Under the pieces are notes generated by a model, which did no database searches, had not been told where the DNA came from, and saw only the letters and a program-made list of their open reading frames with translations. Shown piece by piece: positions 1 through 57,425 of a DNA stretch of 57,425 nt. A program made the position numbers and the translations under genes. Every line of letters starts with the position of its first letter. Positions within the stretch are counted from its first letter, which is position 1. The DNA is from Alphaproteobacteria bacterium (lineage in GTDB: Bacteria; Pseudomonadota; Alphaproteobacteria; UBA2966), in contig JASLXG010000008.1 in NCBI GenBank assembly GCA_030740435.1, forward strand, positions 1 through 57,425, read 5' to 3'.

Positions 1-34
1 TCAACGAAACGTCCAATCCGGCATAGTACTTCAT
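1..34 (-). mobile_element. IS110-family transposase, N-terminal fragment (cut by window edge)
   Basis: Reading the minus strand from an ATG at 34 gives MKYYAGLDVSL, which stays open to the window edge. This matches the usual opening of IS110/IS1111 transposases, where the Asp of the GLDV motif belongs to the RuvC-like DEDD catalytic core. An AAGGAG ribosome binding site lies seven bases before the ATG on that strand. Bases 35-180 contain no gene and probably include the end of the element. Only eleven residues are visible, so the family call rests on a short but characteristic motif. Confidence 0.6.
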
Positions 35-180
35 GGCTGCTCTCCTTAACGCTTCTTGTGGCTGGAACATCCAGACCACGTTCCAAAAGCTCGGAGAGTA
101 GCCACCCTCAGCGCCGATTACCCCATCTCTGTGGTTAATCCGCATTCTTTTTCCCAGGCGAATCCCTCAAAAGGAATCCG

Positions 181-714
181 CTACTTGAGGATCTGCGCCA
201 AGCCCGCGGTCACCAGCACCACGCGGTCGGCCACCCGGGCCACCTCTTGATGAAGCCTGCCGGCATCGTCACGGAAGCGGCGCGCCAGGGGGTTCTCCGG
301 CACGATGCCCTGGCCGACCTCGTTGGAAACCAAAACGATAGGGCCGGCGCAGCGGCCGAGGGCGGCGATCAGGGCCGCCGCCTCGGCCTCGATATCTCGT
401 TCGGCCAACGTGATATTGCTTAGCCAGAGCGTCAGGCAGTCGACCAGCACGGCGCGGCCCCCCTGGGCCTCACGCACCAGCGCCGCCGCCAGTTCCAGGG
501 GCTCCTCGACCGTCATCCAGGCCTCGCCGCGACGTTCCCGGTGGTGGCGAATGCGGGCCTGCATCTCGGCGTCGCCCGCCTCGGCCGTGGCCAGGTAGAT
601 CCGCGTCCCTGACCAGTCCGCCAACAATCCCTCGGCATAACGGCTCTTGCCCGAACGGGCGCCGCCGAGCACCAGGGTGAGGGGCGGAAGACTGTTTGTG
701 GTGGGCTCGGTCAT
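181..714 (-). CDS. cobU: Bifunctional adenosylcobinamide kinase / adenosylcobinamide-phosphate guanylyltransferase
   Basis: This cytoplasmic enzyme (CobU, called CobP in Pseudomonas denitrificans) phosphorylates adenosylcobinamide and then adds GMP to make AdoCbi-GDP in nucleotide-loop assembly. The 177-residue protein has the family length. A P-loop GGARSGKS is at residues 17-24, an RIRHHRERR segment near 55-63 holds the histidine candidates for guanylylation, and a Walker-B-like VLVDCLTLWLSN is near residue 90. An AGGAAA ribosome binding site precedes the ATG. The gene diverges from the riboswitch-controlled cbtBA genes, and the gap between them carries a perfect inverted repeat. It is a confident call from its motifs and neighbours. 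Confidence 0.95.
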   Translation of the reverse strand: MTEPTTNSLPPLTLVLGGARSGKSRYAEGLLADWSGTRIYLATAEAGDAEMQARIRHHRERRGEAWMTVEEPLELAAALVREAQGGRAVLVDCLTLWLSNITLAERDIEAEAAALIAALGRCAGPIVLVSNEVGQGIVPENPLARRFRDDAGRLHQEVARVADRVVLVTAGLAQILK

Positions 715-742
715 GGTTTCCTGTCGGCGGTTCGGGAGGCGT

Positions 743-794
743 TACCCTGTCTAATATATCTCATTGACAGGGTACGCCAGCTATGGCCCTATTT
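743..794 (+). promoter_or_regulatory. Inverted repeat and candidate promoter between cobU and the riboswitch
   Basis: A perfect 9-bp inverted repeat, TACCCTGTC (743-751) and GACAGGGTA (766-774), lies between the divergent cobU and cbt transcription units. The right arm overlaps a consensus-like -35 TTGACA at 764-769, with a weak -10 candidate CTATTT at 789-794 just ahead of the riboswitch. On the opposite strand an AT-rich TATATTAG near 750-757 could serve as a -10 for cobU. The arrangement suggests an operator, but the binding protein is unknown. Confidence 0.4.
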
Positions 795-800
795 GGCCAA

Positions 801-985
801 GCGACGGTTCCCATAAGCGGGATGAAAAGGGAACCCGGTGCGGCGACAGGGCCAAAACCGGGGCTGCCCCCGCAACTGTGAACGGTTCGCCTGCGACGAA
901 GAGACGGCCACTGGGATGGCGCTCGAAAATCAACCCGGGAAGGCCTGCCGCAGGCGCCAAACCGTGAGCCAGGAGACCTGCCGTT
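801..985 (+). ncRNA. Cobalamin (AdoCbl) riboswitch upstream of cbtB
   Basis: The plus strand carries the conserved landmarks of the cobalamin riboswitch in order: GGGAACCCGGTG near 829-840, the B12-box core GCTGCCCCCGCAACTGTGA near 863-881, GCCACTGGG near 907, CGGGAAGGC near 936-944 and the closing GAGCCAGGAGACCTGCC near 966-982. The element sits about 140 bases before cbtB and probably represses the cobalt transporter genes when adenosylcobalamin is plentiful. The expression platform between 986 and 1123 was not resolved by eye. Confidence 0.95.
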
Positions 986-1123
986 GCCGTGTAGGACCGA
1001 CTGCGTCGGACGGGGCGTTCCGGCGGTTCAGGATCGCACTCCTGTGACTGCTGAGAAGACCGGCACCGAGGCTCGACGGTGCATGAGATCGATTGGTTTG
1101 AAACAAAGAAACAGGAGTTCGTC

Positions 1124-1309
1124 ATGGCAGTTCAGCTTACTTCCACGGCAAAGGCCGCCCCGACGGCCGGCATCGGCGTCAGGACCTCGGCACTCGCGGC
1201 CCTGGTTTTCGGCCTGATCATGCTTTACGGCGTGGGCTTCGCGCAGCCACAGGCCATTCATGACGCGACTCACGATTCGCGCCACGCCACGGCCTTTCCC
1301 TGCCACTGA
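1124..1309 (+). CDS. cbtB: CbtB, small cobalt transporter subunit
   Basis: This 61-residue protein has one membrane segment (ALAALVFGLIMLYGVGF, about residues 24-40) followed by a short tail rich in His and Asp (HDATHDSRH) ending in CH, as in the CbtB family. CbtB works with CbtA as a predicted cobalt importer in the inner membrane and is typically under B12 riboswitch control, as seen here. The ATG at 1124 was chosen because AGGAG at 1113-1117 precedes it and because longer readings run back into the leader. cbtA begins two bases after its stop. Confidence 0.9.
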   Translation: MAVQLTSTAKAAPTAGIGVRTSALAALVFGLIMLYGVGFAQPQAIHDATHDSRHATAFPCH

Positions 1310-1311
1310 AT

Positions 1312-2022
1312 TTGGCGATATTCCGGGCCATCGTCTTTGCCGCCGCTCTTGGCGGCCTGGTGGCGGGTGTCTTCCTCACCGGGATTCAGAGCTTCAAGGT
1401 ACTGCCGCTGATCTCGCAGGCCGAGGTCTTCGAGACAGCAGGCAGCAGTCACGGTCACGGCGACAATTCCGGCCACAGCCACGACAAGGAAAGCCAGGCT
1501 GAGCCTGGCGTGCCGTCACTGCAATTCAAGCGCCTCGGCCTGACGCTGTTTGCCAACGTGCTCACCGGCATCGCCTTTGCGCTCATGCTGACTGCCGGCC
1601 TGGCCCTCAAGGGTGGCGAAGACGTACGAGAAGGATACCTATGGGGACTGGCGGGCTTTGCCACCTTCAGCCTGGCTCCGGCCTTGGGCCTGCCGCCCGA
1701 GCTGCCGGGCTCGGCCTACACCGACCTGGAGGCACGCCAGATCTGGTGGGCCGCCACGGCACTGGCCACGGCCGTCGGCATCGGGCTTATGGTGTGGGTG
1801 TCCGGGTTGGCGCTCAAGGTGCTCGGCGCCGTGATCATTGTCGCCCCCCACGTCGTCGGCGCGCCGCACCCGGAAAGCTTCGAAGCAGGCAACCTGCCGG
1901 CCGAATTGGCGGCGGCTTTCGTTTCCGCCACCCTGGTCGCCAATTTGCTCTTTTGGCTGGTCATCGGCGGCGTCTCGGCCCACGCCTACAAGCGCCTGGC
2001 GCCCACCGAGCCAGCCCAATAA
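1312..2022 (+). CDS. cbtA: CbtA, cobalt transporter subunit
   Basis: This 236-residue integral membrane protein matches CbtA. It has several hydrophobic helices (first near residues 3-22, then about 70-90, 100-120, 145-165 and 195-220) and a histidine-rich loop SSHGHGDNSGHSHDKES at about residues 45-61 that could bind Co(II). It starts with TTG at 1312, two bases after the cbtB stop, which implies translational coupling. With CbtB it supplies cobalt for the corrinoid genes that surround it. No ATP-binding partner is seen, which is normal for this family. Confidence 0.9.
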   Translation: MAIFRAIVFAAALGGLVAGVFLTGIQSFKVLPLISQAEVFETAGSSHGHGDNSGHSHDKESQAEPGVPSLQFKRLGLTLFANVLTGIAFALMLTAGLALKGGEDVREGYLWGLAGFATFSLAPALGLPPELPGSAYTDLEARQIWWAATALATAVGIGLMVWVSGLALKVLGAVIIVAPHVVGAPHPESFEAGNLPAELAAAFVSATLVANLLFWLVIGGVSAHAYKRLAPTEPAQ

Positions 2023-2049
2023 TCTAATCGAAATGGAGTGAGAGGAAAA

Positions 2050-2268
2050 ATGCCCAAACTTAGCCGCACGCTTATCGCCACCGCGTTCACATTCCTCGCC
2101 GCCGCCCCGGCCCTGGCCCACGGCCAGAGTCCCTCGGCCGGCTTCGCCGAAGCGCACGCCCACCCGCACGGTATGGAATGGCTCGTCGGCCTGGCCGCGG
2201 TAGCAGCCATCGCCGCGCTCTTTGGTACCGGCCGACGTTGGGCGCGGAGCTCAGCCCGCCGCGATTAG
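2050..2268 (+). CDS. Small membrane protein with signal-like N-terminus, cbt-associated
   Basis: This is a protein of about 72 residues with an N-terminal signal-like stretch (LIATAFTFLAAAPALAHG), a His-containing segment HAHPHGMEW, a second hydrophobic helix (LVGLAAVAAIAALFG) and a basic tail. It lies 27 bases after cbtA in the same direction, so it is probably part of the riboswitch-controlled unit and may help metal handling at the membrane. It resembles small alphaproteobacterial membrane proteins of unknown function. The ATG at 2050 fits AGGAA at 2043-2047; a GTG at 2038 is the alternative. Its last 18 bases overlap the convergent cobB gene. Confidence 0.65.
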   Translation: MPKLSRTLIATAFTFLAAAPALAHGQSPSAGFAEAHAHPHGMEWLVGLAAVAAIAALFGTGRRWARSSARRD

Positions 2269-3582
2269 GTGGACGAACGATCCCGCCACCCGGCCCTGAC
2301 GGCGGCCCAGCGACCCTAGATCGCGGCCCGAGGCGTCGCGGGCGCTGAACAAAGCCGCCTCGCCCTGCTCCTTAAGTATCGTGGCGTAGTGGAACTCGTG
2401 GCCGCGGAAGCGGCTGCCGGCGGGCCCCAAAACACCGTCCGCGACGGTTTCGACATCACGGTAGCCGAGATGCAAGCGGCGCTCGGCAAAGCTGCTTTCC
2501 AGCGGCAACAGCCCGGCCATGGCGTGGCGCTGGCCGGCCGCGTCGACCAGGCCCTGGCCCAGCACCATATAGCCGCCGCATTCGCCGAAAATGGCGGCCG
2601 TTTGGGCGGCCCGGCGCAGGCCATCGAGGAATTTCCCGTTGCCGGCCAGGCGGCCGGCATGCAGCTCGGGATAGCCGCCCGGCAGGTATATGGCATCGGC
2701 GGCGGCGTCGGGCGCTTCGTCGGCGAGCGGCGAAAAGGGCACGATCTCGGCTCCCTGGCGGCGCCAATCGGCGAGGACATGGGGATAGCAAAAGGAAAAC
2801 GCCAGGTCCGAAGCCAGCGCAATGCGCCCGCCCAGCACCGGCATGCCACTCGGTGGCAAGGCGCTGGCGCCCTGTTCGCTAAGCACCGGCTGACGGGCCA
2901 GGGCGCCGAGCGCGTCTACATCGAGGTGCTGGCGCATGGCAGCCGCCGCGGCGGCCAGGAAATCCTCCAGTGCCGGGATTTCGGCGGCCTGGACCAGGCC
3001 GAGATGGCGGTCCGGCAGCGCCAGTTCGGCACGGCGTGGCAGATAGCCGGCGATGGTCACGCCAAGCGGCTCGCAGGCCCGGCGCAAGGTCTCAATGTGG
3101 CCCGGGCCGCCGACCCGGTTGAAGATGACGGCGGCCAGGTCGAGATCGGAGCGGTAGGCGGCAAAGCCATGCACCAGGGCCGCAGCGCTGCCGGCTTGGG
3201 CCGCCACGTCGACCACCAGCACCACCGGCAGGCCCAGTTGGGCTGCCAAATCCGCGGTCGAGCCCGAGCCGTCGGAAGCGCCGTCGAAAAGCCCCATGAC
3301 GCCCTCGCCGATGACCAACTCGGCGCCCTCGGCGGCCAGACCCAGGCCGGCCGCCATGGCGCCCGGCGTCATGGCCCAGGGATCGATGGTCTGGCAGGGC
3401 CGGGCGCTGGCGGCGGCGTGAAAGGCCGGGTCGATATAGTCGGGCCCGACCTTGAATGAGGAAACCTTGACGCCCCGGTCGTGCAAGGCCCGCAACAGCC
3501 CCAACGTCACCGTCGTCTTGCCGCTGCCCGAGGCGGGCGCGGCGATGATCAGGCCGGGAACGAGGCCTTCAGGCCGTGTCAC
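2251..3582 (-). CDS. cobB: Hydrogenobyrinic/cobyrinic acid a,c-diamide synthase
   Basis: CobB uses ATP and glutamine to amidate the a and c side chains of the corrin ring. The 443-residue protein has an N-terminal dethiobiotin-synthetase-like domain with a P-loop PASGSGKTT near residues 16-24 and the VGPDYIDPAFH substrate motif. It ends with a class I glutamine amidotransferase domain whose nucleophile is the Cys of FGECGGYMVLG, with a late conserved His (SFVHL). It is the end of a two-gene unit with cobA, overlapping it by 14 bases. The same family includes CbiA of the anaerobic route, and substrate choice cannot be read directly from the sequence. Confidence 0.95.
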   Translation of the reverse strand: MTRPEGLVPGLIIAAPASGSGKTTVTLGLLRALHDRGVKVSSFKVGPDYIDPAFHAAASARPCQTIDPWAMTPGAMAAGLGLAAEGAELVIGEGVMGLFDGASDGSGSTADLAAQLGLPVVLVVDVAAQAGSAAALVHGFAAYRSDLDLAAVIFNRVGGPGHIETLRRACEPLGVTIAGYLPRRAELALPDRHLGLVQAAEIPALEDFLAAAAAAMRQHLDVDALGALARQPVLSEQGASALPPSGMPVLGGRIALASDLAFSFCYPHVLADWRRQGAEIVPFSPLADEAPDAAADAIYLPGGYPELHAGRLAGNGKFLDGLRRAAQTAAIFGECGGYMVLGQGLVDAAGQRHAMAGLLPLESSFAERRLHLGYRDVETVADGVLGPAGSRFRGHEFHYATILKEQGEAALFSARDASGRDLGSLGRRQGRVAGSFVHLIAAG

Positions 3583-4408
3583 TTCGGCTCTTCAAACCCA
3601 GCGGGTCGGCCTCGAGCACGCGGCCGCCCAGCGCCCCCAGCCAGTCGAGGCCGGCGCGCAAGCGGACCACCTGGCCGATGATCACGATGGCCGGCGGCTC
3701 CAGGCCGCTGGCCTCCAGGTCGGCCAGACAGCCGCCCAGCGTGGTTTCGACCACAACCTGCTCCGCCATCGTGGCCTTGGCGATCACCGCCACCGGCTCG
3801 TCGGACGCGCGGCCGCCGGCCATCAGGTTTTCGCTGATAGTGCCGAGATGCTTGATCGCCATATAGAGCACGATCACCGGCGAGGCCTTGGCCAGGGCCT
3901 GCCAGTCGATGCCATCGGGCACTTCGCCGGTCGAGGCATGGCCGGTGAGGAAGGTGACCACGGAATTCACGTCGCGGTGGGTGACGGGAATGCCGGCATA
4001 GGCGGCGCCGCCGACGCCGGCCGAGATGCCGGGCACGATGCGGAAAGGAATTCCGGCCTCGACCAGGGCCAGGGCCTCTTCGCCGCCGCGGCCGAAAACC
4101 AGCGGGTCGCCGCCCTTCAGCCTGAGCACGCGCTTGCCTTCACGCGCAAGTTGGACCAAGCGACGCGAAATATCGGGCTGGCGCGGCGAGGGCCGGCCGC
4201 CGCGCTTGCCGGCATATTCGAGCTCGGCGCCGTCGCGCGCCAGGGCCAGGATGTCGGGGCCCACCAGGGCGTCGTAGACCACCACGTCGGCGGCCCTGAG
4301 CGCGTGATAGCCCAGCAGCGTACAAAGCCCGGGCTCGCCCGGCCCGGCGCCCACCAGCCAGACCCAGCCCGGCGCGAATTCCGGCAACTCGAAAGGAAAC
4401 TCCGTCAT
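3569..4408 (-). CDS. cobA: Uroporphyrinogen-III C-methyltransferase
   Basis: CobA (SUMT) transfers two methyl groups from SAM to uroporphyrinogen III, giving precorrin-2, the entry step of corrinoid and siroheme synthesis. The 279-residue protein carries the tetrapyrrole-methylase signature VWLVGAGPGEPGLCTLLG near residues 17-34, the LRLKGGDPLVFGRGGEE motif and the GIPVTHR motif. It has no CysG-type dehydrogenase domain. It is transcribed ahead of cobB with a short overlap and diverges from cbiD across a 406-base gap full of palindromes. Confidence 0.95.
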   Translation of the reverse strand: MTEFPFELPEFAPGWVWLVGAGPGEPGLCTLLGYHALRAADVVVYDALVGPDILALARDGAELEYAGKRGGRPSPRQPDISRRLVQLAREGKRVLRLKGGDPLVFGRGGEEALALVEAGIPFRIVPGISAGVGGAAYAGIPVTHRDVNSVVTFLTGHASTGEVPDGIDWQALAKASPVIVLYMAIKHLGTISENLMAGGRASDEPVAVIAKATMAEQVVVETTLGGCLADLEASGLEPPAIVIIGQVVRLRAGLDWLGALGGRVLEADPLGLKSRSDTA

Positions 4409-4440
4409 GGCCCGGTTTTACACGCAGCTCCACGGGTAGG

Positions 4441-4481
4441 CCAGAGTGGATCTCATGGGATGAGCTCCACTCTGGGTTTTT
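4441..4481 (+). terminator. Strong hairpin followed by a T-run
   Basis: CCAGAGTGGA (4441-4450) and TCCACTCTGG (4466-4475) form a 10-bp perfect stem, extended inside by CTCAT/ATGAG. The stem is followed on the plus strand by GTTTTTG, as in an intrinsic terminator. No plus-strand gene ends just before it, so it may instead be part of the repeat unit that follows, or act in the cobA leader on the minus strand. Confidence 0.4.
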
Positions 4482-4648
4482 GTCGCTCACGGCGGCAGAG
4501 CTGCGCTCCGCAGCCTCCGCGGAGGCGCCGCAGGAGCGGCGGGTCGCGTTGCTCCCGTTGGCTTTTTGTCGCTCACGGCGGCGGACCTAAAGGTCCGCTG
4601 CCTGCGCGGGCGCGCCGCAGTCGCGGCGGGTCGCGGTCGCTCTCGTTG
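4477..4648 (+). repeat. Two tandem copies of an approximately 86-base GC-rich element
   Basis: The 20-mer TTTTTGTCGCTCACGGCGGC occurs at 4477-4496 and again at 4563-4582, 86 bases apart. The later parts of the copies also match (GCGCCGCAG, GCGGCGGGTCGCG, then a CTC-CGTTG segment). Each copy has its own internal palindrome in the variable part, for example GCGGACC/GGTCCGC at about 4580-4597 in copy two. This looks like a tandem-duplicated intergenic palindromic element; coding function is unlikely. Confidence 0.6.
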
Positions 4649-4772
4649 CAATAAATGAACAAGCAGCAAAAAACCACGCTGTGGGATCGGCGCTATGCCG
4701 GCCCCCTTTGGGGGACGGAGGCCAAGGGCGCGGATGCGCCCGCCCGGTGAGGGCCCAGCAAAAAGCGGCCTC

Positions 4773-4801
4773 GAGCGATTCGCTTCGAACGTGAATCGCT
4801 C
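4773..4801. repeat. 9-bp palindrome immediately upstream of cbiD
   Basis: GAGCGATTC (4773-4781) and GAATCGCTC (4793-4801) are perfect inverted copies separated by 11 bases, ending 13 bases before the cbiD ATG. Similar AGAGCGATTC palindromes recur between genes in many alphaproteobacteria, so this may be a dispersed repeat. Its position close to the start codon would let it influence cbiD translation. Confidence 0.5.
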
Positions 4802-4814
4802 TAATAATGGGGCC

Positions 4815-5897
4815 ATGAACGAGAAGCCCGAGGGACCCCTGCGACGGGGCTGGACCACCGGCGCCTGCGCCACCGCGGCCACCCGGGCGGCCTTCACGGC
4901 GCTGCTGGGCGGCGGCTTTCCCGATCCCGTGACCATCACGCTGCCCGGCGGCCAACGGCCGGCCTTTGCCCTGGCCCGCGAGGTCCTGGAATCCGAAAGC
5001 GCCAGCGCTGGCATCATCAAGGACGCCGGCGACGATCCCGACGTCACCCATGGGGCACTGGTGCTGGCCACGCTGAGGCGCGGCCCCGCCGCCAGCGGCA
5101 TCGTTTTCCGGGCCGGGCCGGGCGTCGGCACGGTAACCCGGCCGGGCCTGGCGCTGGCCGTCGGCGAGCCGGCCATAAACCCGGTGCCGCGCCGCATGAT
5201 GCGCGAGACGGTAGCCGAAATCGCGGCTGAGCACGGCGTGCCAGCCGACGTCGAGATCTCGCTTTCGATTGCCGACGGCGAGGCCCTGGCGAACCGCACC
5301 TTGAACGGCCGCCTGGGCATTGTGGGCGGGCTCTCGGTGCTGGGCACCAGCGGCATCGTCATCCCCTATTCATGCGCCGCCTGGATCGCCAGCATCCGCC
5401 AGGGCGTGGACGTGGCCCGGGCCGGCAGCTTCGATCATGTCGCCGCCAGTACGGGCACGACCTCCGAGGCCGCGGTCAAGGCGCACTACGGCCTCGACGA
5501 GGCAGCGCTGATCGAGATGGGCGATTTCGCCGGCGGCCTGCTCAAGTACCTGCGGCGAAACCCGGTGCCGCTTCTCACCATCGCCGGCGGCTTCGGCAAG
5601 CTGGTCAAGCTGGGCCAGGGAGATCTCGATCTTCATTCCGGCCGCAGCCAGGTCGATTTCGAGTGGCTGGCCGGGGGGCTGGCCGAACTCGGCGCCGGGG
5701 CCGATGCGGTGGCCCGCGCGCGCTCGGCCAACACCGCCGCCGAGGTACTGGAGATGGCGCGGGGTCAAGATCTGCCCCTAGGCGATTGGGTGGCGGCACG
5801 GGCCGGCGAGACGGCGCGGCAAACGGCCGGCGACGCCGTTGCCATCGAAATCCTGGTCTACGACCGGGCCGGGGAACCGGTAGGTCGCGATGGCTAG
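4815..5897 (+). CDS. cbiD: Cobalt-precorrin-5B C1-methyltransferase (CbiD type)
   Basis: CbiD methylates C-1 of the ring using SAM and stands in for CobF in pathways that lack it. The 360-residue protein has the family opening RRGWTTGACATAATRAA, the KDAGDDPDVTHGA motif near residues 69-81 and the GVGTVTRPGLA motif near 102-112. It is a family distinct from the Cob/Cbi tetrapyrrole methylases. The ATG at 4815 gives the usual family length. The gene is followed by cobK after a 143-base gap holding tandem repeats. Its presence with cobN points to a mixed route. Confidence 0.95.
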   Translation: MNEKPEGPLRRGWTTGACATAATRAAFTALLGGGFPDPVTITLPGGQRPAFALAREVLESESASAGIIKDAGDDPDVTHGALVLATLRRGPAASGIVFRAGPGVGTVTRPGLALAVGEPAINPVPRRMMRETVAEIAAEHGVPADVEISLSIADGEALANRTLNGRLGIVGGLSVLGTSGIVIPYSCAAWIASIRQGVDVARAGSFDHVAASTGTTSEAAVKAHYGLDEAALIEMGDFAGGLLKYLRRNPVPLLTIAGGFGKLVKLGQGDLDLHSGRSQVDFEWLAGGLAELGAGADAVARARSANTAAEVLEMARGQDLPLGDWVAARAGETARQTAGDAVAIEILVYDRAGEPVGRDG

Positions 5898-5908
5898 CAA
5901 TAGACCTG

Positions 5909-5944
5909 CCAAAAAGTGGTCCCTGGCCAAAAAGTGGTCCCTGG
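5909..5944 (+). repeat. 18-bp perfect tandem duplication in the cbiD-cobK gap
   Basis: CCAAAAAGTGGTCCCTGG is repeated exactly at 5909-5926 and 5927-5944, followed by CCCCACTT, which is complementary to the AAGTGG part of the unit. A related GGGTCCCTGTCCCCAG stretch occurs near 6014-6029. Such AAAGTGG/GTCCCTGTCCCC strings resemble REP-type intergenic elements. It separates cbiD from cobK and may form hairpins in a shared transcript. Confidence 0.6.
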
Positions 5945-6040
5945 CCCCACTTATTTTGCCGAAAAGCGCCACTATCCGCCGTTTTTCGCCGAAGAGGAAC
6001 CCACAAGAAAGGGTCCCTGTCCCCAGTTTTCCGGTGAGAG

Positions 6041-6778
6041 ATGCGAGCTAGGATTCTAATTCTCGGCGGTACCGCCGAGGCCCGCGAGTTGGCCACGCTG
6101 GCTGATGCGGCGGGGCTCGACGTGGTCACGTCTTTTGCCGGCCGGATGCCCGCGCCACGCCGGCCGCCGGGTGAGGTGCGCGTTGGCGGCTTTGGCGGTG
6201 CCGAGGGACTGATGGCGTATCTCGACAGCCAGCAGATATCCGCCCTGGTCGACGCCACCCATCCCTATGCCGTGCAGATCTCGGCCCAGGCTGCGGCGGC
6301 CTGCGACCGCCTCGATCTCGCGCGCCTGATGCTGCGGCGCCCGCCCTGGACGGCCGAGCCCGGCGACCGCTGGATCGAGGTGGCGGACGACGCCGAGGCG
6401 GCGGCGGCGCTGCCCGGCCTGGCCAAGCGTGTGCTGCTGACCGTGGGCCGGCGGGCGCTTGGCGCCTATGCAGGCCTCGACGGCATCAGGTTTTTCGTAC
6501 GCCTGGTCAGCCCGCCCGGCGATTTGCCCCTCGACTGCCAGGTCATTACCGGCCGCGGCCCCTTCAGTCTCGAGGACGAACGCGCGCTGCTGACTGATCA
6601 CGCCATCGACGGCCTGGTCAGCCGCCAGAGCGGCGGCCCGGCGACCTACGGCAAGATCGCCGCCGCCCGCGAACGAGCAATTCCGGTGGTCATGATCCGC
6701 CGCCCCCCCTTGGTGGCGGGCGAAACCGTCGAGACCCCCGCGACAGCGCTCGACTGGCTCAAGCTTGCCGCTGCCTGA
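6041..6778 (+). CDS. cobK: Precorrin-6A reductase
   Basis: CobK/CbiJ reduces the ring of (cobalt-)precorrin-6A with NADPH. The 245-residue protein has the N-terminal nucleotide motif ILILGGTAEARELA (about residues 5-18), the VDATHPYAVQIS motif near residues 70-81, a mid-protein RVLLTVGRRAL and a C-terminal VSRQSGGPATYGKIAAARE. Length and motif order match the family. It follows cbiD in the same direction. The family call is certain; metal-bound versus metal-free substrate is not readable from sequence. Confidence 0.94.
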   Translation: MRARILILGGTAEARELATLADAAGLDVVTSFAGRMPAPRRPPGEVRVGGFGGAEGLMAYLDSQQISALVDATHPYAVQISAQAAAACDRLDLARLMLRRPPWTAEPGDRWIEVADDAEAAAALPGLAKRVLLTVGRRALGAYAGLDGIRFFVRLVSPPGDLPLDCQVITGRGPFSLEDERALLTDHAIDGLVSRQSGGPATYGKIAAARERAIPVVMIRRPPLVAGETVETPATALDWLKLAAA

Positions 6779-6818
6779 AGCGCGCGCTACCGTTCTTTTT
6801 TTCTTGTCGGAGATTCCC

Positions 6819-8099
6819 ATGCCGTCCAGCGACCTCGCGTCCAAGATCATGAATGCCGTCGACGAGGGCTTCGACGACCAGGTCGCCTTCACCGCCGAGT
6901 TGGTCAAATACCCCTCGCTGCGCGGCCAGGAACACACTGCCCAGGACTTCATGGCCCGGGAGATGCGCGGCCGCGGCCTCAGCGTCGACCGCTGGCAGGT
7001 GCGCATCGAGGACATCCAGCACCTGCCCGGATTCTCTCCGGTGCACGTTTCCTACGACAACGCCTTCAACGTGGTCGGTGCCCACCGGCCGGACAATCCA
7101 AGCGGGCGCTCGCTGATCCTCAATGGCCATATCGACGTGGTGCCGGTGGGGCCGCTCGACATGTGGGATACGCCGCCGTTCGATGCGCGTATCGAGGACG
7201 GCTGGATGTACGGCCGCGGCGCGGGCGACATGAAGGCCGGGCTGGGCGAGATGCTGTTCGCCATGGATGCCCTCAAGCGCATCGGCCAGGTGCCGGCGGC
7301 CGACGTCTTCCTGCAGTCGGTGATCGAGGAGGAATGCACCGGCAACGGCGCACTGGCGTGCCTGCAACGCGGCTACCGGGCCGAGGCGACGCTGATCCCC
7401 GAGCCCATGGGGGACTCGCTGGTGGGCGCCCAGATCGGCGTGCTCTGGTTCCAGGTCAAGCTGCGCGGCCGCCCCGTCCACGTGCTGGAGGCGGGCTCGG
7501 GCGCCAACGCCATCGAGGCGGCGTTCCCGCTGATGCAGGCCTTGCACGGTCTCGAGGAACGCTGGAACGGGGACGACCGGCGCCACGCCGCCTATGCTGA
7601 CGTGCACCACCCCATCAACCTCAACATCGGCCGCATCGAGGGCGGCGACTGGCCCTCCAGCGTGCCGGCCTGGTGCATCTTCGACGTGCGCATCGCTACC
7701 TATCCGGAACAGGACCTCTCCGAGGCCCGGCGCGAGATCGAAGACACCATCCGGGCGGCGGCGCAAAAAGACTCGTTCCTGGCCAATTCGCCGCCCGAAA
7801 TCGTCTACCACGGCTTCTTCGCCGAGGGCTACGAGCTGGCCAACGCCGACGCCGCCAAGGCCGTGCTGGCCGCCGCGCACGAAGCGGTCAACGGCAAGCC
7901 CCTGCAAAAGGTGCCGACGACAGCCACCACCGACGCCCGCTTCTTCGGCCTCTACGCCGACACGCCGGGCCTGGTCTACGGGCCGCGGTCGGAAAACATC
8001 CACGGCTTCAACGAACGCGTGGAGCTCGAATCGGTGCGCCGCAACACACAGACCATGGCGCTGTTCATCGCCGAGTGGTGCGGGCTGCAAGCGGTTTAG
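6819..8099 (+). CDS. M20-family metallopeptidase / ArgE-DapE type deacylase
   Basis: This 426-residue protein is a zinc-dependent amidohydrolase of the M20 family. The metal ligands are visible: His and Asp of LNGHIDVVPVG, the Asp of GRGAGDMKAG, the catalytic EEE of VIEEECTGNG, the Glu of IPEPMG and the late His of SENIHGFNE. A dimerisation domain lies between. Members include acetylornithine deacetylase, succinyl-diaminopimelate desuccinylase and aminoacylases; the substrate here is not determined. The ATG at 6819 has CGGAG before it. It begins a block unrelated to cobalamin that interrupts the cobalamin genes. Confidence 0.88.
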   Translation: MPSSDLASKIMNAVDEGFDDQVAFTAELVKYPSLRGQEHTAQDFMAREMRGRGLSVDRWQVRIEDIQHLPGFSPVHVSYDNAFNVVGAHRPDNPSGRSLILNGHIDVVPVGPLDMWDTPPFDARIEDGWMYGRGAGDMKAGLGEMLFAMDALKRIGQVPAADVFLQSVIEEECTGNGALACLQRGYRAEATLIPEPMGDSLVGAQIGVLWFQVKLRGRPVHVLEAGSGANAIEAAFPLMQALHGLEERWNGDDRRHAAYADVHHPINLNIGRIEGGDWPSSVPAWCIFDVRIATYPEQDLSEARREIEDTIRAAAQKDSFLANSPPEIVYHGFFAEGYELANADAAKAVLAAAHEAVNGKPLQKVPTTATTDARFFGLYADTPGLVYGPRSENIHGFNERVELESVRRNTQTMALFIAEWCGLQAV

Positions 8100-8110
8100 G
8101 GCACGCTGGC

Positions 8111-8884
8111 ATGGATTTCGAGTTCATCGACTTCAGCGTCCAAGACGCCGTCGGCTGGTTCCGCTACAACCGCCCACCCGTCAACGCCGTGCACTGGCCC
8201 ATGCTGCGCGAGTTGCCAGGGGCGCTCAGCGCCGTCCTGGGAGACCCATCCGTGCGCGTGCTGGTGCTGGCCAGTGCGCTTAAGAAATACTTCGCCGTCG
8301 GCGCCGACCTCGAAGTCTTCCGCGGCATCGACGAGGCCGGCATGACGGAGTGGGTCGACCGCAGCCTGGAAATCATGCACCTCCTGCAACAGAGCGAAAA
8401 ACCGGTACTGGCCGCCATCAACGGCACCGCCGTGGGCGGCGGCTTCGAGGTGGCGTTTCACTGCGATCTGCGCTTTTGCGCTGACAACGCGAAGCTCGGC
8501 CACCCCGAGATCGACATCGGCTTCATCCCCCCCATCGCCACGACGCAAAGCCTGGCCCGCCTGCTGGGGCGGCCCGCCGCAATTAAGTATCTTTTCGACG
8601 GCCGGATCCTGACGGCCCAGGAGGGTCTGGAGATCGGCCTGGTCGACGTGCTCTGCCCGGCCGAACGCTTGCGCAGCGAGGTCCAAACCTACGCCGCCGG
8701 CCTGGCCCGCAAGCCGGCCCAGGCTCTGGCCGCCATCCGCAAAACCATAACGCTGGGCGGCGGCATGACGCTGGCGGACGGCACCGCATACGCCCGCCAG
8801 GCCGCCATCGCGCTATCGCAGACCGCGGATTTCCAGGAAGGCGTGGTGGCGTTTCTGGAGAAGCGCGAGGCGGAGTGGGAATAA
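8111..8884 (+). CDS. Enoyl-CoA hydratase/isomerase family protein
   Basis: This 257-residue crotonase-fold protein keeps the oxyanion-hole segment (KYFAVGADL and TAVGGGFE) and both catalytic glutamates of hydratases, in GGGFE and in GHPEID, which correspond to Glu144 and Glu164 of rat mitochondrial enoyl-CoA hydratase. True hydratase activity is therefore plausible. It starts 11 bases after the M20 peptidase and probably shares its transcript. Its stop lies three bases from the end of a convergent MaoC gene. The acyl-CoA substrate is unknown. Confidence 0.88.
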   Translation: MDFEFIDFSVQDAVGWFRYNRPPVNAVHWPMLRELPGALSAVLGDPSVRVLVLASALKKYFAVGADLEVFRGIDEAGMTEWVDRSLEIMHLLQQSEKPVLAAINGTAVGGGFEVAFHCDLRFCADNAKLGHPEIDIGFIPPIATTQSLARLLGRPAAIKYLFDGRILTAQEGLEIGLVDVLCPAERLRSEVQTYAAGLARKPAQALAAIRKTITLGGGMTLADGTAYARQAAIALSQTADFQEGVVAFLEKREAEWE

Positions 8885-8887
8885 CCC

Positions 8888-9325
8888 CTAATCCGGCACC
8901 GTAACCTGGGCCTGGCCCACCGCAACGGTGGCGCCCTGGGTGTTGAAAGCCGTCAAGCCGACGACCACGAAGCTCTGGCCTGGCGCCCGGGGGTGGAGCT
9001 CGATCACCGTGCCTTCGCAGCGCAGCGTCTGGCCGACCTCGACAGGGCGGGTGAGCTTGGCCTCGATGGAATTTACGAAGGCGCCGCCGTGCTGCCAGGC
9101 GCGCAGGATGACCGAGGTCATGAGCGTCATGGTGAACATGCCGTGGCCCACGGTTTTTGGTGTGCCGAAGACTTGCGCTTCCTTGCACCATTCGACGTCG
9201 GTGTGTACCGGGTTGTAGTCGAGATGCGCCACGGCACAGAGGTCGATTGTGTCCTGGCTAACGGCGTGCTCCACCGTCGGCAGGGGGTCGTTGATGCGGA
9301 TGTCGGAAAAGTGCAGCTCGCTCAT
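8888..9325 (-). CDS. MaoC-like hydratase, small hot-dog subunit
   Basis: This 145-residue single hot-dog protein has the MaoC hydratase motif in the order Asp, Asn, His (HLDYNPVHTDVEWCKEAQVFG) followed by TVGHGMFTMTL, where the Asp and His are the expected catalytic pair. The second half (ARLTRPVEVGQTLRCEGTV-like strand pattern) is typical. It is the second gene of a pair with the larger, frameshifted hot-dog gene 10 bases upstream, resembling two-subunit hydratases acting on acyl-CoA thioesters. The substrate is not determined. Confidence 0.85.
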   Translation of the reverse strand: MSELHFSDIRINDPLPTVEHAVSQDTIDLCAVAHLDYNPVHTDVEWCKEAQVFGTPKTVGHGMFTMTLMTSVILRAWQHGGAFVNSIEAKLTRPVEVGQTLRCEGTVIELHPRAPGQSFVVVGLTAFNTQGATVAVGQAQVTVPD

Positions 9326-9335
9326 TGCCCCCTCC

Positions 9336-9889
9336 CTACTGGGCCGCGAAGCGCGCCAGTTCAGCGCGGCTTGGCGGCAGGATCAGGGTGGCGTACCAGA
9401 CGGATTTCAGCGTGCCTTCCTGGTTGTGGTAGTCGTAGCGGTCTTGCAGATAGTACTTGTTGCGGCGCACCCACTTGTCCTGGCAGGTGATGGTCAGCGT
9501 GATCTCATCGCCGACCCGGAAAGGTTCATGGAAAATGAGCTTCTGGCCCGGATTGCGGGCACCCGGTGAGCGCAGCCAGTTGCCTGGGCCCTTTTCGATG
9601 CAATAGAAGGCGATCTGCACCGCGAACAGGGGATGGGCGATGACTTGGTCGAGGCCGGGGCGGCCCGGGCGGCTTGGGGATCGACGAACAGGGGATCGTC
9701 CTCCAGCGCCGAGAAGTTGTAGGAAAGAATATCCTGTTCCTTGACCACGAAGGTCTGCTTGGCGGTGGCGACGCGGCCCACCTCGATCTCGTCCCAGACC
9801 TCGTAGGTTTCTGTCTCGAGCCTGAAGTCGGTCTCGAAGCCGCGCTGCTTTTCCGTCGTCATGAAGCCGTCGAGGCGTTCTATGCCCAT
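9336..9889 (-). pseudogene. MaoC-family FAS1-like N-terminal dehydratase, frameshifted
   Basis: The N-terminal part reads from an ATG at 9889 (MGIERLDGFMTTEKQRG, then a hot-dog domain to about DDPLFVDPQAARAA). The rest, from GLDQVIAHPLFAVQIA to PPSRAELARFAAQ, continues in another frame down to 9336. The break lies near 9655-9665, in a GC run reading GGCCGGGGCGGCCCGGGCGG. Joined, the product would be about 184 residues, normal for the large subunit of MaoC-type pairs, and its partner follows 10 bases later. A single-base indel, either real or an assembly error, explains the break. There is no slippery A/T heptamer to suggest programmed frameshifting. Confidence 0.75.
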
Positions 9890-9959
9890 GGAATTCCTCT
9901 TCCGTTGCCCCCCGACGAAGCAATACTAGAGCATTTCAAGTTTTGCTGGAATCGCCCCG

Positions 9960-10898
9960 CTACCTGACTTCGAGACCGTGCAGCACTAAAGCCACCGTCA
10001 GCACGGACACCGCGGTCGAGATCACGATGGCGGTGGCAGCGGGCGCGGTCCCGGCGTCGTAGCGCTGGGCAAAAAGGTAGACGTTGACGCCGATGGGCAT
10101 GGCCGCCATAAGCACGGCGACGTCGCGCCACATGGGCTCCAAGGCGAAGACGTAGGTTCCCAGCAGGTAAACGGCGAGCGGGTGGAGCGCGAGCTTGAGC
10201 GTGACCGTCGCCGTGGACTCGGCCAGCGCGCCCGTGATGCGGTAGACGGCCAGAGAGGCCCCCATGCTGAACAGCGCGCACGGAATAGCCGCCTTCCCCA
10301 GCATTCCCGCTATGCCATCGACGACCGCCGGAAGCGGCAACCCCGACAGGTTCCAAAGGACGCCCGCCACCAAGCCGATGAGGATGGGATTGGCGACGAG
10401 GCCGCGGACGACGTTCCCGGGGATGTCCGACAACTGATCGCGGTTGCCGCGCGCGCCCTCGACCAGGGCTGTGACCACGGCTATCAGCTGCCAGGAATGA
10501 AAAGAGATGATGAGGAACGCCGGCAGCATACCGGCCTCGCCATAGGTCATCAGCACCAGGGGAGCGCCGAGCATCACCGTATTGCCGAAGGCCGCGCCCA
10601 TGCCGGCGACCGAGGCCTCGTCGAAATGGCGGCGAAAGCCCTGGCGACTGATCACCATACCCAGCCCCCAAACCAGATATCCACCGCCGAAATAGGCAAT
10701 CAAGAACCCCCAATCGATGGGATCGGGCATGGCCCGGGTGGCCATGGCCCGGAACAGCATGGCCGGGATGGCGAAGTTGAAGACGAAGGCCACGAGCCCC
10801 TCGGCGCCGGCCTTCGAGAGCCAGCCCAGGCGCGCCGCGGCGTAGCCGATGGCCACGACGCCGAAGACCGGTACGATGATATCGAGAAGGATCTGCAT
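9960..10898 (-). CDS. AEC-family permease (auxin efflux carrier type)
   Basis: This 312-residue polytopic membrane protein has about ten hydrophobic helices, beginning with LLDIIVPVFGVVAIGYAAARLGWL. It has the family pattern of two five-helix halves, the NFAIPAMLFRAM motif after helix 2 and the AAFGNTVMLGAPLVLMTYG motif near residues 105-123. AEC members export or import organic acids such as malate or malonate; the substrate here is unknown. The gene lies just after cobM in the same direction, 21 bases away, so it may be read through from the cobalamin operon. Confidence 0.85.
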   Translation of the reverse strand: MQILLDIIVPVFGVVAIGYAAARLGWLSKAGAEGLVAFVFNFAIPAMLFRAMATRAMPDPIDWGFLIAYFGGGYLVWGLGMVISRQGFRRHFDEASVAGMGAAFGNTVMLGAPLVLMTYGEAGMLPAFLIISFHSWQLIAVVTALVEGARGNRDQLSDIPGNVVRGLVANPILIGLVAGVLWNLSGLPLPAVVDGIAGMLGKAAIPCALFSMGASLAVYRITGALAESTATVTLKLALHPLAVYLLGTYVFALEPMWRDVAVLMAAMPIGVNVYLFAQRYDAGTAPAATAIVISTAVSVLTVALVLHGLEVR

Positions 10899-10919
10899 GG
10901 CCTTCAGCGAAAGCCCTGG

Positions 10920-11681
10920 CTAGTCCCGTCCCGTGCGCAACAGGTGGCGGTGGTCGGGGCTGTAGAGCGCCGAATCGGCGAAACCCTCGGCGGCCAGCAC
11001 CGGGCCAACCAGAATCAATGCCGTGCGGGTGATCTTCTCGGCCCGCACCTTGGCGCGGATGTCGGCCAGCGTGCCACGGACGATCCGCTCGTCCGGCCAA
11101 CTGGCACGATAGACCACCGCGACCGGGCAATCTTCGCCGTAATGAGGCACGAGGTCGGCGCAGACGGCTTTGAGGTTTCGCACGCTCAAATGGATCGCCA
11201 GGGTGGCACCGCTCTGGCCCAGCGTCGCCAGGCTTTCGCGGTTGGGCATGGCCGAGGATTTCATGGCCGTGCGCGTCAGCACCACGGTCTGGCTGACGCC
11301 CGGCAGCGTCAGCTCGCGGCCCAGGCTGGCCGCCGCCGCAGCGTAGGCCGGCACGCCGGGTGTGACGTCGTAGTCGATGCCCAGCGCGGCCAGCCTGCGC
11401 ATCTGCTCGCCGATGGCACCGTAGAGCGAGGGATCGCCGGAATGGACGCGGGCGACGTCGTGGCCGGCGGCCTCGGCCGCCTGCATCTCGGCGATGATTT
11501 CGTCGAGGTTCAGCGGCGCCGTATCGACCACCCGGGCGCCGGCCGGGGCGTAGGCCACCACGGCCTCGGGCACCAGCGAGCCGGCGTAGAGACAGACCGG
11601 CGAGCCGGCGATCAGGTTTCGGCCGCGCACCGTTATCAGGTCGGGATCGCCGGGGCCGGCACCGATGAAGTGGACGGTCAT
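10920..11681 (-). CDS. cobM: Precorrin-4 C11-methyltransferase
   Basis: CobM/CbiF methylates C-11 of the ring with SAM. The 253-residue protein opens with the tetrapyrrole-methylase loop [18 protein letters not shown] and has the family motifs [26 protein letters not shown] and [10 protein letters not shown]. The ATG at 11681 was chosen because everything upstream in this frame is translated palindromic repeat sequence. It is the last cobalamin gene of the cbiX-cobH-cobL-cobI-cbiG/cobJ-cobM run, separated from cbiG-cobJ by that repeat. Confidence 0.95.
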
Positions 11682-11689
11682 GGGCGTAC

Positions 11690-11789
11690 CCCCCTCCCCA
11701 TCCCTCCCCCACAAGGGGGGAGGGGGTTCGAGGGAGCGCGCGGTTCTGCCCCCTCCCCCTTGATGGGGGAGGGTTGGGGTGGGGGTGAC
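11690..11789. repeat. C/G-rich palindromic intergenic element, copy 1
   Basis: Two C-run/G-run hairpins, CCCTCCCCCACAAGGGGGG and CCCCCTTGATGGGGGAGGG, flank an unpaired core, and the element ends in GGGTTGGGGTGGGGGTG. The same element lies in opposite orientation at 18529-18627. It belongs to a class of repeats common between genes in alphaproteobacteria. Here it separates cbiG-cobJ from cobM and could reduce transcription of the distal gene. Confidence 0.75.
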
Positions 11790-11799
11790 CAACGGCGCC

Positions 11800-13563
11800 T
11801 CACGACCCGCCCTTTCCCGCATACCCCCGAGGCGTATAGACCCGGGGCCCGCTGGGGCCGTCGAAGGCGCGGGTTTCACTCGAGCCGACGATGACGATCG
11901 AGAGCATGTCGATGCTGGCGGGATCGAGCTCGGCCAGCGTGGTGACGCTGAGCGCCTCGTCGTCGCGGCCCAGGTTGCGCCCGATCATCACCGGCGTTGC
12001 GGCCGGCCGGTGAGCGGCCAGAATCTCGCGAGCCCGGGCCAGTTGCGTGGTACGGCGGCGCGACACGGGATTATAGAAGGCCACGACGAAGTCGCCCTCG
12101 GCGGCGGCCTTGATGCGTTTTTCGATGGCCTCCCAGGGCGTCAGCAAATCCGAGAGCGAGATGGCGCAAAAATCGTGGCCCAGCGGCGCCCCGGCCCGGG
12201 CCGCCGCCGCCTGCATGGCCGAGACGCCGGGGCTGACGTTGACCTCGAGGCCGCGCCAGTCGGGCCGATCGCAGCCATCGATGAGCTCGAAGACCAGCGT
12301 CGCCATGGCGTAGATGCCGGCGTCGCCCGACGACACCAGCGCCACCCGGCGGCCCTCGGCCGCCAGGTCCAAGGCTTTTCGCACCCGAGTTTCCTCCTCG
12401 CCCAGGGGGAAATCGTGGCGTACCTGGTGCGGCGCCGGACCCACCAGGTCGAGATAGAGCGAATAGCCCACCAGGTCGCTGGCCTCGCGCAACAGCCGGC
12501 TAGCCTCGGGCGTGCGCCAGGCCTGACTGCCGGGGCCGATGCCGACCACCGCCAGGCTGCCCCGCGATCCTGCCTCGATGACCACGGGCGACCGCGCCAC
12601 GGCGCAGGTGGCACGGTCCGATTTCCGCTTGGCCACGACGAGCTCGGCCGCGGGCCCGGCGGCGGCCAGGGCCGCACCCTCGGCCACGCCGTGGCAGCCG
12701 ACCTCGGCGAACACCACGTCGGAAGGGTTGGCGAGGCGCGGCGTTTCCTGTTCCAGGCGGGCGGCGCTGAAGAAATCGGGTGCCAGATCGAAGCGGGCGG
12801 CGGCGGCATGCACGGCCGCTTCATCGGCCTTGAGATCGAGCGAATAGATTCCGGCGACGGCCGCCGGCGCCAGACCTTCGGCCGCCAAGGTTGCTTCGAC
12901 CAGAGCTACCAGTTCCGCGGGTTCGGTGCCGCGTTCGCAACCGACGCCGATGGCCAAAGAGGCCGGGTGGTAGACCAGGATGGTGGCGCCGCCGGGCTCG
13001 TCATCTACGGAAATCCGGATCACCAGTTCGCCATCGGCGCTCAACGGCAGCTCGGATTCCTGGAGCCAGGGGCAGTCGCCCTCGAGCCGCACCCTCGCCC
13101 CGGCCAACAGCGCTGCCACGAAGGCCTTGGCATCGTGCGGGTTGGCCAGCGTCCAGCCGGCCGGCGGATCGTCGAGCGCCAGGCCGAAGGCAAGATCTCC
13201 GGCCGTCGTCACCGCGGCATGGCCACCGACGGTGGCGGCGATGCGGCGCGAGAGTGCGTTGCCGCCCTGATGGCCGCCGATCAGCGGCACCACGGAAGAG
13301 CCGTCCTCGGCCACGGCAATGACCGGCGGCTCATAGCGCTTGTCAGCCAGCGCGGGAGCCAGACAGCGCAGCAGTATCCCGGCGGCGCAGACGCCGACGA
13401 TGGTCTCACCGGCAGCGAAGAGCTGGCGCAGGTGATCCGTCGTTTGGCTGAAGCTGTGCCCGGCATCGACCCGGCCGGCCAGGCCGTGCAGCTCGCCGCC
13501 CAGGGCGTCGACGATCTTCTGCCCGGTGGCCAGGCCGCTGGGCTCGAGCACGATGACGATCAT
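11800..13563 (-). CDS. cobJ: CbiG-CobJ fusion: cobalamin biosynthesis protein CbiG / precorrin-3B C17-methyltransferase
   Basis: The 587-residue protein joins two enzymes. Residues 1-325 are CbiG: an N-terminal domain with [13 protein letters not shown] near residues 97-109, and a C-terminal CobE-like domain with [13 protein letters not shown] near 201-213. CbiG opens the delta-lactone after ring contraction. Residues about 335-587 are CobJ/CbiH, the ring-contracting C-17 methylase, opening with [10 protein letters not shown] and containing GDAGIYAMA and the [19 protein letters not shown] region. Its start overlaps the cobI stop as ATGA. Fusion places ring contraction and lactone opening on one chain. 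Confidence 0.93.
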
Positions 13564-14279
13564 GTCCAGGCCTCGCCTGTCCAGGCCTCGCCGCGCTTGT
13601 GTACCAGGATGAGGGAAAAGTACGGCACCTCGGCGGGGTCGAGGTCGCCGAGCGCGACGGAGCGTTCGTCGGGCAGCGTGGCGCGTTCGATGTAGCGCGC
13701 CTTGTCCGCCAGGCCGAGGTCTTCGAGCACGCCGCGTATCTTTTCCAGGTGCTTGCCGACTTTCAGGATGGCCACGGCATCTGCGGCCTCGATGCGGGCG
13801 CGCAGCTCATCGGCCGGCAAGGGCCCGGGCAGCACCGTCAGCACGTCGTTGCGCGAGGTCAGCGGCAAGCCGAGGCGGGCGGAGCCGGCGGAAAGCGAGG
13901 AAACGCCCGGCACGATCTCGACCTTGTGGTCCTCGACCAGGCGGCCGAAGAGATACATGAACGAGCCATAGAAGAAGGCATCGCCCTCACACAGCACGGC
14001 CACGTCGCGGCCGGCCCCGAGGTGGCCGGCGATCACGCCGGCCGCCCGGTCGTAGATCTCCTGGGCGGGATAGCGCGCCGCCACCATGGGCATGCGGATG
14101 GCGATTTCCTGCTGCCCGCCCGGCAGGTGGGGAGCGGCGATGTCGCGGGCAAAACTCGAGCCCGTCTCGGGCGCCGGGTAGGCGATCACCGGCACGGCCC
14201 GCAGGATGGCGTGGGCCTTCAATGTAATGAGATCGGGGTCACCAGGGCCGATGCCCAGGCCGTAAAGCGTGCCGCTCAT
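13560..14279 (-). CDS. cobI: Precorrin-2 C20-methyltransferase
   Basis: CobI/CbiL adds the C-20 methyl group, the step that commits the ring to corrinoids. The 239-residue protein has [18 protein letters not shown] at residues 5-22, AVLCEGDAFFYGSFMYL and VEIVPGVSSLSAGSARLGLP, all typical. Near its end the short tail EAWTGEAWT is an exact duplication, caused by a 12-base tandem repeat (CCAGGCCTCGCC class) at the junction with cbiG-cobJ. It overlaps cobL upstream and cbiG-cobJ downstream by four bases each, so the three are translationally coupled. Confidence 0.95.
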   Translation of the reverse strand: MSGTLYGLGIGPGDPDLITLKAHAILRAVPVIAYPAPETGSSFARDIAAPHLPGGQQEIAIRMPMVAARYPAQEIYDRAAGVIAGHLGAGRDVAVLCEGDAFFYGSFMYLFGRLVEDHKVEIVPGVSSLSAGSARLGLPLTSRNDVLTVLPGPLPADELRARIEAADAVAILKVGKHLEKIRGVLEDLGLADKARYIERATLPDERSVALGDLDPAEVPYFSLILVHKRGEAWTGEAWT

Positions 14280-15496
14280 GATTTTACCACGGCGTACTGG
14301 ATGACGGGCCGCAAGGGCCGCCAGGCGGTGAGGCGGCCCATGGGCTCGGCGCGTTCGATGGCCAGCCGCACGAGATCGCCGCCGTGGCGCTGCCGCCAGG
14401 CCATCAGCGCCCGTTCGCCTTCCAGCGAGACCACGTTGGCGACCAGCCGGCCGCCGGCCGGGAGGGCCCGCCAGCAGGCCTGGAAGAGGCCTTTATGGCT
14501 GGCGCCGCCGCCGATGAAGACGGCATCGGGTTTGGCCAGACCGGCCAGCGCTTGCGGCGCCATGCCGGCGACGATTTGCAGCTCGGGGACGCCCAGGTTG
14601 CGGGCGTTGCGTTCGATCGCGGCCAGACGGCCAGGATGCGATTCGATGGCCACGGCGCGGCTGTTGGCGGCGGCGCGCAGCCACTCGATGGCGATGGCGC
14701 CCGAACCGGCACCGACGTCCCAGAGCAACTGGCCCGGGATGGGCATGAGTGCGGCCAGGGTGGCGGCCCGCACCTGGCGCTTGGTGAGCAGGCCGTCGTG
14801 CTCGAAGGCGTTGTCGGGGAGGCCCGGCGCGCGCGATTGGATTTGCGCCTTGGCGCCGGCCCGGCATTCGACGGCGATGGTGTTGAGCTCGGCCACCCGG
14901 CGCGCCCGCCAGGTGCTGGCCAGGCCCTCGCGGCGGCGCTCATTGGGGCCGCCCATGTGCTCGAAGACGACCAGGCGGCTGGGGCCAAAGCCCTGGCGGC
15001 GCAGCAGCCCCGCCACCTGGCCCGGCGTTGCTCCGTCGGCACTGAGGATGAGAAGGCGCGCACCAGGCTGAATGTAGGGCACCAGGCGCTCCAGCGGCCG
15101 GCCGTGCAGCGTGATGGTCTCGACCCGGGCGCGGTCCCAACCGAGCCTGGCCGAGGCCAGCGTGAAGGCCGAATGGTGCGGCACCACGACGACGCCCTTT
15201 GTGCCGATCTGGCGCACGATGCGGTTGGCGATGCCGTAGCAAAGCGGATCGCCGCTGGCCAAGATGCAGACCCGGCGGTGGCGCCGCGCCAGCAGGATCT
15301 CGACCGTTTCTTCCAGCGGGCTGCCCCAGCTCAGGCGCTCGCGGCCGTCGTCCTCGAGCTTGGCCAGATGGCGCTCGCCGCCCACCAGCACCTCGGCCGC
15401 CGCGATGTGGGCCAGTGCCTCGTCGTTCAGGCCCTCGAGCCCGTCCTCGCCGATGCCGACGATGCTCAGCCAGGGATCGGATTTCCTACGTGCCAC
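14276..15496 (-). CDS. cobL: Precorrin-6Y C5,15-methyltransferase (decarboxylating)
   Basis: CobL methylates C-5 and C-15 and decarboxylates the C-12 acetate side chain. The protein of about 406 residues has an N-terminal CbiE domain (WLSIVGIGEDGLEGL, then LASGDPLCYGIA) and a C-terminal CbiT domain with the SAM site LLWDVGAGSGAIAIEWLR and FIGGGASHKG. The GTG at 15496 is preferred because GAGGG lies seven bases before it and the length matches the family; an ATG at 15532 would add 12 residues. It overlaps cobI by four bases. A 25-bp inverted repeat lies upstream, between it and cobH. Confidence 0.93.
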   Translation of the reverse strand: MARRKSDPWLSIVGIGEDGLEGLNDEALAHIAAAEVLVGGERHLAKLEDDGRERLSWGSPLEETVEILLARRHRRVCILASGDPLCYGIANRIVRQIGTKGVVVVPHHSAFTLASARLGWDRARVETITLHGRPLERLVPYIQPGARLLILSADGATPGQVAGLLRRQGFGPSRLVVFEHMGGPNERRREGLASTWRARRVAELNTIAVECRAGAKAQIQSRAPGLPDNAFEHDGLLTKRQVRAATLAALMPIPGQLLWDVGAGSGAIAIEWLRAAANSRAVAIESHPGRLAAIERNARNLGVPELQIVAGMAPQALAGLAKPDAVFIGGGASHKGLFQACWRALPAGGRLVANVVSLEGERALMAWRQRHGGDLVRLAIERAEPMGRLTAWRPLRPVIQYAVVKS

Positions 15497-15631
15497 GTTG
15501 GGTCCCTCGGGCTTCGCCTGCGGCTGGGGCATTGCCTTTTTGCCAATCCACCAAGGCAGGCGCGGGTCTCGTTGTCGACGTTCTGCCTCTGTCTGGCGCC
15601 AATCGGGCTTCCAAGCGGCCGTTTGAATTAA

Positions 15632-15706
15632 CCACAGAGGCACAGAGGCACAGAGATTTTCCGGGGAGAGATCCGAATCTCTCTCTGTGCCTCTGTGCCT
15701 CTGTGG
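15632..15706. repeat. 25-bp perfect inverted repeat between cobH and cobL
   Basis: The arms at 15632-15656 and 15682-15706 are exact reverse complements over 25 bases, and each is built from the 9-base unit CACAGAGGC used more than once. The 25-base loop contains ATCCGAATC. Such CACAGAGGCACAGAG strings are known as dispersed intergenic repeats in many bacteria. The hairpin lies in the transcript between cobH and cobL and could act as a processing or attenuation site. Confidence 0.8.
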
Positions 15707-15799
15707 TCATCTCTCCATACTCCCGGAAACCCAGCTCTCGCAGACCTTTACCTGTCCTGGCCGCGGCCGCTCGGGCATTGTTCGGAAAACCCATAATCC

Positions 15800-16423
15800 C
15801 TAGTCTCCCGCCAAGGCATTTACCGCCGCCGCCGCCATGGCGCTGCCGCCGCGGCGGCCAAGGAGCGTCAGGTATGGCACGCCGTGGTCGCCTTGGGCCA
15901 GGGCCTGCTTGGATTCCCGGGCGCCGACGAAGCCCACCGGAAAGCCCACTATGGCGGCCGGCCGGGGGGCCCCGTCGGCCAGCACTTCGAGCAGGCGAAA
16001 AAGCGCCGTGGGCGCATTGCCGATGGCCACCACGGCGCCTTGCAGATGAGGCCGCCAAAGTTCGACGGCGGCGGCCGAGCGGGTGGTGCGGGCGGCCTCG
16101 GCGAGATCCGGCACCTCCGGTTCGTTAAGGGTGCAAATTACCTCGTTGGCGGCCAGGCGGTTCTTGATCAGGCCGGCAGCCAGCATGCGGCAGTCGACGA
16201 TCACCGGCGCGCCCCCGGCCAAAGCGGCACCAGCCGCAGCCGCCACCTCGGGGGCATAGGCTAGGTCCGCCACCACATCGGGCATGCCCGAGGCATGGAC
16301 GATGCGCACCGCCACGGGCACCAGCCCGGCCGGCAGGCCGTCGAGCTCTGCCTCGGCCCGCACCTGGGCGAAGGAGCGGCGGTAGATCTCGGCCGGATCG
16401 CGGAGGTAGTCCACAGTCATCAA
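15800..16423 (-). CDS. cobH: Precorrin-8X methylmutase
   Basis: CobH/CbiC moves a methyl group from C-11 to C-12, giving hydrogenobyrinic (or cobyrinic) acid. The 207-residue protein has the expected MTVDYLRDPAEIYRRSF opening, the active-site VRIVHASGMPDVV motif with its catalytic His near residue 43, PVIVDCRMLAAG near residues 93-104 and GFPVGFVGARESKQAL near 161-176. It follows the CbiX-like gene by four bases and is separated from cobL by about 300 bases of repeat-bearing sequence. Confidence 0.95.
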   Translation of the reverse strand: MMTVDYLRDPAEIYRRSFAQVRAEAELDGLPAGLVPVAVRIVHASGMPDVVADLAYAPEVAAAAGAALAGGAPVIVDCRMLAAGLIKNRLAANEVICTLNEPEVPDLAEAARTTRSAAAVELWRPHLQGAVVAIGNAPTALFRLLEVLADGAPRPAAIVGFPVGFVGARESKQALAQGDHGVPYLTLLGRRGGSAMAAAAVNALAGD

Positions 16424-16427
16424 CCCA

Positions 16428-17432
16428 TCATCCGCCGGTCTTCAGCTTTTCCATGCTGCGCGGCCCCAGCGGGTGTTCGGCGTGGGGGTACGGGTGGTGG
16501 CCATGGTCGTGGTCGTGGTCGTGGCCATGCCCATGATCGTGGCCGCCATCGGCGTCGGTACCGATGCCCTCGACGTGGTGGTGGTGGCTTTCCTGGGCCA
16601 GGCCGACCTGGTCCTCGAAGCCCAGCACCTGGTCGCGGTACTTGCAGAGCTGGCAGTTCATCAGGTTGCCGCCATTGATGATCTCGTTGACCCGTTCGGC
16701 AAAGCAGTCGAGCACCAGGGGATGGTCGTTGAGGTACTGGGCCTCGATGAACTCGATCCCGGGGTGGCGGGCGGCGACGATACGAGTGTGTTCGTAGATG
16801 CGCTTGACCAGCACGCCGATGAAGAGGAAATAGGGAAAGACCACGACGCGGCGATAGCCCAGCCGGGCGACGTGTTCGAGCCCCGGCTCGACCAGGGGAA
16901 AGGTGACCCCCGAATAGACCGTCTCGGCCCAGCCCAGACCCAGGCCTTCCCAAAGCAGGCGCGTCACCTTGGAGACGTTGGAGTTGGCGTCGGGGTCGGA
17001 GGCTCCCCTGCCCACCACCACCAGCAAGGTTTCGGCCCGTGGCACGGCATCGCCGGCCGCCTCGAGCGCCTCCTCCACCCGCGCCCCGGCGGCCCGGATG
17101 AGTTTGGGCTCGATGCCCAGCTCGCGGCCGTATTCGATCTTGAGCTCGGGATATTCGGCGCCATAGGTGTTGAGCACCGAGGGGATGTCGTTCTTGGCGT
17201 GGCCGGCGGCGAAGAGCATGCCGGGAACCGCCAGGATGTGGTTGTTGCCGTCTTGGCGCAGCCGGTCGAGGCCGTCGCGGATTACCGGCCGGGCGAACTC
17301 CAAAAAGCCCGAATCGACGTCGTAGTGCGGCAGGCGTTCGGAGATGCCGCGCGCCACCGCCTGGAATTCCGTTACCGCCTGGTGATCGCGGCTGCCGTGG
17401 CCGCACACCATCACACCTGTTTTGTCGTTCAT
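16428..17432 (-). CDS. cbiX: CbiX-type sirohydrochlorin cobaltochelatase with Fe-S motif and His-rich tail
   Basis: This 334-residue protein contains the two chelatase half-domains of long-form CbiX, starting with VMVCGHGSRDHQA, whose His is a metal-binding candidate. After the catalytic part comes MNCQLCKYRDQV, an MxCxxC motif like the one that holds a [4Fe-4S] cluster in Bacillus megaterium CbiX, then SHHHH and a run of alternating His and Asp/Gly near residues 298-316. The family inserts Co(II) into sirohydrochlorin, the early-cobalt step. It heads the minus-strand operon and diverges from cbiB with 64 bases between. Finding it with cobN in one cluster is notable. Confidence 0.88.
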   Translation of the reverse strand: MNDKTGVMVCGHGSRDHQAVTEFQAVARGISERLPHYDVDSGFLEFARPVIRDGLDRLRQDGNNHILAVPGMLFAAGHAKNDIPSVLNTYGAEYPELKIEYGRELGIEPKLIRAAGARVEEALEAAGDAVPRAETLLVVVGRGASDPDANSNVSKVTRLLWEGLGLGWAETVYSGVTFPLVEPGLEHVARLGYRRVVVFPYFLFIGVLVKRIYEHTRIVAARHPGIEFIEAQYLNDHPLVLDCFAERVNEIINGGNLMNCQLCKYRDQVLGFEDQVGLAQESHHHHVEGIGTDADGGHDHGHGHDHDHDHGHHPYPHAEHPLGPRSMEKLKTGG

Positions 17433-17496
17433 GCTCGCTTGATCCCTCGTATTGTCACGCGTTGACGCCGGCGCCGGGCGCCGTCATGGTCCGCTC

Positions 17497-18492
17497 ATGT
17501 TGACCCATTGGCTTGGCGAATTTGCCGGCGGCGTGAATCTGCTGGCCATCGCCGTAATTGCCTTCGGTATCGATTTTTTCGTCGGTGACCCGCCCTGGCT
17601 CTATCGCCGGATAGCTCATCCCGTGGCGCTGCTGGGGGGGCTCATCGGTTGGCTGGAAAGCGCCCTCAACCGGCCCCACGGAAGCCCGGCGGCGCGGCGC
17701 CGGCGGGGCCTGGCAACGACGCTCGGAGTGGTGGCGCTGGCCTTCGCCCTGGGCTGGCTGCTCAGCGACATCTTGCGCGGCGTGCGCGGCGGCTGGGCCG
17801 TCGAGGCCGTGCTGGCCAGCACGCTGCTGGCCTACAAGGGGCTGGCCGATGCGGTGCGCGCCGTGGCCGAGGGCCTTGAACAGGGCCTGGTCGCGGGCCG
17901 CCAGGCGGTGGCCCACATCGTGGGCCGCGATCCCCAATCGCTGGACGCCGCTGGGGTGGCCCGGGCGGCCATCGAAACGGCGGCCGAAAACCTCGGCGAC
18001 GGTGTCGTGGCGCCGCTCTTTTGGTACCTCATGCTGGGGCTGCCTGGCCTGGCCGCCTACAAGGCCATCAACACCCTCGACAGCATGATCGGCCACCGCG
18101 ACAAGCGCTTCGAGGACTTCGGCGCCTTTGCCGCCCGCCTCGACGACGCCGCCAACTATTTTCCCGCCCGCCTCAGCGGCGGTCTTCTGGTGCTGGCCGC
18201 GGCCCTCACACCCTCGGCCGACGCCGGCACCGCCGCCACGGTCATGCGGCGCGACGCCGGACGCCACCGTTCGCCCAACGCCGGCTGGCCCGAAGCCGCC
18301 ATGGCGGGAGCGCTGGGGCTCAAGCTGGCGGGCCCCAGAAACTACCAGGAGGGCACCGTCGACGACGCCTGGCTGGGTGAGGGCCAGGCCCAGGCCACGG
18401 CCCTCGACGTGCGCCGGGCCCTGGCGGTCTACCGGCGCGCCGGCGCCGTGTTGGCGCTGGGGATGGCGTTCGTTCTGCTGCTGGGGGTTTGA
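17497..18492 (+). CDS. cobD: Adenosylcobinamide-phosphate synthase (CbiB/CobD)
   Basis: This 331-residue inner-membrane enzyme attaches (R)-1-aminopropan-2-ol or its phosphate to adenosylcobyric acid. Visible features are an N-terminal helix followed by FGIDFFVGDPPWLYRRIAHP, the ETAAENLGDGVVAPLFW motif near residues 165-181, KAINTLDSMIGHRD and the late SPNAGWPEAAMAGALG motif. The ATG at 17497 agrees with the family start. It is the only plus-strand gene between cobK and the HdrA gene that belongs to the pathway, and it runs toward cobQ. Confidence 0.94.
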   Translation: MLTHWLGEFAGGVNLLAIAVIAFGIDFFVGDPPWLYRRIAHPVALLGGLIGWLESALNRPHGSPAARRRRGLATTLGVVALAFALGWLLSDILRGVRGGWAVEAVLASTLLAYKGLADAVRAVAEGLEQGLVAGRQAVAHIVGRDPQSLDAAGVARAAIETAAENLGDGVVAPLFWYLMLGLPGLAAYKAINTLDSMIGHRDKRFEDFGAFAARLDDAANYFPARLSGGLLVLAAALTPSADAGTAATVMRRDAGRHRSPNAGWPEAAMAGALGLKLAGPRNYQEGTVDDAWLGEGQAQATALDVRRALAVYRRAGAVLALGMAFVLLLGV

Positions 18493-18528
18493 ACTGGCGA
18501 ACGCCGCCGCCCGAACACCAAAAAAAAC

Positions 18529-18627
18529 ACCCCCTCCCTGCCCTCCCCCATCAAGGGGGAGGGGAAAAACAGGAACCGACAGCCGACCCCCTCCCCCCTT
18601 TGTGGGGGAGGGTTGGGGTGGGGGGGC
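18529..18627. repeat. C/G-rich palindromic intergenic element, copy 2 (inverted)
   Basis: The element has hairpins CCCTCCCCCATCAAGGGGG and CCCCCTTTGTGGGGGAGGG around a 22-base core, and it is the same family as 11690-11789 in the opposite orientation. It fills the gap between the convergent cbiB/cobD and cobQ genes. In that position it may help end transcription from both sides. Confidence 0.75.
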
Positions 18628-18643
18628 GACGGCAGACACTGCG

Positions 18644-20110
18644 CTAGCGGCCACGGGCCACCTCCAAGATTCTTTCCGTGGCGGCGTGGGCGGCCACGTG
18701 GTCGGCCAAATCGTCGAGCACCGTTTCAACCTCGTCATCGAAGGCCATGGCACCCACCTGACGGCCGGCGAGCCGGCCCAGGAAGGCGGCGCGAAAGCCG
18801 TCGGCGGCGAAGAGGGCGTGGAGATAGCAGCCAAGCACGCGCCCGTCCAGCGACACCGCTCCCTCGCCGTCTCCGTCAATCACCACCATGGGACGCTCGA
18901 GCGCCGGGCCGGCCGAGCGCCCGAGGTGCATGCGAAAGCCCTGCACGGCCTGGCCGCTGGTCTGCTCGACGCCCGTCACCTCGACCAGGGCCTTGTCGCC
19001 GCCTAGCACGGTGGCGAAATCCAACAGCCCCAGCCCAGGGGTTTCGCCGGCCGGCCCCTCGATGCCATCGGGATCGCACACTTTGGTCCCCAGCATCTGA
19101 AAACCGCCGCAGATGCCCAGCACCGTGCCGCCGCGGCGCAGGTGGGCCCGGATATCCACGTCCCAGCCCTGGTGGCGCAGGAATTCGAGGTCGCCCCGCG
19201 TCGACTTCGAGCCGGGCAGGATGACCAACTGGCAATCGCCGGGAATGGCCTGGCCGGCCCGCACCATCTCGAGTCCCACCTCGGGCATGGCGATCAGGGG
19301 ATCGAGATCGTCGAAGTTGGCGATGCGCGAGAGCTGCGGCACGGCGATGCGGATGGGCCGGTCTTCGCTGGCCCGGTAGCCTTCGAGGGCCACGGCGTCC
19401 TCGGCCGGCAGACGGTGGGCGGCCGGGAAGTAGGGCACGACGCCCAGGCTTTCGAGCCCGGTGCGCTGGCCGATGATGTCGATGCCGTCATCGAACAAAC
19501 TGAGATCGCCGCGGAATTTGTTGACCAGATAGCCGCCCAGGCGGCCCCGTTCGCTCTTGCTCAGCAACGCCTGGGTGCCGACGATCTGGGCGATGACGCC
19601 GCCGCGGTCGATGTCGCCGACCAGCACCACGGGCACGTCGGCAGCCTCGGCAAAGCCCATGTTGGCGATGTCGCCGGCGCGCAAGTTCACTTCCGCCGGA
19701 CTGCCGGCGCCTTCGATGACGACCAGGTCGGCACCCCGGCCCAAACGCTCGAAGCTCTCCAGGACCTTGCCCAGCAACTCGGGCTTCAACGCCTGGTAAT
19801 CGCGGGCCGCAGCGCGCCGCCACATTTTCCCTTGCACCACCACCTGGGCGCCGGTTTCGCTCTCGGGCTTGAGCAAGACCGGGTTCATGTCGCTGGCCGG
19901 CGCCACGCCGGCGGCCCGGGCCTGTAGCGCCTGGGCCCGGCCGATCTCGCCGCCATCGGCCGTGACGGCGGCATTGTTCGACATGTTCTGCGGCTTGAAG
20001 GGCCGCACGCTGAGCCCCTGGCGGGCATAGATGCGACAGAGCGCCGCCGCCAGCAGCGACTTGCCGACGTCCGAGCCCGTGCCCTGGAGCATGATGGCCG
20101 GCGTGGTCAA
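18644..20110 (-). CDS. cobQ: Cobyric acid synthase
   Basis: CobQ/CbiP makes four glutamine-dependent amidations on the adenosylated a,c-diamide to give adenosylcobyric acid. The 488-residue protein has an N-terminal P-loop QGTGSDVGKS (residues 9-18), the KPQNMSNNAAV substrate motif, VIEGAGSPAEVNLR, and a C-terminal amidotransferase domain with nucleophile Cys in VLGICGGFQMLG and the late GCYLHALF His. It is the distal gene of the cobW-cobN-cobO-cobQ operon and overlaps cobO by four bases. Confidence 0.96.
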   Translation of the reverse strand: MTTPAIMLQGTGSDVGKSLLAAALCRIYARQGLSVRPFKPQNMSNNAAVTADGGEIGRAQALQARAAGVAPASDMNPVLLKPESETGAQVVVQGKMWRRAAARDYQALKPELLGKVLESFERLGRGADLVVIEGAGSPAEVNLRAGDIANMGFAEAADVPVVLVGDIDRGGVIAQIVGTQALLSKSERGRLGGYLVNKFRGDLSLFDDGIDIIGQRTGLESLGVVPYFPAAHRLPAEDAVALEGYRASEDRPIRIAVPQLSRIANFDDLDPLIAMPEVGLEMVRAGQAIPGDCQLVILPGSKSTRGDLEFLRHQGWDVDIRAHLRRGGTVLGICGGFQMLGTKVCDPDGIEGPAGETPGLGLLDFATVLGGDKALVEVTGVEQTSGQAVQGFRMHLGRSAGPALERPMVVIDGDGEGAVSLDGRVLGCYLHALFAADGFRAAFLGRLAGRQVGAMAFDDEVETVLDDLADHVAAHAATERILEVARGR

Positions 20111-20727
20111 AATTCGATGCCCCGCTGGGCCTTGACCCCGGAACGGAAGGGATGCTTGACCTGGGTCATCTCGGTCACCAGGTCGGCCGCCTCGATCAGT
20201 TTCTCCTTGGCATTGCGGCCGGTGACGACGACGTGCAGGTCGGCGGGACGGGCCTCGAGGAATTCCACCACCTCGTCCAGGGGCAGCGTGTCGTAGCGCA
20301 GCACGATGTTGAGCTCGTCCAGGATCACCATGTCGTAGGCCGGATCATCGCCGCGGCAGGCCTCGATCATTTCCTTGGAAGCCTGCCAAGCGGCCTCGGC
20401 GGCGCGCATGTCGCGTTCGCGGTCCTGGGTCTCCCAGGTAAAGCCCTCGCCCATGGTGCGAATCGTGACCTGTTCGGGGAAGGCCTCCAGCACCAGCCGT
20501 TCGCCGGTCTCCCACTTGCCCTTGACGTACTGCACCACGCCCACCTTCATGCCGTTGCCGACGGCCCGGGCGGCGAGGCCAAAGGCCGCCGTCGATTTGC
20601 CCTTGCCCTTGCCGGTGTGGACGATCAACAGGCCCTTTTCGATGGTCTTGGTGGCCAGCATCTTGTCCCGCGCCGCCTTCTTGTTGCGGGCCTTTTCATT
20701 GGCCCGGGCAAAATCCTGCTCAGCCAT
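20107..20727 (-). CDS. cobO: Corrinoid adenosyltransferase (CobO/BtuR type)
   Basis: CobO transfers the adenosyl group of ATP to the reduced cobalt of corrinoids. The 206-residue protein has the P-loop variant HTGKGKGKSTAAFG near residues 37-50, the VGVVQYVKGKWETGER motif, and YDMVILDELNIVLRYD with the Walker-B-like Asp, as in the CobA/CobO/BtuR family. The ATG at 20727 overlaps the cobN stop as ATGA; a longer reading into cobN adds sequence without family resemblance. It overlaps cobQ downstream, so expression is coupled across the operon. Confidence 0.95.
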   Translation of the reverse strand: MAEQDFARANEKARNKKAARDKMLATKTIEKGLLIVHTGKGKGKSTAAFGLAARAVGNGMKVGVVQYVKGKWETGERLVLEAFPEQVTIRTMGEGFTWETQDRERDMRAAEAAWQASKEMIEACRGDDPAYDMVILDELNIVLRYDTLPLDEVVEFLEARPADLHVVVTGRNAKEKLIEAADLVTEMTQVKHPFRSGVKAQRGIEF

Positions 20728-23700
20728 CAGACATCCTCCAGAACAAGCCCTGCCACCTCGGCCAGCCGCGCCGCGGCCGAGTTGGAACGCGGCTTCCAAA
20801 GCCCACGGTCCTGCGCCTCGATCAGCCGCTCGGCCATTTCACGGGCGGCGGCGGGATTCGAATCCAGCAAAAACTCCCGCACCTCGTCATCCTCCAGGTA
20901 GGCCTCGAAGACGGCATCGAAATGGTGGTCGGCGACGGCCCGGGCGGTGGCCGCGAAGGCGAACATGTAGTCCACCGTGGCGGCCATCTCGAAGGCCCCC
21001 TTGTAGCCGTGCCGCATGGCACCGGCGATCCATTTGGGATTGACCACGCGGGCTCGAACGACGCGGCCGATTTCTTCTTCCAGCGTGCGGATACGCGGCG
21101 TTTCGGGACGCGCGTGGTCGGGATGGTAGACCGCCGGCTGGGCCCCGCTGGCGTGGCGCACGGCGGCGGTCAGGCCGCCCTCGAACTGGTAATAGTCGTC
21201 GGAATCGAGAAGATCGTGTTCGCGGTTGTCCTGGTTCTGCACCACCACTTCGACCTGGCGTAAGCGGGATTCAAAAAGACCATGCTCGGCCACGCCCTGC
21301 GAGCCGGCGCCGTAGGCATAGCCGCCCCAGGCGATGTAGGCACGGGCGAGATCGGCGTCGGTCTGCCAGCCGCGTTCGTCGATCAGCGCCTGCAGGCCGG
21401 CCCCATAGGCCCCGGGCTTGGAGCCGAAGACGCGAAAGCCGGCGCGCCGCGCCGCGGCCTCGGCCGATAAACCTTGGGCCACGAATGCCGCGGCATCGCT
21501 GCGCACGCGCGCGGCCAGGGGGTTGAGCTCGGGCGGCTCGTCGAGCGCCGCCACGGCGGCCACGGCCGAATCGAAAAGTGCTATCTGTTCGGGAAAGGCA
21601 TCGCGGAAAAAGCCCGAGACGCGCAGCACCACGTCGATGCGCGGCCGGTCGAAGCCGGCCGGCGGCAGCACCTCAAAGCCGGTGACGCGGCGCGAGCTGA
21701 GCTCCCACACCGGCTTGACGCCCAAGAGCGCCAGCGCCTGGGCGATGTCGTCGCCGCCGGTGCGCATGTTGGAGGTGCCCCAGGCGCTAATGGCCAGGGT
21801 TTGCGGCCATTCGCCGTGTTCCTGGCGGTGGCGCTCGAGCAACAACGTGGCCGACTTCCAGCCCAACTGCCAGGCCGCCGGGGTGGGCACGGTGCGGCAA
21901 TCGACAGCGTAGAAATTGCGCCCGGTGGGCAGCACGTCGGGCCGACCCCGGGTCGGCGCACCGGAAGATCCGGGCTCGACGAAGCGGCCCTCGAGCCCCC
22001 GCAGCAGGCCGGCGATTTCGTCGGGTCCGCAAGCCCGCACGGCAGGTTTGATGTTTTGCTCGATGGTGTTCAGCACGGCCTGGCTCTGGGGCCAATCCAC
22101 CGGGGCGCTGGTCGAGCCATCGACCAGCCGAACGGCCAACTCCTCCAGCCGCTCGACGGTGTCGCCGGCACTGCGCCAAGTGCCGCCATTGGCCAGCACT
22201 TCCGGTTTGGGCCCCTGCCAGGGCGCCGCCATGTCGCAATCGAGGGGATCGAAATCCGTGAGCCCGAGGTCGGCCGCCAGAGCCCGTATCAGCGAACGGT
22301 CACCACCCTCGCCGGCGGCCCGGGGCACCCGCACCAGGGCGACGAGCAGATCGTGCAAAAGCCGCCCCGACGGCGCCTCGCCGAAGATGTGCAGGCCGTC
22401 GCGGATCTGCATCTCCTTCAATTCGCACAGGTAACTGTCGAGCTTGCCCAGCGCCGCCGCGTCGCCGTCCTCGGCCGCGATGCCGCAGTCGCGGTCGAGG
22501 CCGATCTCACGGCTGAGCTCGAGGATCTGGCCGCCCAGCACCGCCAGGCGGCGGGGATCGACGCCCGAGGCTTCGTAGTATTCGTCGACCAGCAGCTCGA
22601 GCTCGGCCAGCGGCCCATAGCTTTCGGCCCGCGTCATGGGTGGCGTCAGGTGGTCGATGATGACGGCCTGGGCCCGGCGCTTGGCTTGCGTCCCCTCGCC
22701 GGGGTCGTTGACGATGAAGGGATAGAGGTGCGGCAGCGGCCCCAGTGCGGCCTCGGGAAAGCAGCCCTCGGAGAGGGCCACGGCCTTGCCGGGCAGCCAT
22801 TCGAGATTACCGTGCTTGCCCATGTGGACCACGGCCTGGGCGGCGAAGTCGCGGCGCAGCCAGGCATAGAAGGCGAGATAACCGTGCGGCGGCACCAGAT
22901 CGGGATCGTGGTAGCTGGACGCCGGGTCGATATTGTAGCCTCGCGCCGGCTGCAGGCCGATGACGACGTTGCCGAGTTGAAATGCGGCCAGCAGGAATTC
23001 CTCGCCCGCGACGAAGGGATCGGCTTCCGGCTTGCCCCAGCGTTCGCCGATCGCGTTTTGTACTGCCGCGGGCAAGCCGGCAAAGAATTCGCGGTAGTCG
23101 GCCAGGGCGTAGCGCATACCGCCCGCTCGCGCCGCCCGGTCGACCAGGTCGTTGGTCGGCCCCTCGGCCAGGCGCTCGATCAGGGCCTGGCCGTCGGCCG
23201 GCAGGTCGTCGACGCTGTAGCCCGCGGCGCGCATGGCCGCGAGCACGTTGAAGGCCGAGGCCGGGGTGTCGAGCCCGACGCCGTTCCCCAGCCGGCCGTC
23301 GCGGTTGGGATAGTTGGCCATGACCAGCGCAACACGGCGTTCCTCGACCGGTGTGCCTTGCAGGGCGGCCCAATTGGCCGCCAGTTCGGCAACGAAGCGA
23401 ATGCGGTCCGGTACCGGCGCATAGCGCACCACCGAGGTCTCGGTGGCGGCGTCGTAGCGCGCCTCGGTCTTGAACGATACGGCGCGGCTGAGAATGCGGC
23501 CATCGACCTCCGGCAGCGCCACGTTCATGGCCAGGTCGCGGGCCGAGAGGCCGTTCTGGCCGGCCCGCCAGCCGGCCTCGTCGCCGCCCGAGAAGACCAC
23601 CTGCAGCACCGGGCAAGCGGCCTCGTCGAAGGGCGTCCGGCGGCGCTCGGCGCCCGGCGTCGAGACGGCGAAGCCGGTGGCGTTGAGCACCACGGCCGGC

Positions 23701-24473
23701 TTGGCCTCGGCAAAGACCTGGGCCACGGTTTCGGCCGACAGCGGCTCCTTCAAACTGGCAACGTATAGCGGCAGCGGGTTGAGGCCGTTATCGCCAAGCG
23801 CCGCGATGAGCGCGTCGACCGGCGCCAGGTTGCCGGTCTGCAGCAGCGCCCGGTAGAAGACCAGCGGCGCCACCGGGGCGCCATTGGTCCACTGGGCCTT
23901 GACGTCATCGAGCGTCGGCTGGCGCCGGCCGGGCCAGTAAAGCCCGGCCCGCAGCAGCGGCACCGGTTCCAGCCAGCTGGCCTCATGGCCGATCAAGCTG
24001 GCGGCATAGGCTAGCGCGTTCTGAAAATTGGCCTCGCCGCCATGCACCAGATACTGCCACAAACGGTGCGCCGCCTCGGGCGCCAGCGTGCAAAGGCCGG
24101 CCAGTTCGGCGTCGGGCTGGTCGTCGCCGGGCAGCACCGCCAGCGCCACGCCGGCCCGCCGGCAGGCCTCCGAGATCTGCTCGATGCCATAGGGCCAATA
24201 GCCCCTGCCGCCCAGCAGCCGCACGATGACCAGCCGCGCCCGGGACACCACCTCGTCGACGTAGATATCGACCGAGAGGTTGTGGCCGAGCTGCATCAGG
24301 TTGGCGAGACGTAGCGTGGGGAAGTCCGGCCCCCGGCTACTTTGGGCCTGGGCCAGGCCGGCCAGTTCACTGTCGGCCGCCGACAGCACCACGATGTCGC
24401 CCGGCGTCTGGCCGAGATCGACGGCTTCCGAGCCATCGGAAATCTGCCCCGGCGTGACGGCCAGCAGATGCAC
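20727..24473 (-). CDS. cobN: Cobaltochelatase large subunit CobN
   Basis: CobN is the large subunit of the ATP-dependent chelatase that inserts Co(II) into hydrogenobyrinic acid a,c-diamide in the oxygen-dependent route. The 1248-residue protein has the normal family length and motifs, including VHMGKHGNLEWLPGK and FIVNDPGEGTQAKRRAQA in the central part, ISAWGTSNMRTGGDDIAQAL and the C-terminal MRHGYKGAFEMAATVDY. The GTG at 24473 was chosen because it follows the cobW stop by two bases and gives the normal VHLLAVTPG opening. The AAA+ partners CobS and CobT are not in the window. Confidence 0.95.
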   Translation of the reverse strand: MHLLAVTPGQISDGSEAVDLGQTPGDIVVLSAADSELAGLAQAQSSRGPDFPTLRLANLMQLGHNLSVDIYVDEVVSRARLVIVRLLGGRGYWPYGIEQISEACRRAGVALAVLPGDDQPDAELAGLCTLAPEAAHRLWQYLVHGGEANFQNALAYAASLIGHEASWLEPVPLLRAGLYWPGRRQPTLDDVKAQWTNGAPVAPLVFYRALLQTGNLAPVDALIAALGDNGLNPLPLYVASLKEPLSAETVAQVFAEAKPAVVLNATGFAVSTPGAERRRTPFDEAACPVLQVVFSGGDEAGWRAGQNGLSARDLAMNVALPEVDGRILSRAVSFKTEARYDAATETSVVRYAPVPDRIRFVAELAANWAALQGTPVEERRVALVMANYPNRDGRLGNGVGLDTPASAFNVLAAMRAAGYSVDDLPADGQALIERLAEGPTNDLVDRAARAGGMRYALADYREFFAGLPAAVQNAIGERWGKPEADPFVAGEEFLLAAFQLGNVVIGLQPARGYNIDPASSYHDPDLVPPHGYLAFYAWLRRDFAAQAVVHMGKHGNLEWLPGKAVALSEGCFPEAALGPLPHLYPFIVNDPGEGTQAKRRAQAVIIDHLTPPMTRAESYGPLAELELLVDEYYEASGVDPRRLAVLGGQILELSREIGLDRDCGIAAEDGDAAALGKLDSYLCELKEMQIRDGLHIFGEAPSGRLLHDLLVALVRVPRAAGEGGDRSLIRALAADLGLTDFDPLDCDMAAPWQGPKPEVLANGGTWRSAGDTVERLEELAVRLVDGSTSAPVDWPQSQAVLNTIEQNIKPAVRACGPDEIAGLLRGLEGRFVEPGSSGAPTRGRPDVLPTGRNFYAVDCRTVPTPAAWQLGWKSATLLLERHRQEHGEWPQTLAISAWGTSNMRTGGDDIAQALALLGVKPVWELSSRRVTGFEVLPPAGFDRPRIDVVLRVSGFFRDAFPEQIALFDSAVAAVAALDEPPELNPLAARVRSDAAAFVAQGLSAEAAARRAGFRVFGSKPGAYGAGLQALIDERGWQTDADLARAYIAWGGYAYGAGSQGVAEHGLFESRLRQVEVVVQNQDNREHDLLDSDDYYQFEGGLTAAVRHASGAQPAVYHPDHARPETPRIRTLEEEIGRVVRARVVNPKWIAGAMRHGYKGAFEMAATVDYMFAFAATARAVADHHFDAVFEAYLEDDEVREFLLDSNPAAAREMAERLIEAQDRGLWKPRSNSAAARLAEVAGLVLEDV

Positions 24474-24475
24474 GG

Positions 24476-25528
24476 TCAGTTCCGGTCTTTGTTGGTCTCG
24501 GCGATCGCCGCGCTGATGGCCGCCTGGTCGAGCCCCTGCTGGCCGATCACCACCAGGCGGCTCGAGCGATCCTCGCCGGGCCGCCAATCGCGGTCGTAAT
24601 AGTGCTGCACCCGGCCGCCGACGGCCTGGACGACGAGCCGCATGGCCTTGGCCTCGACGGCCACGAAGCCCTTGATGCGCAGGATGTCGTGGGCCGCGAT
24701 GACGGGCTCGAGCCGGGCCACCAGGGCCTGGGGCTCGGGGATGGCGGCAAAATCGAGAGAAAAGGTCTCGAAGTCGTCGTGGTCGTGCTCGTCGGCGCCG
24801 TCGTGGTGCGAGGGCCGGTTATCGAGATCGTCCTCGGCCGCCGCCGCCAGGCCCAGCAGCACGGCGGCGTCGATGCGGCCGTGGCTGGCCGTCACCACCT
24901 TGACGGCGGGCCTGAGTTCCCGGGCGAGCTCGCGGTTGACCAGATCGAGATCCTCGGCCGCCAGCAGGTCGGCCTTGTTCAGCACCACCAGGTCCGCCGC
25001 GCCCAGTTGGTCCTCGAAGACCTCTTCCAGCGGGCTTTCGTGATCGAGATTGTCGTCGGCCCGGCGTTGGGCCTCTATGGCCTCGGGGTCGGCGGCAAAG
25101 CGGCCGGCGGCCACGGCATCGCCATCGACCACCGCGACCACACCGTCGACCGTCACCCGGGTACGGATCTCGGGCCAGTTGAAGGCCCGCACCAGAGGCT
25201 TGGGCAGCGTCAGACCCGAGGTCTCGATGATGATGTGGTCGGGCGGCTGGGCGCGTTCGATCAAGCTTTGCATGGTGGGCAGGAAATCGTCGGCCACGGT
25301 GCAGCAGATGCAGCCGTTGGCCAGCTCGACGATATCGCCGTCTTCGCAGGCCTCGATGCCACAGCCCTTGAGCACTTCGCCGTCGACGCCGATGTCGCCG
25401 AACTCGTTGATCACCAGGGCCAGCCGGCGGCCATTGGCGGTTTCCAGCAAATGCCGGATGACGCTGGTCTTGCCGGCCCCGAGAAAGCCGGTGATGACGG
25501 TGGCGGGGATCTTGTGGACGCCGGTCAT
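24476..25528 (-). CDS. cobW: CobW, cobalt-linked GTPase chaperone
   Basis: This 350-residue G3E-family GTPase has the P-loop GFLGAGKTS at residues 14-22, a Glu-bearing switch INEFGDIGVDGE, the metal-binding ELANGCICC motif (CxCC), the IIETSGLTLP segment and the guanine motif LNKAD. A later stretch SHHDGADEHDHDD is His-rich. The C-terminal CobW_C domain is present. CobW is thought to deliver Co(II) to the CobN chelatase, which fits its position directly before cobN. Its ATG overlaps the stop of a 34-codon reading frame as ATGA, and a B12 riboswitch lies upstream. Confidence 0.94.
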   Translation of the reverse strand: MTGVHKIPATVITGFLGAGKTSVIRHLLETANGRRLALVINEFGDIGVDGEVLKGCGIEACEDGDIVELANGCICCTVADDFLPTMQSLIERAQPPDHIIIETSGLTLPKPLVRAFNWPEIRTRVTVDGVVAVVDGDAVAAGRFAADPEAIEAQRRADDNLDHESPLEEVFEDQLGAADLVVLNKADLLAAEDLDLVNRELARELRPAVKVVTASHGRIDAAVLLGLAAAAEDDLDNRPSHHDGADEHDHDDFETFSLDFAAIPEPQALVARLEPVIAAHDILRIKGFVAVEAKAMRLVVQAVGGRVQHYYDRDWRPGEDRSSRLVVIGQQGLDQAAISAAIAETNKDRN

Positions 25529-25629
25529 GATGCCTCTGCGCACGACATGGGGCGGGCGGTAGACATTTCCAGCGCTCTGGTATCGGGTTTTGGGCCAGGC
25601 ACGGCCATCAGGCTAAACACTCTAAGCAT
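25525..25629 (-). CDS. Short reading frame between the riboswitch and cobW (34 residues)
   Basis: A 34-residue frame (MLRVFSLMAVPGPKPDTRA, then LEMSTARPMSCAEAS) starts at an ATG preceded by GGAGGG and ends in ATGA overlap with the cobW start. It sits directly after the riboswitch and a small hairpin TTGGGATTTCCCAA (25644-25657 on the plus strand: TTGGGAAATCCCAA). Its translation would deliver ribosomes to cobW, so it may be a leader peptide that couples riboswitch control to cobW. No family was recognised, and it could be non-coding. Confidence 0.5.
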   Translation of the reverse strand: MLRVFSLMAVPGPKPDTRALEMSTARPMSCAEAS

Positions 25630-25661
25630 CCTCCCTCCGAGGATTGGGAAATCCCAAATGC

Positions 25662-25821
25662 CGTCGACGAGGTGTCCTGGCTCGGGGTCAAGGGCCGCGG
25701 CGCCTTCCCGGCGCACTTGCGCCAGTGGCTTTTGCCGGGCCTCGCCGCTCACAGTTGCGGGGGCAGCGCCGGCCTGGCCCAAGCTCTAGCCCCAGGCGTC
25801 ACCGGCTTCCCTCGGTCGACA
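25662..25821 (-). ncRNA. Cobalamin riboswitch controlling cobW-cobN-cobO-cobQ
   Basis: Read on the minus strand, the landmarks appear in order: GTCGACCGAGGGAAGCCGGTG at the 5' side, the B12-box core GCTGCCCCCGCAACTGTGA (plus-strand 25747-25765), AAGCCACTGG, CCGGGAAGGC and GAGCCAGGACACCT at the 3' side. The two ends share the self-complementary GTCGAC (25815-25820 and 25663-25668), which would close the P1 helix. A possible promoter TTGTCG - 18 bases - TAGTGT lies just upstream. It should reduce expression of the chelatase operon when adenosylcobalamin is abundant. Confidence 0.94.
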
Positions 25822-26007
25822 AGCGCGGACACTAGCACGGCCCGGGCGGGCGCGACAAACCCGCGCAGGGTCAAATTTGTGGCAAAAATTGGGTGATATA
25901 TCAGCCGGACTCATGATATGTCCTTACCGCGAGTAAGTGATAATGCCAAGGCAGCGGGGCGGGCGCCGCGGCAACACGAAACCTAGGATCCGGGGAGAGG
26001 TTCCGAG

Positions 26008-29000
26008 ATGGCGGCCAGGCCCGCAGCGACGCCCCAAGACAACACCGTCAGCGGCGCCGTGCTGGTGGTCGGTGGCGGCATTGCCGGCATGCAGGCCTCG
26101 ATCGAACTCGCCGACCCCGGTTACAAGGTCTACCTGGTCGAAAAGAACTCGGCTATCGGCGGCCACATGGCCCAGCTCGACAAGACCTTTCCCACCAACG
26201 ATTGCGCCATGTGCACCATTTCGCCCAGATTGGTCGACGTGGGGCGGCACCTCAATATCGAGCTTCTGACCGACAGCGAAGTGGAAGCGGTAACCGGCTC
26301 CCCCGGCGCCTTCAGCGCGAGGTTACGGACCAAACCGCGCTACATCGATCTCGAGCGCTGCAACGGCTGCGGCGACTGCGCCAAGGTCTGCCCGGTGGCG
26401 GTGCCCAACGCCTTCAACGAAGGCCTCAACCAGCGCCGCGCCGCCTACAAGCTTTATCCCCAGGCCACGCCGGACGGCTTCGCCATCGACAAACGCGGCC
26501 TGGCGCCCTGTCGCGACGCCTGCCCCACCGGCCAGCGCGCCCAGGGCTACATCGCCCTGATCGCGGCGGGGCGCTACGACGAGGCCTACCGCACGATAAA
26601 AGAGGACAATCCCTTCCCCGCCATCTGCGGCCGCATTTGCAATGCGCGCTGCGAGGAAGCCTGCAGCCGCGGCCGGGTCGATGCCCCGATCGCCATCCGG
26701 GCGCTTAAGCGCTTCGTTACCGACACCCAGATGGCTGGCCCGCGCCAGCCCGTCGAGCCCGCCGAGCGCCGCCACGACCAACGCATCGCCATCATCGGCG
26801 CCGGCCCCTGCGGCCTGACCGCGGCCCAGGATCTTTGTCGCGCCGGCTACGGCGTCACCATCTACGAAGCGCTGCCGTTGGCCGGCGGCATGCTGCGCGT
26901 GGGCGTGCCCGAATACCGCCTGCCGGCCGAAATCGTCGAGCGCGAGATCCAGGACATCCTCGACTTGGGTGTGGAACTCAAGCTCAACACGCCGGTCGAA
27001 AGCCTCGATGCCCTGCAGGCCGAAGGTTATGCCGCCGTGCTGATCGCCGTCGGCGCCCACGAAGGCATCCGCCTGCCGATCCCCGGCAACGAGCTCGCGG
27101 GGGTTTTGATCAACACCCAATTCCTGCGCGACGTGCGGCTGGCCGAGACGGATTTGGCAACCAGCCCGGCCAGCGCCGTCAAGAGCCGCCGCGTGGTGGT
27201 GCTGGGCGGTGGCGACGTCGCTTTCGACTGCGCCCGCACAGCACTCAGGCTGGGTGCCAGCGCGGTCGAGATCGCCTGTCGCGGCAGCCGCGGGGTGTGG
27301 CCGGCCAGCGACCACGAACTGGCCGAGGCCCGGGCCGAGGGCATCGGGCTGCATATAGGGCTCAACTATTTGGGCCTGATCGACGACGGCAGCGGCGCCG
27401 TCGCCGGCCTCGAATGCGAGCGCGTCGAGCGTTTCGAGGCCGGCGAAGATGGCCGGCCGGTGGCCCACGTGGCGCCCGATTCGCGTTTTACCATCGCCGC
27501 CGAGGTGGCCATTTTCTCGGTCGGCCAGAAGGCCGGCCTGGCCTTCATCCCCGAGGACGCGGGCGTCGGTATCACGGCCAGCCGCACCATTGCCGTCGAC
27601 GGCAATACCTTCGCCACCGACCGCCCCGGCGTCTTTGCCGCCGGCGATGCGGTCAGCGGTACGGCCTTCGTCATCGAGGCCGTCGACGGCGGCCACCGGG
27701 CGGCTGCGACCATCCAGCGCTACCTCGAGGGCGAGGCGATCGAGGTTGCCGAGCCCGAACCCGTCCCCACCGTCGAGATTCCCGACTCCGAGCTGGAAGC
27801 CAAGCTGGCCCGGGGTGAGATCGTGCCGGCGCCACAGGTGCCGGTGCCGACCGTGGCGGCCGAGGCGCGGCGCGATAATTTCGCCGAGATCGAGACCGGC
27901 TACAGCGAAGCCGAGGCCCAGGCCGAGGCCGCGCGCTGTCTCGATTGCGGCATCTGCGCCGAGTGCCTGGCCTGCGATTTCGCCTGCGGCGTCGATGCCA
28001 TCGCCCACGAGATGGTCGAACAAAAGCGCCAGATCGAGGTCGGCGCCGTGGTCCTGGCACCGGGTTACCAGACCTACCGGGCCGAACTTTCCGAGGAATT
28101 CGGCTTCGGCCGCTATGCCAACGTCATCACGTCCTTGCAGCATGAGCGCCTGCTCTCGGCCTCGGGCCCGACAGACGGCCACGTGCAGCGGCCTTCGGAC
28201 GGCGAGACGCCCAAGAAGATCGCCTTTTTGCAGTGCATAGGATCGCGCGACCAGAATCACGATTACTGCTCGGCCGTGTGCTGCATGTACGCCGCCAAGC
28301 AGGCCATCATGGCCAAGGAACACGAGCCCGAGACCGAGGTTCGCGTCTTCATGATGGACATGCGCTCGTTTTCCAAGGGCTATGAGGGCTATTACCAGCG
28401 GGCCAAGGAAAAGTACGGCGTCGGCTACACGCGTTGCCGCATTTCGGGCCTCAAGGAACAGCCCGGGAGCAAGAACCTGCTGGTGCGCTATCTCAACGAC
28501 GGCGGTAACGGCATGGTCGAAGAAGAATTCGACCTCGTCGTGCTGTCGGTGGGCATGGAGATCTCGCAGGGCGTGCGCGACTTGGGCCGGCGGCTGGGGG
28601 TGGAACTCGACGATTACGGTTTCTGCCAGACGCAGCACTTCGATCCCTTGCAGACCAGCCGCCCCGGCATCTATGCCGTCGGGCCCTTCCGCGAGCCCAA
28701 GGACATACCCGATTCGCTGGTCGAGGCCAGCGCCGCCGCGGCCCAGATCGGCGGCCTGCTGGCGGCCGGGCGCCACACCCTGACCCGGGCGCCCGATTTT
28801 CCGCCCGAACGCGACGTCAGCGAGGAAGAGGCCCGCACCGCCGTCTTCGTCTGCCACTGCGGCACCAACATCGCCGGTTTCCTCGACGTCGACGCCGTGG
28901 CCCAATATGCCGGCGGGCTTTCCGGCGTCATCCACACCGAGCACACCATATACGCCTGTTCGCAGGACTCGATCGCCCAGATCAGCGACACCGTGCGCCA

Positions 29001-30582
29001 GACCGGCGCCAACCGCGTCGTCATCGCGGCCTGCACGCCGCTCACCCACGAGCCGCTGTTCCGCTCCAGCCTGCGCGCCGCCGGCCTCAATCCCTACCTG
29101 GTCGACATGGCCAACATCCGCAACCAGTGCTCCTGGGTGCATTCCCACGACTGGGACCGGGCCACCGGCAAGGCCAAGGACCTGGTGCGCATGTCGACGG
29201 CCCGGGCGGCGGCCCTTGAGCCCCTGGGAACCTCCGAGATGGCGGTGGAAAAGGCGGCCCTGGTGATCGGCGGCGGCCCGGCCGGCATGACGGCGGCGCT
29301 GGCGCTCGCCGAACAGGGTTTCCCGGTACACCTGGTGGAACGCGACGAGGCGCTGGGCGGCAACCTCAGGCACCTGCATTTCGGCCTGGTTGAGTTCGGC
29401 ATCGGTGGCGGGCTCAGTGACGGTAAACCGGCCTCGCCGGGCGAGCTTCTGGCCGATCTCGAGGCACGGCTGGCCGCTGATCCGCTGGTCACGCTGCACC
29501 TGGCCAGCGAGCTCGTGGCCAGCAGCGGTTTCATGGGAAACTTCGCCTCGACGCTACGTGACAAGGACGGCCGAGACAGCGAGATCCGCCATGGCGTCGT
29601 GGTGGTGGCCACCGGCGGCCGGGAATACCGAGGTGATGAATACGGTTTGGGCAGCCGGCCCGACATAGTCACGCAGCAGGAATTCGAGACCAGGCTGGCC
29701 GCCGACGAGACGCCCGACGAGGTGGTCATGATCCAGTGCGTCGGCCCGGCCGAGAAATATTGCGGCCGCATCTGCTGCACTTCGGCGCTGAAGAACGCCC
29801 TGGTGCTCAAGCGCCGGCACCCCGAATCCCGCATCACCATCCTTTACAAGGACATCCGGACCTACGGTTTCAAGGAACGCCTCTACACCCAGGCCCGCGA
29901 GGCCGGCATCCTGTTCGTGCGTTATGACGACGGACGGCCGCCTCTGGTCCCTGCGGTGGAGCCGGGCGAGCGGCTGACGGTGCGCGCCCATGAGCCCATA
30001 CTCGGGCGCGAGCTCGAACTCGCCGCCGACTTGCTCGTGCTCTCGACCCCGGTGGTGCCGCACCCGGCGGCCGGCGACGTGGCGGTGCGGCTCAAGGTAC
30101 CCTTCGACATGGACGGCTTTTTCATGGAGGCCCACGCCAAGCTCCGGCCCATGGATTTCCTCTCCGAGGGCATCTTCATGGCCGGCATGGCACACTACCC
30201 CAAGCTTCTCGAAGAAGCCATCGTGCACGCCCGGGCGGCGGCCTCGAGGGCCGCCACCGTGCTGTCGCGTGACACCATCACCACGGGCGGCGCCGTGGCG
30301 GCGGTGGATCAGGAGATCTGCGTGGCCTGCCTGACCTGCGTGCGCAGCTGTCCCTTCGGTGCGCCGCGCATTGCCAAGGATCTGGCCGGCGTCGGCGCCA
30401 TCGCCGGAGCCGCGCACATCGAATCCGCGCTCTGTCAAGGTTGCGGACTTTGCGTCGCGGCCTGCCCGGCCGGGGCCATCGATCTCAGGCACTTCACCGA
30501 CAGCCAGATCATGGCCAAGGTCGACGCCATGTTCGGGCCCACGGGGCCCCAGCCCCAGCCTCAGCCGGAGCCGGTGGGATGA
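26008..30582 (+). CDS. hdrA: Giant HdrA-type electron-transfer flavoprotein with inserted GltD-like NAD(P)H module
   Basis: This 1524-residue protein has a composite layout. Residues 1-135 are an HdrA FAD start (VVGGGIAGMQAS at 20-31) and a ferredoxin motif CNGCGDCAKVCP (118-129). Residues about 165-575 are GltD-like: C168/C172 and C207-C219 clusters, an FAD site IIGAGPCG (263-270), a nucleotide site VVLGGGDVAFDCARTA (397-412) and AAGDAVSGT. HdrA features then resume with CIGSRDQN and CSAVCCMYA, followed by a second HdrA unit (VCHCGTNIAG, VIGGGPAGM, CVGPAEKYCGRICC) and two C-terminal clusters CVACLTCVRSCP and CQGCGLCVAACP. It probably takes electrons from NAD(P)H and may bifurcate them to MvhD, HdrCB and MetFV. 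ATGA overlap couples it to mvhD. Confidence 0.9.
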   Translation: MAARPAATPQDNTVSGAVLVVGGGIAGMQASIELADPGYKVYLVEKNSAIGGHMAQLDKTFPTNDCAMCTISPRLVDVGRHLNIELLTDSEVEAVTGSPGAFSARLRTKPRYIDLERCNGCGDCAKVCPVAVPNAFNEGLNQRRAAYKLYPQATPDGFAIDKRGLAPCRDACPTGQRAQGYIALIAAGRYDEAYRTIKEDNPFPAICGRICNARCEEACSRGRVDAPIAIRALKRFVTDTQMAGPRQPVEPAERRHDQRIAIIGAGPCGLTAAQDLCRAGYGVTIYEALPLAGGMLRVGVPEYRLPAEIVEREIQDILDLGVELKLNTPVESLDALQAEGYAAVLIAVGAHEGIRLPIPGNELAGVLINTQFLRDVRLAETDLATSPASAVKSRRVVVLGGGDVAFDCARTALRLGASAVEIACRGSRGVWPASDHELAEARAEGIGLHIGLNYLGLIDDGSGAVAGLECERVERFEAGEDGRPVAHVAPDSRFTIAAEVAIFSVGQKAGLAFIPEDAGVGITASRTIAVDGNTFATDRPGVFAAGDAVSGTAFVIEAVDGGHRAAATIQRYLEGEAIEVAEPEPVPTVEIPDSELEAKLARGEIVPAPQVPVPTVAAEARRDNFAEIETGYSEAEAQAEAARCLDCGICAECLACDFACGVDAIAHEMVEQKRQIEVGAVVLAPGYQTYRAELSEEFGFGRYANVITSLQHERLLSASGPTDGHVQRPSDGETPKKIAFLQCIGSRDQNHDYCSAVCCMYAAKQAIMAKEHEPETEVRVFMMDMRSFSKGYEGYYQRAKEKYGVGYTRCRISGLKEQPGSKNLLVRYLNDGGNGMVEEEFDLVVLSVGMEISQGVRDLGRRLGVELDDYGFCQTQHFDPLQTSRPGIYAVGPFREPKDIPDSLVEASAAAAQIGGLLAAGRHTLTRAPDFPPERDVSEEEARTAVFVCHCGTNIAGFLDVDAVAQYAGGLSGVIHTEHTIYACSQDSIAQISDTVRQTGANRVVIAACTPLTHEPLFRSSLRAAGLNPYLVDMANIRNQCSWVHSHDWDRATGKAKDLVRMSTARAAALEPLGTSEMAVEKAALVIGGGPAGMTAALALAEQGFPVHLVERDEALGGNLRHLHFGLVEFGIGGGLSDGKPASPGELLADLEARLAADPLVTLHLASELVASSGFMGNFASTLRDKDGRDSEIRHGVVVVATGGREYRGDEYGLGSRPDIVTQQEFETRLAADETPDEVVMIQCVGPAEKYCGRICCTSALKNALVLKRRHPESRITILYKDIRTYGFKERLYTQAREAGILFVRYDDGRPPLVPAVEPGERLTVRAHEPILGRELELAADLLVLSTPVVPHPAAGDVAVRLKVPFDMDGFFMEAHAKLRPMDFLSEGIFMAGMAHYPKLLEEAIVHARAAASRAATVLSRDTITTGGAVAAVDQEICVACLTCVRSCPFGAPRIAKDLAGVGAIAGAAHIESALCQGCGLCVAACPAGAIDLRHFTDSQIMAKVDAMFGPTGPQPQPQPEPVG

Positions 30583-31034
30583 GCGACTTCGAGCCCCGCA
30601 TCATCGCCTTTTGCTGCCAGCATTGCGCCTACGCGGCGGCCGATCTGGCCGGCGGGGCGCGGCTCAGCTATCCCGATTCGCTACGCATCGTGCAGCTTCC
30701 CTGCACCGGCCGGGTCGACGTGCTGCACGTGCTGAAAAGCTTCGAGGAAGGCGCCGACGGGGTCCTGGTGGCGGGCTGCCTGCCCGGGCTTTGCCATTAC
30801 CTCAAGGGCAACCTGCACGCCCGCCAGCGCATCGACTACGTGCGCCGGATGCTCGACCAGATCGGTTTCGAGAGCGACCGTGCCCGCATGATCAACATCT
30901 CGGCCGCCATGGGTGCCCGTTTCGCCGAACTGGCGACGGAGTTCGGCGAGCGCATCCGCGAGCTCGGCCCCAATCGGCTGGCCGCGCCCACCCCAGCGAC
31001 GCCGCAATTCGAAAACCTGGAGGCAACGCCATGA
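30579..31034 (+). CDS. mvhD: MvhD-like hydrogenase iron-sulfur subunit
   Basis: This 151-residue protein belongs to the MvhD/FlpD family, which carries a [2Fe-2S] cluster and hands electrons to HdrA. Cysteines sit where expected: FCCQHCAY (residues 11-18), LPCTGRVD, then GCLPGLCHY. No hydrogenase catalytic subunit is encoded in the window, so it is likely used as an electron-transfer subunit, as in acetogen methylene-tetrahydrofolate reductase complexes. It overlaps hdrA upstream and metV downstream by four bases each (ATGA), implying a fixed subunit ratio. Confidence 0.9.
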   Translation: MSDFEPRIIAFCCQHCAYAAADLAGGARLSYPDSLRIVQLPCTGRVDVLHVLKSFEEGADGVLVAGCLPGLCHYLKGNLHARQRIDYVRRMLDQIGFESDRARMINISAAMGARFAELATEFGERIRELGPNRLAAPTPATPQFENLEATP

Positions 31035-31747
31035 TCGTGGCGGAACAGAAACCGCTCAGCGAGATCCGCAAGATGCTGGCCGAGCACAAGAAGGTCTTGG
31101 CCGTGGGCTGCGGCACCTGCGTCACGGTATGCTTTTCCGGTGGCGCCAAGGAAGTCGGCATTTTGGCCTCGGCGCTGCGCATGTCGGCGGGGCTCGAGGG
31201 CGAGGCCCTGGAAGTGGACGAGGCCATGGTGCAGCGCCAGTGCGAGGCCGAATACCTGGAGCCGCTGAGCGAGAAATTCGCCGAATATGACGCCGTGCTT
31301 TCGTTGGGCTGCGGCGTCGGCGTGCAGTCCATCGCCCAGCACCTGCCGGGCAAACGCATCTACCCGGCGCTCAACACCACCTTCATGGGTGCCCCCACCG
31401 AACAGGGCGTCTGGGAGGAACGCTGCCAGGGTTGCGGCAACTGCCTGCTGCACATCACCGGCGGGGTCTGTCCGGTGTCGCGCTGTTCGAAGCAGCTTTT
31501 CAACGGGCCATGTGGCGGATCGCAAGCCGGCGCCTGCGAGATCGACGAGGCCACGCCCTGTGCCTGGCAGATGGTCTGGGAGCGCATGGGCGCGCTGGGC
31601 CTGATCGACGAGCTGATGGAGGTGCAACCGCCCAAGGACTGGTCCACCAGCCGCGACGGCGGGCCCCGCCGCATCGTCCGCGACGACCTCAGGCTGCCGC
31701 CCGAGGGCGAGGAATACGGGGAAGAAGAGGCGGAGGGGGTGGCATGA
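31031..31747 (+). CDS. metV: MetV-like methylene-tetrahydrofolate reductase C-terminal (Zn/Fe-S) subunit
   Basis: This 238-residue cysteine-rich protein matches the MTHFR C-terminal-domain family, known as MetV in acetogens, where it partners MetF and carries clusters and/or zinc. Cysteine motifs include VGCGTCVTVCFSGG (C27, C30, C34), LGCGVGVQS, RCQGCGNC, VCPVSRCSK and GPCGGS. An acidic tail EGEEYGEEEAEG closes the protein. It overlaps mvhD and metF by four bases each. Its place between MvhD and MetF suggests that it passes electrons from the Hdr part to the MetF flavin. Confidence 0.88.
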   Translation: MIVAEQKPLSEIRKMLAEHKKVLAVGCGTCVTVCFSGGAKEVGILASALRMSAGLEGEALEVDEAMVQRQCEAEYLEPLSEKFAEYDAVLSLGCGVGVQSIAQHLPGKRIYPALNTTFMGAPTEQGVWEERCQGCGNCLLHITGGVCPVSRCSKQLFNGPCGGSQAGACEIDEATPCAWQMVWERMGALGLIDELMEVQPPKDWSTSRDGGPRRIVRDDLRLPPEGEEYGEEEAEGVA

Positions 31748-32748
31748 GCAACACCGCCGAAGTCCAGGATACGGCGTCGGGCCAGAAGTCCCGATCCCGG
31801 CTCGAACGCGTCCTCGCCGACGGCCATTTCGCCGTCACCGGCGAGATCGGTCCGCCCAAGGGTTGGGACCCAGAAGTCATCGAAAAGAAAGCCGAGCTTT
31901 TGGCCGGCTACGTCGACGGCGCCAACATCACCGACAACCAAACCGCCATCGTGCGCATGTCCTCGATCGCCGCCGGCATCATCGCCAAGCGAAAAGGCCT
32001 GGAGCCGATCATCCAGATGACCTGTCGCGACCGCAATCGCCTGGCCATACAGAGCGACCTCTTGGGCGCCGCGGCGCACGGCATCAACACCATCCTTTGC
32101 CTCTCGGGCGACCACCAGTCGTTCGGCAACCATCCCGGGGCCAAGAACGTCCACGACATCGATTCGCTGCAACTCGTGCAGATGGTCAAGGGGCTGCGTG
32201 AGGGCCGCTTCCAGTGCGGCGAGGAAATCAAGGGTGGCGGCCCCGGCTACTTCGTCGGCGCGGCGGCCAATCCCTTCGCCGAGCCCTACGACTGGCGGCC
32301 CTACCGCCTGGCCAAGAAGGCCACCGCCGGGGCCGACTTCATCCAGACGCAGTTGATCTACGACATGGACCATTTTCGCGCCTATATGAAAAAGGTCGTC
32401 GATCTCGGCGTCCACGAACGGACCAAGATCTTGGCCGGCGTGGGGCCGCTCAAATCCACCGGCATGGCCAAGTACATGCGCGACCGTGTGCCGGGCATGA
32501 TGGTGCCCGAGGCCTGCGTCCAGCGCATGGCCGGTGCCGTGGCCGAGGTCGACCCTGACGACAAGCCGGCCCGGGCCGAGGCCTGGCGGGCCGAGGGTAT
32601 CAAGCTCTGTATCGAGCAGATCCAGGAGATCCGCGAGATCGAGGGCGTGGCCGGCGTCCACATCATGGCCATCGAATGGGAGGCCGCGATCAAGCCGCTG
32701 GTCGAGGGCGCCGGGCTCTACCCGCGGCCCGAGGTGGGGGACGATTGA
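31744..32748 (+). CDS. metF: Methylenetetrahydrofolate reductase MetF
   Basis: MetF is a TIM-barrel flavoprotein interconverting 5,10-methylene- and 5-methyl-tetrahydrofolate. The 334-residue protein has the catalytic Glu in VTGEIGPPKGWD near residue 33, the NITDNQ motif, the folate-binding IQMTCRDRNR, the LCLSGDH motif and a TQLIYD motif. A family member working alone would use NAD(P)H directly; here it lies between metV and hdrCB, so reduction by the Fe-S complex is more likely. The product, methyl-tetrahydrofolate, is the methyl donor of B12-dependent methionine synthase, which would explain the nearby cobalamin genes. Confidence 0.92.
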   Translation: MSNTAEVQDTASGQKSRSRLERVLADGHFAVTGEIGPPKGWDPEVIEKKAELLAGYVDGANITDNQTAIVRMSSIAAGIIAKRKGLEPIIQMTCRDRNRLAIQSDLLGAAAHGINTILCLSGDHQSFGNHPGAKNVHDIDSLQLVQMVKGLREGRFQCGEEIKGGGPGYFVGAAANPFAEPYDWRPYRLAKKATAGADFIQTQLIYDMDHFRAYMKKVVDLGVHERTKILAGVGPLKSTGMAKYMRDRVPGMMVPEACVQRMAGAVAEVDPDDKPARAEAWRAEGIKLCIEQIQEIREIEGVAGVHIMAIEWEAAIKPLVEGAGLYPRPEVGDD

Positions 32749-32750
32749 AG

Positions 32751-34148
32751 GTGGACGCCAGAGTCGAATCCGTGCCCGCGGCAGCGCTTTCCCAGACCGT
32801 TCTCGAAGCCATCGGCGAGAACGTCTTTCGCTGCTACCAGTGCGTCAAATGCTCGTCCGGCTGCCCCTTGGCGGCGCACTTCGACCTGACCCCGAACCAG
32901 GTCATGCGTTCGCTGCAACTGGGATTGCCGGACGTGCTGGAAAGCCGCGCCATCTGGCTTTGTGCCTCGTGCCACACCTGCGCCACGCGGTGTCCGCAGG
33001 AGATCGACGTCACCGCCGTGATGGATACGCTGCGCCAGGAGGCAAAAAAGCGCGGCATCGCCCCGGCGATCCCCGAGATCGCCCACTTCAACGACATCTT
33101 CCTGGCCAACATCAAGCTCTTCGGCCGGGTCTTCGAGGTCGGCCTGATGGGGCTTTTGAACCTGCGCCTGGGCCAGCCGTTCCGGCACCTGGACCTGGCC
33201 TGGCAGATGCTCAAGCGCCGCCGCCTGGGGTTTTTGCCCAAATTCGTGCGCCCGGCCAGGAAGGCCAAACCCGCCACCGGCAAACAAGCCGTCGCCTACT
33301 TCCCGGGCTGCGCCCTGGAGGGCTCGTCGGCGGAATACGACCGCACGGCGAGGCGCGTGGCAAAGCAGCTCGGGATCGACCTGGTCGAGCCGCCAGGCTG
33401 GACCTGTTGTGGCTCCAGCCCGGCCCACGCCAGCGACCACACCCTGGCCACGGTGCTGCCCATGCGTACCATCGCCACGGTCGAAAAGATGGGCGTCGAC
33501 ACCATTACCTCGCCCTGCTCGTCTTGCTTTGCCAGGCTCAAGACGGCCGAGCACGAGGTGACCAGCGACCAGCGCGCGGCGGCCGCAGCCGAAGCCGAGA
33601 CCGGCTACACCTACCAGGGCGGCGTCAGCGTCGAGCACCTGATCGACACGCTTTACCGAAAGGCCGGACTCGACGCCATCGCGGCCCAGGTGTCCAAGCC
33701 GCTCGAGGGCCTGAAAGTGGCCTGTTACTATGGCTGCCTGATCACCCGGCCGGCCAAGCTGACCGGCGCTGCGCACTACGAATACCCGCAGCAAATGGAC
33801 GAGCTAATGCGGGCCTTGGGGGCCGAGCCCGTGGACTGGTCGTTCAAGACCGAATGCTGCGGCAATTCGCTGAGTCTGACCCAGACCGAGGTGGCCACGG
33901 AGCTCTCGGGGCGTGTGGTGCGCAATGCCCAGGACTGCGGCGCCGAGGCCGTCGTCACCATGTGCCCCATGTGCCACCTGAATTTGGATGCCCGCCAGCC
34001 CGAGATGAGGCTCGAAGCGCCGGTTCCCATCCTGCATGCCACGCAGTTGATGCTGCTGGCCTTCGGCAGCGACGAGGGGACGGCCGAGCTTTCGAAGAAC
34101 ATCACCGACCCGCGGCCGCTGCTAGATGCCAAAGGGGTGTTAGGATAG
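32751..34148 (+). CDS. hdrCB: HdrC-HdrB fusion (heterodisulfide reductase-like)
   Basis: This protein of about 465 residues begins with an HdrC part holding two [4Fe-4S] motifs, CYQCVKCSSGCP (28-39) and CASCHTCATRCP (71-82). It continues as HdrB with two CCG domains: PGCALEGSS, CCGSSPA and CSSC in the first, YGCLITRPA, CCGNSLSL and CPMC in the second. In methanogens these bind noncubane clusters. No heme or membrane helix is seen, so the complex is soluble. The GTG at 32751 is preferred (GGGGG nine bases ahead); a TTG at 32745 overlaps the metF stop. It is the last gene of the complex. Confidence 0.88.
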   Translation: MDARVESVPAAALSQTVLEAIGENVFRCYQCVKCSSGCPLAAHFDLTPNQVMRSLQLGLPDVLESRAIWLCASCHTCATRCPQEIDVTAVMDTLRQEAKKRGIAPAIPEIAHFNDIFLANIKLFGRVFEVGLMGLLNLRLGQPFRHLDLAWQMLKRRRLGFLPKFVRPARKAKPATGKQAVAYFPGCALEGSSAEYDRTARRVAKQLGIDLVEPPGWTCCGSSPAHASDHTLATVLPMRTIATVEKMGVDTITSPCSSCFARLKTAEHEVTSDQRAAAAAEAETGYTYQGGVSVEHLIDTLYRKAGLDAIAAQVSKPLEGLKVACYYGCLITRPAKLTGAAHYEYPQQMDELMRALGAEPVDWSFKTECCGNSLSLTQTEVATELSGRVVRNAQDCGAEAVVTMCPMCHLNLDARQPEMRLEAPVPILHATQLMLLAFGSDEGTAELSKNITDPRPLLDAKGVLG

Positions 34149-34181
34149 CGACTTGCGTCACGGCGGCATGAGGCGGGACGA

Positions 34182-34739
34182 ATGAAAATCAACATGGGCT
34201 GCAGCACGCGCAAGCTCGAGGGCTATGTCAACCTCGACGGCGAGGACACCTTCGCGCCCGACGTGGTGCACGACCTGGAAAGCTTTCCCTGGCCCTTCGA
34301 CGACAACGCCGCCGAGGAAGTGGTGTTCAACCACGTGCTGGAACACCTAGGCGAGACCTCGAAGGTCTTCCTCGGTATCATGTCCGAGCTCTACCGAATT
34401 TGCGCGCCCAGCGCCCAGGTGGTGATCAAGGTGCCGCACCCGCGCCACGACGACTTCATCAACGACCCCACGCATGTGCGGCCGGTGACGCCGGAGATGC
34501 TGGCGCTTTTCGATCTCGAGCTGAACCGCGAGTGGCAGTAAAAGGGCGGCGCCAATTCCAAGCTGGCCATGGCGCTGGGCGTCGACTTCTCGATCGAACA
34601 GGTGGCCATCGTGCCCGAGAAGGTCTACCAGGAGAAACTCGACGCCGGCGAGCTCACCCTGCAACAGATCGCCAACATCGCCCGCAAGGACCTCAACGTC
34701 ATCCGCGAGACCATCATCCTGCTCAGGGCGCGAAAGTAG
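34182..34739 (+). pseudogene. SAM-dependent methyltransferase-like protein interrupted by an in-frame TAA
   Basis: From an ATG at 34182 a frame of 119 residues reads KINMGCSTRKLEGYVNLD and has the acidic VFNHVLEHL motif of small class I methyltransferases, as found in polysaccharide and cell-surface enzymes. It stops at TAA (34539-34541) after NREWQ. The same frame then continues for 65 codons (KGGANSKLAMALGVDF to LLRARK) to a TAG at 34739, and that tail looks protein-like. One substitution, for example CAA or GAA to TAA, explains the break. An intact product would be about 185 residues. The first part may still be translated alone. Confidence 0.7.
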
Positions 34740-34759
34740 GGGCTGGGGGCGGCGCTGCT

Positions 34760-35443
34760 TTAGGCCCGGCGCCTCTGGGCCTCGGTGACCGCGTCGTTCT
34801 CCAGGCCGGCGATCATGTCGCTGACCAGGCCGGCCAGGGTGCGGGCCAGGTATTCGGCTTCGAACTGGCGCAGGTTCCAGCCCCGGAGCGGCAGGAAGGC
34901 ATCGAGAAAGACGACGACGTTGGCCACCAGGACGACGCGGTCGTCGTCGGCCGAGAGCTCAAAGAAATGGTCGATGCCCGCGGCCACGCTGTCGACCAGG
35001 GCGGCGTCGCGGCCCAGCACCTCGGCCAGGTCGTCCCGGGCCATGTCGCCGGCGGTGCGGTAGGTAAGCTGGATGGCCTTCTTGTTCTCGGTCCAGGCGA
35101 AGCTGAAGAAATCGACCAGATAGGCCTCGAAGCTCTCGAAATCCGCGGGCTCGCAGGGCTCGCCATCGCCTTCGGGCCGCTCGGGATGGTGCATGCGGTA
35201 GAGCAGGCGGCGCAGGATGTCGTCCTTGTTCTGGACGTAGTCGTAGAGGCTGGCCTGGTTGGTACCCGAACGGGCACAGATATCGCGGATGGTGGTGCGG
35301 TGATAGCCCTTCTCGATAAAGAGCTCGAGCGCGGCATCGAGGATTTGCCCCCGGCGTTCCCGCACCAGGGCCCGGTTGCGGATGCGCTTGACGCGCGCGA
35401 TACCCAGGTCGTGTCGCTTCTCGATCTCGCTGTTCGTTGTCAC
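34760..35443 (-). CDS. TetR/AcrR-family transcriptional regulator
   Basis: This 227-residue protein has a TetR DNA-binding domain: ILDAALELFIEKGYHRTTIRDICARSG with the helix-turn-helix continuing in ASLYDYVQNKDDIL, at about residues 33-75. The remainder is an all-helical ligand-binding and dimer domain. The GTG at 35443 has GGGGG ahead of it; a TTG at 35473 would overlap the livG stop. It follows the liv genes on the same strand and may regulate them or fatty-acid genes nearby. The ligand is unknown. Confidence 0.88.
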   Translation of the reverse strand: MTTNSEIEKRHDLGIARVKRIRNRALVRERRGQILDAALELFIEKGYHRTTIRDICARSGTNQASLYDYVQNKDDILRRLLYRMHHPERPEGDGEPCEPADFESFEAYLVDFFSFAWTENKKAIQLTYRTAGDMARDDLAEVLGRDAALVDSVAAGIDHFFELSADDDRVVLVANVVVFLDAFLPLRGWNLRQFEAEYLARTLAGLVSDMIAGLENDAVTEAQRRRA

Positions 35444-35469
35444 GGCTCTGTTCCCCCCGGCTGCGGGCC

Positions 35470-36224
<755 letters not shown>

Positions 36225-36228
<4 letters not shown>

Positions 36229-37586
36229 GGAGAAGCCGCTCCCTCTTTAACCGCAGCCTCGTCCTCGACGGTCTCGATTGTCGCCTCGGGCGCTGCCTTG
36301 ACGGCTGCGCCCAGCGTCGGATTGGCTTCGGTCCAGGCCGCCATCAAGCCGGGCATCAAGCGGCGCATGCCGAAAATGCCGAGCCCGACCATGATCGCGA
36401 AAGCCAACCAGGGCACCACGGAATCGACGTTCATGGTGATGAAAAACAAACTGGTTTCGCGCTCCGTCGCCGCGGTCAGTTTCATGAAATGCCCAAGTTC
36501 GAGAAAACCGACCACGCCGAACACGAACAACAGCCCCGGCACCGCCATCAAGGCATAGGGCTGGAAGAGCAGCTTCAGCCGGCCGTTCTGGTAGGCCGGC
36601 AGGTGCATCATCATGATGCCGGTGAGGCCCGCCGGAACGAAGGACACCGTGAGCAGGAAGATGATGGCGACGTAAAATACCCAGATCTCGGTGTAGTTGC
36701 TCATCACGGTCTGCAGGAAGGTATAGAAGATGGCGCCGACGATGGGGCCGATGAAGAAGCCGATGCCGCCGATGTAGGCCCATAGCAGGACACCGAACGA
36801 GGTCACCACGTTTAGCGTCTCTTCGGTCAGGATCTCGTAGGCAATGGCGAATGAGCCGCCGGCCACGCCGGCGAAGAAGCCGGCGCCACAGAACGACATC
36901 CAGCGCACGGCGCGCTGGCTGTAGCCGACGAACTCGGCCCGTTCGGAGTTGTCGCGCACGGCGTTGGCCATGCGCCCGGCCGGGGTACGCGAGAAGCGGT
37001 GCATGAAATAAATCGCGATGGCCACCCAGATGGCGACGATGTAGTAGACCTCGATCTCCGAGGCATAGTCGAAGCTCAACAGATTGGGGCCCATGGTGCG
37101 GTCGCCGCTGATGCCTTCCTCGCCGCCGAAGAAGGCGACGAAAATCAGCGACGAGGCGGCCACCAACTCGGCGATGCCCATCGAGATCATGGCGAAAACG
37201 GTACCGGCGCGCCGCGTCGAGAAGCTGCCGATGATAATGGCGATGAGCAGACCGAAAAGGCCGCCGATCAGAGGCAGCAGCGGGATCGGCAGCGGGATCA
37301 CGCCTTCCTCGATGAAGTTCATGAAGTGCATGGCCAGGAAGCCGCCCATGCCGAAGTAAACGGCATGGCCGAACGACAGCATGCCGCCCTGGCCCAGCAT
37401 CATGTTGTAACTGAGCGCAAAGATCACGGCGATGCCCATCTGGGTCATCACCGCGAGCGCAAAGATGTTCAGTTGGAAGACAAAGGGCAACGCCGCCAGC
37501 ACGGCCAGGACCACGCCCCAGGATATCAGCCGGCGCCGCTTGGCTTGGGCGTACTGGGCCCGGCGGGCAGCGGTCAGCGCGCTCAT
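36225..37586 (-). CDS. livM: Liv-type ABC transporter permease with extended C-terminus (LivM)
   Basis: This 453-residue permease shows the LivM core: NIFALAVMTQMGIAVIFALSYNMMLGQGGMLSFG near residues 27-60 and a GFFIGPIVGAIF stretch. After the core it has an extra region with about two more hydrophobic helices (LMAVPGLLFVFGVVGFL and VVPWLAFAIMVGLGIFG) and an acidic soluble tail rich in Ala, Glu and Val (ETVEDEAAVKEG). Most LivM proteins are shorter. Permeases of this family move branched-chain amino acids, amides, urea or other small solutes; the substrate is unknown. It overlaps livH and livG by four bases each. Confidence 0.9.
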
Positions 37587-38533
37587 GTCTCACGCGTCCC
37601 GAATAGGCCGGTGGGCCGGAAGATCAGGATCACCACCAGCATGATGTAGGGAATCAAAGGACCGATTTGCGGCAACGTCATAGTCCACAGATCCGAGAGC
37701 AAATGGTCCTGGGGAAAGGCCACGCCCAGCAGGGCGAGGAAGTCGGCCACCGAGGCGTTGATGGAAACGGCGAAGGTCTGCACGATGCCGATGATCAGCG
37801 AGGCCACGAAGGCACCGGTCAGCGAGCCCAGGCCGCCAAAGACGACGATGACGAAAACGATGGTGCCGAGATCGAAGGCCATGCCCGGGTAGGTGCCCAT
37901 GACCGGGCCGGCGATGGCACCGGCTATGCCGGCCAGCCCGGCGCCGACACCGAAGGTCATCATGAAGACGAAGGGCACGTTATGGCCCAGCATCGAGAGC
38001 ATGGCGGGGTATTCGATGGCTGCTTTGATGATCAGGCCCACCCGGGTGCGCGCCAGTACTGTCAGGAGGCAGACGAAAATGGCAATCGAGAGCACCAGCA
38101 TGAAGCCCTTGTAGGCCGGGAATTCGGTACCGAAGAGAACGAACAGCGGGCCCTCGAGGGACGCGGGCGGGTTATAGGGAAGCTGGTCCTTGCCCCAGAT
38201 GAACTGCACGACCTCTTCCAGCAGGAAGGCCACGCCGAAGGTGAAGATCAGTTCCACCACGTGGCCGAACTTGTGCACGTTGCGCAAGCCGTAGCGTTCG
38301 ATCATGGCCCCGAGGAAGCCGACGATCAGGGGCGCCAACACCAGTCCGGGCCAGTAGCCCATGTATTTGGAGATGGTATAGCCCAAATAGCCCCCCAGCA
38401 TGTAGAGGCCGGCGTGGGCCAGATTGAGCACACCCATCATGCTGAAGATCAGCGTCAGGCCGCTCGCCAGCATGAACAACAGGAGGCCGTAAACCAGCCC
38501 GTTGAGCATGGAAAAGAACGTGATTTCCATCAT
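37583..38533 (-). CDS. livH: Liv-type ABC transporter permease (LivH)
   Basis: This inner-membrane permease of about 316 residues has the LivH start NGLVYGLLLFMLASGLTLIF followed by MMGVLNLAHAGLYMLGGY, the conserved EAA-like loop RTRVGLIIKAAIEYPAMLSMLGHNV, and a GLAGIAGAIAGPV motif. The ATG at 38533 is preferred over an upstream reading because AGGAA lies eight bases before it; an ATG three bases later is also possible. It forms the channel with LivM, whose start overlaps its stop. Confidence 0.9.
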   Translation of the reverse strand: MMEITFFSMLNGLVYGLLLFMLASGLTLIFSMMGVLNLAHAGLYMLGGYLGYTISKYMGYWPGLVLAPLIVGFLGAMIERYGLRNVHKFGHVVELIFTFGVAFLLEEVVQFIWGKDQLPYNPPASLEGPLFVLFGTEFPAYKGFMLVLSIAIFVCLLTVLARTRVGLIIKAAIEYPAMLSMLGHNVPFVFMMTFGVGAGLAGIAGAIAGPVMGTYPGMAFDLGTIVFVIVVFGGLGSLTGAFVASLIIGIVQTFAVSINASVADFLALLGVAFPQDHLLSDLWTMTLPQIGPLIPYIMLVVILIFRPTGLFGTRET

Positions 38534-38676
38534 CTCTGGGGTTCCTGGAGAAGGATGGTGCAGGCGACCATGCAGGCTGCCGGCAAAGGCGCGCAAGGGG
38601 CCGGCCGGCAGCTCGGGATGGGGCTGACGGCCGGCCTTGCGCAATTACGCGGGAAAAGACCCTGGGACTTGTGGAC

Positions 38677-39927
38677 CTAGGATGAGGGCCGCTTCATCTT
38701 GCAGGAATGCCCGATGGCCGCCTTTTCCAAGGATACCGAGGATTCGGTGTAGAGACCGAAGCCTGAGCCGTCCAAGTCCCACTTGATGTTCTCGTTGGTA
38801 TGAACGCTGATCTGAATCGGCATCAGCGCCTGGTGGTCGCCCTTGCGCATGACCACCTTGTCGCCGGCCAGGGTCCTGTGCTCCATGCCCTCGAAGGCCA
38901 TTGCCACCTTGAAAGGATCGGCACTGCCCGCCGTCTCGACGGCGGCCGCGAACATGCGCAGCGCATAGATGATGCGCGCCTGCGACAGATCCTTCTTGGG
39001 GTACTTGGCCTTGTAGGCGCCGACGTAGTCGTCATATGCCTTGGTCACTGTGGGGTTCGAGTGCCCTTCGCTGACCAGCCGGATGCGGCCCTTGCCGCTG
39101 GGGCCGATGGCTGCCGTGATACCGGTGCCGGCGGCGTAGTAGGTATAGAACTGGACATTCAGGCCGGCGCTACCCGCGGCCTTGGCCAGGTTGACCATGT
39201 CGGCACCCCAGTTGCCGGTGATCACGGCCTGGGCGCCCGACGCCTTGATCTTGGTGATGTAGGGCGTGAAATCCTTGACCTTGCCGATGGGGTGAAGCTC
39301 GTTGCCGACGATCTTGATGTTGCTCTTCTCGCCCAGGTACTTGACGGCGGCCGCGGCCACGGCTTTGCCGAAGGAATAGTCCTGGCCGATGATGTAGATC
39401 TTGTCGATGCCTTTATTGGCGACGATGACGTCGGTGAGCGCATTCATCTTCATGTCGGCGTTGGCGTCGAAGCGGAAGTGCCAGAAATTGCATTTCTTGT
39501 TGGTCAGCGCCGGGTCGACCGCCGAATAGTTCATGAACAACACGCGCTTGCCGGGATTGCGCTTGTTGTGCTTGCGCACGGCATCGGTGAGGGCGTTGGC
39601 GACGCCCGAGGAGTTGCCCTGGGCGATGAAGTTGATGCCCTGGCCAATGACGTTCTTGAGCTGGATCAGGCTTTCCTTGGGGCTGATCTTGTTGTCGAAG
39701 CCGACCACCTCGATCATGCGCCCGCCCAGCAACCCGCCCTTGGAGTTGACGAAGGTGTCGGCGGCGAAGCGCCACTCCCTGAGGCCGTTCTCGCCGACCG
39801 CCGAGAAGGGGCCGGACAGCGGATCGATGAAGCCGATCTTGATGGGCTCGGCGGCCCAGGCCGAGGCGGCCAACAGGGCGCCGGTGGCGGCCGTGGCAAC
39901 CGTTAGTCCCAGTTTGTGAAACTGCAT
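38677..39927 (-). CDS. livK: Periplasmic substrate-binding protein of a Liv-type ABC transporter
   Basis: This 416-residue protein has a signal peptide MQFHKLGLTVATAATGALL ending near AWA-AEP and a type I periplasmic binding fold opening with IKIGFIDPLSGPFSAVGENG. It binds the solute and delivers it to LivHM. The ATG at 39927 was chosen because it starts the signal peptide. The family includes leucine/isoleucine/valine, amide and aromatic-acid binding proteins; the ligand is not known. It is the first gene of the liv operon, with its promoter in the 180-base gap before it. Confidence 0.9.
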   Translation of the reverse strand: MQFHKLGLTVATAATGALLAASAWAAEPIKIGFIDPLSGPFSAVGENGLREWRFAADTFVNSKGGLLGGRMIEVVGFDNKISPKESLIQLKNVIGQGINFIAQGNSSGVANALTDAVRKHNKRNPGKRVLFMNYSAVDPALTNKKCNFWHFRFDANADMKMNALTDVIVANKGIDKIYIIGQDYSFGKAVAAAAVKYLGEKSNIKIVGNELHPIGKVKDFTPYITKIKASGAQAVITGNWGADMVNLAKAAGSAGLNVQFYTYYAAGTGITAAIGPSGKGRIRLVSEGHSNPTVTKAYDDYVGAYKAKYPKKDLSQARIIYALRMFAAAVETAGSADPFKVAMAFEGMEHRTLAGDKVVMRKGDHQALMPIQISVHTNENIKWDLDGSGFGLYTESSVSLEKAAIGHSCKMKRPSS

Positions 39928-40107
39928 GGCATTCTCCCTATGGGGGGGTGTGGGTTTCGTATGTTTTTTGCACCCGGCGACACGGACAGCGAACCCAACG
40001 CCTAGGCGTCGAACACCGTCAAGTACCGCCAAATCACCCTGATTGATGTCTGGCTGACAACCGTCAGTTTGTCCGTGGGAAAATCGCTTGTCAACCGAAG
40101 TGCGGCA

Positions 40108-41367
40108 CTAGAAGGTCGCGAACCCCTTGGGCCAGAGCTGGACCCCGATTACCTGCCACTCGTGATAGAGTTTCTTTGGAAGTTTATAAGGCTGACATTT
40201 GGCAAAGGCCTTGATCGCGGCGTCATGAACGATCTCCCAGCCCACTGCTTTTTTGCGCTTATTGGCCTGCATGTCGGCCATCTCCAGGTATCCGTTTTCG
40301 TCCAACTGCAGGCGGTATTGTAGTAACGGCGTGGAATCCCCGGTGCCCCTCGGTTGGTTGTCCCAGCAGCGACTAAATCGCGTGTGGAAGGATCGTTTTA
40401 CCGGGGGCGACATCTTCCCCTTGCGATACCTGAGGCGCAGGCCGTCTTTTGACCTGAAATTCTTGATTTGCTGAGCCTTGATCGTTGGCGCCTTGCCCTG
40501 CTTCGCCTTGATCCGGATTTTCGCGACCTGCCGCAGGCCTTGGGGACTGAACGCCACGTCCATCTCCTTCCAGCCATCGTAGTCCGCCAGCGGCAGCTCA
40601 TAAGGCTGGCAGTCGGCGATGGCCGCCAGACCACGGCTCCTGATGACCTTGTAAAGGTGCGAGGCTTGTTCCTTGCGGCTGTGGCTGCTGCGTCGTCTGG
40701 GGTCGCGGGCCAGGAAGCCGTTGGTCTTGAGTTTGACGCGGTAGATGATTAGCGGCGTATTGGCCTGGCCGGCGCTGGAGATGGGCTGCCAGCATTGGCC
40801 GGCCAGGCGCAGAAAGGCCAAGTAAGGCGGTTCGGATTGATCCCTGGCGGCGGGAGCCGGGGCCGGGGCCGGATGAGGGGCCGGCGGCCCCTTCATGGCA
40901 CCGCCTGCCACGGCACCGGCCAGCGCCGCGGCCTGGCCGGCGGTCTGTTCGAAAGCCTGGCGCAGGCGCACCAGCAGGGGCTCCATGCCGGCCTCGCCGG
41001 CGTCCCGGTAGAACTCCTTGCGGGCCACTTGGCCGTCGCCGTCGTAATCGAAATTCTTGATGAAGACCCGCGCCCCCAACGGCCCGCCGATGACGCTGGC
41101 CAGCAGGCGGTCGGCGGCGCTCGATTCCGCCGGCGGGCGGTGTTGGCCGCCGATGGCAAAGCGGAAGAAGCGCGTGATCTCGGCTACCGTCAGGCGACCG
41201 TCGGCGTTTATGTCGACGAAAGTCCAGAGCGCCCCCTCGCAGCCCGCCTTGTCGGCCTGGCAAGCGGCCGAGATGCGCTCGAATTCGGCCCCCGGGTCAG
41301 CCCCCCGGGCCGGCGCACCGGGGACGAGCAAAAGAATGCCAAAAAAGCTGAGGGCCAGGATGCGCAC
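40108..41367 (-). CDS. Secreted EF-hand protein with two TolA/TonB-C-like repeats
   Basis: This 419-residue protein has a signal peptide (ILALSFFGILLLVPGAPARG-A) and two EF-hand calcium loops, DINADGRLTVAE (52-63) and DYDGDGQVARKE (107-118). A Pro/Ala hinge (PPAPHPAPAPAPAA, 161-174) leads to two related copies, near 192-277 and 334-416. Each copy has CW, then TPL-YR-L--NG, a variable loop, C-QPY-LP---Y--W and P-G. The copies look like TolA/TonB C-terminal folds, suggesting a periplasmic binding role with possible calcium dependence. No specific function is known. It lies between liv and MFS genes. Confidence 0.75.
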   Translation of the reverse strand: MRILALSFFGILLLVPGAPARGADPGAEFERISAACQADKAGCEGALWTFVDINADGRLTVAEITRFFRFAIGGQHRPPAESSAADRLLASVIGGPLGARVFIKNFDYDGDGQVARKEFYRDAGEAGMEPLLVRLRQAFEQTAGQAAALAGAVAGGAMKGPPAPHPAPAPAPAARDQSEPPYLAFLRLAGQCWQPISSAGQANTPLIIYRVKLKTNGFLARDPRRRSSHSRKEQASHLYKVIRSRGLAAIADCQPYELPLADYDGWKEMDVAFSPQGLRQVAKIRIKAKQGKAPTIKAQQIKNFRSKDGLRLRYRKGKMSPPVKRSFHTRFSRCWDNQPRGTGDSTPLLQYRLQLDENGYLEMADMQANKRKKAVGWEIVHDAAIKAFAKCQPYKLPKKLYHEWQVIGVQLWPKGFATF

Positions 41368-41482
41368 GGTGGGTCGGGTTTCCTTGAATGGGCCGGAAAC
41401 CCAGGGTACGTCCGATCGACCTCGGCTGTCGATCTATCGAATTGCTGGCCGCATGCGGGCGATTGGCGTAGGGTGTTGGTTC

Positions 41483-42751
41483 ATGAACAGCGTGCGAGCT
41501 TCCCTCTTTGCCGCCGTGCAACGGCGGTTTTTCTTTGGCTGGGCGGTTCTGGCCGTCGCCGCCGTCAGCTTTTTCGCCAGCGGTCCCGGCCAGTCCCACA
41601 CCTTCAGCGTCTTCATCGAACCCCTGAGCCGGGACCTGGGCATGGCCCAGACCTCGATCGCCTCGGCTTATGCCATCGCCACCCTGGTGGCGGCCTTGGG
41701 CCTGCCGCGCATGGGCGGGCTGGTGGATCGTTATGGCGTCTGGCGGGTGATGCTGGTGGTGTCCGTGCTGCTGGGTTTGGCCTGTGTCGCTTTCGGCACC
41801 GTCAGCGGTGGCATCACCCTGGCGCTGGGTTTTGCCGCGCTGCGCTTTCTCGGCCAAGGCTCGCTGATGCTGTTTTGCGCCAACCTGGTGGCTCAGTGGT
41901 TCCACCGGAAGCGCGGCTTCGCCATGAGCATCATGGCGCTCGGCTTCTCGGCCTCGATGGCGCTGCATCCGCCGTTGGTGCAGTGGCTGGTCGACAGCGT
42001 CGGTTGGCGCCAGGCCTGGCTCTGGCTCGGCATCATGACCTGGGCCATTCTGCTGCCGCTGGTCCTGCTGCTGGTCCACAACAAGCCCGAGGACTGCGGC
42101 CTGTTGCCCGATGGCGATGCGCCCGAGACGGCGGCGGGGGAGGAATCGGCCGCCGCCGTGGCCGGCTTGACGCTCAAGCAGGCCATACGCACAGGGGCCT
42201 TCTGGATCATTTCAGTCAGCCTGTTCACCCCGGCGGCGCTGGTCACGGCGCTGTTTTTCTTCCAGGTCTCGATCTTTCAGTCCCAGGGGCTGAGCCAGCA
42301 GATGGCGGCCCAGATCTTCACCGTCTCGGGGGTCATGATGGTGCTGGCGATACCCGTCTTCGGCCGCATCCTCGACCGCTTTCCCACGCAATACGTGTTT
42401 GCCGGGGCGCTGGTGTTGCTGTCGCTGACGATGCTCACCGCCTCGCTGGTCGATAACATCGTCACGGCGCTGATCTACGGGGCGCTATTTGGCGCCAACA
42501 ACGCCACCAACATCACCTTCTTCAGCTACATTTGGGCGCGCTATTTCGGCCGCAAGCACCTGGGCTCGGTGCAGGGCGCCGGCCAGATGATCGGCGTCGT
42601 CGGCGCCTCGGTGGGGCCGCTGCCCTTCGGCCTGGCCTTCGACCTCAGCGGCAGCTACATCGCCACCTTGCAGATCCTGGCCCTGGTGCCGCTGGGCTGC
42701 TCCGTACTGGCGTTATTTCTGCGTACGCCGTCGTGGGATGTCGAGGATTAG
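41483..42751 (+). CDS. Major facilitator superfamily transporter
   Basis: This 422-residue protein has the 12-helix pattern of MFS permeases, opening with the RRFFFGWAVLAVAAVSFFA segment common in the monocarboxylate/oxalate-formate-type group. The RMGGLVDRYGVWRVM loop between helices 2 and 3 is the MFS signature, and a second copy (FGRILDRFPTQYVF) appears in the C-terminal half. It diverges from the EF-hand gene. The substrate cannot be inferred beyond an organic anion being plausible, given the neighbouring acyl-CoA genes. Confidence 0.88.
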   Translation: MNSVRASLFAAVQRRFFFGWAVLAVAAVSFFASGPGQSHTFSVFIEPLSRDLGMAQTSIASAYAIATLVAALGLPRMGGLVDRYGVWRVMLVVSVLLGLACVAFGTVSGGITLALGFAALRFLGQGSLMLFCANLVAQWFHRKRGFAMSIMALGFSASMALHPPLVQWLVDSVGWRQAWLWLGIMTWAILLPLVLLLVHNKPEDCGLLPDGDAPETAAGEESAAAVAGLTLKQAIRTGAFWIISVSLFTPAALVTALFFFQVSIFQSQGLSQQMAAQIFTVSGVMMVLAIPVFGRILDRFPTQYVFAGALVLLSLTMLTASLVDNIVTALIYGALFGANNATNITFFSYIWARYFGRKHLGSVQGAGQMIGVVGASVGPLPFGLAFDLSGSYIATLQILALVPLGCSVLALFLRTPSWDVED

Positions 42752-42754
42752 CCC

Positions 42755-43504
42755 TCAGAGCATCCTCTCCAACGCCACACCGCGCACGTCCATCTCGAAT
42801 TCCAGCAACTCCACCGGCGGCCGGGTGTAGTGCCAGGTCAGGCCCCTGGCGGCGGCGCCGCGGGCCACGATCTGGTCGGCCAGGAAGGGGTGGAGATCGT
42901 GGATGGTATAGGCTTGGACGGCGCTGGCATTGCCCCAACTCACGCCCAACGCCGCCATGCGCGCCTCCATCGCGTCCAGCACGAAGCAGGCCTTTTCACG
43001 CAAGGCATCGGCTGAGGTCTCGCCCTCACGCACGATGCGGTTCTCGTAGCTTCCCGTGCCCTCGGCGGCCTCGGCCGAGCCGGCGACCACGAAGTTGGGG
43101 CCGGCGGCGCTGCCCGGAACGGTGTAGCTGAAGGCCACGAAGCTGGGCTCCGGCGGCGGCTCGATCTCGGGGCAGACGTTGGAGCGCGCCACCGGGTTTT
43201 CCTCGTCGTGGAAAATGCCCCAGCGTTCCAGGGTGCCGACGTAGACCCGGTTGAAGGCGACGAACCCCTCGGCCGTGAAAGGGGCGGGCGAGCGCAGCTC
43301 GCAGGCACAGAAGGCGGTCAGCGGCCGGCCCTGCGCCTTGAGGTGCGCCTCGATGGCCGCGAAACCCTCGACGATCGGCAGGGGTCGGGCGAAGCTAGCG
43401 CGCTCGACTACGAACCCCGCTTCCGCCGCCACCCCGCCCGAATACTGGAAGGGGCCGCGGACGTAGCGATAGCCGCCGGGTTCGAAGAGTGCCGTTTGCG
43501 CCAT
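42755..43504 (-). CDS. RidA/YjgF-like family protein, possibly CnbZ-type deaminase
   Basis: This 249-residue protein follows the thiolase gene by two bases. It has two related halves: FCACELRSPAPFTAEGFVAFNRVYVGTLERWG near residues 72-103 and a C-terminal WGNASAVQAYTIHDLHPFLAD that looks like the RidA fold. Similar proteins are annotated as 2-amino-5-chloromuconate deaminase (CnbZ), but that assignment is from memory and is weak here. Its place in an acyl-CoA operon suggests a role in handling a reactive imine or enol intermediate. Treat the function as unknown. Confidence 0.55.
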   Translation of the reverse strand: MAQTALFEPGGYRYVRGPFQYSGGVAAEAGFVVERASFARPLPIVEGFAAIEAHLKAQGRPLTAFCACELRSPAPFTAEGFVAFNRVYVGTLERWGIFHDEENPVARSNVCPEIEPPPEPSFVAFSYTVPGSAAGPNFVVAGSAEAAEGTGSYENRIVREGETSADALREKACFVLDAMEARMAALGVSWGNASAVQAYTIHDLHPFLADQIVARGAAARGLTWHYTRPPVELLEFEMDVRGVALERML

Positions 43505-43506
43505 CT

Positions 43507-44688
43507 TTAGGCCACTTCGAACAACCCGGCCGCCCCCATGCCGCCGCCGATGCACATGGTCGAGACGACGTACTTGGCGCCGCGCCGTTTGCCCTCGATC
43601 AGGCTGTGCGGCACCATGCGGGCGCCGGACATGCCGTAGGGGTGGCCGATCGAGATGGCGCCGCCGTTGACGTTGAGGATGTCGTTGGAGATGCCCAGGC
43701 GGTCGCGGCAGTAGATGACCTGCACGGCGAAGGCCTCGTTCAATTCCCAAAGATCGATGTCGTCGACCTTGAGGCCGTGGCTCTGCAGCAGCTTGGGCAC
43801 GGCGAAGACCGGGCCGATGCCCATCTCGTCGGGCTGGCAGCCGGCCACGGCCAGGCCGCGGTAGTAGCCCAGGGGCTCCAATCCGCGTTGCTCGGCCAGC
43901 TTGGCGTCCATCACCACCGAGGCGGCGGCGGCGTCGGAAAGCTGGCTGGCGTTGCCGGCCGTGATGTTGCCGCCCTCGAACACGGGCTTCAGGTTCTGCA
44001 AACCCTCGAGCGTGGTATCGGGCCGGTTGCCCTCGTCCTTGGCCAGCGTCACCTCCTCGTAGGCCACCTCGCCCGAGGCCTTGTCGACCAGCATCTTGGT
44101 CGCCGTCATGGCCACCACCTCGTCGTCGAAGTGGCCCGCCTCTTGCCCGGCGGCGGTGCGCTGCTGGCTTTGCAAGCCGTATTCGTCCATCCGCTCGCGG
44201 CTGATACCGTAGCGTTCGGCCACCACCTCGGCGGTCTGCAGCATGGGCATGTAGATGTCTTTGGCGCGTGCAAGGACGCTCTCGTTGGCCGCCCGGTGGC
44301 TGTTGGCGTGTTCGTTCTGCACCAGGCTGATGCTGTCGAGGCCGCCGCCGACGCAGATCGGCATGTCGTCGTGCAGCACCTGCTTGGCCGCCGTGGCGAT
44401 GGCCATCATGCCCGACGAGCATTGGCGGTCGATGGTCATGCCGCTGACCTCGACCGGCAGGCCGGCGGCCAGCAACGCCTGGCGCGCCGTGTTGAGGCCG
44501 GTGGTGCCCTGTTGCATGGCGCAACCCAGCACCACGTCGTCGATCTCGCCGGGTTCGACGCCGGCGCGTTCGACGGCGTGCTTGATGGCGTGGCCGGCCA
44601 GGGCCGGGCCCTCGGTGTTGTTGAAGGCGCCGCGATAGGCCCGGCCGATGGGGGTGCGCGCCGTCGACACGATGACTGCTTCTTTCAT
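43507..44688 (-). CDS. Acetyl-CoA C-acyltransferase (thiolase)
   Basis: This 393-residue thiolase has the nucleophile Cys in [13 protein letters not shown] near residue 89, the [17 protein letters not shown] motif with its catalytic His, and the late Cys in [13 protein letters not shown]. All three active-site parts are intact, so it can cleave or form a beta-ketoacyl-CoA. It lies after the SDR and MaoC genes in a minus-strand run that together supplies hydration, dehydrogenation and thiolysis. The substrate chain length is unknown. Confidence 0.93.
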
Positions 44689-44720
44689 TTCAAGTTCTCC
44701 GTTGCTTGCTGTACCGCCGG

Positions 44721-45641
44721 CTAGGAAACGTCGAGGCCCAGGGCCTCGGCCGCCGCGGTGACGAATTTTTCGGTTTGGTCGAAGGCGCCGCCAAGCTCGC
44801 GCTGGGCCGATGGCTCGCTGACCTCGGCCCAGCGGCTGGCCACGGCCTCGGCGCTGATCTCGTCGGGTCCCAGCACGATGCCGCCGGTCTCGTAGATGCG
44901 CACCAGCGAAAAGGTGCCGCCGCCGGCGGCCAGGATCTCCTTGGCGGGCGCCTCCTCGCTGACCAGCACCAATAGCCCGGGGGTAATCGATTCGGGTGTC
45001 AGCAGCTCATAGATCTTGGGCGGCACCAGGCCTTCGGTCATGCGCGTGCCGGCACTGGGCGACAGCGTGTTGACACGGATGTCGTACTTGGCCCCCTCGT
45101 GATGCAGCACGTTCATCAGGCCGACCACGGCCATCTTGGCGGCGCCGTAGTTGGCCTGGCCGAAATTGCCGTAAAGCCCCGCCGAAGACGTGGTGACGAC
45201 GATCCGGCCATAGCTCTGCTCGCGCATGATGGGCCATACCGCCTGGCTGCAGTGCACGCTGCCCATCAAGTGGACGTCGAGCACGGTGCGGTAGTCCTCC
45301 ATGGTCATCTTGGCAAACGACTTGTCGCGCAGGATGCCGGCGTTGTTGACCAGGATGTCGATGCGCCCCCAGCGCTCCATGGCCTGGGCCACCATGGCCT
45401 CGACCTGGTCGGGCTTGGCCACGTTGGCGCCGTTGGCCAGCGCCTCGCCACCCTGGGCCTCGATTTCCGCCACCACGGCCTGGGTCGCTTCGCTAGAGCC
45501 GCCGGTGCCGTCGGTGGCGGCGCCCAGGTCGTTGACCACCACCTTGGCCCCGCGTTCGGCCAGCGCCAGCGCGTGGCTCCGCCCCAGCCCCTGGCCGGCG
45601 CCAGTGACGATGGCGACGCGATCATCGAAACGAATGGTCAT
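44721..45641 (-). CDS. SDR-family 3-hydroxyacyl-CoA dehydrogenase-like protein
   Basis: This 306-residue short-chain dehydrogenase has the nucleotide motif [17 protein letters not shown] near residues 11-27, the [15 protein letters not shown] segment and the catalytic Ser-Tyr-Lys ([19 protein letters not shown]). Sequence features such as ND-LGA and [14 protein letters not shown] resemble the dehydrogenase half of the peroxisomal-type multifunctional enzyme 2. That suggests NAD-dependent oxidation of a 3-hydroxyacyl-CoA, in line with the MaoC hydratase just upstream. Confidence 0.9.
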
Positions 45642-45665
45642 GATTTTTCCTTTCCCGGGCTGGCC

Positions 45666-46124
45666 CTATTGGGTGATGAACATGGCCAGCGATTCGGCCA
45701 CCAGGGCCGGCTTTTCCTCACCCTTGATCTCGATGGTGACGTCGGTGGTGACGAGCAACTGGCCCGGCTGCTTTTCCTCGGCGCCGAGCATCTTGACCCG
45801 GGCCCGCACCTCGCTTCCCACCTTGACAGGATTCAGGAACCGCACCTTGTTGAGGCCGTAATTGATGCCCATGACGACGTTTTCGGGCTCCACCCGCACC
45901 TGGCTGGCCAGATGCGGGATCAGCGACAACGTCAGGAATCCGTGGGCGATGGTGGTGCCGAAGGGCGTTTCCTTGGCGCGTTCCTCGTCGACGTGGATGT
46001 ACTGGTGGTCCAGCGTGGCGTCAGCGAACTCGTTGATGCGGGCCTGGTCGACGGTAACCCAGTCCGAAGTGCCGAGATCCTTGCCGATGTACGAGGCGAG
46101 CTCTTCCTTGGCGACCGTGGTCAT
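45666..46124 (-). CDS. MaoC-like (R)-enoyl-CoA hydratase
   Basis: This 152-residue hot-dog protein has the hydratase-2 motif DATLDHQYIHVDEERAKETPFG followed by TIAHGFLTLSLIP, where the Asp and His act in hydration. It is similar in layout to PhaJ and nodulation protein N homologues. The ATG at 46124 is favoured because upstream codons have no family match. It starts the run MaoC-SDR-thiolase-RidA-like on the minus strand. An (R)-specific hydratase is likely, paired with the MFE-2-like SDR. Confidence 0.9.
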   Translation of the reverse strand: MTTVAKEELASYIGKDLGTSDWVTVDQARINEFADATLDHQYIHVDEERAKETPFGTTIAHGFLTLSLIPHLASQVRVEPENVVMGINYGLNKVRFLNPVKVGSEVRARVKMLGAEEKQPGQLLVTTDVTIEIKGEEKPALVAESLAMFITQ

Positions 46125-46153
46125 ATGCTGTCCTCCGTGCTCTGCATGCAAGA

Positions 46154-46173
46154 GGCAGGCCCGATGGCCTGCC
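46154..46173. terminator. 8-bp GC hairpin between MaoC and NIPSNAP genes
   Basis: GGCAGGCC (46154-46161) and GGCCTGCC (46166-46173) form a perfect stem with loop CGAT. It lies in the gap after the NIPSNAP gene and before the MaoC start on the minus strand, and an A-run (AAAAA, 46181-46185, T-run on the minus strand) lies before the stem rather than after it, so a classical intrinsic terminator is not proven. Confidence 0.35.
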
Positions 46174-46198
46174 CCCCAGCAAAAAGCTTAGCAGAGAA

Positions 46199-46522
46199 TC
46201 AGCGCGGCGACGGGAAGAAATCCACCGGCACCATGAGCTTGTTTTCCTGGCTTTCCAGAGCTCCCAGCTTGGCGCTGGCCTGGGTGTAGGCGATCCAGTC
46301 GGCGTCGGCCCAAAGATCGGTGCGCTTGGCCTCGCGGTCGGCGGCGCTTTCGTAAACCCAGATGTGGACGTATTCGTTGGGGTTGCCGGTCTCGGTGGTC
46401 ATGTAGGCCAGCGGCTGGCCCAGGTTGCGGCTTTGCGGTCCGGCGCCCTTTTCGGCATAGAGCGCGAGGTGGGCCTTGATGGTTCCCGGCTTGCAGCGGT
46501 AGGTGCGGACGTCGAGCAGCAT
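46199..46522 (-). CDS. NIPSNAP-family protein
   Basis: This 107-residue protein has the ferredoxin-like alpha/beta barrel pattern of NIPSNAP proteins, opening with LLDVRTYRCKPGTIKAHLALYAEKG and holding the family VHIWVYESAADREAKR segment. Bacterial members often accompany catabolic and acyl-CoA gene clusters, with uncertain biochemical roles. It diverges from an enoyl-CoA hydratase gene with 52 bases between the starts, so a shared promoter region is likely. Confidence 0.85.
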   Translation of the reverse strand: MLLDVRTYRCKPGTIKAHLALYAEKGAGPQSRNLGQPLAYMTTETGNPNEYVHIWVYESAADREAKRTDLWADADWIAYTQASAKLGALESQENKLMVPVDFFPSPR

Positions 46523-46574
46523 TTTTTTCTCCCTGACTTTTCCCGTGACGTGGTGCCCAGGCTATAGTGGGTCC

Positions 46575-47363
46575 ATGACATACCAGAACATTCTCTTCGA
46601 ACGCCAGGATCGGGTGGCCAAGCTGACTTTGAACCGGCCCGACAGCCTGAATCCGCTGAGTTGGGACACCATCAAGGAACTGGCCGCCGCCTTCGCCGAG
46701 ATCGATGCCGATCCCGAGATCGTCATCGTCGTGCTGACCGGCGCCGGCAAGGCCTTTTCGGCCGGCGGCGACCTCAAGGGCTATCTCGGGCTTTACAAGC
46801 AGCCGACCGAGTTCCGCAAGTATCTCCGCGATTTCTTCGCGCTCTGTGACCAGTTCGAGCAGAGCGACAAGATCCTCATCGCCGCCGTCAACGGCGCCTG
46901 CGTCGCGGGTGGGCTCGAGCTCTTGCTCTGCTGCGACCTGGCGGTGGCGGCCGACGAGGCGCGCATCGGCGATGGCCACCTCAATTTCGGACAACTCCCC
47001 GGGGCCGGCGGCTCGCAGCGCCTGCCCCGCGCCATCGGCGCCTTCCGGGCCAAGGAGCTGATGTTCTCAGGCCGTTTGCTCTCAGGCCCCGAGGCCGCCG
47101 CCATGGGCCTGGTCAACCGCTCGGTGCCCCGGGTACGGCTGATGGCCGAGATCGAGAGCATGATCGAGGAGTACCTGACCAAGAGCCCGGCCGGGCTGGC
47201 CGCCACCAAGCACCTGGTCAACGAGGGCCTGCGCGGCAGCCTGGAAGCGGGGCTGCAGCTCGAAATGAGCTTCGTCTACAACTGGGCCACGGCCAGCCAC
47301 GACGCCACCGAGGGCCTGGTCGCCTTCGACGCAAAACGCAACCCCGACTTCAAGGGCCGTTGA
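46575..47363 (+). CDS. Enoyl-CoA hydratase/isomerase-family protein with altered second Glu
   Basis: This 262-residue crotonase-fold protein opens with ILFERQDRVAKLTLNRPDS and has the oxyanion loop AFSAGGDLKGY and the VAGGLELLLCCD motif, retaining the first catalytic Glu. At the second catalytic position the usual PE is GH (RIGDGHLNFGQLPGAGGSQ), so a classic hydratase reaction is doubtful. Isomerase, dehalogenase or hydrolase activity is possible. It begins a plus-strand unit with the thiolase-like and DUF35 genes. Confidence 0.85.
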   Translation: MTYQNILFERQDRVAKLTLNRPDSLNPLSWDTIKELAAAFAEIDADPEIVIVVLTGAGKAFSAGGDLKGYLGLYKQPTEFRKYLRDFFALCDQFEQSDKILIAAVNGACVAGGLELLLCCDLAVAADEARIGDGHLNFGQLPGAGGSQRLPRAIGAFRAKELMFSGRLLSGPEAAAMGLVNRSVPRVRLMAEIESMIEEYLTKSPAGLAATKHLVNEGLRGSLEAGLQLEMSFVYNWATASHDATEGLVAFDAKRNPDFKGR

Positions 47364-47370
47364 GGCAGCC

Positions 47371-48531
47371 ATGGCCTGGACCTTGCGCGACAAGTACGCC
47401 ATCGCCGGCATCGGCAACACGGCGTATTCCAAGGAATCGGGGACCACGGTCCTCAATCTGGCGCTCGAGGCCTGCCGCGCGGCGCTGGCCGATGCCGGCC
47501 TCGAAGCGGCCCAGGTGGACGGCGTGGTGAGCTTCAATTTCGGCGACTCGGTGCCCTCGATGGCGGTCGCCACCGGGCTCGGCCTGCCGGCGGCGCGCTA
47601 CGCCGTCGAGTTCTCGGCCGGCGGCAATGCCGCCGCCCTGATCGTCCAGACCGCCGCCGCCGCCATCGCCGCCGGCCTGGCCGAAAACGTGCTTTGTTTC
47701 CGGGCCATGAACGGGCGTTCGGGTTTCAGGCTGGGCGGCAGCCGCGACATAAATACCCTCGGCATCACGCAATACACCGCCCCCTTCGGCTGGATCACCT
47801 ATCCCCAGGCCATGGCCATGTGGTGCCGGCGCCACATGATCAAGTACGGCACCAGCAGCGAGCAATTGGGCCAGGTCGCCGTGACGTGCCGGCAAAACGC
47901 CGCCCAGAACGAGCGCGCCATGATGCGAAACCCCATCACGCTGGAGGATCATCAGGCCTCGCGCCTGATCGTCGAGCCCTTCCGGCTCCTCGACATCTGC
48001 CTCGAATCGGACGGCGCCTGCGCCGTGCTGGTGACCAGCGCCGAGCGGGCCCGCGATCTCAAACAAAAACCCGTTCGCATCATGGGCGCGGCCTACGGCG
48101 GCGGCCCCAACCAGGGTGATGACCTGTTTGACGCCATGCGCTGGCCCGAACACGCCCACAACTACAGCCGCTACATCGCCGAAGACCTTTGGCGAAGCGC
48201 CGGTGTCGGCCCCGGCGACGTCGACGTGGCCGAGATCTACGATTGCTTCACCTACAGCGTGCTCATGCAGCTCGAAGGTTTCGGTTTCTGCAAAGACGGC
48301 GAGGGCGGCGACTTCGTGGCCGACGGCCATATTGCCAGCGACGGCAGCTTGCCCATCAACACCCACGGCGGGCTCTTGTCCGAGGCCTATATCCACGGCC
48401 TCAACCACGTCGTCGAGGCGGTCGAGCAGTTGCGCGGCGAGGCCGGGCCACGCCAGGTCGAGGGCGCCGAGATTGCGCTGACCACGGCCGGCGCCATGAC
48501 CTGCGGCAGCGCCCTGGTGCTGGGGAACTGA
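47371..48531 (+). CDS. Thiolase-like protein of the SCP-x/lipid-transfer group, nucleophile Cys absent
   Basis: This 386-residue thiolase-fold protein opens with YAIAGIGNTAYSKESGTTV. At the position of the nucleophile Cys the text is EFSAGGNAAALIV, so Cys is missing. It keeps VDVAEIYDCFTYSVLMQLE, NTHGGLLSEAYIHG and a late AMTCGSALVLG. Such proteins act with a DUF35 partner, which follows after two bases, in sterol side-chain and aromatic-acid degradation systems. It could be an aldolase-type retro-aldol enzyme. The substrate is unknown. Confidence 0.87.
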   Translation: MAWTLRDKYAIAGIGNTAYSKESGTTVLNLALEACRAALADAGLEAAQVDGVVSFNFGDSVPSMAVATGLGLPAARYAVEFSAGGNAAALIVQTAAAAIAAGLAENVLCFRAMNGRSGFRLGGSRDINTLGITQYTAPFGWITYPQAMAMWCRRHMIKYGTSSEQLGQVAVTCRQNAAQNERAMMRNPITLEDHQASRLIVEPFRLLDICLESDGACAVLVTSAERARDLKQKPVRIMGAAYGGGPNQGDDLFDAMRWPEHAHNYSRYIAEDLWRSAGVGPGDVDVAEIYDCFTYSVLMQLEGFGFCKDGEGGDFVADGHIASDGSLPINTHGGLLSEAYIHGLNHVVEAVEQLRGEAGPRQVEGAEIALTTAGAMTCGSALVLGN

Positions 48532-48533
48532 GC

Positions 48534-48959
48534 ATGACGCGGAAGCCACAGAAACCACAGAAACCAACACCCACTCTCGACGCCGATTCGCGCACCTTCT
48601 GGGAGGCCTGCGCCCGCCACGAGCTGATCATCCAGCGCTGCGCAGACTGCACTCGCCTGCGCTTTCCGCCGGTCGGGCTTTGCCCCCATTGCGGCAGCGC
48701 CTCGGTAGAGCACGTCAGGGCCTCGGGCCGCGGCCGGGTCTATAGCTGGATCGTGGTCACCCATGCCGTGCCCAAGGAGATCTACGCCGGCGAGGTGCCC
48801 TATGCCGTGGCCCTGGTCGAGCTCGAGGAAGGGGTGCGCCTGCCCACCAACATCGTCGGCTGCGACCCCGCCAAGATCAGCGCCGACATGCCGGTCGAGG
48901 TGGTGTTCGAGGAGCGGGGCGACACGACGCTGCCGCTGTTTCGGCCGCTCCGGGCCTAA
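48534..48959 (+). CDS. DUF35 OB-fold / zinc-ribbon protein (thiolase partner)
   Basis: This 141-residue protein has an N-terminal rubredoxin-like zinc ribbon with CADC and CPHC near residues 37-56, then an OB fold (SGRGRVYSWIVVTHAV, VPYAVALVELEEGVRLPTNIVG). This is the form of DUF35 acyl-CoA-associated proteins such as those that pair with SCP-x thiolases and aldolases, where they help bind the CoA substrate. It starts two bases after the thiolase-like gene, so the two likely form a complex. Confidence 0.9.
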   Translation: MTRKPQKPQKPTPTLDADSRTFWEACARHELIIQRCADCTRLRFPPVGLCPHCGSASVEHVRASGRGRVYSWIVVTHAVPKEIYAGEVPYAVALVELEEGVRLPTNIVGCDPAKISADMPVEVVFEERGDTTLPLFRPLRA

Positions 48960-48980
48960 GACCCTGCCGTGGAGGCCGTC

Positions 48981-49877
48981 GTGAAGGTCGCGGCCATCGG
49001 CGAATGCATGATCGAGATCTCGGGGCCGGCCGGCCGGGCCCGCATCGGCTTTGGCGGCGATACCCTGAATACCGCCGTCTACCTCGCCCGGGCCGGCGTT
49101 TCGGTCGATTACCTGACGGCGCTGGGCGATGATCCCTTCAGCGACGAAATGCTGCGCGCCTGGCAGGCCGAGGGCGTCGGCATCGAAGGCATCGTGCGCC
49201 GGCCGGGCCGGCTGCCCGGGCTTTATCTCATTCGCACCAATGAGGGCGGCGAGCGCAGTTTCTATTACTGGCGCGACCGGGCCCCGGCCCGCGAACTCTT
49301 TGCCGGCGACGGCGCCGCCGTGCTCGAGTCCCTGGCGGCCTACGACTGGGTCTATCTCTCCGGTATCACGCTCTCGGTAATCGGTGCGGCCGGATGCCAG
49401 GCGCTGGCGGGACGTCTGGGCGAGCTCAAGGCGGGTGGTCTGCGTCTTGCCTTCGACAGCAACTACCGGCCCCGCGGCTGGCCCGAGGCGGCGGCGGCAC
49501 GGACTGAGTTCGATCGCCTGCTGCCGCTGGTCGACATCGCGCTGCCGACGCTCGACGACGAACAGGCGCTTTATGGCGACGGCGATGGCGCCGCCTGTGC
49601 CGCCCGCCACCGCGCCGCCGGGGTGGCCGAGGTCGTCGTTAAGATGGGCGCGGACGGCTGCCTGGTGGCGGCCGAGGGAGGAACAACGACCATCCCGGTG
49701 CCCGAGACCCTGGCGCCCGTCGACACCACCGGTGCCGGCGACAGCTTCAACGCCGCCTATCTGGCGGCCCGCCTGGCCGGCCGGGCCCCGGCGGCGGCCG
49801 CCGCGGCGGGCCACCAATTGGCGGCCCGGGTCATCGGCTGCCATGGCGCGATACTTCCGAAGGAAAGCCGTGAATGA
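48981..49877 (+). CDS. kdgK: 2-dehydro-3-deoxygluconokinase (KDG kinase, PfkB family)
   Basis: This 298-residue sugar kinase has the PfkB motifs: VAAIGECMIEISG at the start, GGDTLNTAVYLARAG near residues 24-38, and the catalytic anion-hole/base motif DTTGAGDSFNAAYLA near 255-269. The SNYRPRGWP segment fits KDG kinases. A GTG at 48981 is favoured since GGAGG lies five bases ahead; a GTG at 48969 has no such site. The neighbouring gene is KDPG aldolase and overlaps it by four bases, so together they convert 2-keto-3-deoxygluconate to pyruvate and glyceraldehyde-3-phosphate. Confidence 0.9.
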   Translation: MKVAAIGECMIEISGPAGRARIGFGGDTLNTAVYLARAGVSVDYLTALGDDPFSDEMLRAWQAEGVGIEGIVRRPGRLPGLYLIRTNEGGERSFYYWRDRAPARELFAGDGAAVLESLAAYDWVYLSGITLSVIGAAGCQALAGRLGELKAGGLRLAFDSNYRPRGWPEAAAARTEFDRLLPLVDIALPTLDDEQALYGDGDGAACAARHRAAGVAEVVVKMGADGCLVAAEGGTTTIPVPETLAPVDTTGAGDSFNAAYLAARLAGRAPAAAAAAGHQLAARVIGCHGAILPKESRE

Positions 49878-50515
49878 CTGACCGAACGACCATCGAGGAA
49901 CTGCTGGCACCGGTCGCGGTGGTGCCGGTACTGACCATCGAAAACCTCTCCATTGCCGTGCCGCTGGGCCGGGCCCTGGTGGCCGGCGGCTTGACGGTGC
50001 TGGAGGTGACGCTGCGCAGCGCCGCCGCACTGGCGGCCGTTGAGGCCATGGTAGCGGCCGTCCCCGAGGCCGTGGTGGGCGTCGGCACGCTGACCGGGCC
50101 CGAGGAAATAGCCGCCGCGCGGTCCGCCGGGGCGCGCTACGCCGTCAGCCCGGGGTTCGATGCCGATCTGGTGGCAGCGGCGGCCGAGGCCGGCCTGCCC
50201 TATCTTCCCGGCGTCGCCACGGCCTCCGAAGTGCAGCGCGCCCGGAGGCTCGGCCTCACGACTTTGAAATTCTTCCCGGCCGAGCCGGCCGGCGGCAGCG
50301 CCGCGTTACGGGCCTTCGCCGGGCCTTTCCCGGAACTTCGATTCTGTCCCACGGGCGGCATCGACCAGTCCAACGCGGCGGAATATTTGGCCCTCGACAA
50401 CGTCGTCTGCGTCGGCGGCTCCTGGCCGGCGCCGACGGAGCTGCTGGCGGCGGGCGACTGGCAGGCCATCGAGGACCGCGCCCGCCAGGCGGCGGCGCTG
50501 GGTGCCCATCGTTGA
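49874..50515 (+). CDS. eda: KDPG aldolase (2-dehydro-3-deoxy-phosphogluconate aldolase)
   Basis: This 213-residue TIM-barrel class I aldolase has the catalytic Glu in LTVLEVTLRS near residues 39-48, the substrate phosphate motif AVVGVGTLTGPEEI, the Schiff-base Lys in LTTLKFFPAEP near 134-144 and FCPTGGIDQSNAAEYL. It cleaves 2-keto-3-deoxy-6-phosphogluconate to pyruvate and glyceraldehyde-3-phosphate (Entner-Doudoroff). Its start overlaps kdgK as ATGA, so the two are coupled. It could also act on related keto-deoxy acids. Confidence 0.95.
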   Translation: MTDRTTIEELLAPVAVVPVLTIENLSIAVPLGRALVAGGLTVLEVTLRSAAALAAVEAMVAAVPEAVVGVGTLTGPEEIAAARSAGARYAVSPGFDADLVAAAAEAGLPYLPGVATASEVQRARRLGLTTLKFFPAEPAGGSAALRAFAGPFPELRFCPTGGIDQSNAAEYLALDNVVCVGGSWPAPTELLAAGDWQAIEDRARQAAALGAHR

Positions 50516-50581
50516 CAACGACCGGCCCGGCCCGCAGATTTCCCCCCGGCGCACGCGGCGCGCCGTTTGGCGGAGAGTTCC

Positions 50582-51361
50582 ATGTCTGGTGACGTTCTAC
50601 TGGCCCGTGACGGGGGCATCGTGACGGTGACCTTGAGCGCGCCCGAGCGGCGCAATGCGCTGAATGTTTTCATGTGGCGCAGACTCGGTGAGATTCTCGC
50701 CGAACTCGAATCCGACGGTACGGTGCGCTGCGTCGTGCTGCGCGGCGCCGGCGACGAGGCCTTTGCCGCCGGGGCCGATATTTCGGAATTCGAGACCGAG
50801 CGCTCAACGGCCGAACAGGCCCGCGCCTACGCCCTCAAGACCCACGGCACGCTGCGCACCTTGGCCGCGCTGCGCCATCCCGTGATCGCCATGATCGGCG
50901 GCGTCTGCGTCGGCGGCGGACTCGAGCTGGCGGCCTGTTGCGATTTGCGCATCTCCGGCGAATCGGGCCGTTTCGGCATCCCCGTCAAGCGCCTGGGCCT
51001 GGTCGTGGCGATCGACGAGATGCAGCCGCTGATCGAGATCGTGGGCAAGGCGGCGGCGCTGGAGATCCTGCTCGAGGGCCGCGTTTTCGGCGCCGAGGAG
51101 GCCCTGGGAAAACGCCTGGTCAATCGTGTCGTGCCCGATTACGACCTCGAACCCGCGACCTATGCCAGTGCGCGGCGCATCGCCGAAGGCGCGCCGCTGA
51201 CAGCGCGCTGGCACAAACAGTTCGTCAACCGCCTGATGGACCCGGCCCCGCTGACCGAGGCCGAGCGCGACGAGAGCTACGATTGCTTCGCCACCGAGGA
51301 TTTCCAGATCGGCTACCACGCCTTCCTGGCCAAGAAGAACCCCGAATTCGAAGGGCGCTGA
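50582..51361 (+). CDS. Enoyl-CoA hydratase/isomerase-family protein lacking the second Glu
   Basis: This 259-residue crotonase-fold protein has AFAAGADISEFE and VGGGLELAACCDLR, which keep the oxyanion loop and first catalytic Glu. At the second Glu position it has PV (FGIPVKRLGLVVAIDEM), so it is unlikely to be an ordinary hydratase. An isomerase, hydrolase or decarboxylase function is possible. The ATG at 50582 follows GGCGGAG. The gene is two bases before a CaiB CoA-transferase gene, with which it is probably co-transcribed. Confidence 0.86.
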   Translation: MSGDVLLARDGGIVTVTLSAPERRNALNVFMWRRLGEILAELESDGTVRCVVLRGAGDEAFAAGADISEFETERSTAEQARAYALKTHGTLRTLAALRHPVIAMIGGVCVGGGLELAACCDLRISGESGRFGIPVKRLGLVVAIDEMQPLIEIVGKAAALEILLEGRVFGAEEALGKRLVNRVVPDYDLEPATYASARRIAEGAPLTARWHKQFVNRLMDPAPLTEAERDESYDCFATEDFQIGYHAFLAKKNPEFEGR

Positions 51362-51363
51362 AG

Positions 51364-52572
51364 ATGGAACCTTTCGGCCCGCTCGAGGGCGTCAAGGTGA
51401 TCGAGCTCTGCCACGTCATGGCCGGCCCCACCTGCGGCCTGATGCTGGCCGACATGGGCGCCGACGTGATCAAGGTCGAGAAACTCGAGGGCGACGACAC
51501 GCGGCACACGCTGCCGCCCGACGTCAACGGCGAATCGGCGGCGTTTTTGATGATGAACCGCAACAAGCGCGGCATGGTCATCGATCTCAAGACCGAGGAT
51601 GGCAAAGGCGTGCTGCGGAAGCTCCTCGAGACCGCCGACGTGGTGACCGAGAACTACCGCCCCGACACCATGGCCAAACTCGGTTTCGATTTCGAGACGC
51701 TGCGGAAAACCAATCCCGGCCTGATCTACGGCGCCATCTCCGGCTTCGGGCGCACCGGGCCCTATGCCTTGCGCGGCGGTTTCGATCTGGTGGCCCAGGG
51801 CTATTCCGGGCTGATGTCAATCACCGGCGAGGGACCCGAACGGCCGCCGGTCAAGGTCGGCGCGCCGGTGGCCGACATCACCGCCGGCATCCTGCTGGCC
51901 ATGGGAATTCTGGCCGCCTATACGCGGCGGCTGAAAACCGGCGAAGGCCAGATGGTCGACACCTCGCTGATGGAGGCCGGCATCGTCCATACCTATTGGC
52001 AATCGGCCATCAGCTTCGCCACTGGTGATCCGCCCCGCGCCATGGGTTCGGCCCATCCCTTGAACGCGCCCTACCAGGCGATTCGTACCCAGGACGGCTA
52101 TTTCAATCTCGGCGCCGCCAACCCGCGCACTTGGGGTCTCATGGTCGAGGCCATCGGCCGGCCGGAATTGGCCCAGGATGCGCGTTTTGCCGACAACGAG
52201 GGCCGCATGGCCAACCGGGCGGAACTGATCGCCGAGCTCGAAGCCGTCTTCACCACCAAGACCAGCGCCCAATGGCTGGAAATCCTGGAAGCAGCTCGCG
52301 TTCCGGCCGGCCCCATCCTCGACGTGGCCGAGATGCACGCGAACGAACAGGTGCTGGCCCGCGACATGGTGCTGGAGACCGACCACCCGCTGGCCGGGCG
52401 GGTGCGAACCCTGGGCCCGCCGGTCAAGTTCGGCACAACACCGGGCGGCGTCCACCGGCCGGCCCCCACCTTCGGCCAGCACACCCGCGAGGTGCTCCTG
52501 GAATACGGCTACGCCACCGCCGAGATTGAGGAACTGGCGGCCTCCGGCGCTATCGTGCTGGGCGATGCCTGA
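51364..52572 (+). CDS. CaiB/BaiF-type (class III) CoA-transferase
   Basis: This 402-residue protein has the class III CoA-transferase opening GPLEGVKVIELCHVMAGPT and MNRNKRGMVIDLKTEDG near residues 63-79, TENYRPDTMAKLG, the catalytic Asp in GEGQMVDTSLMEA near residues 197-209 and VPAGPILDVAEMH. It moves CoA between two acyl groups, for example formyl/oxalyl, carnitine or succinyl pairs; the substrate is not identified. The stop is overlapped by the start of the amidohydrolase gene, so the two are coupled. Confidence 0.92.
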   Translation: MEPFGPLEGVKVIELCHVMAGPTCGLMLADMGADVIKVEKLEGDDTRHTLPPDVNGESAAFLMMNRNKRGMVIDLKTEDGKGVLRKLLETADVVTENYRPDTMAKLGFDFETLRKTNPGLIYGAISGFGRTGPYALRGGFDLVAQGYSGLMSITGEGPERPPVKVGAPVADITAGILLAMGILAAYTRRLKTGEGQMVDTSLMEAGIVHTYWQSAISFATGDPPRAMGSAHPLNAPYQAIRTQDGYFNLGAANPRTWGLMVEAIGRPELAQDARFADNEGRMANRAELIAELEAVFTTKTSAQWLEILEAARVPAGPILDVAEMHANEQVLARDMVLETDHPLAGRVRTLGPPVKFGTTPGGVHRPAPTFGQHTREVLLEYGYATAEIEELAASGAIVLGDA

Positions 52573-53428
52573 GATCGTCGACGCCCACCAGCACTTCTGG
52601 TACCTGGGGCGCAACCCCTATCCCTGGCTGCAGGACGAGTCGCTGGTGGGATTTCGTTACGGCGACAACTACGACGCCATCAAGCGCGACTACCTGCCCG
52701 ACGATTACCGGCGCGACGCGGCCCGGCAGAACGTCGTCGCCACGGTGCACATGGAGGCCGAATGGGCGCGTGAGGATCCGGTGGCCGAAAGCGCCTGGTT
52801 GCAGGAGATCGCCGAACGCCACGGCTTGCCCAACGCGGTGGTGGGCTGGGCCGATTTCGCCCGCGCGGATATCGCCGAGGTGCTGGCCGGCCACGCCCAA
52901 TATCCGCTCTTGCGTTCCATCCGGCAAAAGCCGGTCTCCATGGCCGACCCCCAATGGCGCCAGGGCTATGCCCTGCTCGCCCGGCACGGCTTTCATTACG
53001 ACTTGCAGGCGCCGTGGAGCCAGCTCGGCGAAGCGGCGGCGCTGGCCCGGGACTTTCCCGACACCCTCATCATCCTCAACCACACCGGCCTGCCGACAGA
53101 CCGCGACGAGGCGGCGCTGGCGGTGTGGCGAACCGCCATCGAGGAATTCGCCGCCGAGCCCAACACGGCCCTCAAGATCTCCGGCCTGGGCCGGGCCGGC
53201 CAGCCCTGGACAGCGGCCGCCAACCGCCGCGTGGTGCTTGATGCCATCGAGGTCTTCGGGGCCGGGCGCGCCATGTTCGCCTCCAACTGGCCGGTCGACA
53301 GCCTGGCCGCCGACAGCCTAGACACCATCTTCGATGGTTTTCAGGAAATCGTCGCCGATCTGGGCCAGGCCGAGCGCCGCCGGCTGTTTCGCGACAACGC
53401 CGTCGAGATCTACCGTATCAATCTGTGA
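52565..53428 (+). CDS. Amidohydrolase-2 family protein
   Basis: This 287-residue TIM-barrel metal hydrolase has the metal motif IVDAHQHFWYLG (HxH) near residues 3-14, LNHTGLPTDRDE with a candidate His ligand, and ASNWPVDSL with its Asp near the end. Family members include L-fuconolactonases, gamma-lactone hydrolases and decarboxylases. The ATG at 52565 overlaps the CaiB stop by eight bases. With KDG kinase and KDPG aldolase upstream, a sugar-lactone role fits, but this is not proven. Confidence 0.86.
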   Translation: MPEIVDAHQHFWYLGRNPYPWLQDESLVGFRYGDNYDAIKRDYLPDDYRRDAARQNVVATVHMEAEWAREDPVAESAWLQEIAERHGLPNAVVGWADFARADIAEVLAGHAQYPLLRSIRQKPVSMADPQWRQGYALLARHGFHYDLQAPWSQLGEAAALARDFPDTLIILNHTGLPTDRDEAALAVWRTAIEEFAAEPNTALKISGLGRAGQPWTAAANRRVVLDAIEVFGAGRAMFASNWPVDSLAADSLDTIFDGFQEIVADLGQAERRRLFRDNAVEIYRINL

Positions 53429-53518
53429 ACACTGCCTTGCCACCGGAATGTCCCGCCGAATCGCCCCACCAAGCCAAGATCGTGTAGGATTTCGCCGACA
53501 CCTTCGGGGGGGCATTCG

Positions 53519-53635
53519 GTGAACGAGAACGGCGTTCAACGGCGGCTTTCAGCTATCCTGGCCGCCGACGTGGTGGGCTACACGCGGCTCATGGAACAGG
53601 ATACCGACGGCACGGTGGCGGCCTGGCAGGCAGCA
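53519..53635 (+). pseudogene. N-terminal remnant of a class III adenylate cyclase
   Basis: The frame from a GTG at 53519 reads VQRRLSAILAADVVGYTRLM and continues with EQDTDGTVAAWQAA. This is the start of the CHD domain of alphaproteobacterial adenylate/guanylate cyclases, including the metal-binding Asp of AADVVGY. After about 39 codons the cyclase resemblance ends, and the remaining text is antisense to the 3' end of the neighbouring minus-strand gene. The gene is thus cut off, probably by a past rearrangement, and is unlikely to work. Confidence 0.75.
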
Positions 53636-53653
53636 AATACTGGCACATGGGCC

Positions 53654-54922
53654 TTAGCCCGCGCCTTGACCCGTTTCCGTGGCGTTCACCAGACAGGCCA
53701 TGTTGCCGTAGGGATGCCGGTTCTCGTGCATCAGCTGATGGGCCTGGCCTATCTCGTCGAACGGCATGGTGTCCGATAGGCAGGGGTCCACTTTCTTGTC
53801 GATGACCAGCTGGTTGGCCGCCGCCGCCTGTTCGTCGTTGGACAGGTGGCTGCCCTGGAAGCGCTTTTGCATCATCCAGTGGTAGCGCAGATCCATGCTG
53901 ATGTTGTAGCCGCTGGTGCCGGCGCAGATCACGATCAGGCCACCCGTGTCACAGACGAAACCCGACGTCGGCAAGGTCGCCTCGCCCGGATGCTCGAACA
54001 CGATCCGCGGGTTCTGTCGCTCTCCCAGGCAATCCCAGATGGCCTTGCCGAAGCCCCGTGCGCCCTTCATCCATTGGCCCCATTCCTGGCTCGCCGTATC
54101 GGGCATGGTGCCCCAATGGTCGAAGTCGTTGCGGTTGACCACGCCGACGGCGCCGTGGTCGAGGCAGAATTGACGTTTGGCCTCGTCGGAAACCACGGCC
54201 ACGGGCTTGCCGCCGTGGGCCGCGACGATTTGCAGCGCCAAGCTGCCGAGACCGCCGGCGGCACCCCAAACCAGCACCACGTCGCCATCCTCGACGGTGT
54301 GGGGCGGCCAGCCCATCAGCATGCGATAGGCGGTGGAAGCGCAGAGCATGTAACACGCCGCCTGTTCCCAGGTCAGGTGCTTGGGCTTGGGCTGGCACTG
54401 GTGCGACTGGGCCCGGGCGAACTGGCAGTAGCTGCCGTAGTTGGTCTGGTAACCCCAGATCCGGGTGGACGGCGCCAGCATCGGATCGCGGCCCGAGAGC
54501 ACCCAGGGATCGTCCGGTTCCCACCAGCCGCTGTGGACCACGACCTGGTCGCCAACGGCCACCTCGCTGACCTGGTCGCCGATGGCCCAGACGATGCCCG
54601 AGCAATCGCTGCCGCCGGCGTGAAAGTCCTCGGGCTCGCCCTTTTTCTGGCGCTCGGCGATGACGTCGACGGGATAACCGAGGGCTGCCCAGACGTTGTT
54701 GTAATTGATACCCGTCGCCATGACGTAGACCAACACGTCCTTGGGCCCCAGCGCGGGGGTCGCGATGGTCTCGCGCTGCCAGGCTTGCTCAGGCTCGCCG
54801 AAGCGGTCCTGGCGAACCACGAAGGCGTGCATCTTTTGCGGCACCACGCCCAAAGCCGGCCGCTCGCCGAGATCGAAGATTTCAGGGGCCGAATCGCCTG
54901 CCTGCGTCGTGTCCGTGTTCAT
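53654..54922 (-). CDS. ccr: Crotonyl-CoA carboxylase/reductase-like enzyme
   Basis: This 422-residue medium-chain reductase-fold protein matches Ccr. It has GINYNNVWAALGYP near residues 71-84, AGGSDCSGIVWAIGD, RIWGYQTNYGSYCQF (154-168), the NADPH motif VWGAAGGLGSLALQ (218-231) and FEHPGEATLPTSGFVCDTGG, whose His lies in the CO2 pocket of Ccr enzymes. In many Ccr proteins the pocket motif is GYET or GFET; here it is GYQT, a Glu to Gln change. Ccr converts crotonyl-CoA and CO2 to ethylmalonyl-CoA. The ATG at 54922 follows GGGAGG. No other ethylmalonyl-CoA gene was seen. Confidence 0.85.
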   Translation of the reverse strand: MNTDTTQAGDSAPEIFDLGERPALGVVPQKMHAFVVRQDRFGEPEQAWQRETIATPALGPKDVLVYVMATGINYNNVWAALGYPVDVIAERQKKGEPEDFHAGGSDCSGIVWAIGDQVSEVAVGDQVVVHSGWWEPDDPWVLSGRDPMLAPSTRIWGYQTNYGSYCQFARAQSHQCQPKPKHLTWEQAACYMLCASTAYRMLMGWPPHTVEDGDVVLVWGAAGGLGSLALQIVAAHGGKPVAVVSDEAKRQFCLDHGAVGVVNRNDFDHWGTMPDTASQEWGQWMKGARGFGKAIWDCLGERQNPRIVFEHPGEATLPTSGFVCDTGGLIVICAGTSGYNISMDLRYHWMMQKRFQGSHLSNDEQAAAANQLVIDKKVDPCLSDTMPFDEIGQAHQLMHENRHPYGNMACLVNATETGQGAG

Positions 54923-55037
54923 GGCTCGTCCTCCCGGTACTGTACTGAGCTGTTCTGTACTTTCAGCGCATTGTAAGTGCTCTGGAACACAAAGTGCCAG
55001 CAACCATCGGCCAGCCATCCCTTTGCACCCGGGGGTA

Positions 55038-56165
55038 CTAGGCGACAGAGACTTCCGCCCGCAGCCCTTTCAGCACCTCGATGGCACCGAGCACCATGTC
55101 CTCGAGGATTTCCGCGGCCGGGCGCCTTCGCGTCAGCATGCCACCGATCTGGCCGGCGGGATTGAACCAAAGCTCCTGGCGGTCTGTCTCTATGGCGGCC
55201 TGATGAAAGTCTTCCACCAGCACCTTTTGCACCGGTGCCTCCAGGGGCTCCAGGTCGGATTCGGCCCAGGCCCGGGTCATGGGGTTGTTGAAACTTCGGG
55301 TGGGCTTTCCCGTCCAGGCCCGGCTGACCACGAAATCGGTGGATTGGGCATCGATGATCTGCTGCTTTTGATATTCCGGAATGCCGCACTCGTCGGCCAC
55401 CAGAAAAGCCGTGCCGACCCAAGCGGCCTGGGCCCCCAGCGCCAGGGCGGCGGCCACGCCGCGGCCGTCGGCAATGCCGCCGGCGGCCACCACCGGCACC
55501 GGCGCGATGGCGTCGACCAGTTGCGGGATCAGGGGAAAGCTGGCGATCGGCCCGATATGGCCGCCGGCCTCGTTGCCGCCGGCGATCACCAGGTCGGTAC
55601 CGGCTTCGACCTGGCGGCGCGCATTGCGCACGTTGCCGGCGATGCCCATCAGCTTCATGCCCTGGGCGTGGGCGCGTTCCTCGATGAAGCCGGGATCACC
55701 AAGCGCGGCGACGAACAGCGGCACCTTTTCGTCGAGGATGGCGTCGAGTTGTTGGCGCATGAAGGGCTCATTGCCGACGAGTTCGTTTTCCACCGGGCGC
55801 TCGGGCAGGCCTTGCTGGGTCGTGAGCTCGGTCATGAACCGCCAATGTTCGGGATGGTCTTTCTGGATCTGCCGGCGCACCCCGGAACGCGTTGGTGCGG
55901 CTTCCGTCAGGCGCACCGGCAACAGGGTATCGACGCCGAAAGGCCGGTTGGTGAGTTTGCGGACCTCTCGTATGCGGTAACGGATTTCCTCCGCCTCGAG
56001 CGCCGCGACGCCGAGCACGCCCATGCCGCCGGCCTCGGAGACCGCGGCCACCAGCTCGGGCGGCGTGGGATTGTTGCGCCCACCCATGCCGGCGAGAAAG
56101 ATGGGGTAGTCGATGCCCAACTCGTCGCAGAGCTGGTTGTGCAGGATCGGCTTGCTCGCAGACAT
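55038..56165 (-). CDS. Nitronate monooxygenase / FabK-like FMN oxidoreductase
   Basis: This 375-residue TIM-barrel flavoprotein of the 2-nitropropane dioxygenase family has the FMN-binding VIAGGNEAGGHIG (the His is the catalytic base in nitronate monooxygenases), PVVAAGGIADGRGVAAALALGA and the opening LGIDYPIFLAGMGG. FabK enoyl-ACP reductases share these motifs, so the substrate is uncertain. It lies 115 bases upstream of the Ccr-like gene on the same strand and may be part of the same acyl-CoA unit. Confidence 0.87.
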   Translation of the reverse strand: MSASKPILHNQLCDELGIDYPIFLAGMGGRNNPTPPELVAAVSEAGGMGVLGVAALEAEEIRYRIREVRKLTNRPFGVDTLLPVRLTEAAPTRSGVRRQIQKDHPEHWRFMTELTTQQGLPERPVENELVGNEPFMRQQLDAILDEKVPLFVAALGDPGFIEERAHAQGMKLMGIAGNVRNARRQVEAGTDLVIAGGNEAGGHIGPIASFPLIPQLVDAIAPVPVVAAGGIADGRGVAAALALGAQAAWVGTAFLVADECGIPEYQKQQIIDAQSTDFVVSRAWTGKPTRSFNNPMTRAWAESDLEPLEAPVQKVLVEDFHQAAIETDRQELWFNPAGQIGGMLTRRRPAAEILEDMVLGAIEVLKGLRAEVSVA

Positions 56166-56238
56166 TTTCTCTCCCCCTTGGCCCCAACCAAAGGCAAGAT
56201 AGTCTCAGCCTTTTCAATTGTCAGCTTGAGGAAAGCAA

Positions 56239-56694
56239 ATGGCGGAACTGATTACGCCGGAAATCCGTGCCTGGATCGGCCGCTCCGAGCCGCCGGTGCG
56301 GGTCGAGGTGACGCGCCGCGACATCGTCAAGTACGCCATCGCCACCGAACAGCGCCTGGCCAAGTATCGCGAGGGCGACGAGGCACCGCCCATGTTCGCC
56401 TTCGGCGCCTTCCGCGAGGTGGTGCCGCTCGACCAGCTCGGCCCCGACGGCATCGCCCGGCAGTCGCTGCTGCCGGAGCTCCCTCTGAAGCGCGTCATGG
56501 CGGGCGGCATCAAGGTGCGCTATCACCGCGCGGTACGCCCCGGTGACGTGCTGGTGGGCACGCTCCAGCTTGCCGATATCTTCGAGAAGCAGGGCTCCAG
56601 CGGTCCGCTGATCTTCGTGGTCTATGAACTGAAGGTCGAGACCGCGGACGGCGAGCCGGTGATGGACGAGAGCCAAACCCGGATCGTGAGGTGA
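56239..56694 (+). CDS. MaoC-family FAS1-like dehydratase N-terminal subunit
   Basis: This 151-residue single hot-dog protein opens with SEPPVRVEVTRRDIVKYAIATEQ and has APPMFAFGAF and AGGIKVRYHRAVRPGDVL, which is the form of the N-terminal MaoC-dehydratase (FAS1-like) domain. The catalytic Asp-His pair is absent here and is expected in the partner subunit, which starts five bases after its stop. The pair resembles the HTD-like two-subunit (R)-hydratases. Confidence 0.85.
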   Translation: MAELITPEIRAWIGRSEPPVRVEVTRRDIVKYAIATEQRLAKYREGDEAPPMFAFGAFREVVPLDQLGPDGIARQSLLPELPLKRVMAGGIKVRYHRAVRPGDVLVGTLQLADIFEKQGSSGPLIFVVYELKVETADGEPVMDESQTRIVR

Positions 56695-56699
56695 GAACG

Positions 56700-57113
56700 A
56701 TGCCTGATTTCGAACACATCAAAGTCGGCGATGCGCTCCCTGAACGCAGCCACAGGCCCAGCAACGTCTCGCTTTTTCTCTATAACGCGGCCATCTGGAA
56801 CGCCCACCGCATCCACTACGACGAGCGCTATACCACCGAGGTCGAGAAGCACCCGGGCGTGGTCATCGACGGCCCGCTGCAGGGCGACTGGCTGACCCAG
56901 ACCGTGCTGGAATGGATCGGCGAGGATGCGGTGCTGGTCGAATTCCAGTATTCCAACCGCAAGGCGTCATATCTTGGCGACAGCCTGGTATCGGGCGGCA
57001 GCGTCAGCGCCGTCGAGGCCGAGAGCCGGGAAGCCACGCTCGAGCTTTTTGTCAAGGACGCCCAGGGCGACGTCACCACACCCGGCAGCGCCATCGTGCG
57101 ATTTTCTGGCTGA
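56700..57113 (+). CDS. MaoC-family dehydratase partner subunit
   Basis: This 137-residue hot-dog protein opens with DFEHIKVGDALPERSHRPS and has the AAIWNAHRIHYDERY segment, in which an Asn-His pair sits at the hydratase motif in the place of the usual Asp-His. It is followed by GVVIDGPLQGDWLTQTVLEW. It starts five bases after the FAS1-like subunit, so the two are probably translated together and assemble into one hydratase. The substitution at the Asp site may change the reaction. Confidence 0.82.
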   Translation: MPDFEHIKVGDALPERSHRPSNVSLFLYNAAIWNAHRIHYDERYTTEVEKHPGVVIDGPLQGDWLTQTVLEWIGEDAVLVEFQYSNRKASYLGDSLVSGGSVSAVEAESREATLELFVKDAQGDVTTPGSAIVRFSG

Positions 57114-57129
57114 GCGGCCGAACGATTAA

Positions 57130-57162
57130 TACCGAATCCGATTGATTAATTCGGATTCGGTA
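57130..57162. repeat. 12-bp perfect inverted repeat, palindrome 1
   Basis: TACCGAATCCGA (57130-57141) and TCGGATTCGGTA (57151-57162) are exact reverse complements with a 9-base loop TTGATTAAT. It follows the last MaoC gene by 16 bases, and its stem could stop transcription or bind a dimeric regulator. It resembles palindrome 2 about 100 bases further on. Confidence 0.65.
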
Positions 57163-57230
57163 CGAGCCGCCACACGGGCGGCGGCCAAGTGCACGGATGC
57201 GTGTCCCCCGGCAAGGGGCCAAGCAAGAAT

Positions 57231-57267
57231 CATACGAAATTCAAATTAATCATTCGGATTTCGTATG
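57231..57267. repeat. 10-bp inverted repeat, palindrome 2
   Basis: CATACGAAAT (57231-57240) and ATTTCGTATG (57258-57267) are perfect reverse complements, and the match continues inward with gaps over about 17 bases per arm. The loop contains AAATTAATC, like the loop of palindrome 1. The two elements share the pattern ACGAA/ACCGAA - TTAAT - TTCG, so they probably belong to one repeat family or form a double operator. Confidence 0.6.
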
Positions 57268-57383
57268 AGATCCACCTAAGTGGCCTTAGCCCCCATTTCC
57301 CAGATGAACTCGTTAATCGATGCCCTGAGATGGAGATTATGCTATAAGAATCAATATGTTGAGGAGTTGATGGAGTGGTTGGC

Positions 57384-57425
57384 ATGGCACACCCGATGGG
57401 TGAATCGAAACGGGACGGACTTCGG
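57384..57425 (+). mobile_element. Possible start of an IS1380-type transposase (cut by window edge)
   Basis: The last 42 bases read in frame from an ATG as MAHPMGESKRDGLR. Transposases of the IS1380 family often start with a similar GESRRDxLRVDFDRR pattern, so this may be the first part of one. Only 14 residues are visible, and the match is from memory, so the call is tentative. If right, the window is bounded by insertion sequences on both sides. Confidence 0.3.

Follow-up and report, generated by a model that had tools for sequence, protein, structure and literature searches.

A GltD-interrupted HdrA in a methylene-tetrahydrofolate reductase operon of an alphaproteobacterium in whose genome acetyl-CoA synthase was not found

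The HdrABC-MvhD-MetVF complex of Moorella thermoacetica (Mock et al. 2014) contains an HdrA of 162.8 kDa, in which extra ferredoxin and TrxR-like domains are interrupted by GltD and followed by the C-terminal half of HdrA (PMC9430772). NADH oxidation and NADH:benzyl viologen activity have been reported for this HdrA (PMC9430772). Electron bifurcation has been proposed for the Hdr-type methylene-tetrahydrofolate (methylene-THF) reductases (MTHFR), that of Moorella included, and a reverse mode with menaquinone has been proposed for Moorella on methanol (PMC13391211). A 2018 survey found bifurcating MTHFR to be narrowly distributed and, except for Fix, almost no bifurcating enzymes in aerobes (PMC6085437). 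The open-licence literature yielded nothing specific on the Hdr-type MTHFR complex in aerobic proteobacteria. The GltD-inserted layout of HdrA is itself already known; the unexpected part of the present finding is its hosts.

The analyzed DNA (the window) is a stretch of 57,425 nucleotides from an alphaproteobacterial genome (GCA_030740435.1, contig JASLXG010000008.1). It encodes an HdrA fusion of 1524 residues as the first gene of a contiguous five-gene operon on the plus strand, hdrA-mvhD-metV-metF-hdrCB, in which each of the first three genes overlaps the next by ATGA. A preliminary description of the sequence had overlooked this operon context. The features are as follows.

24476..25543, minus strand: cobW, first gene of a divergent cobalamin cluster (cobW-cobN-cobO-cobQ and so on); context, outside the complex
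25649..25835, minus strand, opposite the operon: cobalamin riboswitch (RF00174) upstream of cobW, in the gap that separates the cobalamin genes from the hdr-met operon; context
26008..30582, plus strand: hdrA fusion ORF, ATG start, 1524 residues; HdrA N-terminal part, GltD/NfnB-like module, rest of HdrA, second HdrA with two C-terminal [4Fe-4S] clusters
26008..26496, plus strand: HdrA part 1 (residues 1–163); FAD motif GGGIAG 22–27, [4Fe-4S] motif CxxCxxCxxxC 118–128
26497..27738, plus strand: GltD/NfnB-like insert (residues ~164–577); Cys 168/172/207/211/215/219, FAD motif GAGPCG 264–269
within 26497..27738, plus strand: nucleotide site of the insert; NAD(P)H-type motif GGGDVA 400–405, then CRGSR 424–428
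27925..28797, plus strand: HdrA part 2 (residues ~640–930); Cys-rich stretch 644–660 with CxxCxxCxxxC at 650, bifurcation-type residues E713 and K764
28825..30540, plus strand: second HdrA unit (residues ~940–1511); N-terminal Cys 949/951/984/1009/1041, FAD motif 1088–1093
within 28825..30540, plus strand: further sites of the second HdrA unit; E1227, K1262, Fe-S motifs CxxCxxCxxxC 1438–1448 and 1476–1486
30579..31034, plus strand: mvhD (FlpD family, PF02662); ATGA overlap with the hdrA stop
31031..31747, plus strand: metV (MTHFR C-terminal Fe-S subunit, PF12225); ATGA overlap with mvhD
31744..32748, plus strand: metF (MTHFR, PF02219); ATGA overlap with metV
32751..34148, plus strand: hdrCB fusion (Fer4 dicluster and two CCG domains); start GTG 32751 or TTG 32745

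Pfam, NCBIfam and PDB-sequence comparisons are all concordant on the domain order of the fusion, and the domain search upholds the order given in the preliminary description: HdrA, a GltD-like unit with its Fe-S helical domain, HdrA, a second HdrA and two clusters. The three FAD-type motifs (at residues 22, 264 and 1088) and the single NAD(P)H-type motif (at 400) do lie on one chain, as had been claimed. Matches within the insert are to Fer4_20 (166–242), Pyr_redox_2 (259–561) and NCBIfam PRK12771 (163–679). The earlier reading would have failed had this region lacked a nucleotide site; it has the GGGDVA motif and a GltD/NfnB fold, and agrees with GltD/NfnB in both fold and cofactor motifs. 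Of the ORFs selected in the window, this one has the top codon-position GC score.

An AlphaFold2 model of residues 1–935, calculated with 34 aligned sequences (mean pLDDT 84, pTM 0.80), supplied the structure prediction that had been proposed earlier, and a single HdrA fold was found spanning the insert. Modelled residues 11–922 superpose on solved HdrA chains (8rvy_A: Z 44.9, 422 residues, 1.9 Å), and residues 162–660 on NfnB/StnC-type chains (9bov_A: Z 41.4), with Z values of ~30–41 against NfnB, StnC and GltD chains over this region of the predicted model. Since the model aligns to HdrA over the outer range and to NfnB/StnC over the inner one, the insert interrupts one HdrA fold: the GltD/NfnB-like module is predicted to split a single HdrA unit mid-way, with the HdrA fold rebuilt from both flanks.

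Across 82 homologues, little or no variation is seen in the cluster cysteines or in the three FAD motifs. A chance or assembly fusion is excluded because these features are kept, and a frameshift artefact is likewise ruled out by the intact domain order in the 82 homologues. Two E/K pairs of the kind that mark bifurcating HdrA flavins, E713/K764 and E1227/K1262, are kept in nearly all of them. The reference pair, E356/K409 of M. thermolithotrophicus HdrA, was placed by motif and HMMER alignment, and the second pair was assigned through its similarity to the first. The GltD module has a GxGxxA motif, and its nucleotide loop differs by lineage: this protein has CRGSR, most Chloroflexota have ACLESR and other sequences YRR, in a pattern that follows no clear rule for NADH or NADPH. 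Some Chloroflexota loci encode a second, diverged GltD-HdrA fusion with the nucleotide loop GGGITALDAAAVARRLG...LDRPRG (L044:7249-11838, L045:17022-21572, L046:8367-13133, L056:19264-23853 and L090:14573-19414), and the nucleotide site of the GltD module seems to have been altered repeatedly.

The function of the fusion is set by its membership of a methylene-THF reductase operon. All genes of a Hdr-type (type IV) enzyme, namely metV, metF, mvhD, hdrA, hdrB and hdrC, are present in this one operon, and the 1524-residue protein is almost certainly the HdrA subunit of a Hdr-type (type IV, Moorella-type) MTHFR, as judged from sequence; architecture and operon likewise follow from sequence and fold. 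A glutamate synthase (GltD) function is not favoured, as the GltD equivalog cut-offs were not reached and the operon is that of an MTHFR. For a heterodisulfide reductase of methanogenesis, the HdrA cut-offs were not reached either, though HdrA2 is the top match. An Rfam match to Actino-pnp at 26064-26112 scored under the gathering score and was taken as chance. Downstream of hdrCB, an ORF of 119 residues (34182-34541, plus strand) resembles a shortened SAM-methyltransferase-like protein and has no Pfam match; its counterpart in a congener has 185 residues (L020:9780-10337).

Scanning of GTDB contigs turned up 206 stretches that encode relatives, of which 78 loci, Chloroflexota in the majority, were kept. 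The full domain order is found in 82 ORFs, one of them that of the window, from 73 sequences or loci, again mostly of Chloroflexota, where the GltD-inserted fusion is common; it also occurs in Myxococcota, Thermodesulfobacteriota, Armatimonadota and other metagenome-assembled genomes (MAGs). Where enough downstream sequence was available, the fusion is accompanied by mvhD in 52/52 loci, metV in 46/52, metF in 41/52 and hdrCB in 35/52. Many Chloroflexota (L033, L035, L036, L042, L049, L050 and similar loci) have a tandem HdrA without GltD, together with MvhD, directly upstream of the GltD fusion. Among Alphaproteobacteria, two of 385 sampled genomes encode the full protein, one being the present genome; besides these, it was found in one congener and some MAGs. 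The fusion is not unique to this genome, with intact homologues in others. Nor is it widespread in Alphaproteobacteria, which was the finding that could have overturned the preliminary description; its statement that the insertion is uncommon holds for this class, but not for the form as such, which has been described for Moorella and is common in Chloroflexota. The congener has an operon of identical gene set, also with cobW upstream, and its proteins are 82–91% identical. In a quick tree, whose midpoint root serves for drawing only, all 13 alpha/beta/gammaproteobacterial sequences fall on one side of a branch (SH-aLRT 95). They adjoin three Myxococcota-labelled sequences and sit among Chloroflexota, a position that fits lateral spread.

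Acetyl-CoA synthase (PF03598) was not found in the host genome (98.6% complete), where the gene set of Wood-Ljungdahl acetogenesis is incomplete. Among carriers of the fusion, acetyl-CoA synthase is present in 0/14 alpha/beta/gammaproteobacterial genomes compared to 30/34 others (Fisher p = 6e-9, a significance overstated by the relatedness of the genomes, which are not independent). CooS-type CODH (TIGR01702, curated cut-off) is absent from the host and 15 other alpha/beta/gammaproteobacterial genomes. All 16 alpha/beta/gammaproteobacterial carriers, the host with its one copy included, encode a COX1-family protein, a family to which NO reductases also belong. From its genes, the host appears to be a respiring marine bacterium that probably uses oxygen and lacks an acetate-making pathway.

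The host also encodes formyl-THF synthetase and two further MetF proteins, one high-scoring (C74) and one in a corrinoid demethylation-type operon (G000:C38, L115:621-7503). This operon encodes a B12-binding protein, a URO-D-type methyltransferase, a pterin-binding methyltransferase, DUF1638, RACo, and its own MetF with a MetV C-terminal-domain protein; the latter MetF/MetV-like pair could do the same job as that of the hdr-met operon. Seven MttB-family matches were found in the host, one adjoining a dimethylglycine-dehydrogenase-like gene. Counted among carriers only, MttB-family genes are present in 11/16 alpha/beta/gammaproteobacterial genomes (the host and 10/15 others), and the methyl donors must differ because the remaining 5/16 are without them. 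At L029 (gammaproteobacterial label), choline dehydrogenase and choline ABC transporter genes lie beyond the operon, and at L079 (proteobacterial), an MttB-family gene and a GcvT/sarcosine-dehydrogenase-like gene lie downstream. In the host genome, both the neighbours of the operon and loci elsewhere are indicative of corrinoid methyl chemistry. The host has two further HdrA systems by sequence. The second (G000:C204, L098:3878-14003), with soxYZ/soxB-like, sat, qmoA-/qmoB-like HdrA and HdrCB-like genes named by eye from translations, is probably for sulfur oxidation. A cluster at G000:C5 (L099:4646-14165), also read by eye, contains HdrCB, 2-oxoacid:acceptor oxidoreductase subunits, a canonical HdrA of 651 residues, MvhD and Flx-like genes, and would be the third.

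We infer the direction, the acceptor, bifurcation and any preference for NADH or NADPH from this context. The complex probably oxidizes methyl-THF, with flavin bifurcation to NAD(P)+ and a higher-potential acceptor that is probably quinone. MetF and MetV would handle the folate, and HdrCB and MvhD would shuttle electrons to or from the HdrA core. There, two HdrA-type FADs, each with an E/K pair, and one GltD-type FAD would split the electrons, and the GltD module would exchange hydride with NAD(H) or NADP(H). The complex would mainly turn methyl-THF into methylene-THF, the reverse of its use in acetogens, and the exergonic branch to the higher-potential acceptor, most likely the quinone pool via a putative partner, would pay for endergonic NAD(P)+ reduction through the GltD module. 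The high-potential acceptor is a guess, as no membrane or quinone-binding partner is encoded within the hdr-met operon. The preliminary description saw in the layout a built-in entry for electrons from NAD(P)H. A pyridine-nucleotide port is indeed likely, since the Moorella HdrA of like layout is reported to oxidize NADH (PMC9430772), but the word "entry" presumes a direction; because the genome lacks acetyl-CoA synthase, the electrons more probably leave via this module.

For the same reason, methyl-THF has no evident large-scale consumer. The oxidative bifurcating mode is favoured because of this, because several systems could make methyl-THF from methylated compounds, and because the energetics are suitable. 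Using published folate, NAD and quinone potentials (PMC9430772, PMC13391211), we computed ~+23 kJ/mol for methyl-THF oxidation by NAD+ alone, compared to ~-29 to -37 kJ/mol for 2 methyl-THF + NAD+ + ubiquinone and ~-1 with menaquinone. Run in the opposite direction, NAD(P)H would reduce methylene-THF with bifurcation to low-potential ferredoxin or flavodoxin, yielding methyl-THF or reduced ferredoxin. That the layout equals that of Moorella HdrA, for which the reductive direction was first proposed (PMC5861303), is in keeping with this, as are a slightly exergonic value computed for 2 NADH + methylene-THF + ferredoxin (~-4 kJ/mol) and the C5 2-oxoacid:acceptor oxidoreductase/HdrA cluster, which suggests ferredoxin use in the host. 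However, the host has neither acetyl-CoA synthase nor CooS-type CODH as a bulk consumer of methyl-THF, the former is missing from all tested alpha/beta/gammaproteobacterial carriers, and the high-scoring MetF at C74 could cover biosynthesis, all of which makes the reductive direction rather improbable.

A different wiring, in which electrons pass among NAD(P)(H), the folate and a further carrier with no true bifurcation, or the GltD/NfnB-type FAD, and not the HdrA FADs, is the site of bifurcation, would agree with the best alignment of the insert (162–660) to NfnB/StnC-type chains of bifurcating transhydrogenases, and some HdrA homologues are non-bifurcating (PMC9430772). We nevertheless regard it as unlikely in view of the two conserved HdrA-type E/K pairs. 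The rarity of the fusion in the class, and the position of the clade among Chloroflexota and Myxococcota forms, as lateral transfer would give, could also suggest that the operon is a relic, or a lateral acquisition, with little use to the host, or that its contig contaminates the genome bin. This is very hard to reconcile with a congeneric genome that shares both the operon and its cobW neighbour, and with cofactor residues that are all intact.

Oxidation of methyl-THF coupled to NAD(P)+ reduction leads to a broader, tentative proposal: a respiring alpha/beta/gammaproteobacterial clade without acetyl-CoA synthase may have taken over the Hdr-type MTHFR of acetogens and may run it oxidatively, bifurcating methyl-THF electrons to NAD(P)+ and ubiquinone. 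If so, methylated compounds such as osmolytes would supply the clade with NAD(P)H through their methyl groups, and ubiquinone would give a large driving force in respiring hosts. COX1-bearing proteobacteria that have the full complex, and not acetyl-CoA synthase, make the second electron carrier and the direction testable in respiring hosts.

Among known systems, HdrCBA-MvhD-MetVF of Sporomusa ovata has the same subunits, but its HdrA (101 kDa) lacks a GltD domain and has two FAD sites (PMC9430772). In type III HdrA of methane-metabolizing archaea, GltD is inserted in HdrA as it is here (PMC12054007). However, the archaeal protein, insert aside, is reported to be akin to single (type I) HdrA, whereas a second HdrA unit and MetVF are found here; its nucleotide motif is reported as GxGxxG compared to GGGDVA, and a Bathyarchaeota cluster has mvhADG (PMC12054007). 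The HdrABC-MvhD-MetVF clusters of marine Anaerolineae (PMC5736913) are alike in gene set, with hdrCB also fused in DscP3, and so is the Hakuba actinobacterium cluster, in the order hdrA-mvhD-metVF-hdrCB (PMC7325909). The genomes with these clusters carry the Wood-Ljungdahl pathway, in contrast to the present host without acetyl-CoA synthase. Matched against its published description, the Moorella complex is similar in that the subunits are encoded together, HdrA is interrupted by GltD and followed by the HdrA C-terminal half, and both E/K pairs are present; the GltD-interrupted unit with a second HdrA behind it is that of the Moorella form, as are the single NAD(P)H motif and the three FAD motifs (PMC9430772). 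The present complex differs from that of Moorella in its host, where a haem-copper oxidase is encoded and acetyl-CoA synthase is lacking, and in the fusion of HdrC with HdrB in the gene order hdrA-mvhD-metV-metF-hdrCB.
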